Below are positions 1-35,088 of a DNA stretch of 35,088 nt, piece after piece; positions within the stretch are counted from its first letter, which is position 1; every line of letters starts with the position of its first letter. A model generated the notes under the pieces. The model ran no database searches, was not told the DNA's origin, and saw nothing but the letters and a program-made list of their open reading frames with translations. The stretch comes from Clostridia bacterium (lineage in GTDB: Bacteria; Bacillota; Clostridia; Lachnospirales; Lachnospiraceae). A program made the position numbers and the translations under genes. Location: assembly GCA_021201905.1 (NCBI GenBank), contig JAJQEA010000309.1:6439-41526 (forward strand). Reading direction: 5' to 3'.

Positions 1-475
1 ATATGGAGGAATAGGTGGGCAGAAAGCTCTCCGGTATATGGCGGTAAAAGCTGGTGACACAGGTCATGTCCTCATTGCTCAGGTAATCCCGGCATGAGGA
101 TCTGACAATCTCCGCGCATATAGTCATGGCCCCTGCCGAAGGGAGAAGGCCGATGACTGCAGGTGCTGCGGACGCATTTACCCTGCGGTTGTTAAACAGC
201 CAGTTCAAGGACTGTTCCGCCTGCTTTAAGCGATTCCTGCGTTCCAGCATGCGCTGGAGGAAGGTGATAAAATAAAAACTTAGGACCACGGTGACCGTAT
301 CCTTGCTGACCGCAGATCTTCCCATGATGGAAAGGGCGTCCGGCACACGGATTCCGTACAAAACCAGGGCCGCCGCCAGACCGCCTGAGATGGCCCAGAA
401 CAAAGGCCGCTTCATCCAGAGGATGGCAATGATTACAACAAACACCAAACAGAGCTTCATTATTAATATGTTCAT
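1..475 (-). CDS. DUF401 family integral membrane protein (3' end outside window)
   Basis: The reading frame starts with ATG at 475 behind a GGGAGAAG ribosome binding site and stays open to base 1, so only about the first 158 residues are visible. The N-terminus is strongly hydrophobic (MNILIMKLCLVFVVIIAILW), followed by further membrane segments and a short loop reading IGLLPSAGAMTICAEIV. That 'LP-x-GA' loop after the third or fourth helix is characteristic of DUF401 membrane proteins, whose architecture resembles ion/organic-acid transporters. The substrate is unknown. It is the last visible member of a minus-strand operon with an amino acid permease, a redoxin-like gene and a C-S lyase, so transport linked to amino acid use is a reasonable but unproven guess. 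Confidence 0.7.
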   Translation of the reverse strand, partial: MNILIMKLCLVFVVIIAILWMKRPLFWAISGGLAAALVLYGIRVPDALSIMGRSAVSKDTVTVVLSFYFITFLQRMLERRNRLKQAEQSLNWLFNNRRVNASAAPAVIGLLPSAGAMTICAEIVRSSCRDYLSNEDMTCVTSFYRHIPESFLPTYSSI

Positions 476-502
476 TTCTCTCTTCTCCCATGCACATTAT
501 TA

Positions 503-536
503 CAGCTGCCATGATATAATCCTACCATGGCAGCTG
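503..536. repeat. Perfect 11-bp inverted repeat between permease and DUF401 gene
   Basis: CAGCTGCCATG at 503-513 is repeated in inverse orientation as CATGGCAGCTG at 526-536, with a 12-nt spacer. It lies in the 74-bp gap between the broken permease and the DUF401 gene. In minus-strand RNA it would form a strong hairpin, but no run of U follows, so it is a poor intrinsic terminator. It could instead be an mRNA-processing or stability hairpin, or a protein-binding site. Confidence 0.5.
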
Positions 537-549
537 CCTTGACTGCTAC

Positions 550-1919
550 TTATTTTTCAGGTTCTTCTTTCTTTTGACTGTTCCCTATGTAGTCCACATC
601 CAGATCCTGGGGAATCTCCTTATTTTTCAGGCCGTTGCAGGCATAAACCCATGATACGGCCAGCAGGCCCAACAGCAGGATGACAGACTGCCTTGGCATG
701 GACGCCAGCAGGGAGGAAGCCAGCACCACTGCCGTGACGGCTCCCAATACCGACCAGGGCCTGTACAGTGAAACGGGAATCTTAAGCTTTGTCCTGCCTG
801 TACACTGGGGGTACCTGGAAGCCAGGAACCACAGGGATGCCAGCACCAGGACCTTTTGCAGCAGAGACACCGAAGTGCTCAGTTTGGAGATAAATCCCAG
901 ATCAAATCCAGTCAGTATTGGCCCCATGCCCAGCACATAGAAAACCGTCAATATCTTCCACACCACACCGCGTTCCGTGACAGTTGCCAGAGACCGGGGC
1001 AGAAGTCCGTCCTCACAGGCCACATCAGGGGCTTTGTCACCCAGGAGAGCTGGGCGTTCAGCGTGGACGATGTGGCTCCCAGCGCCGCCCCAATCACAAA
1101 CACGTAATACACCGGCCTTGGAAGCACCTCAAAGGCCACGATGGTCAGGTTCTGGTCCGCCACCTTGTCAATGGGAAATACCCCTACGGCCACCAGGGCC
1201 ACCAGAACATACATGATGCCCACCAGAACCGTGGAGATAATCATGACAAGAGGAATATCCCTGCCCGGATTCCGGGCCTCTCCGCCCAGCTGGCAGATGA
1301 CGGAAGCACCGCCTGTGGCAAAGCTTAAAAGCGCCAGGGCCGCCATAAAATTCGGAACCCCCTTGTAAAAGAGATGCCCGGTCTGGAATATGTACGGAAA
1401 ATCCGCCTTGGGCAGACCAAAGGCCGCAAAGGCCAGGATCGCGCCTGTCATGACCGCGCAGATAATGGTATTCACCACTGCCGCCTGCTTTGTCCCGATG
1501 ATATTGACCACAAACAGAACGGTCAGTATAACAGCTGCTATGAAAATCTGGCTCATCCCGGTAAAAAGGCTTACAAAATAGGATGCAAAGGACAGCGCGT
1601 ACAGCGACAATGTGCTGCTGGATATAATAAATAATACAATATACAAAAATCCGAACCGCTTGTCCAGAAGCCTGGACACGTACTTATAAGGCCCGCCCAC
1701 GGCAGGCGCACAACTGCTCAGTATCCCCTGGGGGAAGTCGGTTATCAGTGTCAGCACCGGGGATATCATAAAGGCCAGGGCAACTCCCGTACCCGTCATG
1801 CCGATTGCAGTTCCGGTCATGGTCATGATACCTGCTCCTATAATCTGTCCGATTGCCACTCCCATCAGGTTCCAAAAGGTTAAATTTCGTTTCAGTCTGC
1901 TCTCTTGTCTCTCAGCCAT
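550..1919 (-). pseudogene. APC-family amino acid permease, interrupted by a one-base frameshift
   Basis: The product resembles amino acid permeases of the APC superfamily. The first frame begins at ATG 1919 (GGGAGG ribosome binding site) and opens with the typical first helix 'NLMGVAIGQIIGAGIM'. It continues through about eight membrane segments to LNAQLSWVTKPLM, where homology leaves the frame near base 1022. The protein resumes in another frame at ACEDGLLPRSLATV and continues to a stop at 550. Restoring one base gives KPLMVACEDGLLP, which fits the family loop after helix 8, and a total of about 456 residues, a normal permease length. There is no slippery heptamer or downstream signal suggesting programmed frameshifting. 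The gene is either a fresh pseudogene or carries a sequencing error. It sits 24 nt downstream of the redoxin-like gene. Confidence 0.85.
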
Positions 1920-1943
1920 ATTTCCCTCCCAAATACATTTTCC

Positions 1944-2495
1944 TTACCCCGTCTCCAGAAGTCTCTTTAACTCCTCCGGCCCCGGTACGTCCCCGGCGTT
2001 TTCCCCATATCTCACATACGTCAGGAGCAATTCCCGGTCCACCACAAATACCGCAGGCATCTGAAGCTCCTCCCCTTCATACTCCTTATGAGTAAACCAT
2101 TTTCTGGCCTCCTGCACCTTTGCCCGGGTATCCCCGCCCATAAGCTGGCTGCTGTCCGCAGCAGGCTGTATCTCCAGAGCCTCATACAGCCTGCGCTCCG
2201 GATCACAAATCACGGTATACGGCAGCGTATTCTCACCCAGCTCCCGCCGTATTGTCTCCGGATGGGATTGAAGCACCACGCAGAAGCCGCCTCCTTTGGC
2301 CGTAATCTCACTATACTGTTCTGCATACCGGTGCATGTCGTACTGGCATAAGGTACACCCGTAGTAGCGCAGGAAAATGAAGGCAAACCTTTTATAAGCG
2401 CCTCTCTCCACCAGCTCTCTGGCGGAGCCTTCCTCCTCATACGGCGTACAGAATTGAAAATCCGGCATCCTGTTCCCTTGATGTAACCGCGCCAT
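1944..2495 (-). CDS. Redoxin / AhpC-TSA-like thiol protein
   Basis: A 183-residue protein with a thioredoxin-fold peroxiredoxin-like pattern. After an N-terminal 'MPDFQF' stretch comes FIFLRYYGCTLCQYDMHRY, placing a CxxC motif at Cys47 and Cys50, where AhpC/TSA-like proteins carry their redox-active cysteine. A later strand PAVFVVDREL matches the usual 'PAxFVID' strand of the fold. It belongs with the AhpC-TSA_2 group of peroxiredoxin-like proteins rather than classical AhpC. The start overlaps the end of the preceding C-S lyase transcript: a GGAGGG site sits right at that gene's stop codon, so translation is probably coupled. The partnership with a C-S lyase suggests thiol or sulfide handling; the actual reductant and substrate are not evident. 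Confidence 0.75.
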   Translation of the reverse strand: MARLHQGNRMPDFQFCTPYEEEGSARELVERGAYKRFAFIFLRYYGCTLCQYDMHRYAEQYSEITAKGGGFCVVLQSHPETIRRELGENTLPYTVICDPERRLYEALEIQPAADSSQLMGGDTRAKVQEARKWFTHKEYEGEELQMPAVFVVDRELLLTYVRYGENAGDVPGPEELKRLLETG

Positions 2496-2503
2496 AATCC
2501 CTC

Positions 2504-3697
2504 CTAAATCTTCATGTGCTTTTTATAGGCTGCCGCCATACGCTTTAAGGCATCCGTCAGCACCTCGGTAGGGCAGGCAATGTTGATACGCTCAAACCCT
2601 TCTCCCTCAGGGCCGAATATGTAACCCTCATCCGTGAAGAAATAAGCCTCCTCCACATTAATCCGCTCCAGTTCTTTATAATCAATTCCCAGTGCCCTGC
2701 AGTCCAGCCACATGAGATAGGTCCCTTCCAAAGGCGTTACCTTAATCTGCGGAAGTTCCTCCTCTATAAAATCCTCCACAGCCTTCCTGTTGCAAACGAG
2801 AAGCTGTATACACTCCTCAAGCCATCCATCGCATCTGGTGTAGGCCAGCTCAGTACTCTTATAGCCCAGCACGTTCAGACGGTTGCTCTGCGCCGTATGC
2901 AGCAGCTGTGTCATATAGATGCTGCGCTTTTCCTCGTCCGGTATAAAAATGCAGCTGGACTGCATACCCGCCAGGTTAAAGGTCTTACTGGGTACAATAC
3001 ATGTCATGGTATGTGCCTCCAGCTCGCCGGAAATACCCGCCATAACCGTATGCTCGTATCCCGGCATGATTAAATCACAATGAATCTCATCGCTGACTAT
3101 GAACACATCATTGTCAATGCAGATGCGCCCCACCCGTTCCAGCTCGGCTCTGGTCCACACCCTGCCCACCGGATTGTGGGGGCTGCAAAATATAATCAGC
3201 TTATTCTCCGGCTTTTTTGCCATTTCTTCCAGAAGCTCATAATCAATCTCATATCTGCCGTTCCTGTTGACCAGAGGGCATCTCACTTCCTTCCGGTCAT
3301 TTCTTTGGACCGCAAAGGAAAATGGGTAATAGACAGGTGTCAACAGGATAACCCCGTCACCCGGCTCCGTATAGGCCAGTACGGCCTGGTGAAAGGCATT
3401 TACGATTCCCGGCGTGGTGATAAGCCACTCCCGCTTTGTCTCCCATCCATAGCGCCTCCTGGTCCAGGATTCAACAGCCTCATAAAAGTTTTCCGTACCG
3501 CACGGATACCCCAACACCGCCTGGTCCAGATATTCCTTAAGACCCTCCACTATTTCCGGTGGATTCTTAAGTTCCATGTCCGCCACAGACAGGGGCACCA
3601 CACCCTCCGGCACATTGGGGTTCAGCCCCTTCATCCCCTCCCACTTGGATGAACCGCTGTCCCTCCGATTGGGCGCTGTAATAAAATCGTACTTCAT
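2504..3697 (-). CDS. MalY/PatB-type PLP-dependent C-S lyase (cystathionine beta-lyase family)
   Basis: A 397-residue fold-type I aminotransferase-like enzyme. The PLP-binding lysine is Lys238 in IVPSKTFNLAGMQ, and the aspartate that contacts the pyridine nitrogen is Asp203 in VSDEIHCDL. SPHNPVGRVW provides the conserved asparagine that contacts PLP. The N-terminus (MKYDFITAPNRRDSGSSKWEG) and 'PLSVADMELK' are typical of the MalY/PatB subfamily, which cleaves cystathionine, cysteine and S-conjugates to thiol or sulfide, pyruvate and ammonia. A strong GGAGGAG ribosome binding site precedes ATG 3697. It lies 38 nt after a small Cro/C1 regulator and just before the redoxin-like gene, suggesting a regulated sulfur amino acid module. 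MalY homologues may also have regulatory side roles, which sequence alone cannot show. Confidence 0.88.
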   Translation of the reverse strand: MKYDFITAPNRRDSGSSKWEGMKGLNPNVPEGVVPLSVADMELKNPPEIVEGLKEYLDQAVLGYPCGTENFYEAVESWTRRRYGWETKREWLITTPGIVNAFHQAVLAYTEPGDGVILLTPVYYPFSFAVQRNDRKEVRCPLVNRNGRYEIDYELLEEMAKKPENKLIIFCSPHNPVGRVWTRAELERVGRICIDNDVFIVSDEIHCDLIMPGYEHTVMAGISGELEAHTMTCIVPSKTFNLAGMQSSCIFIPDEEKRSIYMTQLLHTAQSNRLNVLGYKSTELAYTRCDGWLEECIQLLVCNRKAVEDFIEEELPQIKVTPLEGTYLMWLDCRALGIDYKELERINVEEAYFFTDEGYIFGPEGEGFERINIACPTEVLTDALKRMAAAYKKHMKI

Positions 3698-3735
3698 GTT
3701 TGCTACTCCTCCTTTAGGTAGATTTATTGGTTCAG

Positions 3736-4023
3736 CTATGTAACACTGTTAAACCACATCAGGTTCTCCGGCATTAACCCCCTCATGATGCTGTCCATCC
3801 CCTTCTCCGGCGAAAGGGTCCGCGTCACCACAGGGTGTCCCACCAGATAGTCCAGAGAACAGCCAAACAAATCAGCCAGCTGTTCAATTTCATGAAGGGA
3901 AAATTCCGTTTTTCCGTACAGCTTTAAAATGACATCCCTCAGAGGAAGCCCCATGGCAGCAGCCAGCTGTTGGCCGTTCAGACCATGACGCCTCATTTCA
4001 TAGTGGATATTCAGATATATCAT
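3736..4023 (-). CDS. Small Cro/C1-type HTH regulator heading the C-S lyase operon
   Basis: A 95-residue protein. Residues about 12-62 form an XRE-like helix-turn-helix: 'LNGQQLAAAMGLPLRDVILKLYG' is followed by the typical 'FSLHEIEQLADLFGCSLDYLVG'. The C-terminal third has no recognised domain. ATG 4023 has an excellent GGGGGAGG ribosome binding site. A strong sigma-A promoter lies immediately upstream, and inverted repeats surround and overlap it, so autoregulation is likely. Because only 38 nt separate it from the C-S lyase gene, the whole operon probably shares this promoter and control. Confidence 0.75.
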   Translation of the reverse strand: MIYLNIHYEMRRHGLNGQQLAAAMGLPLRDVILKLYGKTEFSLHEIEQLADLFGCSLDYLVGHPVVTRTLSPEKGMDSIMRGLMPENLMWFNSVT

Positions 4024-4044
4024 TTTCTGATTCCTCCCCCTTAT

Positions 4045-4125
4045 ACTAACTATTGTGAGTTATTTACTATTATTATACTCGCTTTAGTTAGTTTGTCAAT
4101 AAAAGATTGACGCTTTCACTCACAA
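4045..4125. promoter_or_regulatory. Divergent operator region with several inverted repeats
   Basis: ACTAACTA at 4045-4052 is inverted as TAGTTAGT at 4085-4092. TTGTGAGT at 4053-4060 is inverted as ACTCACAA at 4118-4125. TAACT-N6-AGTTA forms a compact palindrome at 4047-4062. The sites flank or overlap the -10 and spacer of the leftward promoter and lie inside the rightward one. This arrangement suits one or both of the two flanking Cro/C1-type proteins as repressors; which protein binds which site is not known. Confidence 0.5.
4072..4099 (-). promoter_or_regulatory. Sigma-A promoter for the regulator/C-S lyase operon
   Basis: On the minus strand a perfect TTGACA (plus-strand 4094-4099) is followed after 16 nt by a perfect TATAAT (4072-4077). 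It reads into the regulator at 4023. One half-site of an inverted repeat (4085-4092) lies in the spacer. Confidence 0.75.
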
Positions 4126-4135
4126 ATGTTAATAT
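4107..4135 (+). promoter_or_regulatory. Sigma-A promoter for the rightward Cro/C1 regulator
   Basis: TTGACG at 4107-4112, a 17-nt spacer, then TAATAT at 4130-4135 preceded by the TGN extension of an extended -10. Transcription would begin only about 12 nt before the start codon, giving a very short leader. Confidence 0.5.
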
Positions 4136-4153
4136 CTTTCTGGAGGTATGAAC

Positions 4154-4483
4154 ATGGGATTCAACGAGAATTTAAAGCTGTTATTATTAGAAAAAAATAT
4201 AAAGCAGGCAGATTTGTGCCGCATGACAGGTATACAGACCTCTCTCATGTCCGAATATATAAACGGCAGAAAAAGTCCTACCATCGGCAATGCCATCCTG
4301 ATTGCCGATGCCCTCAACATTTCCCTGGATGACCTGGTGGGCAGAAAGCGGAATACCTGCCGCGTTCAGGAGAAACCCGCTGAATTTATGGATGAATTAA
4401 GTGAGACATTGAATAAATTGACAGAAAAGGAATGCATCTTTGTCATGGATGTTATAAAGGCACTGAAGCAGCATCTACAATAA
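4154..4483 (+). CDS. Cro/C1-type HTH transcriptional regulator
   Basis: A 109-residue protein with a canonical XRE helix-turn-helix in residues about 5-63: 'LLLEKNIKQADLCRMTGIQTSLMSEYINGRKSP' and 'ILIADALNISLDDLVG'. The C-terminal half is a predicted helix (EFMDELSETLNKLTEKE) that may dimerise. ATG 4154 is chosen over ATG 4148 because GGAGG at 4142-4146 is seven bases from the former and only one from the latter. It is divergent from the regulator/C-S lyase operon and shares its operator region. It is a good candidate for a repressor of that operon, by position only. Confidence 0.8.
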   Translation: MGFNENLKLLLLEKNIKQADLCRMTGIQTSLMSEYINGRKSPTIGNAILIADALNISLDDLVGRKRNTCRVQEKPAEFMDELSETLNKLTEKECIFVMDVIKALKQHLQ

Positions 4484-4514
4484 GAAAAAGGCCGGGGCGC
4501 GAAGCCCTGGCCTT
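4484..4514 (-). terminator. Intrinsic terminator, best oriented for leftward transcripts
   Basis: An 11-bp stem (4488-4498 with 4504-4514, one G-U pair) with a 5-nt loop. On the minus strand it is followed by TTTTTCTTA, as expected for an intrinsic terminator. On the plus strand only a weak A/T stretch follows. It could end the antisense RNA proposed at 4779, and possibly also the regulator mRNA from the other side. Confidence 0.6.
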
Positions 4515-4610
4515 ATCAATATATACTATTTGATTGTATACCAGAAATAGAAAGAAAAAGGATGCTCAATCATTATGCTGCCCTCTAGTTTGCAAAGTAG
4601 GGTGATGCCC

Positions 4611-4694
4611 ATGAATACACTGGAAGTCTTGACCTTGCTTCTTGTTATCTTCGCGGCGTTATCGTACATAGACGATAGACATAATAAGAAATAG
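4611..4694 (+). CDS. Putative holin-like type I toxin peptide (27 residues)
   Basis: The peptide begins MNTLEVLTLLLVIFAALS, a single hydrophobic helix, and ends with the charged tail DDRHNKK. This matches the TxpA/BsrG/holin-like toxin family: about 25-35 residues, a short polar N-terminus with a glutamate near position 5, one membrane span, then 'YIDxxxxKK'. An AGGGTGAT ribosome binding site precedes ATG 4611; the in-frame ATG 4605 overlaps that site and is less likely. The stop codon lies inside a 12-bp hairpin (4688-4726), a strong terminator follows at 4796-4825, and an antisense promoter faces back over the gene. Family members damage the membrane when the antisense RNA is lost. It lies between a regulator gene and rpoC. 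Confidence 0.7.
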   Translation: MNTLEVLTLLLVIFAALSYIDDRHNKK

Positions 4695-4726
4695 CATCCC
4701 GCCCTGAACAAGTTGGATGCTATTTC
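4688..4726. repeat. 12-bp inverted repeat spanning the toxin stop codon
   Basis: GAAATAGCATCC (4688-4699) pairs perfectly with GGATGCTATTTC (4715-4726) across a 15-nt loop. The toxin stop codon TAG is inside the first arm. A third element, GGATGCT at 4560-4566 in the upstream leader, can also pair with AGCATCC at 4693-4699, so two alternative folds are possible in the mRNA. Confidence 0.6.
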
Positions 4727-4785
4727 CATGTATTAATATTCAACTGAGGGCATCAGATTCTGTATCTGATTACCTTTCTATTCTG

Positions 4786-4814
4786 ATTATACATGAGGCA
4801 CTTGATTTTTTCAA
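4786..4814 (-). promoter_or_regulatory. Antisense promoter for the candidate antitoxin RNA
   Basis: On the minus strand TTGAAA (plus-strand 4809-4814), a 17-nt spacer and a perfect TATAAT (4786-4791). The -35 box lies within the loop and stem of the rightward terminator, so promoter and terminator share sequence. Confidence 0.6.
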
Positions 4815-4825
4815 GTGCCTTTTTT
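4796..4825 (+). terminator. Intrinsic terminator for the toxin mRNA
   Basis: A perfect 9-bp stem AGGCACTTG (4796-4804) / CAAGTGCCT (4812-4820) with a T-rich loop, followed by six T. It would end a rightward transcript carrying the small peptide gene. Confidence 0.8.
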
Positions 4826-4853
4826 GCAATCATACCGTCTCATGAACACCCAC

Positions 4854-4894
4854 AAAAAACTCCGGGAAGAAACATACGTTGTTCCTTCCCGGAG
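4854..4894 (-). terminator. rpoC terminator
   Basis: A 14-bp GC-rich stem (4860-4873 with 4881-4894, one mismatch), followed on the minus strand by TTTTTT at 4859-4854. It lies 24 nt past the rpoC stop, so the rpoBC operon ends here. Confidence 0.85.
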
Positions 4895-4917
4895 CATGAT
4901 TCATATGAGGTCTCTGC

Positions 4918-7900
4918 CTATTCTTCCTCTACAGCGTCGTCTTCCTCATCCACATCCGCCATATCGTCCATTCCCAGAACTTCCTCGGCAACATTGTCCT
5001 CTGTGAGTCCGCTGCCGCTCTCGTCCTCGGAGGAGAGTACCAGTTCATCGTCATCAGACAGCATGATCTCGTCTGAAATCAAATCGTCTGTATCCAGCTT
5101 CACCTTGCGGTAACGCTTCATTCCGGTACCTGCCGGAATCGGCTTACCGATGATTACGTTCTCCTTCAGGCCAATCAGGTGGTCAACCTTGCCGTTGATG
5201 GCTGCCTCGGTCAGAACCTTGGTGGTCTCCTGGAAGGATGCCGCTGACAGGAAGGAATCCGTTGCCAGGGATGCCTTGGTGATACCCAGCATGACCTGTC
5301 TGCCTTCTGCCGGCTTCTTGCCGTCAGCAATCAGAGCCTCGTTCATCTCATTGTAATCCAGAATATCCATGGATACGCCCGGCAGCACATCGCTGTCGCC
5401 GCTCTCCTCGATCTTGATTTTCTTGAGCATCTGGTGAACAATCATCTCAATATGCTTATCGTTGATTTCCACACCCTGGAGGCGGTATACACGCTGTACT
5501 TCCTGGAGCATGTAGTCCTGCACCGCGCGGACACCCTTGATTTTCAGGATATCGTGGGGGTTGATGCTACCTTCTGTCAGCTCGTCGCCGGCTTCCAGCA
5601 CCTGGCCGTCCAGTACCTTGATTCTGGATCCGTAAGGAATCAGATAGGTCTTGGCATTGCCGGTCTCATTGTCGGTTACCGTAATCTCGCGCTTCTTCTT
5701 TGTATCCTTAATCTGCACCACGCCGCCGAACTCGGTGATGATGGCAAGGCCCTTTGGCTTACGGGCCTCAAAAAGCTCCTCCACACGGGGAAGACCCTGT
5801 GTGATATCGCCGCCGGCCACGCCGCCCGTATGGAACGTACGCATGGTAAGCTGTGTACCAGGCTCACCGATGGACTGTGCCGCAATGATACCGACAGCCT
5901 CACCCACCTGTACAGGCTGGCCTGTGGCCATGTTGGCGCCGTAACACTTGGCGCACACACCGATATGGGACTTACAGCTGAGGATGGTACGAATCTTCAC
6001 AGACTTACGCCCTGTCTTATTCAGCACCTTCATGACAGCTGCGACGCGTTTCGGTGTACACATATGGTTAGCCTTGACTACAACCTCTCCCGTATCCGGG
6101 TCAGTGATGGTCTCAGCGATATAGCGTCCTGTGATTCTCTCTTCCAGGTCCTCGATCACTTCATTTTCATCCATGAAAGCCTTGATTTCCATGTATGGGA
6201 TATCCCTGCCCTCGCAGCAGTCCACCTCACGGATAATCAAATCCTGTGATACGTCTACCAGACGTCTGGTCAGGTAACCAGAGTCGGCCGTACGCAGAGC
6301 CGTATCGGACAGACCTTTACGCGCTCCATGAGCCGAGATAAAGTACTCCAATACGTCCAGTCCCTCACGGAAGTTGGACTTGATAGGAAGCTCGATGGTA
6401 TGGCCGGTGGTATCCGCCATCAGTCCTCGCATACCTGCCAGCTGCTTAATCTGCTTATCAGAACCACGGGCTCCGGAGTCAGCCATCATGTAGATGTTGT
6501 TGTACTTATCCAGGCCGGTCAGCAGGTCATGTGTCAGCTGGTCGTCGGTGGTCTTCCATGTCTCGATAACCTCTTTGTAACGCTCTTCCTCGGTGATGAG
6601 TCCGCGGCGGTAGTTTTTCGCAATGCGGTCCACAGTTGCCTGTGCTTCCTCAATCAGCTTGGGTTTGCTCTCAGGCACGGTCATATCGGAAATGGATACG
6701 GTCATGGCCGCCCTGGTGGAATATTTATATCCAATGGCCTTGATGTCATCCAGGGTAACGGCTGTCTGGGTTGCGCCGTGTACATTGATGACCTTCTCAA
6801 GAATCTGCTTTAACTGCTTTTTGGCAACGTGGAAATCCACTTCCAGCTTCAGCTCGTTCTCCGGGATGCTTCTGTCCACAAATCCCAGATCCTGGGGAAT
6901 GATTTCATTGAAAATGAAACGGCCTATGGTGGAATCAATGGTCCCTGTCTTCATAGTGCCGTCCGCCATGGTCTTGCTGACCCTCACCTTAACCCGTGAA
7001 TGAAGGGTTGCCTCCTGGTTCTCATATGCCAGAATCGCCTCGTTGACGCTCTTAAATACCATGCCCTCGCCCTTTGCTCCCGGACGCTCCTGGGTCAGGT
7101 AGTAGATACCAAGAACCATATCCTGGGAAGGAACAGCCACAGGGCCGCCGTCTGAAGGCTTTAACAGGTTGTTAGGGCTCAGAAGCAGGAAACGGCACTC
7201 TGCCTGGGCCTCTACGGAAAGGGGCAGATGGACAGCCATCTGGTCGCCGTCAAAGTCAGCGTTGAAGGCCGTACACACCAGGGGATGGAGCTTGATGGCC
7301 TTGCCCTCTACCAGAATAGGCTCAAAGGCCTGGATACCCAGTCTGTGCAGGGTAGGGGCGCGGTTCAGCATAACAGGGTGCTCTTTGATAACATCCTCCA
7401 GCACATCCCACACCTCAGGCTGCAGTCTCTCTACCATCTTCTTGGCATTCTTTATATTGTGGGCGGTTCCGTTGGAAACCAGCTCCTTCATAACAAAGGG
7501 CTTAAACAGCTCAATGGCCATTTCCTTCGGAAGACCGCACTGGTATATCTTAAGTTCAGGTCCAACCACGATAACAGAACGTCCGGAATAGTCCACACGC
7601 TTGCCCAGCAGGTTCTGACGGAAACGTCCCTGCTTACCCTTTAACATATCGGAAAGGGACTTAAAGGCCCTGTTGCTGGGGCCCGTTACCGGCCTGCCGC
7701 GGCGTCCGTTGTCAATCAGGGCGTCCACTGCCTCCTGGAGCATACGCTTCTCGTTGCGTACAATGATATCAGGAGCGCCTAACTCAAGCAGTCTTGCCAG
7801 ACGGTTGTTCCTGTTGATGATTCTTCTGTATAAGTCATTCAAATCAGAGGTGGCGAAACGTCCGCCGTTCAGCTGTACCATGGGACGGATATCCGGAGGG

Positions 7901-8625
7901 ATAACAGGAATCACATCCATAATCATCCACTCAGGACGGTTGCCTGAGGTAAGGAACGCCTCCACTACCTCCAGCCTCTTGATGATTCTCGCGCGCTTCT
8001 GTCCGGTGGAATCCGCCAGAGCCCTTCTGAGGTCTGTGGAATCCTTTTCCAGATTAATGGCCTTCAGCAGTTCCTGGATAGCCTCAGCGCCCATTCCCAC
8101 ACGGAAGCCGCCGGTGCCACCGTACTTCTCCACTTCCTCCCTGTACTCCTTCTCGGACAGGACCTGCTTATACTGCAGGCTGGTGGATCCCGGGTCCAGA
8201 ACGATATAGGACGCAAAGTACAGCACCTTCTCCAGCGTTCTGGGGGGGATGTCCAGAATCAGGCCCATACGGCTGGGAATTCCCTTAAAATACCATATAT
8301 GGGATACGGGAGCAGCCAGCTTGATGTGGCCCATACGCTCTCTACGGACACTTGCCTTTGTCACTTCTACGCCGCAGCGGTCGCAGATAACACCTTTATA
8401 ACGAATCTTCTTATATTTACCGCAATGACACTCCCAGTCCTTACTAGGCCCGAAGATTCTCTCACAGAACAGACCGTCCTTCTCGGGCTTGAGTGTCCTG
8501 TAGTTGATGGTCTCCGGCTTCTTCACCTCGCCATGGGACCACTCCAGAATCTTATCAGGGGAGGCCAGACCAATCTTAATGGCATCAAATGTCATTGGAT
8601 GATAAGTTTCATTAGTTTCTGGCAT
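4918..8625 (-). CDS. rpoC: DNA-directed RNA polymerase subunit beta'
   Basis: A full-length beta' subunit of 1,235 residues. The N-terminal zinc ribbon CHCGKYKK...CDRCGVEV is near residues 66-86. The catalytic magnesium motif [10 protein letters not shown] is near residues 455-464. The second zinc site is formed by the CCEGRD cysteine and C-x6-CAKC further on, and the trigger loop reads [13 protein letters not shown]. As in other Firmicutes, there is no large trigger-loop insertion. The C-terminus is a very acidic tail ([10 protein letters not shown]). The start at 8625 is preferred over ATG 8631: GGGAG then sits nine bases upstream, and [19 protein letters not shown] is the usual Lachnospiraceae start. 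It lies 16 nt downstream of rpoB and ends in a strong terminator, with no rpsL following. Confidence 0.98.
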
Positions 8626-8641
8626 GAGCATTTACTCCCTT

Positions 8642-11600
8642 CTATTCTTCATCTTCACCGTCAGCAGCTTCATCCAGGAACAGATCATCCTCGTCATCAG
8701 CCTCTTCGGTGTAATCATCGGCGCTTACTTCTTCTTCCTCTTCCACAGCTACCAGCTCGCTATCCTTGAACTCCTGTTCCTGATAGCCAAACTGTGCATA
8801 GGATTCCTTCTCCTCGAAGCGGCGCTCACCCTCTAACATGGCGCGCAGCTCTGTATCGCCGTAATCGATATTCTCATTCATCTCGACCTCGGTGCCGTCA
8901 TCCCTCAGTACCTGCACATCCAGGCCAAGGGACTGCATCTCCTTAAGGAGCACCTTAAAGGATTCCGGTACGCCCGGCTCAGGGATATTCTCTCCCTTGA
9001 TGATGGCTTCGTAGGTCTTTACACGGCCCACAATGTCGTCGGACTTAACAGTCATGATTTCCTGCAGGGTGTAGGAAGCGCCATATGCCTCCAGCGCCCA
9101 AACCTCCATCTCTCCGAAACGCTGTCCGCCGAACTGTGCCTTACCGCCCAGTGGCTGCTGTGTAACCAGGGAGTAAGGGCCGGTTGAACGCGCGTGGATC
9201 TTATCGTCAACCAGATGGTGCAGCTTCAGGTAGTGCATGTGTCCGATGGTAACAGCGCCGTCAAAGTACTCGCCGGTACGTCCGTCTCTCAGGCGGACCT
9301 TGCCGTCACGGCTGATGGGCACACCCTTCCAAAGCTCCCTGTGCTCCAGATGAGCGCCCAGGTAGTCGATGACAGAAGGCTTCAGCAGGTTTTCATATTT
9401 AGCTTTAAATTCATCCCAGGACAGGTTCACATAATCGTTGGCCACTTCCAGGGTATCCATGATGTCGTTCTCGTTTGCGCCGTCGAAAATCGGGGTGGAT
9501 ACGTTGAAGCCCAGGGCCTTGGCCGCAAGGCTTAAGTGGATCTCCAGCACCTGTCCGATGTTCATACGGGAAGGCACGCCCAGAGGGTTAAGCACGATGT
9601 CAAGAGGGCGTCCGTTTGGCAGGAAGGGCATATCCTCAACAGGAAGCACGCGGGAAACAACACCCTTGTTGCCGTGACGTCCAGCCATCTTATCGCCCAC
9701 AGAAATCTTACGCTTCTGGGCAATGTAGATGCGGACTGTCTGGTTCACGCCCGGTGACAGCTCGTCTCCGTTCTCCCTGGTAAATACCTTGGCATCCACG
9801 ATGATGCCGTATGCGCCGTGAGGCACCTTAAGGGAGGTATCGCGGACTTCCCTGGCCTTCTCACCGAAGATGGCGCGCAGCAGGCGCTCCTCCGCGGTCA
9901 GCTCGGTCTCGCCCTTAGGCATAACCTTGCCCACCAGGATATCTCCCGCCCGGACCTCTGCTCCGATACGGATGATACCGCGCTCATCCAGGTCTTTCAG
10001 GGCATCCTCGCCCACGCCCGGCACATCGCGGGTAATCTCTTCCGGTCCCAGCTTGGTATCGCGGGCTTCCGCCTCATACTCCTCGATGTGGACCGAGGTA
10101 TAGACATCTTCCTGAACCAGGCGCTCGGATAACAGGACCGCATCCTCGTAGTTGTAGCCCTCCCATGTCATGAATCCGATAAGGGGGTTCTTTCCAAGGG
10201 CGATCTCACCGTTGTCGGTGGACGGGCCGTCTGCGATTACCTCGCCGGCCTCCACATGGTCATTCTTATATACGATTGGCTTCTGGTTGTAACAGTTGCT
10301 CTGGTTGCTTCTCTTAAATTTGGTCAGGTGGTACACATCGCGGTTGCCGTCGCTGTCCCTGCGGATGATGATTTCATTGGAAGCAGAGCGCTCTACCACG
10401 CCCGCGTTCTTAGCTGCCACACACACGCCGGAGTCAATAGCCGCCTTTGCCTCGATACCCGTACCTACGGCAGGGGCTTCTGTGGTCAGAAGAGGCACTG
10501 CCTGACGCTGCATGTTGGAACCCATCAGGGCGCGGTTGGCGTCATCGTTCTCCAGGAAAGGAATCATGGCCGTGGCAACGGAGAACACCATCTTAGGAGA
10601 TACGTCCATCAGGTCAATGGTCTTTTTCTGGAACTCGGATGTCTCTGTACGGAAACGTCCGGATACGTTGTTGTGTATAAAGTGGCCATCCTCATCCAGG
10701 GCCTCATTTGCCTGTGCCACAACGAAGTTATCTTCCTCGTCAGCGGTCAGGTACACCACCTCATCCGTTACCCTTGGGCTTGCTGGGTCCGTGGTCTTAT
10801 CCACCACGCGGTAGGGAGCCTCGATGAAACCATACTGGTTTACCCTCGCATAGGTTGCCAGGGAGTTGATCAGACCGATGTTGGGACCTTCAGGCGTCTC
10901 GATGGGGCACATACGTCCGTAATGGGTGTAGTGTACATCTCGCACCTCAAATCCGGCACGGTCCCTGGACAGACCCCCAGGGCCCAGGGCAGAGAGACGG
11001 CGCTTATGGGTCAGCTCTGCCAGCGGGTTATTCTGGTCCATGAACTGGGACAGCTGGGAGCTTCCGAAGAACTCCTTCACAGCCGCAGTCACAGGCTTGA
11101 TGTTGATTAAGGACTGGGGCGTGATGCCATCCATATCCTGGGTGGTCATACGCTCCCTTACCACACGCTCCATACGTGACAGACCGATGCGGTACTGGTT
11201 CTGAAGAAGTTCGCCTACGGCGCGGATACGGCGGTTGCCCAGATGATCGATGTCGTCTGCGTTTTCCACCTGCTCCTCCAGATGCATATTATAGTTAATG
11301 GAAGCAAGGATATCTTCCTTTGTAATGTGTTTTGGAATCAGGTCATGGATGTTCCTGCGGACAGCCTCCTTGAGAGCCTCCCCGTCGGTGCCAGCTTCTT
11401 CCAGAATAGAAGCCAGGGCCGGGTAATATACTAACTCCGTAACGCCCACTTCCTCCGGGTCAAAGGGCACATGGGTGGAAAGCTCCACCATCATGTTGGA
11501 GAGAACCTTCTGCTTCCTGTCAGGACCGTCCACCCATACAAAGGGAACTGCCGCGTTCTGAATCTTCATGGCAGATTCCTTGTCAAGCTTAGTGCCTGCC

Positions 11601-12526
11601 TCTGCCAGAATCTCGCCCGTGGCGGTGTCCACCACGTCCTCTGCCAGTACCTGTCCGTTCAGACGGTACTTAAAGGACAGTTTCTTATTAAATTTATATC
11701 TGCCGACTTTTGCAAGGTCATATCTTCTGGGGTCAAAGAACATGCTGTTAAGGAGACTTTCTGCACTGTCAACAGATAACGGCTCGCCGGGACGAATCTT
11801 CTTATATAATTCCAGAAGTCCATCCTGGTAATTATCGGAGGTGTCCTTTCCGAAGCTGGCTAAGAGCTTTGGCTCCTCGCCGAAGAGTTCCAGGATTTCC
11901 GCGTTGGTACCGAATCCCAGGGCGCGAATCAATACAGTCACAGGTACCTTACGGGTCCTGTCTACACGTACATAGAATACGTCATTGGAGTCTGTCTCGT
12001 ACTCCAGCCATACGCCACGGTTGGGGATGACAGTACAGGTATACAGTTCTTTACCCACTTTATCATGGCCAATACCGTAGTAGATACCAGGGGAACGTAC
12101 CAGCTGGCTGACAATAACACGCTCAGCACCGTTAATCACAAAGGAACCGGTATCTGTCATCAGGGGCAGGTCGCCCATGAAAATCTCGTGTTCATTCATT
12201 TCATCTTTATCTTTATTGTACAGTCTTACCTTTACCTTAAGTGGTGCAGCGTAAGTTGCGTCCCGTTCTTTACACTCTTCGATGGTATACTTTATATCAT
12301 CCTTGCACAATGTAAAGTCAACGAATTCCAGACTCAAATGGCCTGCAAAGTCCGCTATGGGAGAGATATCATCAAATGCCTCCTTCAGTCCTTCTTTTAA
12401 GAACCACTGGTAGGAGTCTTTTTGAATCTCAATCAAGTTAGGCGTTTCAAGAACTTCTTTCTGTCTTGAATAGCTCATTCTTACGCTTTTCCCGGCCGGT
12501 ACCGGACGTATTCTGCTTTTCTCCAT
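8642..12526 (-). CDS. rpoB: DNA-directed RNA polymerase subunit beta
   Basis: A full-length beta subunit of 1,294 residues. The rifampicin pocket reads [29 protein letters not shown], with the sensitive-type Asp, His and Ser residues all present. Further signatures are [11 protein letters not shown], the flap region and [24 protein letters not shown] near the C-terminus. The protein ends in a long acidic tail rich in Glu and Asp. The frame is open about 220 bases upstream of 12526, but those codons are untypical. [21 protein letters not shown] is the expected N-terminus and has an AGGAGTG ribosome binding site. The gene heads a two-gene operon with its own promoter; rplJ and rplL are not adjacent. 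Confidence 0.98.
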
Positions 12527-12697
12527 TGACGTTTCACTCCTGTTTTCTAATTTGGTTCGCAATATTTCCATCTCAATCTGACGCCGAACCGGACGCCAGA
12601 TGCAGCAAAATATCACTGTCGTTCTCTGTAATTGGGCGTCATACCACGTAAAACCGTACGTGAGGGCGCAAAAAACCCACATCACCACAATAGTGTA
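12527..12697 (-). promoter_or_regulatory. rpoB 5' leader (about 170 nt) with inverted and direct repeats
   Basis: Between the inferred transcription start near 12697 and the rpoB start codon the minus strand holds a hairpin, CACGTA/TACGTG at 12645-12662. It also has GACGCC twice (plus strand, about 12578-12597) and its complement GGCGTC at 12635-12640, which could pair over a distance. No known leader family is recognised. It may control rpoBC in place of the usual upstream ribosomal-protein leader. Confidence 0.35.
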
Positions 12698-12703
12698 CAT
12701 TCC

Positions 12704-12732
12704 ATAATAACACAGACCTGTCAAGGTGTCAA
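12704..12732 (-). promoter_or_regulatory. rpoBC promoter
   Basis: On the minus strand a perfect TTGACA (plus-strand 12727-12732), a 17-nt spacer and TATTAT (12704-12709). A second TTGACA follows inside the spacer. Confidence 0.7.
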
Positions 12733-12742
12733 GGATTTTTGC

Positions 12743-12828
12743 TTGCAATTTACCGTCTGAAATGATATACTATTACAGAATGTCCCCTGGGGTTGTAGAT
12801 TGTTTAACGGGGGGAATAGTACTATAAT
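12743..12828 (+). promoter_or_regulatory. Two tandem candidate promoters for the anchored unknown protein
   Basis: P1: TTGCAA (12743-12748), 17 nt, TATACT (12766-12771). P2: TTGTTT (12800-12805), 17 nt, TATAAT (12823-12828). P2 would start just before the GGAGGT site. They are back-to-back with the rpoBC promoter. Confidence 0.5.
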
Positions 12829-12851
12829 TACATAGGTTGGAGGTAAACCCC

Positions 12852-13313
12852 ATGGCTCAGACTATTTTAAATGTACTGATTGTCATTCTGGTCATTGCTC
12901 TTGTTGCCCTGGTTGTTCTCTACTTTCTGGGAAACAAGCTCCAGAAGCGCCAGGTGGAACAGCAGCAGTTGTTAGATGCAGCCGCCCAGACCGCATCCAT
13001 CCTTGTCATTGACAAGAAAAAGATGAAGATTACCCAGGCCGGGCTTCCCAAAGTAGTGACTGACCAGACGCCCAAATATATGCGCTGGGCAAAGGTCCCT
13101 GTGGTCAAAGCCAAGATTGGTCCCAAGGTCATGACACTCATTGCAGACGGACGCGTATTTGACTCCCTTCCGGTGAAAACCGAGGCCAAGGTTGTCATCA
13201 GCGGTATCTACATCACTGAGATCAAAAGCGTGAGAGGCGGCGCGATTCCGACTCCGCCAAAGAAGAAGGGATTCTTCGCAAGATTTAAAAAGGATAAAAA
13301 AGATAAGAAATAA
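12852..13313 (+). CDS. Conserved membrane-anchored protein of unknown function
   Basis: A 153-residue protein with one N-terminal membrane helix (TILNVLIVILVIALVALVVLYFLG, split here only by reading), then a basic/glutamine-rich linker KLQKRQVEQQQLL. A compact domain of about 80 residues follows, including 'AGLPKVVTDQTPKYMRWAKVPVVKAKIGPKVMTLIADG', a predominantly beta pattern. The tail is very lysine-rich (FFARFKKDKKDKK). ATG 12852 is preferred over 12837 because of the GGAGGT site at 12839-12844. No function is recognised. The arrangement, a single anchor with a cytoplasmic domain and basic tail, suggests a scaffold or nucleic-acid/membrane contact. It is divergent from rpoB. Confidence 0.8.
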   Translation: MAQTILNVLIVILVIALVALVVLYFLGNKLQKRQVEQQQLLDAAAQTASILVIDKKKMKITQAGLPKVVTDQTPKYMRWAKVPVVKAKIGPKVMTLIADGRVFDSLPVKTEAKVVISGIYITEIKSVRGGAIPTPPKKKGFFARFKKDKKDKK

Positions 13314-13317
13314 AAAG

Positions 13318-13346
13318 GAAGCGGCAGTCACGCCGCTTCTTTTTTA
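13318..13346 (+). terminator. Terminator after the anchored unknown protein
   Basis: Perfect 8-bp stem GAAGCGGC/GCCGCTTC with a 6-nt loop and TTTTTT immediately after. It lies five bases past the stop codon. Confidence 0.85.
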
Positions 13347-13413
13347 TTTCCTTTTACAATATTACCATTTCATTCCGCGCCGTCTCGCAGTGTGCTGCGC
13401 ACCTTGTACCTCG

Positions 13414-13839
13414 TCACTGCGGGCAGGACTGGACATCCAGACGGATGCTGCAATCGGACAGATGCTCATAATTGATATCCAGGGAATAATCCACATTCAC
13501 CATCAGACTGTCCGGCTCCTCATTTATTTTAATCCGGTTGGCCTGTATGCCCACCACCATATCGCCCAGGGGAGTGGTGTAGCATGAAAGATTCTTCTTG
13601 TTCTTCTCAAACTGCATGTGGGTGTTGGCAATTCCCTTTTTAATTATGTCCATTCCGGAAGGGGATATCTTGATTACGTTCTTGACTTTGCCTGTAAAGC
13701 CTTCCATCATCTCTTCGTAGAGGATGTAATGCTTTCCATTCTTCTGATAATAATCTCCCCTTACTATCATCTCCACATCGGAGTCCTCTTCGTCTATCAT
13801 CTGGATGCCACTGATTGTAATCAGCACGTCTTTTGTCAT
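13414..13839 (-). CDS. DUF1934 (YwiB-like) beta-barrel protein
   Basis: A 141-residue protein. MTKDVLITISGIQ opens a pattern of alternating beta-strands, with 'GKHYILYEEMMEGFTGKVKNVIKISPSGMDIIKKG' and 'NLSCYTTPLGDMVVGIQANRIKI'. These are characteristic of DUF1934/YwiB proteins, which have a calycin-like barrel and no established activity. The start at 13839 has a GAGGAAGG ribosome binding site; the longer frame upstream overlaps ddl and is rejected. It follows ddl by 17 nt and is therefore probably cotranscribed with it. Confidence 0.85.
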   Translation of the reverse strand: MTKDVLITISGIQMIDEEDSDVEMIVRGDYYQKNGKHYILYEEMMEGFTGKVKNVIKISPSGMDIIKKGIANTHMQFEKNKKNLSCYTTPLGDMVVGIQANRIKINEEPDSLMVNVDYSLDINYEHLSDCSIRLDVQSCPQ

Positions 13840-13856
13840 ATTCCTTCCTCTTTCCC

Positions 13857-14918
13857 TTAAGTGTATCGTTCCATCCCATGGGCCATCAGCATATCCACCA
13901 GCTGGTCCTTTGTAATCCCTCTGGCCTCCCACAGCACGGGATACATACTGATGGCGGTAAAGCCGGGCATGGTATTAATCTCATTGAATACCACTTCTCC
14001 GTCATCCTTTACAAAGAAATCCACTCTGGCCAGTCCATAGCCGTCCACTGCACGGAATATGTCCACAGCCGCCTGGCGCACCCTCTCTGCCGCCCCTGCC
14101 GGCAGCACCGGATCCGTCACTGTCCTGGATTCTTCGTTGTAATACTTGGCCTCAAAGTCATAAAACTCCGCGGCGGCCAGTATCTCTCCTACGCCGGATG
14201 CTACCACCTCCTTAAGTCCGCCTCCGAATACGGCGCACTCAATCTCTCTGCCTGTGATGGTTTCCTCTACCAATATCTTGCGGTCATGCCGGGCCGCCTC
14301 TAAGAGTCCTGCTTCCAGGGCCTGGCGGTCATCCGCCTTTGACACGCCCCTGGAGGAGCCTGCATTGGACGGTTTGATAAATACAGGATAGGAAAAATGC
14401 TTTTCCACCCGTTCCACCACCGATTCCATATGCCCAAGCTGTTCCCTGTACACTGCCTCGTATGCCGCCTGACGCACTCCCAGGTCATCCACGATAATCT
14501 TGGTGTACAGTTTATCCATAGACACCGCGGAGGAAAGGACCCCGCAGCCCACATAGGGAATCTTAGCCAGTTCCAACAGTCCCTGGATGGTACCGTCCTC
14601 CCCGTACAGCCCGTGAAGGACCGGGAATACCACATCCACCCTGACCTCGCGGACCGAATTTCCGTCCATGAGGAGGATGCACTTCTTCGTCGCGTCCGGC
14701 AGCAGGAGGGCTGATACAGTCCCATCCCTCCATGTACCGTTTTTTACATCTTCCGGTGAATCCGCCTTAATCCAGTGTCCATCTTCTGTAATTCCTACTA
14801 GTAATACATCGTATCGCGTCCTGTCAATATGCTCAATGACATTGACAGCCGACATACAGGACACAATATGTTCTGATGACTGGCCGCCAAATATGACTGC
14901 AGCCTGAAGTTTACCCAT
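13857..14918 (-). CDS. ddl: D-alanine--D-alanine ligase
   Basis: An ATP-grasp ligase of 353 residues that joins two D-alanines for peptidoglycan precursor synthesis in the cytoplasm. Visible active-site parts are Glu16 in FGGQSSEHIVS, the GSSRGVSK glycine-rich loop and FEAKYYNEE. The last has the Lys-Tyr pair of D-Ala-D-Ala enzymes, unlike VanA-type lactate ligases. DVVFPVLHGLYGEDGTIQG and 'VFNEINTMPGFT' complete the family signature. Start 14918 has an AAGGAG site; the frame extends further upstream but only through the promoter. It forms an operon with the DUF1934 gene and is divergent from spoIIR. Confidence 0.95.
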   Translation of the reverse strand: MGKLQAAVIFGGQSSEHIVSCMSAVNVIEHIDRTRYDVLLVGITEDGHWIKADSPEDVKNGTWRDGTVSALLLPDATKKCILLMDGNSVREVRVDVVFPVLHGLYGEDGTIQGLLELAKIPYVGCGVLSSAVSMDKLYTKIIVDDLGVRQAAYEAVYREQLGHMESVVERVEKHFSYPVFIKPSNAGSSRGVSKADDRQALEAGLLEAARHDRKILVEETITGREIECAVFGGGLKEVVASGVGEILAAAEFYDFEAKYYNEESRTVTDPVLPAGAAERVRQAAVDIFRAVDGYGLARVDFFVKDDGEVVFNEINTMPGFTAISMYPVLWEARGITKDQLVDMLMAHGMERYT

Positions 14919-14959
14919 GCTAGTCTCCTTAAACTCACTTATTTTAGTGATTGTTCTAC

Positions 14960-14989
14960 ATTTATAGTATAACATATGTGGCAATAATT
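14960..14989 (+). promoter_or_regulatory. Candidate sigma-F promoter for spoIIR
   Basis: GGCAATAATT at 14980-14989 fits the forespore sigma-F -10 consensus GGNRANANTW. ATTTA at 14960-14964, 15 nt upstream, matches four of five positions of the -35 GYWTA. spoIIR is a known sigma-F target. The element overlaps the divergent ddl promoter. Confidence 0.45.
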
Positions 14990-14993
14990 ACAA
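14966..14993 (-). promoter_or_regulatory. ddl promoter
   Basis: On the minus strand TTGTAA (plus-strand 14988-14993), 16 nt, TATACT (14966-14971), about 48 nt before the ddl start codon. Confidence 0.6.
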
Positions 14994-15038
14994 ACAGAAA
15001 TTAAATCGGCATCAACGGCCAAGGAGGTCTTAAATCAT

Positions 15039-15692
15039 ATGAAATATAAAATAAGCCTGTGCATATCCGCACTTTGTTTTTTTACCGCTTTCCTCATTCT
15101 CATGGCATCCCGCACCACCGGCGAGGAGGCCCTGGCATCCCGCATTGCCCCTGAAATCCTCCGGTTTCACATCCTGGCGGAAAGCGACAGCGCCAGGGAC
15201 CAGAATCTAAAGCTGGGGGTAAAGGGACTGGTCCTGGACTACATCCACAGCCAGGTCCCCGGGGACACGGACAAGGAACAGCTTGAACAGTGGATAGAGG
15301 GCAACAAAACCAGCATCGAGGCCATGGCCCGGGACTGGCTGGCAGACCAGGGATCCCCCTATCCCGTAAAACTGGAATTAACAAGGGATTACTTTCCCAC
15401 CAAGGCTTACGGGGACATGGTATTTCCCTGCGGCACCTATGACGCGGTCCGCATCACCATCGGAAGCGGAAAAGGCCACAACTGGTGGTGTGTGCTCTAC
15501 CCCTCACTCTGCTACACCGACGCCATCCACGCGGTAGTGCCTGATTCCTCCAAAAAGACCCTGTCATCCCTTTTGGCGGAGGATGACTATGACGCCCTGT
15601 TATCCCCCCTGGACAGGACAAAGCAGCGACAGCAAAAGCCGGAGGTCCGCGTACGGTTCCGGCTCATGGATTTATTCCATAAAAAGGGCTGA
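15039..15692 (+). CDS. spoIIR: Stage II sporulation protein R
   Basis: A 217-residue secreted signalling protein. An N-terminal hydrophobic signal/anchor segment (residues about 5-23) precedes the family hallmarks ILRFHILAESDSARDQNLKLGVK, 'YFPTKAYGDMVFPCGTYDAVRITIGSGKGHNWWCVLYPSLCY' and a C-terminal region ending at the KVRF-like 'VRVRFRLMD'. In Bacillus, SpoIIR made in the forespore triggers SpoIIGA to process pro-sigma-E in the mother cell. GGAGG sits 11 nt upstream of ATG 15039. Its presence is direct evidence that the organism belongs to an endospore-forming lineage. Confidence 0.95.
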   Translation: MKYKISLCISALCFFTAFLILMASRTTGEEALASRIAPEILRFHILAESDSARDQNLKLGVKGLVLDYIHSQVPGDTDKEQLEQWIEGNKTSIEAMARDWLADQGSPYPVKLELTRDYFPTKAYGDMVFPCGTYDAVRITIGSGKGHNWWCVLYPSLCYTDAIHAVVPDSSKKTLSSLLAEDDYDALLSPLDRTKQRQQKPEVRVRFRLMDLFHKKG

Positions 15693-15696
15693 GCTT

Positions 15697-15900
15697 CTAT
15701 TTCTTCTGGCTGTCCAGCATGTCCTGAAGCACCTCGTCGCTCACGTCAATCCACACATCCTCTTCCTCCGCATTCAGTCCCAGATACTGGGCCAGGGTGC
15801 GGGGATCGTCGCTGTTATTCCAGCGGCTTACATACCGGTCAATCTCCTCAAAGGGAATCTCCCCTGACAGATACCGTTCCTTAAAGGTGCCTTCCTCCAT
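15697..15900 (-). CDS. Small acidic protein coupled to the FadR-type regulator
   Basis: A 67-residue protein (MEEGTFKERYLSGEIPFEEIDRYV...) with no recognised domain, highly acidic, with predicted helices and a C-terminus DVSDEVLQDMLDSQKK. It is accepted as a gene because its ATG overlaps the regulator's stop by one base (TAATG) and a GGGGGAGG ribosome binding site lies within the last regulator codons, so translation is coupled. It may be a partner of that regulator, but this rests on context only. Confidence 0.65.
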   Translation of the reverse strand: MEEGTFKERYLSGEIPFEEIDRYVSRWNNSDDPRTLAQYLGLNAEEEDVWIDVSDEVLQDMLDSQKK

Positions 15901-16607
15901 TATTTCCTCCCCCGCGCCAGTGCGGCCGGCTCCTGTTCCTGTTCCTTTATGTTTCGGGAGACCGTGATCTCCTGGTTGTCGATATGTTCCCTGGCCGCCT
16001 TTTTGGCCTCGGCTATGTTGCGGTTCTTGAGGGTGCTCAGAATGTGCTCATGCTCCACCAGAAGCACCCGCCTCTTGTCCTCATCCTTTATATATTCCAG
16101 GCGGTAGCGGTACATCTGCTCCCGAAGGTTGCCTAACATCTGCACCAGCTTATCATTGCGGGTTCCCTGGTAGATGACGTCGTGAAACTGCTCATCTGAC
16201 TGCGCAATGCTCATGGCCTCCCCCCGGGCAATGGCGTTTTTAAAGTTGTCCTGCACCCGTTCCAGTTCAGCCATGTCGTCCTCCGACATCCGCTGGCAGG
16301 CCAGCTCAATGGCCAGTTCTTCCAGGGAACGGCGCACCTCCAGCACATCCCGTAGGCTCTTCTCCGATATCCTGGCCACCTCAGCGCCCTTTCTGGGAAT
16401 CATAAGCACCAGGCCCTCCAGCTCCAGCTTGCGGATGGCCTCCCTGATCGGAGTCCTGCTGACGCCTAATTTTTCAGCCAGCTGAATTTCCATCAGCCTT
16501 TCCCCCGGAGCCAGCTCCCCCTTCAGTATGGCCTGGCGCAGGGTATTGAACACCACATCCCGAAGCGGAAGATACTCGTTCATATTAACCTTAAAATTAT
16601 TTTCCAT
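15900..16607 (-). CDS. GntR regulator, FadR subfamily (FCD domain)
   Basis: A 235-residue repressor-type protein. The winged helix lies in residues about 12-80, with the recognition helix region LAEKLGVSRTPIREAIRKLELEGLV. The rest is an all-helical FCD ligand domain containing LEVRRSLEELAIELA, a conserved 'DEQFHDVIY' and 'EHEHILSTLKNRNIAEAKKAAREHI'. FCD domains generally bind small carboxylates, often through a metal. It is 23 nt downstream of ispE and presumably transcribed with it. The ispE promoter contains a GTATAC-centred palindrome of the type FadR-subfamily proteins bind, so autoregulation is likely. Confidence 0.9.
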   Translation of the reverse strand: MENNFKVNMNEYLPLRDVVFNTLRQAILKGELAPGERLMEIQLAEKLGVSRTPIREAIRKLELEGLVLMIPRKGAEVARISEKSLRDVLEVRRSLEELAIELACQRMSEDDMAELERVQDNFKNAIARGEAMSIAQSDEQFHDVIYQGTRNDKLVQMLGNLREQMYRYRLEYIKDEDKRRVLLVEHEHILSTLKNRNIAEAKKAAREHIDNQEITVSRNIKEQEQEPAALARGRK

Positions 16608-16630
16608 TTAAAAATAACCCCTTTCCTGCA

Positions 16631-17539
16631 TTATACTCTGTCCTGCCCGTTTCGTTTCACATTGAAAAAATTGGTCAGATACACCTGTTTTGCCAGCTCC
16701 GACGACTTGCCGAACCGCAGGTCCTCATAGGCTGCCTGCGCCGCCCTGGGATTGGCAAAAAGCCCGAATACCGTTGGACCGCTTCCGCTCATCATTGCCC
16801 CCAGGGCCCCGTAGTCACGCATGACCTGCTCAATCCTTGAAATAGCCGGATACTTCTCTCCTGTGACCAGCTCCAATACATTCCCGAACCGGCCCGCCAC
16901 CTCCCGCAGATTCTGACTGCGGATGGCGTCTATCATGCCGTCTATGTCGGGATGGTCCGAAGGCGCAAGCTTCATGGCGTCCAGACTCTCATATACCACC
17001 TTGGTGGACACGCTGATGCCCGGCTTGGCTATGAGCACCTGGCACTGGGGCATGGGCGGCAGGGGCGACAGCTTCTCGCCAATCCCCTCGGACAGGGCGG
17101 TTCCCCGCATAAGGCAGTAAGGGATGTCCGCTCCCAGGGTCACGCCCCGCTCCATCAACTCCCCGGTGGTCAGGCCCAGGCCAAACATTTTATTGACTCC
17201 AAAGAGAACCGAGGCAGCGTCCGTGCTTCCCCCCGCCATGCCGGCTGACACCGGGATAAACTTGCGCAGATGGATGGACAGGCCCTGGCGTATGCCGAAC
17301 TCCTCCATCAGCAGCCTGGCCGCCTTATGCGCAAGGTTCTGCTCATTATCCGGCAGATAAAACAGATTGGTTTCTATCTTAATGCCCGGCTCCTGGGTAG
17401 CGTACAAATCAATCCGGTCGTGCAGCCCCACGGTCTGCATGATCATCCGCACCTCATGGTAGCCGTCATCCCTCCGCCCCAGCACATCCAGAGCCAGATT
17501 AATCTTTCCATATGCTTTTAAGCGTAAGTGTTTTATCAT
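16631..17539 (-). CDS. ispE: 4-diphosphocytidyl-2-C-methyl-D-erythritol kinase
   Basis: A GHMP-superfamily kinase of 302 residues that phosphorylates CDP-methylerythritol in the MEP pathway to isoprenoid precursors. The N-terminus has the catalytic-lysine motif AYGKINLALDVLGRRDDGYHEV. The ATP-binding glycine-rich loop is PVSAGMAGGSTDAASVL, and the third motif is GAMMSGSGPTVFGLF. Start 17539 is chosen for MIKHLRLKAYGK and a GGGAG site eight bases upstream. A longer frame to 17605 runs through the promoter and is rejected. It heads the operon ispE - FadR-type regulator - small protein. Confidence 0.95.
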   Translation of the reverse strand: MIKHLRLKAYGKINLALDVLGRRDDGYHEVRMIMQTVGLHDRIDLYATQEPGIKIETNLFYLPDNEQNLAHKAARLLMEEFGIRQGLSIHLRKFIPVSAGMAGGSTDAASVLFGVNKMFGLGLTTGELMERGVTLGADIPYCLMRGTALSEGIGEKLSPLPPMPQCQVLIAKPGISVSTKVVYESLDAMKLAPSDHPDIDGMIDAIRSQNLREVAGRFGNVLELVTGEKYPAISRIEQVMRDYGALGAMMSGSGPTVFGLFANPRAAQAAYEDLRFGKSSELAKQVYLTNFFNVKRNGQDRV

Positions 17540-17593
17540 CCGCGGACTCCCCTCTATGTACATTGTTTGTATTTCTGTTTTTATAATACATAA

Positions 17594-17607
17594 TATTGTA
17601 TACAATA
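17594..17607. promoter_or_regulatory. FadR-type operator palindrome in the ispE promoter
   Basis: TATTGTATACAATA is a perfect 14-bp palindrome. It contains TTGTATACAA, close to the FadR-subfamily pattern TnGTnnnACnA. It overlaps the -10 box of the leftward promoter, as expected for repression. Confidence 0.6.
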
Positions 17608-17625
17608 CTTTTACTTTATTTGCAA
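17597..17625 (-). promoter_or_regulatory. ispE operon promoter
   Basis: On the minus strand TTGCAA (17620-17625), 17 nt, TATACA (17597-17602). The -10 lies within the palindrome at 17594-17607. Confidence 0.55.
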
Positions 17626-17648
17626 GTGGAAATTGCAGAAAAATGCAG

Positions 17649-17678
17649 AAAACCGGCAGAAATGTTCCGGCCGGTTTT
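17649..17678 (-). terminator. Likely terminator after the YesL-like gene
   Basis: AAAACCGGC (17649-17657) pairs with GCCGGTTTT (17670-17678) over a 12-nt loop. On the minus strand it is followed by the mixed U-rich stretch CTGCATTTTT, so termination is moderate. It separates the YesL-like gene from the ispE promoter. Confidence 0.5.
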
Positions 17679-17697
17679 TATATTGGTAATAATCGGA

Positions 17698-18429
17698 TTA
17701 TTTCCCCTTCAGATTCCGAATGGCTTCCTTCATCTCCTCATCCTCTTCACCCAGCAGAGGGGTGGCATCCGTGTGATTCTGTTCTTCCTCTTGGGGCATA
17801 TATTTCCTGAAAATAGCGGTGAAGAAGTATGAATTCACAAAGGCAATGAGAGGCATCCCAAACAGGAATAAAAGCATGGCAAACTGCGGGAAATAAAACA
17901 ATCCAAAGTATGTGGCTGCCACGATTCCCAAATCAGTGGCCAGTATCCCGATTGTCTGGAACAGATGGCGCACAGACATAAAAAATGCATTGAACAGGGT
18001 CCGCTTCACCGGATTATAAAACCTGGCCTGGATCGGGAACACATAGGTAATGATAAACAGGTAAATCAAAAGCAATCCGCCTGACACAGCCGTCATGGCT
18101 GTTTTGGCTGCGCCGTTTAAAGGCATCTGCCCCGACACAAAGAACCAGAAATCAAATCCCAGCACGATTCCTGCCGCCAGCAGAATGAGCCAGATGCCTG
18201 TTGCCTGCTTGAAATTGGCCTTAAAAGACCGGAAAAAGGACCGTATGGTGGAATCATCCTCATCCCGCACCAGCTTTAAGGTCACATAATAGACGGCTGT
18301 AGTAGAGGCGCCGGCTGTAAACACAGGGATGGAGCAGACAATCCACAAAATGTTCAGTATGATTAAGTCTCCCAGCTTTCCTATGAACCGCCACACCGGA
18401 TTATCGTAATTAAATATACCTTGCAACAT
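17698..18429 (-). CDS. YesL-like membrane protein (DUF624)
   Basis: A 243-residue protein. 'NPVWRFIGKLGDLIILNILWIVCSIPVFTAGASTTAVYYVTLKLVRDED' is the standard YesL/DUF624 opening, followed by further helices to give about five or six membrane spans. The C-terminal 35 residues are polar and acidic. YesL proteins often occur near carbohydrate ABC transporters and regulators in Firmicutes, but their role is unknown. A TTGCAT-16-TAGAAT promoter can be read on the minus strand at 18467-18494. It is divergent from an anchored unknown protein. Confidence 0.88.
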   Translation of the reverse strand: MLQGIFNYDNPVWRFIGKLGDLIILNILWIVCSIPVFTAGASTTAVYYVTLKLVRDEDDSTIRSFFRSFKANFKQATGIWLILLAAGIVLGFDFWFFVSGQMPLNGAAKTAMTAVSGGLLLIYLFIITYVFPIQARFYNPVKRTLFNAFFMSVRHLFQTIGILATDLGIVAATYFGLFYFPQFAMLLFLFGMPLIAFVNSYFFTAIFRKYMPQEEEQNHTDATPLLGEEDEEMKEAIRNLKGK

Positions 18430-18466
18430 AAGTATTCCTCTTCTTTCTGTAAATACGCCTGGTGAT

Positions 18467-18494
18467 ATTCTACCATATTAAGCGGAAAATGCAA
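18467..18494 (-). promoter_or_regulatory. Candidate promoter of the YesL-like gene
   Basis: On the minus strand TTGCAT (plus-strand 18489-18494), 16 nt, TAGAAT (18467-18472), about 40 nt upstream of ATG 18429. Confidence 0.45.
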
Positions 18495-18613
18495 AGGTCT
18501 GCTCTGATTTCATGAAATTTTTATATTCTACCCAGGGCCGGATGTGGTATACTTACATGAAACGGCCTGTCCGTGCAAATACAGCAGAGAGAAACGGAAG
18601 GAATGCATGAACT

Positions 18614-19285
18614 ATGTCCATCAGAGAAGAAGCAGAAAACGAACGGAAGAAACTGAAAAACATGACCTGGAAGGACCGGGCCTGGTATGTGTGGGAGTAT
18701 TACAAGTTCCACCTTCTGGGAGTGATTCTGGCCATCGGGGTCTTAAGCACCATAGGCACCATGATATACCGCCAGACCTTTACCACCCGCCTGTCCGTGG
18801 CCATTATCAATGACCGCTCCGGAGGCACCGGCTCCAGCGCCCAGCTGGAATCCGATCTCCGGGAATACCTGGGATGCGGCAAAAAGGACCTGATTGAGAT
18901 AAACGAGGGACTGATGGTGGATTTTAATGAGGAATCCACCTCCCAGTACGGATATGCCACCCTGGCCAAAATATCCGCCCTGGTAGCCAGCAAAAGCCTG
19001 GATGTGGTCATTGGGGACCAGTCCGCCATAGACCACTACGAGACCATATCCGCATATCAGAATCTGGAGGAGCTGCTTTCCCCCGAACTCTATGGGCGGG
19101 TAAAGGACCATATCTACCAGGCAGAGGACGGGGAGGGAACCCTTACGCCTGTTGCCCTGTCCCTGGAGGACACCTCCTTCGGAGAAAAGACGGGCATCGT
19201 CATGGATCCCCCTTATCTGGCCATCATACAGGGCTCTCCCCATAAAGAAGCTGCCCTTCAGATGATTGAATATCTGTTTCCATAA
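18614..19285 (+). CDS. Membrane-anchored extracytoplasmic protein of unknown function
   Basis: A 223-residue protein. The N-terminal cytoplasmic part (MSIREEAENERKKLKNMTWKDRAWYVWEYYKFH) leads into one membrane helix (LLGVILAIGVLSTIGTMIY). The extracellular domain of about 160 residues has 'LSVAIINDRSG' and 'SLDVVIGDQSAIDHYE' and ends 'SPHKEAALQMIEYLFP'. The alpha/beta alternation with VVIGD and the terminal helix are reminiscent of a small solute-binding or YesL-partner domain. The WYVWEYYKFH lead is a pattern seen in related unknown Firmicutes proteins. No function can be given. GGAAGGA lies 11 nt upstream. The 3' end overlaps the opposing GNAT gene by 62 bp. Confidence 0.75.
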   Translation: MSIREEAENERKKLKNMTWKDRAWYVWEYYKFHLLGVILAIGVLSTIGTMIYRQTFTTRLSVAIINDRSGGTGSSAQLESDLREYLGCGKKDLIEINEGLMVDFNEESTSQYGYATLAKISALVASKSLDVVIGDQSAIDHYETISAYQNLEELLSPELYGRVKDHIYQAEDGEGTLTPVALSLEDTSFGEKTGIVMDPPYLAIIQGSPHKEAALQMIEYLFP

Positions 19286-19973
19286 GACATGTCATTCCCA
19301 GGCCTTCCGCCACCTTGCGGGAGGCCTGGTTTTCTCTGTGAATCAGGGCGCACAGCCGCGCCCTTAACACCTCATGGCTGTAACCGGCAATGGCTGACAC
19401 TGCTTCCGCGCAGTATCCCCGCTGCCGGTAAGGCAGGAAAATATGATACCCCAATTCCAGCCAGGGGACGGACCGTCCCAGGGAATCCAGACATTCCTCC
19501 ATCTCCCCCGGAAGCCTGGGATTGGACACTCCCACCAGCCCCACCAGTACCTGATCCTCCCTGCGCACCAGGGCCCATGTACCATACTCATAAAAGCCGT
19601 ACTGGTTTTTGCAGTACAGTTCCAGCGTCTCCCTGGAACGGAAGACAGCCTCCTGCGGGCCGTACTCCTCCCTCGGAATATAACCTGCGTCATCCGCGGT
19701 CAGCTCCCGTATGAGCAGCCTGGAGGTCCCGCATATATTCCACGGAAGCCCCAGATGGCGGCGTATCACCAGCTCCAGCAGCTCATCCGTGGCATCCTCA
19801 ATGTCAGGAATCACATAGGGAATCCCCTTCATGTCCCAGACATCCGATCCCTTCCGCTCAACGCCAACAACGGCCCTCCCGGCAGCTTTCGCCGCCAGAA
19901 GGGCCTCAGGTTCGTCTGATATGACTACTGTACAGATCTTTCCGTCTAAACAGATACTACGCTCTGTTACCAT
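19224..19973 (-). CDS. GNAT N-acetyltransferase with an N-terminal extra domain
   Basis: A 249-residue protein. The C-terminal half, from SRLLIRELTADDAGYI on, is a RimJ/RimL-like GNAT domain. It shows YGTWALVRREDQVLVGLVGVSN (strand 3/4), LELGYHIFLPYRQRGYCAEAVSAIAGY (the acetyl-CoA loop, with RQRGY in place of Q/RxxGxG/A) and ALIHRENQASRKVAEGLGM. Residues about 1-85 form a separate alpha/beta segment (VVISDEPEALLAAKAAGRAVVGVERKGSD...) that looks Rossmann-like and is not part of the usual fold. Substrate unknown. A convergent terminator (19298-19335) lies inside the 3' end of this gene. Confidence 0.82.
   Translation of the reverse strand: MVTERSICLDGKICTVVISDEPEALLAAKAAGRAVVGVERKGSDVWDMKGIPYVIPDIEDATDELLELVIRRHLGLPWNICGTSRLLIRELTADDAGYIPREEYGPQEAVFRSRETLELYCKNQYGFYEYGTWALVRREDQVLVGLVGVSNPRLPGEMEECLDSLGRSVPWLELGYHIFLPYRQRGYCAEAVSAIAGYSHEVLRARLCALIHRENQASRKVAEGLGMTCLMETDIQSSEGQLLYGESPV
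19298..19335 (+). terminator. Terminator of the anchored unknown gene, inside the opposing GNAT gene
   Basis: A 13-bp stem (19298-19310 with 19317-19329, one G-U pair) and a 6-nt loop, followed by TTTTCTCT. It lies 12 nt past the stop at 19285 and within the GNAT coding sequence. Confidence 0.65.
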
Positions 19974-19982
19974 ACTACCGCC

Positions 19983-20020
19983 TCATTGTCATATTGCTGT
20001 CTCACTGTCATATTGCCGTC
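19983..20020. repeat. Two tandem 19-bp repeats
   Basis: TCATTGTCATATTGCTGTC (19983-20001) is followed directly by TCACTGTCATATTGCCGTC (20002-20020), differing at two positions. It lies just upstream of the GNAT start. Confidence 0.6.
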
Positions 20021-20074
20021 TTGTTTACACAGGGCCGCCGCCCTGCCGGTGAACGCTTTCAATGACAATTCCTA

Positions 20075-20593
20075 TCAGCACTTCTCCGGCTCCGGATAGT
20101 CCACCCCGAAGGTCTCCACTGTCATGGACTTAATCTTCTGCTCCTGGAGTGGGCGGTCGCTGTAATCAGTCTGGACTTCCGCGATTTTATTCACCACATC
20201 CATGCCCTCTGTCACCTTTCCAAAGGCTGCATAGGAGCCGTCCAGGTGGGGCGATGTCTTGTGCATGATAAAGAACTGGGAGCCGCCTGAATTGGGATGC
20301 ATGGCTCTTGCCATGGAAAGTACGCCCTCTGTGTGTACCAGGTCGTTCTTTACGCCGTTCTGCGCAAATTCTCCCTTGATGGAGTATCCCGGACCGCCCA
20401 TGCCCGTGCCGTCGGGACAGCCGCCCTGAATCATGAATCCGCTTATGACCCTGTGGAAAATTAGTCCGTCATAATATCCTTTTTTTACAAGGCTGATGAA
20501 ATTGTTCACTGTATTGGGAGCTATATCCGGGTATAACTCTGCTTTCATTACATCTCCATTTTCCATGGTTATGGTAACTATAGGATTTGCCAT
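20075..20593 (-). CDS. Cyclophilin-type peptidyl-prolyl cis-trans isomerase
   Basis: A 172-residue cytoplasmic cyclophilin without a signal peptide, catalysing proline isomerisation in proteins. Active-site stretches are FHRVISGFMIQGG (catalytic Arg plus Phe and Met/Gln), 'GVLSMARAMHPNSGGSQFFIM' and the C-terminal 'GSYAAFGKVTEGMDVVNKI'. Of the usual residues, Trp121 of human CypA corresponds to Tyr in 'LDGSYAAFG', a common bacterial variation that lowers cyclosporin affinity. ATG 20593 is used because AAAGGAG is about ten bases upstream; the upstream in-frame ATG 20614 overlaps that site. A promoter lies at 20630-20658. Confidence 0.95.
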   Translation of the reverse strand: MANPIVTITMENGDVMKAELYPDIAPNTVNNFISLVKKGYYDGLIFHRVISGFMIQGGCPDGTGMGGPGYSIKGEFAQNGVKNDLVHTEGVLSMARAMHPNSGGSQFFIMHKTSPHLDGSYAAFGKVTEGMDVVNKIAEVQTDYSDRPLQEQKIKSMTVETFGVDYPEPEKC

Positions 20594-20629
20594 TTTGTAT
20601 TTCTCCTTTTTCAATTAGAATCTTTATCC

Positions 20630-20658
20630 ACTATAGCAAATTCCGCGGGCTTTGTCCA
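20630..20658 (-). promoter_or_regulatory. Cyclophilin promoter
   Basis: On the minus strand TGGACA (plus-strand 20653-20658), 17 nt, TATAGT (20630-20635), ending about 37 nt before ATG 20593. Confidence 0.55.
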
Positions 20659-20697
20659 GCACGGCTTATCTTTAAACCGCCTCTTTAACCGCCTCTG

Positions 20698-22191
20698 CTA
20701 TTCTTCCCCTGTCCCGCCTGCCAGTCTCAGGTTTTCCCGTGGAGTCACAAGCAGTCCTGCCTCCGGAAGCCCCCATATGACCATGGAATTGCGCACAAGC
20801 TCCAGCGCATGGCAGCAGCACCCGGACAGCAGGCCGGCAAATGCCTCTGTGTCCCCCGCCTCCAGGCGCCGGAATGCCTCATGGCTCATTTGGTTTAACT
20901 GGCTGGCAGCCTTGATTCCATCCTGGTAAAAGGAATAATAGTAGCCCCAGTGAAGTATGCCGCTGACCTGCTTTAGTATGATTCGGTAAGGCTCCAGGGG
21001 CATAGCCTCAATGATATGGTTCATCAAAATACTGAGGGGCACCGCGTATGGCCCGGCAAGCTCCTCCCTCATATGTCCAAGTTCTGACTCCCCTATCAAG
21101 GGCACAGCCAGCCGGGCCGCCGGCGCGGACGCAAGGGCCATGAACTGGAGACCGCTCAGATACAAAAGCGTATCCTTTTTATGGACCTTGTTCTTCATGG
21201 ACTGAAAGGTGGCCTGGTCATTGAACAGGGTCACCTGGGTTCCCTTTACATTGTACGTGCGGCCAAAGCCCAGGCGGTTCAGCATGGATATGGTCCGGCG
21301 TATGGTGTCCACGGAGACGCCGTACTCCCTGGCCAGTACAGCCTCCGGAGGAAGAAAGGAGCCGTCCTCATAGATGCCCAGGCCAATGCGGTCGATCAGG
21401 TCACGGGTAATCTGAATATAAAAGTGGTCGCGCCCCTGCTGCGGATTCCAGGAATAGCCATTTATCTGCTCAATATCCCCTGCCCCAATCCTGGATTCCA
21501 TCCAGTCCAGATACCGCTTTATATCGCGCCCCAGGGACCGGTACATGCGTGTGAACCGTTCCTGAACCAGCCGTGTGTCGCCGGAAGACACCGCTTCAGC
21601 CATCCACATGGGATCGTCATATTCCCCGCAGCAGGCGGGAAAGGGAGGCGTATACTCCGGCTCCAGAAAAAAGGGAATCCTGGTGCCAATCTCAAGGCTG
21701 GTGAATATATCCCTGAACAGCAGGTTATGGGACCCATCCAGCAGATTATAGAGGGCATTGGAGGAGGACTTCCATCTGTCACGGACATCCTTCCTCCTGT
21801 GCTTTTTCAGCCGCCCCAAGTGTTCCATGGCAGTTTCCACTCCGCACACCCGGACTGAAAACGCAAATAACATGGGCATCAGGTGCTCCATTGTCTCATA
21901 TACCTCCAGAACCGATGTCTTTCTTCGGAGCACCGCCATTACATCGGACAGCCGATCCCCTTCCTCCGCTTTCCTGTATGCTGCGGTGGAGGGCCTGCGC
22001 TCCTCTGTCCGTATCATACCCTGCTCCCTCAATTCAGAGAGAACATCCCTGACCGTACGGATTCCCACATGGTAGTCCTCACACAGCCGGTTCATGGACG
22101 GAAGGGCTTCTCCATACTTATAATATCCTGTCTGTATCTGCTCCTTCAGATTTTCATACAGGTAATCATGCAGCGTCTTTTTACCTTCCAT
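20698..22191 (-). CDS. Regulator with two GntR-type winged-helix domains
   Basis: A 497-residue protein. Residues about 6-73 form one GntR winged helix (LHDYLYENLKEQIQTGYYKYGEALPSMNRLCEDYHVGIRTVRDVLSELREQGMIRTE). A helical region follows, and residues about 255-323 form a second (FYIQITRDLIDRIGLGIYEDGSFLPPEAVLAREYGVSVDTIRRTISMLNRLGFGRTYNVKGTQVTL). The remaining 170 residues are mainly helical, containing GYYYSFYQDGIKAASQLNQMSHEAFRRLEAGD, without a clear FCD, UTRA or aminotransferase domain. Two tandem GntR domains in one chain are unusual. The gene is divergent from the EAL protein across a 225-bp region and could control it; no target is known. Confidence 0.8.
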   Translation of the reverse strand: MEGKKTLHDYLYENLKEQIQTGYYKYGEALPSMNRLCEDYHVGIRTVRDVLSELREQGMIRTEERRPSTAAYRKAEEGDRLSDVMAVLRRKTSVLEVYETMEHLMPMLFAFSVRVCGVETAMEHLGRLKKHRRKDVRDRWKSSSNALYNLLDGSHNLLFRDIFTSLEIGTRIPFFLEPEYTPPFPACCGEYDDPMWMAEAVSSGDTRLVQERFTRMYRSLGRDIKRYLDWMESRIGAGDIEQINGYSWNPQQGRDHFYIQITRDLIDRIGLGIYEDGSFLPPEAVLAREYGVSVDTIRRTISMLNRLGFGRTYNVKGTQVTLFNDQATFQSMKNKVHKKDTLLYLSGLQFMALASAPAARLAVPLIGESELGHMREELAGPYAVPLSILMNHIIEAMPLEPYRIILKQVSGILHWGYYYSFYQDGIKAASQLNQMSHEAFRRLEAGDTEAFAGLLSGCCCHALELVRNSMVIWGLPEAGLLVTPRENLRLAGGTGEE

Positions 22192-22416
22192 CTCCTCTCC
22201 TTCCCGGCCTGGGGCCTGTTCTTTTTATGGCCTGTTCCCTCTGCTGCCTGGGGCCTATGGCTGTATTATACCACAAATTTATTCCGATACTATATGTATA
22301 TGTACACAAATCTCGCGTTGATTTATGGCATACAGTCACGTAAAATGAAACCATCAGGCATTGTTTCAAGCTTTGTCCCAACTATACATTGCTAAAAATA
22401 CGGAGTATACCTGGAA
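22192..22416. promoter_or_regulatory. Divergent promoter region between the dual-GntR regulator and the EAL gene
   Basis: Leftward: an extended -10, TGGTATAAT on the minus strand (plus-strand 22265-22273), without a clear -35. Rightward: TTGTTT (22361-22366), 16 nt, TATACA (22383-22388), reading into the EAL gene at 22417. A TATGTATATGTACAC stretch near 22290-22305 is TA/GTAC-rich and partly symmetric, and could be a GntR-type operator. Nothing else is recognised here. Confidence 0.4.
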
Positions 22417-24696
22417 ATGAAAAAATACAAAGATTCCATATCAGATTATGAGAAACCGATATTCAACCGCGAATGGAATATTGGATTCCTGTCCCTGGTC
22501 CTGATCTCAGTTTTCGCTCTTTCCATCTGGAATGCAGCCATGCTTCAAATCGAGCTGGACAAATCCACACAGGAGTATTTAACGGATGTTACCTCCCAGC
22601 TGTCCCGCGATATCAGGGACAGCATCAATAACAAGATAACCAATCTGGCCATGGCAGCCGACAGCCTTTCGCAGTTCACGGAAAGCCGGGATACAGATGA
22701 TATTTCCGGCTTCCTGACCCGCAAGTCCCGGACGCTGGAATTCGATCCTATGATTCTCTTTGACAGGAAAGGGGGTTTTGTTTCCTCCCATACAGACGAT
22801 GGCAAAACTCGTTCCCACCCCCGGGATTTCCTTAAACTCCCCAGTGTCCAGTCCTCCTTCCGGGGCAGCATACAGGCCAGCTATATGGGAGGGGAGAGCA
22901 TTTTTTATTCTGTTCCGACCTATATAAACGGCAAAGTGGAAGGGGTGCTTGTTGGCGTGCGCAGCAAGGAGAACATGCAGTCTCTCATCTCCTCCAAAAG
23001 CTTCAGCGGCCAGATGCTGAGCTGCATCGTGGACAGCCGGGGGCAGGTAGTCATAGCGCCCACGGATCTGAAACCCTTTCTGCAGCTGGATGACATCTTT
23101 AAAAACAAAGAAAATGAAGAAGTGATTGCAGGTATACAGCAGATGCAGATGGATATGGCCGAAAACCGGGATGGCGTGTTAAAATTCACTGCTGTCACAA
23201 AAGAAAAACTGGTTCTCTCCTATAATCCCCTGAACATAAATGACTGGTTCCTGCTTACTATCATCCCGGCTGATATCATATCCCACGGGCTGAACCAGTA
23301 CATCCTGCAGACCTTTGTCATCATCGCCGCCACTATACTTATATTCTCCCTCTTTTTATTTGCGGTATTCCGGTTCTATAACGCCCACAAAAGGCAGCTG
23401 GAGCAGGTTGCCTACATAGACCCTCTTACTGGCGGGCTCAATAACGCTGCTTTCCAGGCCCGATACAGGGAGCTTTCAAAGGACATGGAGCCCTGCTCCT
23501 ATTCCATTGTGCTGCTGAACGTCCGGGGCTTTAAGATGGTCAACGAACAGTACGGCACACGAATCGGCAATCAGACGCTCTCCTATATATACAGGGTGCT
23601 GAAGCTGCACCTGCGTGAAGGCCAGGATGAATTTGCCGCCCGTGGGGAATCGGACCACTTTTTCCTCTGCCTGAAAGAATACCGCCCCGCAGCCCTGAGG
23701 TGCCGGCTGAATGATATGCTTCATGATATCAATGCGTTCCATGACACGGACCTTCCCGTCCTCTCCCTGTCCTTCAAACAGGGAGCCTGCCTTGTAAACG
23801 ACCCGGGCCAGGAGATTACCCAGCTTCAGGACCACGCCCGGATAGCGCTGCAAAGCTGCGGGACTGATATACGCCACGAATGTGCCTTTTATGATGAAAG
23901 CCTGATACAGCGCCTGAAAATGGAGCAGGAATTAAACGCGCTTTTTGAGGACTCCATTGAAAACAGGCACTTCCAGGTATATCTGCAGCCGAAAATCGGT
24001 CTTAAGAGCAGCCGGCTGGAGGGAGCCGAGGCCCTGGTGCGCTGGAACCATCCTGAAAAAGGAATCATTTTCCCGTCTGATTTCATACCGCTGTTTGAGA
24101 GCAACGGGAAGATATGCCGTCTGGACCTCTATGTATTCACAGAGGTATGCGCTGCCATAGACCGCTGGAGGCAGGAAGGACTGCCGCTGGTACCGGTCTC
24201 TGTCAATCTGTCCCGCCAGCATTTCCGGGATCCCCGCTTCCTGGATACCTTTGCGGGGATTGCCTCCGGCTTTAAGATACCGGACAAAATCCTGGAATTT
24301 GAACTGACGGAGTCAATCTTTTTTGACACCCAGCAGATAAAGGCAGTCAAGGAGGCGATTCAGGAAATGCACCGCTTGGGCTTTCTGTGTTCCCTGGACG
24401 ACTTTGGTTCCGGCTTTTCCTCCCTGGGACTTCTGAAGGAGTTTGATGTGGACTCACTGAAACTGGACCGTTCCTTCTTTCTCAATATGACCGGCCAGAA
24501 GGCAAAGGATGTCATATCATGCCTGATTGACCTGTCCAGGCATTTGAAGGTTAAGACCGTGGCCGAGGGCATCGAATCCATGGAGCAGGTGGAGTTTCTC
24601 CGCACCATGGACTGTGACATGGTACAGGGATATGTCTTTTCCGCCCCCATACCTGTAAATAAGTTTGAAAAGCGGTATCTCAAGGCCCGGCCCTGA
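22417..24696 (+). CDS. Membrane c-di-GMP phosphodiesterase: sensor - degenerate GGDEF - EAL
   Basis: A 759-residue protein. The first helix spans residues about 20-42, and an extracellular sensor of about 250 residues (Cache-like, with DRKGGFVSSHTDDG) ends in a second helix near 296-318. A GGDEF-type domain follows ('IDPLTGGLNNAAFQARY'), but its signature is ARGESD near residue 409 instead of GGDEF, so it should not make c-di-GMP. The EAL domain is intact: EALVRW (Glu538), 'NLSRQHF', DDFGSGFSSL and VAEGIES, so hydrolysis of c-di-GMP is likely. The ribosome binding site is weak (GGAG, 11 nt upstream). It is followed by a terminator and then by a solute-binding protein and a hybrid kinase. A fragment of this same gene is duplicated at 28774. 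Confidence 0.9.
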   Translation: MKKYKDSISDYEKPIFNREWNIGFLSLVLISVFALSIWNAAMLQIELDKSTQEYLTDVTSQLSRDIRDSINNKITNLAMAADSLSQFTESRDTDDISGFLTRKSRTLEFDPMILFDRKGGFVSSHTDDGKTRSHPRDFLKLPSVQSSFRGSIQASYMGGESIFYSVPTYINGKVEGVLVGVRSKENMQSLISSKSFSGQMLSCIVDSRGQVVIAPTDLKPFLQLDDIFKNKENEEVIAGIQQMQMDMAENRDGVLKFTAVTKEKLVLSYNPLNINDWFLLTIIPADIISHGLNQYILQTFVIIAATILIFSLFLFAVFRFYNAHKRQLEQVAYIDPLTGGLNNAAFQARYRELSKDMEPCSYSIVLLNVRGFKMVNEQYGTRIGNQTLSYIYRVLKLHLREGQDEFAARGESDHFFLCLKEYRPAALRCRLNDMLHDINAFHDTDLPVLSLSFKQGACLVNDPGQEITQLQDHARIALQSCGTDIRHECAFYDESLIQRLKMEQELNALFEDSIENRHFQVYLQPKIGLKSSRLEGAEALVRWNHPEKGIIFPSDFIPLFESNGKICRLDLYVFTEVCAAIDRWRQEGLPLVPVSVNLSRQHFRDPRFLDTFAGIASGFKIPDKILEFELTESIFFDTQQIKAVKEAIQEMHRLGFLCSLDDFGSGFSSLGLLKEFDVDSLKLDRSFFLNMTGQKAKDVISCLIDLSRHLKVKTVAEGIESMEQVEFLRTMDCDMVQGYVFSAPIPVNKFEKRYLKARP

Positions 24697-24756
24697 TTGG
24701 GCGAATCAGGAGTTACAGATAGGAATACCGGACAGATCACCCAGTTCAGCGCTTGG

Positions 24757-24787
24757 AGCGCAGCGGTTATAGACTGCTGCGCTTTTT
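24757..24787 (+). terminator. Terminator after the EAL gene
   Basis: AGCGCAGC (24757-24764) pairs with GCTGCGCT (24776-24783), followed by TTTTT. Its right arm and tail are nearly identical to those of the terminator at 28899-28929. Confidence 0.75.
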
Positions 24788-24788
24788 G

Positions 24789-24817
24789 TTGTACTATTAC
24801 ACATTTTACATTATAAT
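24789..24817 (+). promoter_or_regulatory. Promoter for the solute-binding protein and kinase
   Basis: TTGTAC (24789-24794), 17 nt, TATAAT (24812-24817). It begins directly after the EAL terminator, so the downstream pair has its own transcription start. A leader of about 77 nt precedes ATG 24901. Confidence 0.6.
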
Positions 24818-24900
24818 TAAACTAATCGTCTTTTTAGTAACCGAAACAAAGATACTGTGTATAAAAAAGAGAGCTCAAACGCTGTCTGTGAGGAAAAAGC

Positions 24901-26139
24901 ATGAGGAAAAAAATAAGCAGAAAACACTTGCTGGGCTGCGGCTGCGTTGCCGTTGCTTTCGCTGTTCTGCTCTGCATCCGTGGGTACAGGGAAAACAGGA
25001 AACAGGAGATCGAGGTGGCCCTTTGGGCCTTCGATGTATATGATGATTATATGAAGCAGGTGCAGAGTCTGGTTCCGGATGTAAAGATTAAATGGGTTGC
25101 AGGGCAGAGAGATATAAGTTATTACAAGAACCTGGCAGAAGACGGCCATCTGCCCGATATTATAACGGTCCGCAAATTTTCCCTGAAGGACTCTCTGTCC
25201 CTGAATCCCTATCTTCTGGATTTGACTAAGACTGAAGTGGCATCTTCTTATTATGATATTTACCTCGAACATTATAAAACCAGCGGAGGAAATGTCTTTT
25301 GGGTTCCTATGTCCGGTACGGTAGACGGCATTGTTGCCAACAAAACACTGTTTGAAACATATGGCATCCCTGTTCCCGGGGATTTCGACAGCTTTGTCTC
25401 AGCCTGCAAGGAGTTTGAAGCCCATGGCATCCGGGGATATTCCCTTGATTTCAGTCTTGATTATAACGCCCTGCATTTTTTGCAGGGAATGGGGATTGAA
25501 AACCTGGCTTCGGTTGACGGGATCGTCTGGAGAAAAGCCTATGAAAACGGAAAGACAAATCAGCTGGACCCCAAGGTGTGGCTTCCCGCCTTTGAGAAAA
25601 TGGAGAGGCTTAACACATTAAAAATCCTGGATAAGGATACCATGTATTTGGATGACATGCTCTCCTACCAAAAATTCATGGAGAGAACACAGGCCATGGT
25701 TAATATCAGCAGCGAAAGTATATCCAGGCTTCTGCCCGGACAAAACATAGAAATTCTTCCGTACTTTGGCGAGCAGCAGGACTTTCTGCTGACCTACCCT
25801 ACCTTCAACGCCGCCATAAGCAAAAACGTGGAAAAAAGCAGCGAGAAGAAACAAGCGGCCTGGAAAGTTCTGACAGCCATGACCTCGCCCCAGGCCCAGG
25901 AGGTGCTGAACCAATATACAGACGGATTGATTTCCTATAAACGGGATGTTTCCTTCCAATACGAAGGAAGTATGAGCATGGTGCAGCAGTATCTGGAAAC
26001 CAACCGCACCTGCTTCCGTCTTGGCAGTGAAGATTTTTTCGAGATTTCCAAACAAACCCTGGACGAGATGCTGGAGCATAACCTCTCTGCTGAAAGCGCC
26101 CTCGATTTGATGAACGGCTATCTGTCCCATTCGGAGTAA
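24901..26139 (+). CDS. Membrane-anchored extracellular solute-binding protein, sugar type
   Basis: A 412-residue family 1 solute-binding-like protein. The N-terminus has a basic stretch and a hydrophobic helix (residues about 10-26). The cysteines (GCGC) lie at its start rather than its end, so an uncleaved anchor is more likely than a lipoprotein signal. Body motifs typical of these proteins are DIITVRKFS, 'VFWVPMSGTVDGIVANKTLFETYGIPVPGDFDSFVSACKEF' and 'AAWKVLTAMTSPQAQEVLNQY'. No permease or ATPase gene is nearby. It is followed 52 nt later by a hybrid kinase, so it may act as the kinase's ligand receptor rather than in transport. Confidence 0.82.
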   Translation: MRKKISRKHLLGCGCVAVAFAVLLCIRGYRENRKQEIEVALWAFDVYDDYMKQVQSLVPDVKIKWVAGQRDISYYKNLAEDGHLPDIITVRKFSLKDSLSLNPYLLDLTKTEVASSYYDIYLEHYKTSGGNVFWVPMSGTVDGIVANKTLFETYGIPVPGDFDSFVSACKEFEAHGIRGYSLDFSLDYNALHFLQGMGIENLASVDGIVWRKAYENGKTNQLDPKVWLPAFEKMERLNTLKILDKDTMYLDDMLSYQKFMERTQAMVNISSESISRLLPGQNIEILPYFGEQQDFLLTYPTFNAAISKNVEKSSEKKQAAWKVLTAMTSPQAQEVLNQYTDGLISYKRDVSFQYEGSMSMVQQYLETNRTCFRLGSEDFFEISKQTLDEMLEHNLSAESALDLMNGYLSHSE

Positions 26140-26191
26140 ACCACAGGAAAATGCCCTGCTCTGCAAATACAAATGAAAAGTTGGAACCTTT

Positions 26192-28771
26192 ATGAAAATT
26201 ACGGATGAAGAGAAAAACAGTATTACCAATAAATATAGACACATGCGCAACGCCATAGTGATTGGCGCGCTGATCGCCATATCCGGCGTTATTTTCCTTA
26301 TGTACATCTTTCTAAGAAACATGGAAAACAATGCCAGAAAGGAAAACGAATATCATTTACTGGAGATCGCCCATCAGGTAACTGACAATCTGAATTCCAA
26401 GCTGGAACAGAATTGGTCCCTTTTGCACAGTATCAACTATAATTTAACCATGTTTTCCCAGATGTCGGAACAGGACACCCGGACATACAGGCAAAATCTG
26501 GTAAAAGAGTGGAAATTCAGCCACATTTATTTCATCGATGACGCGGGTAACTGCAGCGACGAATACGGTCAAAGGAGCCGGCTGATATCCAGTGATAATT
26601 CAATCGCACTTTTAGTGGATAAAAAAGACGTATCCTTCTTGAGACGGGATGTAAATGGAAATGCCACACTGTTTTTTGCAATTCCGGTGGAGAAGAAACA
26701 ATACGGTTCCACAAACATATCTGCCATAGCCCTGGAATATAAGCTGGACAATATATTGGATATACTAACCATATCAGCCTTTGAAAAAAAGGCGGTATGC
26801 TATGTTATCAATGAAAACGGAAGCAGGCTGTTTAATACCCAGGCTGAAAATGCCATGAAAAACTATAATATATTCAATTATCTGGAGCTTGTGTCAAAGG
26901 ACGGAAAAAACAGCGCCGGGGCAATCCAGGCAGCCATGGACAGCGGTTCAAGCGGGGTGACTGTTTATACAAAAGACGGGCAGCAGGAATATATCAGCTA
27001 CACTCCTCTGGAAAACGGAAAATGGACTCTGCTTCTCTTTGTGGGAGGAGACATCATCGGGGAAAATATGAACCAGTTTTCCAGAAATGTGTTTACTTCA
27101 TGTGCCGCTATTGTGGGGCTTCTTCTTATTATAAGCGGCTTCATATTTTTTCGGCTCAATGAGCTTGCCAACAAAAAGAGGGACGCCGACGTATATAACC
27201 GCGAGCGAATGCTGAACCTTTTAATCGACCGGGGAAATGAAGTATATATGATGTATAATAAAACGGAAGGCTGCCTGGAGTACGTGAGCCCCAATCTGGA
27301 AGGTGTGATGGGCTGGAGCCGTCAGGATGCGGAGAAGCTGTTTTCAGAGGCAGGCATGGCAGACGGGGACGGCATCACTGAGATCCAGGATGAATTTATC
27401 CAGTGGGACGGCCGGGGAGAATTTGTAGGCTCTATCCACAGGCACCGGAACCCACAGACAGGGAATTTACGTTGGATACGCCTTCAGGTGAATCCGGTGC
27501 ATCTTGACTCTGAAGAAGTGTGGATCGCCAACCTTTCCGATATGACCAAAGAATGGGAGCAGCGGGAAAATTTAGAGCAGGCCCTTATGGCGGCCAACAG
27601 CGCAAACATAGCAAAGAGCAATTTCCTCTCTAATATGAGCCATGATATCCGCACACCCATGAATGCTATCCTTGGAATGACAGACATTGCAAAGCGCTAT
27701 GCGGAGGATCCTGAAAAAGTCAGGAACTGCATGAACAAAATATCCTATTCCTCAAAGCATCTGCTGGCCCTGATCGACGAGATCCTTGACATGTCCAGGA
27801 TTGAAAGCGGAAAAATGCTGCTGGACAATAAGATTTTTTCTCTGTCCGGTATGCTGGATGGCATTATATCTATGTTTCAGGAACCAATCAAAGCAAAAGA
27901 CCTTTCATTCAGCATGGTGAAAAACGGTATAAAAAATGATTCTCTCATAGGGGACGAGTTCCGCCTGAGCCGCATATTGGTTAATATACTTTCTAATGCC
28001 ATAAAATATACGCCTCCACAGGGAACCATCCTATTTTCCATAACAGAACTTGAGCCGTACAGGGAAGGTCATGCCAGATACCAGTTTATCATAAAGGACA
28101 ATGGAAGGGGAATGACGGATGCGTTTTTGAAAACCATCTTTATGCCTTTTACAAGAATGGAAGAAAAGGAAGGACACACCACACAGGGAACCGGCCTTGG
28201 CATGGCCATTACCAAAAGTATGCTGGATCTGATGGGAGGAAGCATACACGTTGAAAGCGCCCAGGAACAGGGAAGCACGTTTACCGTTGACCTGGAACTG
28301 GAGATAGGGGAAGCCTCTGAAAGCCCGGAGGAAGCGAACGAACAGGATGCCGGCCAGAATCACCACTTTGAGTTTGCCGGAAGGAGGGTTCTGGTTGTCG
28401 AGGACAACGCGATAAACGAGGAAATTTTAAAAGAGCTTCTGCACATCGAGGGGGCTTTGACGGACAGCGCGGCAAACGGCCGGGAAGCTGTGGACAAATT
28501 TGAACAATCACCGCCCGGTTACTATGATTTTATTCTGATGGACGTCCAGATGCCTGTAATGAACGGATACGAGGCAGCTGCCAGGATACGCAGCCTGGAG
28601 CGCTCTGATGCAAACACAATTCCTATTATTGCCCTGACAGCCAATGCCTTTTCCGAGGACAGAAACAAAGCCCTGGCCGCCGGCATGAACGCCCATGTGG
28701 CAAAGCCCATAGATATGGTAAAGCTTCGCAGCGTGCTGGGAGAAGTGTTTTCATCCCGGGAGAATGCTTAG
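26192..28771 (+). CDS. Hybrid sensor histidine kinase with receiver domain
   Basis: An 859-residue membrane sensor. Helix 1 spans residues about 22-44, an extracellular sensor of about 250 residues follows, and helix 2 is near 300-322. A PAS-like domain (about 345-455, 'YVSPNLEGVMGWSRQDAEKLFSE...IRLQVNPVHL') comes next. The dimerisation domain has the phospho-accepting His484 in MSHDIRTPMNAILGMT. The ATPase domain shows N-box NILSNAIKYTPP, DNGRGM and GTGLGMAITKSMLDLMGG. The C-terminal receiver has phospho-acceptor Asp784 in LMDVQMPVMNGYEA and a conserved Lys in AHVAKPID. All key residues are intact. There is no DNA-binding output, so signal goes to another protein, perhaps the c-di-GMP enzyme nearby. 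The ribosome binding site before ATG 26192 is weak. Confidence 0.92.
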   Translation: MKITDEEKNSITNKYRHMRNAIVIGALIAISGVIFLMYIFLRNMENNARKENEYHLLEIAHQVTDNLNSKLEQNWSLLHSINYNLTMFSQMSEQDTRTYRQNLVKEWKFSHIYFIDDAGNCSDEYGQRSRLISSDNSIALLVDKKDVSFLRRDVNGNATLFFAIPVEKKQYGSTNISAIALEYKLDNILDILTISAFEKKAVCYVINENGSRLFNTQAENAMKNYNIFNYLELVSKDGKNSAGAIQAAMDSGSSGVTVYTKDGQQEYISYTPLENGKWTLLLFVGGDIIGENMNQFSRNVFTSCAAIVGLLLIISGFIFFRLNELANKKRDADVYNRERMLNLLIDRGNEVYMMYNKTEGCLEYVSPNLEGVMGWSRQDAEKLFSEAGMADGDGITEIQDEFIQWDGRGEFVGSIHRHRNPQTGNLRWIRLQVNPVHLDSEEVWIANLSDMTKEWEQRENLEQALMAANSANIAKSNFLSNMSHDIRTPMNAILGMTDIAKRYAEDPEKVRNCMNKISYSSKHLLALIDEILDMSRIESGKMLLDNKIFSLSGMLDGIISMFQEPIKAKDLSFSMVKNGIKNDSLIGDEFRLSRILVNILSNAIKYTPPQGTILFSITELEPYREGHARYQFIIKDNGRGMTDAFLKTIFMPFTRMEEKEGHTTQGTGLGMAITKSMLDLMGGSIHVESAQEQGSTFTVDLELEIGEASESPEEANEQDAGQNHHFEFAGRRVLVVEDNAINEEILKELLHIEGALTDSAANGREAVDKFEQSPPGYYDFILMDVQMPVMNGYEAAARIRSLERSDANTIPIIALTANAFSEDRNKALAAGMNAHVAKPIDMVKLRSVLGEVFSSRENA

Positions 28772-28773
28772 CC

Positions 28774-28888
28774 GGGACTTCTGAAGGTGTTTGATGCGGA
28801 CTCCCTGAAACCGGACCATTCCTTCTTTCCCAATATGTCCGGCCAGAAGGCAAAGGATGTCATAGCATGCCTGATTGACCTGTCCTGG
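28774..28888 (+). pseudogene. Remnant of an EAL gene, duplicated from 24426-24540
   Basis: These 115 bp align without gaps to 24426-24540 of the EAL gene with nine mismatches by eye (about 92% identity). They encode a broken version of its '...LDRSFFLNMTGQKAKDVISCLIDLS' segment (here SLKPDHSFFPNMSGQKAKDVIACLIDLS). The homology starts three bases after the hybrid-kinase stop and is cut off after 'DLSW'. The rest of the EAL domain is missing, and the sequence then runs straight into a near copy of the EAL terminator. A frame from 28787 to 29104 is open but is only this remnant plus downstream sequence. Confidence 0.85.
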
Positions 28889-28898
28889 TATCTAAAAA

Positions 28899-28929
28899 AG
28901 CGTAGCAGTTTCAGACTGCTGCGCTTTTT
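28899..28929 (+). terminator. Terminator after the hybrid kinase and EAL remnant
   Basis: An 11-bp stem (28899-28909 with 28915-28925, one G-U pair), a 5-nt loop and TTTTT. Its right arm and T-run duplicate those at 24776-24787. Confidence 0.8.
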
Positions 28930-29175
28930 CTATTCTGTCAGGATCTGTACTGTAAATTTCTCACAGGAAGGAGAAAGCGAAAAATGTACATACAGATACA
29001 TAAAAATACTATTTTTGACACCTGAAGGATACGGAATGGAAAAATGTAAAATAATCGCGAAAAATCTTGTGTTTATATACAAAATTAGCTATCATAACTT
29101 ATGAGATAATAACGAAAAATCAAGCTCTGCTTGACAATAAAATGTACATAATTATACTTAAAGGAGAAAAGAGAA
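28930..29175. other. AT-rich intergenic stretch before the RpiR gene
   Basis: No coding sequence is convincing here. It marks the switch from moderate-GC sequence to the more AT-rich block downstream and ends with the RpiR promoter (29131-29158). Confidence 0.5.
29131..29158 (+). promoter_or_regulatory. RpiR gene promoter
   Basis: A perfect TTGACA (29131-29136), 16 nt, TATACT (29153-29158); then AAGGAG at 29160-29165 before ATG 29176. Confidence 0.7.
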
Positions 29176-30036
29176 ATGAGAAATATCGTTGAAGAAATCG
29201 AAGCAAATTACAATAAAATGACAAAAAGCCAACGGAAAATAGGGGATTTTATTATTGAAAATTACAGTATTGTACCGTTTGAAACCATAAGCAGCATTGC
29301 TGCCAGAGTTGGACAGAGCACCACATCATTGATTCGATTTTCACGTATGCTTGGATACAGGGATTATAGTGATTTAAAATACCATATTCAGGAGTCCATT
29401 AAAGGGAAAATAAGCCTTCCCGCCCGATTGAAAAATACAGCTTCAGACAGCGCTGATACCGCTGACGCAAGTAGGGATTTCTCGGTTTGCAGAGATAATG
29501 CTGTGAACAACATTGACAAGACAATTAAATATATGAATAAAGCTGATTTAGATGAAGCAATTGAATTGATATGCAAAACCAAGAGAACGTATGTATTGGG
29601 ATTACGCTCCTGCTTTTCACCGGCATACTTGTTTTCAATGGTTTTATCACAAATAAAAACAGGTACACGGTTGATTCACGGAATCGGGAACGTATTCCCG
29701 GAGGAGATTATAGATGTAAACAAGGACGATTTGCTGGTGGTCTTTACCTTTCCCAGGTTTTATAAGGAAACACTGAACTTAGCCAGTTACATGCACCGCT
29801 ATGGCGCAAAAGTAATTTTAATCACGTCGAATCAGCATGAACATATTAAACAATACGGCGATATTATTTTGCCGGTATATGTAAATGGAATTTCTTTTAA
29901 GGATTCATTTGTGGCAGTCATATTTTTGATTGAATATATAATTTCAGAGGTTGTACGACGCAATAAAAAGGAGAGTCTGAAAACTATTTCTAAATTGGAA
30001 GAGCTTCTTAGTCAAAGCTATTTTATGGGTTTTTAA
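29176..30036 (+). CDS. RpiR/MurR-family regulator with SIS domain
   Basis: A 286-residue regulator. The N-terminal helix-turn-helix (residues 1-77) carries 'NYNKMTKSQRKIGDFIIENYSIVPFETISSIAARVGQSTTSLIRFSRMLGYRDYSDLK'. The C-terminal sugar-isomerase-like (SIS) domain, about 120-250, includes 'KRTYVLGLRSCFSPAYLFSMVLSQI', 'DLLVVFTFPRFYKETLNLASYMHRYGAKVILITS' and 'GDIILPV'. SIS domains usually sense phosphosugars or related phosphoesters. The effector is therefore probably an intermediate of the adjacent pathway, such as the phosphorylated acid made by the kinase-like enzyme. It is separated by 57 nt from the transporter gene and may be cotranscribed with it. Confidence 0.9.
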   Translation: MRNIVEEIEANYNKMTKSQRKIGDFIIENYSIVPFETISSIAARVGQSTTSLIRFSRMLGYRDYSDLKYHIQESIKGKISLPARLKNTASDSADTADASRDFSVCRDNAVNNIDKTIKYMNKADLDEAIELICKTKRTYVLGLRSCFSPAYLFSMVLSQIKTGTRLIHGIGNVFPEEIIDVNKDDLLVVFTFPRFYKETLNLASYMHRYGAKVILITSNQHEHIKQYGDIILPVYVNGISFKDSFVAVIFLIEYIISEVVRRNKKESLKTISKLEELLSQSYFMGF

Positions 30037-30093
30037 AATTGGTAATTCACACTTGGCGTGCAAAGGTGAAAATATAAAAAAAGGGGTATATGA

Positions 30094-31491
30094 ATGACTG
30101 AAATAAACAACATAAAGAAAAAACCAGGTTTTATGTTTTCTCTGGCCCTTATGATTGCTCTCTGTACGGTTGTTATTACACCGTATGTATTATGGAGAAC
30201 AAACATGGCAGCTACCTTTTTTCTGTCATACCTGTTTGTAATTCCGGCTTGTATGTCATTAGGCTATTCGTATCAGGAATTAGAGAAGGCTGTGTTTGAA
30301 AATGCATCTAAGGTAATATCCTCTGTTTTCATTTTGCTTGCGGTAGGTGGAATGGTTGGAACCTGGATTGCGGCCGGGACTGTATCTAGTATTGTATACA
30401 TTGGCCTGCAGCTTATTACGCCAAAACTGTTTTTGCTTATTACCTTTATTATCGGTTCTCTCTATGCGATTGCATGCGGAACTTCCTGGGGAACTTTAGG
30501 TACAATTGGTATCGCGATGTCTGCGGTGGGAACCGGTCTTGGCGTACCGCCCGCAATGACAGCAGGCGCAATTGTCAGTGCAGCTTTTTTGGGTGATAGT
30601 TTTTCACCAATGAGCGACAGTCCAAATCTGGAGTCTGCGATTGCCGGGGTTAATGTCATGGACCATGTCAGACATATGGCAAAAATTCAGATTCCTGTCT
30701 TTGTAATTGGCGCTGCCTTTTACGCCGCAGTTGGTTTTGGCCAGAGCGGTTCAGGTCAGATTCACAATGAAACAACGGATATGATTATATCAACGCTTTC
30801 AGGAAATTATCACATTGGCTTTATAGCATTTCTTCCTGCACTGGCGGTATTGATTCTGCTTCTTTTAAAGAAGTCAGCAGTAATTTCTATCCTGATTAGC
30901 TCCATCACCGGAGTTATCGTGGCCTGTATCTATCAGGGCGCCGGGCTGAAAACCGCACTTGAGCGCTTCTGGTCAGGCGTAAAGAGCAATACAGGGGTTG
31001 GACTGGTTGATACTCTCCTCTCCAGGGGCGGTGTCACAAGCTTATTCTCCAGTGCAGCATTATATTTAATTACCTTTGGATTGATTGGTATCCTCACAAA
31101 AGCCGGAATCCTGGATGCGGTCATTGAACCGTTGGTTAATAAAGTAAAATCCGGATTTCAACTTCTTATTACTACCATATTTACAGGATTTATCGGTGAC
31201 GCCGTGGGTTGCTCTGGTTCCTTTGCCTATATATTTACAGGAAATCTGTTAAAGCCGGTTTATAAAAAGATGAATGTAAGCGATCTTGATTTAGCCAGAA
31301 ATATGGGCTGTTCCGTTACACCATTAGGACCGTTGATTCCGTGGAATGTCAATGCGGTAATTGCACTGGATCTTTTGGGTGTTTCATGCATACAGTATGC
31401 ACCATACTGTGTACAGGCATATCTGATGCCCTTAATGTTAATTGCATTTTTCGTGTTTCGTTCAAAAAAGACGGAGGAGAAGAGTTTATGA
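30094..31491 (+). CDS. NhaC-family Na+/H+ antiporter-like transporter
   Basis: A 465-residue protein with about 11-12 hydrophobic segments. Family signatures are 'IIGSLYAIACGTSWGTLGTIGIAMSAVG', 'AGAIVSAAFLGDSFSPMSDSPNLESAIAGVN' and 'MGCSVTPLGPLIPWN'. NhaC relatives include Na+/H+ antiporters and the MleN malate/lactate exchanger, so this member may carry a small hydroxy acid. That inference rests on the operon: the next gene, overlapping its stop by an ATGA, is a glycerate-kinase-like enzyme. The ribosome binding site is AAAGGGG at about 30080. An antiport role in pH homeostasis remains possible. Confidence 0.85.
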   Translation: MTEINNIKKKPGFMFSLALMIALCTVVITPYVLWRTNMAATFFLSYLFVIPACMSLGYSYQELEKAVFENASKVISSVFILLAVGGMVGTWIAAGTVSSIVYIGLQLITPKLFLLITFIIGSLYAIACGTSWGTLGTIGIAMSAVGTGLGVPPAMTAGAIVSAAFLGDSFSPMSDSPNLESAIAGVNVMDHVRHMAKIQIPVFVIGAAFYAAVGFGQSGSGQIHNETTDMIISTLSGNYHIGFIAFLPALAVLILLLLKKSAVISILISSITGVIVACIYQGAGLKTALERFWSGVKSNTGVGLVDTLLSRGGVTSLFSSAALYLITFGLIGILTKAGILDAVIEPLVNKVKSGFQLLITTIFTGFIGDAVGCSGSFAYIFTGNLLKPVYKKMNVSDLDLARNMGCSVTPLGPLIPWNVNAVIALDLLGVSCIQYAPYCVQAYLMPLMLIAFFVFRSKKTEEKSL

Positions 31492-32888
31492 AGAAAATAA
31501 AAAACAATGATGCGTTACTTTCACATGGCGATATTGAATCCCGGAAAAAAATAACAGAGCTTCTGGAGGGAATGTGGGATAAGGTGGATTCCTATAAGCT
31601 GATTCACAAGCTAATGCATGTGGAAGGAAATCTGCTTCATATAGGCTCAAAAACCTACGATATGGACCAGCTGGCACATATTTACATGTTCGGCGCCGGA
31701 AAGGCATGCAACGCAATGGCCATGGCGGTATGCGATATCCTGGGTGAAAAATTAACAGAGGGAATCATTTCCGTAAAGATTGTTGAACCAGGAGACCATT
31801 ACATAAATACAAAGGTATATAACGGCGGGCACCCTCTCCCCAATGAAGAAGGCATGAAGGCAGCCGAGGCTATTCTTAACATGATAGACAAAGGAACGGC
31901 TCAGGATCTTTTCATATCCGTAATCAGCGGAGGAAGCTCAGCGCTGCTTACCTGCCCTAAACCGGGAATCTCGTTGGAAGATGAAATCGCTGCGCAGGAT
32001 ATGCTTCTCAGATCCGGCGCCAAGATGGAAGAAATAAATGCAGTAAGACGGCATATTTCCCGGACAAATGGAGGCCGGCTGGCAGAGGCTGTTTTAGAAA
32101 AGGGCGCGGAGATTGTAAATATCATCGTGGGTGACGGTGTTGGGGTTCTTCCTACAACCGACTTTACAGTACCCTATGCATTTACGGGAACACCGGTGGC
32201 TCCGGACAGGACAACCCTGGAGGATGCCAAAGCTTGTATCGTGAACTATGAGTTAAAGGAAAAACTTCCAAAATCCATTGTGGATTTTATCTTTTCCGAT
32301 GATGACAGGAATGAAACACCCAAGTCTTTCTCGGAAAAGGCAACACATTTCTGCCTGAATAACGTGCCGGATTCCTGTGAGGCGGCAATCCGCACAGCAG
32401 AGGAAATGGGCATTCCCTCTATGGTATTCTCCACTTTTATCGAGGGAGAAAGCAGAGAGGCAGGCTATTTCTTTGGTTCACTGGCCCGGGAGATTCAGGC
32501 CAACCACAGGCCCATTGCTGCTCCATGCTTTGTTTTCTGTTCCGGAGAGACGACAACTAAGGTGGCGGATGGATGTCATGGCAAGGGCGGTCCCTCACAT
32601 GAGCTGGCCATGGGATTTGCCATGACGGCAAAGGCCACAGACGGAGCTGTGATGGCATCGGTGGATACAGAGGGAACCGACGGGACGACCTGTTATGCAG
32701 GCGCTGTCACGGACTCTAAAACATTCTCTGAGCTGGAAACAGCCGGAATTAATATTTTCGAAGCTCTGAAAGAGCATGACTGCGGCACTGTGTTGGAAAA
32801 GCTGAATAATTCGATTTTAACGGGCAATACCGGAACAAATCTTTGTGATTTTAATGTGATGTATGTACCAAAAAAGGGAGAGAACTAA
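31488..32888 (+). CDS. Type-2 glycerate-kinase-like enzyme (MOFRL family), divergent
   Basis: A 466-residue protein of the glycerate 2-kinase (GckA/TtuD, DUF4147-MOFRL) family. It keeps the family's framework: MFGAGKACNAMA, VISGGSSALLTCP, INAVRRHISRTNGGRLAEAV, SGETTTKVADG and DTEGTDGTTCYAGAVTDS. Two motifs depart from the norm. The usual 'SDVxGDDxxxIxSGPTxPD' reads VGDGVGVLPTTDFTVPYAFTGTPVAPD, and the 'GGRNQE' of the MOFRL domain reads GGPSHE. ATG 31488 overlaps the transporter stop (ATGA) and has GGAGGA upstream; a longer frame from 31341 overlaps the transporter and is rejected. Normal members phosphorylate glycerate at position 2; the actual substrate here is uncertain. Confidence 0.85.
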   Translation: MKKIKNNDALLSHGDIESRKKITELLEGMWDKVDSYKLIHKLMHVEGNLLHIGSKTYDMDQLAHIYMFGAGKACNAMAMAVCDILGEKLTEGIISVKIVEPGDHYINTKVYNGGHPLPNEEGMKAAEAILNMIDKGTAQDLFISVISGGSSALLTCPKPGISLEDEIAAQDMLLRSGAKMEEINAVRRHISRTNGGRLAEAVLEKGAEIVNIIVGDGVGVLPTTDFTVPYAFTGTPVAPDRTTLEDAKACIVNYELKEKLPKSIVDFIFSDDDRNETPKSFSEKATHFCLNNVPDSCEAAIRTAEEMGIPSMVFSTFIEGESREAGYFFGSLAREIQANHRPIAAPCFVFCSGETTTKVADGCHGKGGPSHELAMGFAMTAKATDGAVMASVDTEGTDGTTCYAGAVTDSKTFSELETAGINIFEALKEHDCGTVLEKLNNSILTGNTGTNLCDFNVMYVPKKGEN

Positions 32889-32890
32889 CT

Positions 32891-34285
32891 ATGGACAGAA
32901 AAAATATAATTAAGACAGTATCGGCAAGGCAGGTACTGGATTCCAAGGGGAGACCCGTGCTAGAAGCGGAAATTATCACTGAAACTGGGATTGTAGGAAG
33001 ATCCGGTGCATCAACAGGAACATCAGTAGGAGCAAATGAATCTTATGTGCTGAGAGATGGGGACAAGAATCTCTTCAACGGACTTTCCGTATTTAATGCA
33101 ATCGAAAACGTCAAAACAAAAATTGCGCCGGTCCTTCAGGGAATGGATGTTTTAGACCAGCGGGCAATCGATCAGGCGTTGATTGATTTAGACGGTACCA
33201 GATACAAAACCAACCTGGGCGGCAATACAATCTATGCCGTATCCTGTGCGGCAGCAAGAGCCGCCTGCCAGGTATCGGGAAAAGAATTTTGGGAATATTT
33301 TACGGACAAGAGGCCGGAAACGGTTTTCGCACCCGCCTACAATATGATAAATGGCGGTACCTACGGGGATAAGACACTGGATTTTCAGGAATTTCTGGTA
33401 ATTCCAAAGAACGTAAGCACATTTTACGAGGGGTCAAGAATCGGCGTTGAAGTGTTCTATAAGATGGCCGAGGTAATTAAAAAGCGTACGGGAAAGCCTG
33501 CAGTAATGGGCAATTACAGTGGTTACGGCGCTCCTTCCGATGATCCCTTTGAAATTTTCGATATGCTAAATGAAGCAGTAGAGTCCCTGGGTTATAAGGA
33601 CAAGGTGATTTTCTCCATAGACTGCGCATGCAGCGAATTATATGACAAGGAAAAAGATGCTTACAGATTTAAGGGTGATTATATCAGCAGAGAGCAGATG
33701 ATAGCGCTTCTTGCAAAGCTGGCAGACACATATCCAATCGGCTTCATCGAAGATGCCCTTCAGGAAGAAGATTTTGAGGGCTTCGTTAAAGCAAGTCAGG
33801 AAATCAAAGCGGTTTTAATTGGAGATGATTTTATTTGCTCCAGTGCTGACAGAGCAGAAAAAGCAATATCTATGAAGGCCATTCGCGGTATGATTTTGAA
33901 GCCTAACCAGGCGGGAACCTTGAGTGAGGCCATCGATATGGTAAGACTGATGCAAAGCAAAGGAATGCTTGTAGTGGCCTCAGGACGCGCAGGCGGAGTG
34001 TACGAGGACCCGAATGCAGAACTGGCTATCGCTTTGGGAGTTCCCCTTATGAAAACAGGTGCTCCCAGAAGTGGTGAAAGGGTTGCCTTTACGAATACGG
34101 CACTTAGAATCGAAGAAAAACTTACTTCAAAACAGACTATGGCGGATCCATTGAGTATCCCAGGATTTGAAAGACTGAAAAAAAATGTAAGCAGAGGCCG
34201 GTGCATTCACACTTCGTTCATATTTCATTCAAAAACCTTTTACACAAACAACATTATTTCTTCATGTTTACCCTATATACTTTAA
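32891..34285 (+). CDS. Enolase paralogue with altered active site
   Basis: A 464-residue enolase-superfamily protein, two bases after the kinase-like gene, with a GGGAG site. It has GASTG..YVLRDGD and DFQEFLVIP. Metal ligands are retained: SIDCACSE (Asp), FIEDALQEED (Glu) and LIGDDF (Asp). The catalytic lysine in GMILKPNQAG and the later Lys in MKTGAP also remain. Differences from true enolase, by motif alignment: GG-x-HA reads GGTYG, GDEGG reads GNYSG (the catalytic Glu is lost), and SHRSGETED reads SGRAGGVYED. Ordinary 2-phosphoglycerate dehydration is therefore doubtful. The final 33 residues, after an A8 run, are unlike enolase. It is unlikely to be the cell's only enolase. Confidence 0.85.
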   Translation: MDRKNIIKTVSARQVLDSKGRPVLEAEIITETGIVGRSGASTGTSVGANESYVLRDGDKNLFNGLSVFNAIENVKTKIAPVLQGMDVLDQRAIDQALIDLDGTRYKTNLGGNTIYAVSCAAARAACQVSGKEFWEYFTDKRPETVFAPAYNMINGGTYGDKTLDFQEFLVIPKNVSTFYEGSRIGVEVFYKMAEVIKKRTGKPAVMGNYSGYGAPSDDPFEIFDMLNEAVESLGYKDKVIFSIDCACSELYDKEKDAYRFKGDYISREQMIALLAKLADTYPIGFIEDALQEEDFEGFVKASQEIKAVLIGDDFICSSADRAEKAISMKAIRGMILKPNQAGTLSEAIDMVRLMQSKGMLVVASGRAGGVYEDPNAELAIALGVPLMKTGAPRSGERVAFTNTALRIEEKLTSKQTMADPLSIPGFERLKKNVSRGRCIHTSFIFHSKTFYTNNIISSCLPYIL

Positions 34286-34348
34286 TCATAGTAAACAATA
34301 AGAGTTGCTACACCAAAAACGCTTACAAGATTTTTTTTCATAATACTC

Positions 34349-34372
34349 GAGCTGATAAGAATTTATCAGCTC
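34349..34372. repeat. Perfect 10-bp inverted repeat downstream of the enolase paralogue
   Basis: GAGCTGATAA (34349-34358) and TTATCAGCTC (34363-34372) flank a 4-nt loop. The tract after it (TCCTCCCTTTT) is only partly U-rich, so it may be a weak terminator or an mRNA 3' protective hairpin. Confidence 0.55.
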
Positions 34373-34402
34373 TCCTCCCTTTTAAAATACTTTTTTCCAG
34401 AA

Positions 34403-34433
34403 AGCGCATCATCCATAGGATGGTGCGTTTTTT
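34403..34433 (+). terminator. Terminator of the transporter/kinase/enolase operon
   Basis: CGCATCATCC (34405-34414) pairs with GGATGGTGCG (34418-34427), one G-U pair, followed by TTTTTT. The region 34286-34548 otherwise holds no gene. Confidence 0.75.
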
Positions 34434-34548
34434 CGTCTGCCTGCGCTCAGGGGCAGCGCTGAGATCCGCCCCTGATTTTTGAATTCTGTCCCTTTTTCTG
34501 CATTCTGCCCCTGTTGTCCCTTTATAGCCCGGTACATGAGCCGTTTCC

Positions 34549-35088
34549 TTACTCCCACCTTCTCAAAAACCCCTCCGGCAGAGTCACCTCCCTGGATAAA
34601 AACAGCAGGGCTGTCAGGTTGGGGAACGCCATGAGTCCGTTCCATATGTCTGACAGCAGCCAGACCAGGCTCAGCCTGGCCTCGCTTCCTAAAAATACGG
34701 CTACGATAAACAACAGAGGGTATACCTTGGACGCAAACATGTGCTGCGCATTTTCTCCGAACCCGCATCCCCCGATAAAATAGGCAGCCGCCTGCCTCCC
34801 CAGATAAAACCAGGCCATGATAGTGGCAAAGGCAAATACCACCATGGAGCCGCTGACCAGATATTCCCCCACAATCCCCAGGCGTCTGCTGAAACACCAG
34901 GCCGCCAGGGCTGCCCCCTCATACGGTATTGTCTCCGGGCTGGAACCGGTCATGCACAGGATTACCAGGGCCGTAAGGGTACACAGGACCACAGTGTCGA
35001 AAAACACCTCAAACATGGCCCACATTCCCTGCTCATGAGGCGTGGTATCCTCTGTGGGCCCGTGGAGCACGGCCAGCGTGCCCAGTCC
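34549..35088 (-). CDS. Alanine:cation symporter family (AGCS) protein, C-terminal part
   Basis: The frame is open from the right edge of the window to the stop at 34549, giving about 179 residues of the C-terminus; the start lies outside. GLGTLAVLHGPTEDTTPHEQGMWAMFEVFFDTVVLCTLTALVIL is the family's 'GxG..a.....t.dp.rQGlwg.fEvf.DT' region. It is followed by three or four further membrane segments and 'LSDIWNGLMAFPNLTALLFLSREV', the standard AGCS ending. Members are sodium- or proton-coupled alanine/glycine importers. No terminator clearly serving this gene is visible, though the hairpin at 34403-34433 is oriented so that it might act in both directions. Confidence 0.9.
   Translation of the reverse strand, partial: GLGTLAVLHGPTEDTTPHEQGMWAMFEVFFDTVVLCTLTALVILCMTGSSPETIPYEGAALAAWCFSRRLGIVGEYLVSGSMVVFAFATIMAWFYLGRQAAAYFIGGCGFGENAQHMFASKVYPLLFIVAVFLGSEARLSLVWLLSDIWNGLMAFPNLTALLFLSREVTLPEGFLRRWE

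Follow-up and report, generated by a model that had tools for sequence, protein, structure and literature searches.

The locus studied here lies in a stretch of 35,088 nucleotides (hereafter the window) from a gut bacterium and comprises the following features:

29131..29158, + strand: promoter-like site (TTGACA-16-TATACT) 5' of rpiR, matching the consensus in 11 of 12 positions in a scan; such sites are not above chance in this region
29176..30036, + strand: RpiR-type regulator with a SIS domain (Pfam HTH_6 and SIS; 36% identity to the RpiR protein beside the pair in locus L011)
30094..31491, + strand: NhaC-family transporter (PF03553; a 72% identical gene occupies the same place in L017)
31488..32888, + strand: DUF4147/MOFRL glycerate-2-kinase-like enzyme of a variant subfamily (PF13660, PF05161; subfamily signature)
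32891..34285, + strand: enolase-like protein of the Tyr type, lacking Glu211, His159 and His373 (PF03952, PF00113; alignment)
33362..33364, + strand: Tyr158 codon, at the place of yeast His159 (alignment)
33515..33517, + strand: Tyr209 codon, at the place of yeast Glu211 (alignment)
33899..33901, + strand: Lys337 codon, at the place of yeast Lys345, kept (alignment)
33983..33985, + strand: Gly365 codon, at the place of yeast His373 (alignment)

The kinase reading frame extends from an ATG at 31488 to a stop at 32888 (466 aa), its ATG overlapping the nhaC stop by 4 nt, and the enolase-like frame from an ATG at 32891 to a stop at 34285 (464 aa). The coordinates agree with the original prediction that the two genes adjoin with a gap of 2 nt, and the rpiR and nhaC genes it had placed upstream of them were confirmed by Pfam and NCBIfam matches. 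The transporter matched PF03553 and scored 334.1 bits against TIGR00931, under the cut-off of 370; it is probably an importer or exchanger for the substrate of the pair.

The enolase-like protein is composed of the Pfam domains Enolase_N and Enolase_C and possesses the features of the enolase subgroup of the enolase superfamily, namely both domains, three acidic metal ligands and equivalents of Lys345 and Lys396. In yeast numbering, which was assigned by motif, the equivalents of Glu168, Lys345, Lys396 and Arg374 are kept together with the three metal ligands. Three motifs are changed: GDEGG to GNYSG, GG-x-H to GG-T-Y and SHRSGE to SGRAGG. The losses predicted from the sequence, of the catalytic Glu, the His of GG-x-HA and the SHRSGE loop, were thus all present in the alignment, as were the three metal ligands and both lysines said to be retained (D244, E287, D313, K337 and K388). 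The catalytic residues listed for 7ENL in PMC4922564 are E168, E211, K345 and K396, so that Glu211 is one of four. The window protein, with Tyr at this position, lacks the complete set of a true enolase.

These changes are shared by a whole subfamily. Glu211 was found in none of 91 variant relatives and in all 20 canonical enolases of the alignment, 'canonical' being judged from the Pfam score and from the position of the protein in the search. His159 is lost in 90 of the 91 and His373 in all of them; Gln167 is changed in most, but not in the window. Retained are E168, D246 and E295 (91 each), K345, K396 and R374 (90 each), D320 (89) and the equivalent of Ser39 (S45 in the window; 88). A pseudogene was set aside as an explanation because the metal-binding and lysine residues persist in 89 to 91 of the 91 relatives. 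In a phylogenetic tree all 91 formed one clade with an SH-aLRT value of 99 (100/99 in a tree with 22 of the 91). L003 and L131 were set aside from both groups, and L130, a decayed third pair in genome G392, was dropped. In L129, a member of the canonical set on a long branch, position 168 is Asp and the residue at or near 373 is Ala.

The window kinase has both domains that define class II glycerate 2-kinases, DUF4147 and MOFRL (Pfam). It scores far short of both NCBIfam thresholds for glycerate 2-kinases (178.6 where 550 is required, and 126.9 where 670 is), which is a weak test since these models are narrow. It had been proposed that the kinase departs from its family at two motifs. Both do differ from TM1585 (2b8n), with TGNTGTN for TGPTGTN and GGPSHE for GGRNQE, but the change of GGR to GGP is not specific to the subfamily, as Pro also occurs in PH0495 (1x3l) and in the kinases of L146 and L147. 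The variant kinases do have a signature of their own (R188, N194, T235, E395, N447 and C453), and P369 and N447 are present in 88 of 88. Together with the complete absence of Glu211 from the variant enolases and its presence in every canonical one, this exceeds chance, and the loss of Glu211 is a trait of the subfamily.

The two genes are rarely found apart. A variant enolase was present in 79 of 80 kinase-anchored loci, which were the best 80 of 161 relatives and were chosen by the kinase; in L062 the kinase stands alone, which counts against the interpretation favoured below. The same five of 392 genomes were found from either enzyme as anchor, with the kinase in all five. Anchored on the enolase, four of 200 Burkholderiaceae genomes had the variant, each with the kinase, and the kinase was also present in nine of nine plasmid records with a variant enolase among the matches listed (best 40 of 1106 and best 40 of 420); these enolase-anchored searches were strict (E 1e-90 or 1e-105), so that more distant variants may be missed, and each includes the genome of the query. 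In one of the nine records, the Rhizobium jaguaris plasmid, the enolase match is split in two and carries no gene annotation, so this enolase may be broken. A further search with the kinase only, among 61 relatives, yielded four places in three genomes. By the test fixed for a two-gene unit, variant enolase and variant kinase thus co-occur from either anchor. Searches from both anchors did not yield the outcome named in advance as refuting, in which most variant enolases would lie away from the kinase.

That both variants belong together, as had been predicted, is further supported by natural fusions and by matched divergence. A single fused kinase-enolase frame occurs in four loci (L013, L042, L080 and L054), and the divergence of the kinases parallels that of the enolases with r = 0.94 over 87 pairs. 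The median intergenic gap over 83 loci is 1 nt, with approximate start codons and fused L013 included. In L091 the enolase gene lies upstream and rpiR in between, and enolase copies stand in tandem in L011, L020, L076 and L087. Variant enolase and kinase are therefore a tightly linked pair that recurs in unrelated bacteria, and since the pair travels together in this way, an acid other than glycerate is probably broken down. That the two form a coordinated module, and one not for glycerate, is well supported.

It might be thought that the variant simply serves as the glycolytic enolase of its host. Against this, 17 of the 19 host genomes tested encode a canonical enolase as well. The window's own genome has one (417 bits) on contig C115, and the variant as sole enolase of this host was set aside on that account; with contamination recorded at 8.0% for this genome, some of its other enolases may be of foreign origin. 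The variant was the only enolase in G401 (reached via L056, Treponema) and G404 (via L072, Synergistaceae), which counts against the favoured interpretation. G404 is a metagenome-assembled genome, and both genomes may be incomplete.

On the basis of these sequences we consider it rather probable that the pair is a module dedicated to the catabolism, in two steps, of a 2-hydroxy acid other than D-glycerate. To judge from its family, the DUF4147/MOFRL kinase would phosphorylate the 2-hydroxyl of a 2-hydroxy acid that is imported or made upstream. The enolase-like enzyme, with its retained metal ligands and equivalents of Arg374 and Ser39, would grip the carboxylate and the 2-phosphate. Lys337 would then abstract the C2 proton, Lys388 and Mg would stabilise the intermediate and a group would be expelled from C3, giving phosphoenolpyruvate (PEP) or a substituted PEP. 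Because the changed residues (Glu211, His159, His373 and, in most relatives though not in the window, Gln167) presumably sit on the C3 side of the pocket, it is most likely at C3, through its size or its leaving group, that the substrate departs from 2-phosphoglycerate. In the mechanism of enolase Glu211 serves as the acid that assists departure of the hydroxyl from C3. Its loss may mean that another group leaves, and not that the hydroxy acid is longer.

The genes surrounding the pair were compared in 88 loci (the 80 kinase-anchored ones minus L051, which shares a contig with L013, plus five from the window's genome and order and four plasmids); several of these share one genome or species, and the labels derive from ORF picking and clustering, many being named by eye, with counts lowered by short contigs. 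LarA-type racemases (10 loci), TRAP permeases (16 loci) and a GntP permease with an FMN-type dehydrogenase near L018, a close relative of the window, suggest a hydroxy-acid setting. Pyruvate kinase adjoins the enolase directly in L024 and follows the third gene in L077, where it is one of three in the genome. This adjacency points to PEP as product; that it is confined to two of the 88 loci, neither of the Tyr type, counts against the favoured interpretation.

Within the favoured interpretation, a sharper form of it appears possible, with odds that overlap those of the whole. The substrate would be a 3-substituted lactate (for example 3-amino, N-linked or sulfo) whose substituent, a group other than hydroxide, is expelled without Glu211 to give PEP for pyruvate kinase, and in Ser-type loci a third gene would handle the amino compound. 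Besides the pyruvate kinases and the loss, in all 91 relatives, of the general acid for hydroxide, the neighbouring genes speak for it. An imine-reductase-like (OCD-like) third gene, tied to Ser at position 211, was present in 59 of the 88 loci, proline-racemase-family genes in 21, GluDH-type genes in 20, and HyuA and HyuB in 14 and 15. Among the 200 Burkholderiaceae genomes the OCD-like family was confined to the four with a variant enolase. In one of these, G400, another copy with a higher score lies outside the locus of the pair, from which it follows that the family has other roles. Also to be set against this proposal is that no OCD-like gene accompanied any of the 13 enolases of the Tyr type, to which the window belongs, and that none was found in the window's genome (in a search without a positive control). 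No sulfite or sulfonate genes were recognised among unlabelled neighbours inspected by eye in 27 of the 88 loci, and a sulfolactate route was set aside except as one candidate for the leaving group. A PLP enzyme in L097 resembles CuyA and XcbE but scores well under their cut-offs.

About equally possible is the other form of the favoured interpretation, in which a longer or branched hydroxy acid is phosphorylated and then dehydrated in the ordinary way to a substituted PEP. The evidence from residues and pairing is the same, and the retained Glu168 could assist. The Tyr-type loci L018, L020, L027, L029 and L076 have MR/MLE (acid-sugar-dehydratase-like) enzymes nearby, which would fit a longer acid, but such genes also occur in L055, which is not of the Tyr type, and in L062, where the enolase is missing. 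Moreover, if hydroxide leaves, one would not expect every relative to have lost Glu211, and pyruvate kinase beside two Ser-type loci suggests plain PEP there. Because neighbours differ this widely by lineage, including between Tyr-type and Ser-type loci, a single substrate for all lineages is doubtful.

It is unlikely that the pair merely converts D- or L-glycerate to PEP, with the changes due to drift or to a switch in stereochemistry. D-Glycerate is turned into 2-phosphoglycerate by a class II kinase of this family (PMC2063504), and the pyruvate kinase adjacency recalls the glycerate kinase-pykF pair reported for Pseudomonas (PMC12694930). However, this reading leaves unexplained the universal loss of Glu211 and the canonical enolases of most hosts tested, and the LarA-type racemases might make a special L-glycerate route unneeded in their ten loci. 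Equally improbable is that the enolase-like protein transfers a proton without elimination, as a racemase or an epimerase would, or that it partners the kinase with no catalysis of its own. This would suit the missing general acid, the two remaining lysines and the tandem enolase copies, but not the near-universal metal and lysine residues, which argue against a dead protein, nor the racemases already nearby.

Enolase is commonly treated as a conserved enzyme of single function. The window protein nevertheless reaches the cut-off of the phosphopyruvate hydratase model TIGR01060 (362.7 bits against 300), as variants of this kind do, so this model fails to separate the subfamily from true enolase, and annotated relatives are named 'enolase' or 'enolase C-terminal domain-like protein'. 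The subfamily without the catalytic Glu211 is widespread and partly plasmid-borne, and it is locked to its own kinase, to which it is sometimes fused. Should our interpretation hold, a catabolic route would be hidden under the name enolase in gut and in soil or plant-associated bacteria, and metabolic models should not count such genes as glycolytic enolase.

No description of the kinase and variant-enolase pair was found among the titles and abstract openings listed in searches of open-licence PMC papers; the imine-reductase-like third gene, linked to the Ser type, and the pyruvate kinase adjacency in two loci are new here. In the gcl cluster of Pseudomonas the glxK-pykF segment shows the same link of a TM1585-type glycerate kinase with pyruvate kinase (PMC12694930), and the main text of that paper names no enolase at all (term count 0), so it describes no dedicated one. 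Plasmid pairs of Paraburkholderia caribensis and Halorubrum (L146, L147) likewise have an enolase paralogue adjoining a DUF4147 kinase, but in reversed gene order, and their enolases form a separate lineage that keeps Glu211, with Leu in place of His159 and Glu in place of His373. They were rejected as ordinary glycerate controls, being another altered lineage, which leaves no natural canonical kinase-enolase pair as control. We suggest, more speculatively than for either form of our interpretation, that DUF4147 kinases with altered enolases might be a recurring, unrecognised class of catabolic modules in which a 2-hydroxy acid is activated as its 2-phosphate and a non-hydroxyl group (amine, sulfite or other) is expelled from C3 to give PEP. 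More than one enolase lineage would then have given rise to such modules, namely the 91-member clade, the type of L146 and L147 and perhaps that of L015, from the window's genome. Some would be plasmid-borne, and the general name enolase would conceal them.

With the class II glycerate 2-kinases TM1585 and PH0495 the variant kinases share both domains, the GTDG region and, probably, 2-phosphorylation of a hydroxy acid, while their identity to seven other DUF4147 kinases is 26-33% and they have their own signature. The variant enolases share with enolase (TIGR01060; closest solved chain 2pa6) the two domains, the metal ligands and the equivalents of Glu168, Lys345, Lys396, Arg374 and Ser39. They differ from it in the loss of Glu211, His159 and His373, in being encoded with a kinase and in standing beside a canonical copy in most of the hosts tested.

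The original prediction placed a kinase gene and an enolase-like gene side by side in the window, and both proved to be real and correctly positioned. They follow two other genes on the same strand:

29176 (start), + strand, rpiR, upstream of the pair
30094 (start), + strand, nhaC, upstream of the pair
31488 (ATG), + strand, kinase with DUF4147 and MOFRL domains, its first four bases shared with the end of nhaC
32891 (start), + strand, enolase-like gene with Enolase_N and Enolase_C domains, starting two bases past the kinase stop

Against the NCBIfam phosphopyruvate hydratase model the enolase-like protein scored 362.7 bits, above the cut-off of 300. A scan found, upstream of rpiR, a promoter-like site that matches the consensus at 11 of 12 positions, and a terminator-like hairpin upstream of that site. 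The site totals are no evidence in themselves, since shuffled sequences gave similar ones (10 promoter-like sites versus 11.9 in shuffles; 8 terminator-like sites versus 5.7). A hairpin with a T run near 34404-34434, absent from the scan's list, was spotted by eye. At 34180-34285, just past an A run, the enolase-like frame is about 34 amino acids longer than that of its closest relative, L017; this could be either a genuine extension or an effect of assembly or frame. The far edge of the window is the end of its contig, in a genome of 5.85 Mb and 431 contigs (listed completeness 99.8%, contamination 8.0%). Among the best 80 of 161 kinase relatives, the nearest named locus, with 74% identity in the kinase, comes from a MAG of Enterocloster bolteae.

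The relatives considered comprised 88 loci: the best 80 less one, five from the window's genome or order, and four from plasmids. From 87 of these we drew 91 variant enolases; for comparison, 17 of the 19 host genomes tested, among them that of the window, supplied 20 canonical ones (residues in yeast numbering, assigned by motif). Equivalents of Glu168, Asp246 and Glu295 were kept in all 91 variants, Lys345, Arg374 and Lys396 in 90, Asp320 in 89 and Ser39 (Ser45 in the window) in 88. Glu211, in contrast, occurred in none of the 91 (Ser in 73, Tyr in 13, others in 5) but in 20/20 canonical enolases. His159 was present in one variant (Tyr in 78) versus 20/20, and His373 in none (Gly in 82) versus 19/20. 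Three of four catalytic residues are thus kept, because only E211 is missing from the set given for yeast enolase 7ENL (E168, E211, K345, K396; PMC4922564). The altered pattern is a trait of the whole subfamily. A single branch set all 91 proteins apart from the rest (SH-aLRT 99), and support was 100/99 in a careful tree with 22 of them. No solved chain resembling a variant member was found; the best, 2pa6, scored 295 bits, less than the 357-369 bits reached by variant relatives at 44-45% identity.

Whether both variants occur together across genomes could be answered positively from either anchor. Among the best 80 of 161 kinase relatives, covering 30 named genera (Bacillota 38, Pseudomonadota 32, Planctomycetota 3, Spirochaetota 2, Synergistota 2, Actinomycetota 1, unassigned 2), 79 loci carried the variant enolase. 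The exception was L062 (7315-8724), where the kinase has a mandelate-racemase/muconate-type enzyme close by, together with an amidohydrolase that is D-aminoacylase-like by eye. Conversely, when 392 genomes from the window's order were searched for the variant enolase (E up to 1e-90), five had it, each with an adjoining kinase, and a kinase search recovered the identical five. Four of 200 Burkholderiaceae genomes possessed it, with the kinase upstream in 4/4 (partial on one contig), and in the rhizobial order only the query's own genome did (1/297). Among the plasmid matches listed, nine records had a variant enolase (42-44% identity) and an adjacent kinase in 9/9; the remaining 31 of 40 showed 37% identity or less. 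The module is therefore rare but tightly linked.

The median gap between the two genes was 1 nt, and 75 of the 83 loci had a gap no larger than 30 nt. L013, L042 and L080 encode both enzymes in a single frame (Pfam), as does L054 (903 aa). Kinase and enolase distances correlated strongly (r = 0.94, 87 pairs; reached in 0/2000 permutations), which shows shared inheritance and not function by itself. A canonical enolase (>400 bits) accompanied the variant in 17 of 19 host genomes, namely the window's and 18 reached via 19 chosen loci. Two tandem variant genes follow a single kinase in L011, L020, L076 and L087, and in the last two the second enolase differs from the first at position 211. The Petroclostridium sp. 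X23 chromosome holds pairs L018 and L021 and a decayed third pair, L130. In Mediterraneibacter massiliensis an isolated enolase paralogue (L131, 6306-7577) without Lys345 and two metal ligands adjoins a gene resembling a transposase by eye.

The kinases carry a signature of their own. In comparison with six other DUF4147 kinases of the same hosts, all 88 partner kinases had R188, N194, T235, P369, E395 and C453, where all six others had K, K, G, R, D and N, respectively. N447 was likewise present in 88/88, versus P in four of the six. The departures at SGPT and GGRNQE first noticed in the window's kinase correspond to N447 and P369, both fixed in the partners. P369 by itself is not diagnostic, because PH0495 and the kinases of two plasmid loci also carry Pro there:

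L146, 4623-7353, enolase beside a DUF4147 kinase, Paraburkholderia caribensis plasmid
L147, 2696-5347, enolase beside a DUF4147 kinase, Halorubrum plasmid

R188, N194, E395, N447 and C453 are absent from all three.

A third gene, of the ornithine-cyclodeaminase family, lay within 9 kb of the pair in 59 of 88 loci, for example:

L097, 14729-15850, ornithine-cyclodeaminase-family gene
L077, 12714-13832, ornithine-cyclodeaminase-family gene

Two members tested scored 530 and 440 bits against NCBIfam 'tyramine oxidase subunit B' (cut-off 362), the label used in three plasmid records; among the matches listed in open-licence PMC papers no support for this name was found. SbnB and alanine dehydrogenase are among its nearest other relatives. 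In the same 200 Burkholderiaceae genomes the family occurred in exactly the four with the variant enolase, one of which (G400) has a second, higher-scoring copy elsewhere. The third gene accompanied 58 of 73 Ser-211 enolases and 0 of 13 Tyr-211 enolases, so there are at least two subtypes of the module. The window's enolase is of the Tyr type and keeps Gln167, as do 13/13 of that type versus at most one of the 73 Ser-type proteins. A search of the window's genome, which had no positive control, did not find the third gene.

Other neighbours vary. The window's nearest relatives, L017-L019, have an adjoining RpiR, with NhaC in L017, GntP in L018 and a YfcC-like carrier (by eye) in L018 and L019. 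MR/MLE enzymes occur in the Tyr-type loci L018, L020, L027, L029 and L076. The remaining loci include TRAP or amino-acid ABC carriers, LarA-type racemases, and GluDH-type, proline-racemase-family and caprolactamase-like HyuA/HyuB genes. A pyruvate kinase search of the 88 loci gave two matches. In L024 the gene, cut by the contig end, directly follows the enolase (end 2805, next gene 2822); in L077 it comes after the third gene. The L077 genome has three pyruvate kinases, another of which adjoins an ordinary DUF4147 kinase. A glycerate kinase-pykF pair is described for P. aeruginosa (PMC12694930).

The class II kinase of T. tenax converts D-glycerate to 2-phosphoglycerate (PMC2063504). The substrate of the enolase-like enzyme would be a 2-phospho acid that differs from 2-phosphoglycerate on its C3 side. 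This is suggested because the residues kept are those which, from enolase structure, we take to bind the metals, carboxylate and phosphate and to remove the C2 proton, while those changed presumably surround C3. Glu211 is the acid that aids departure of the hydroxyl, and its loss makes plausible a leaving group able to depart without that aid, the product being PEP. In Ser-type loci the pyruvate kinase genes and nitrogen-handling neighbours favour such a non-hydroxyl group, whereas the window's own lineage offers no such hint. From the residues, a longer hydroxy acid losing water appears about as likely.

Altered enolases beside DUF4147 kinases look recurrent, the boldest reading and one built on few examples, because the variant clade is joined by a second set in the window's genome bin and by the plasmid loci L146 and L147. 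The former (L015, contig C373, 1376-11959) comprises, in order, a divergent DUF4147 kinase, a branched-chain ABC transporter, an enolase-like protein, LarA-N/DUF362 and a fucose-isomerase-like protein. Its enolase-like protein, encoded some 4.7 kb away from the kinase, has other active-site changes and a long branch, so that its tree position is unsure. Three Haladaptatus plasmid records (H82-H84 with H51-H53) share the layout of L146 and L147, judged by coordinates alone. The L146 and L147 enolases group together, apart from the variants (98/97). Unlike the variant clade they keep Glu211, and they have Leu in place of His159 and Glu in place of His373.
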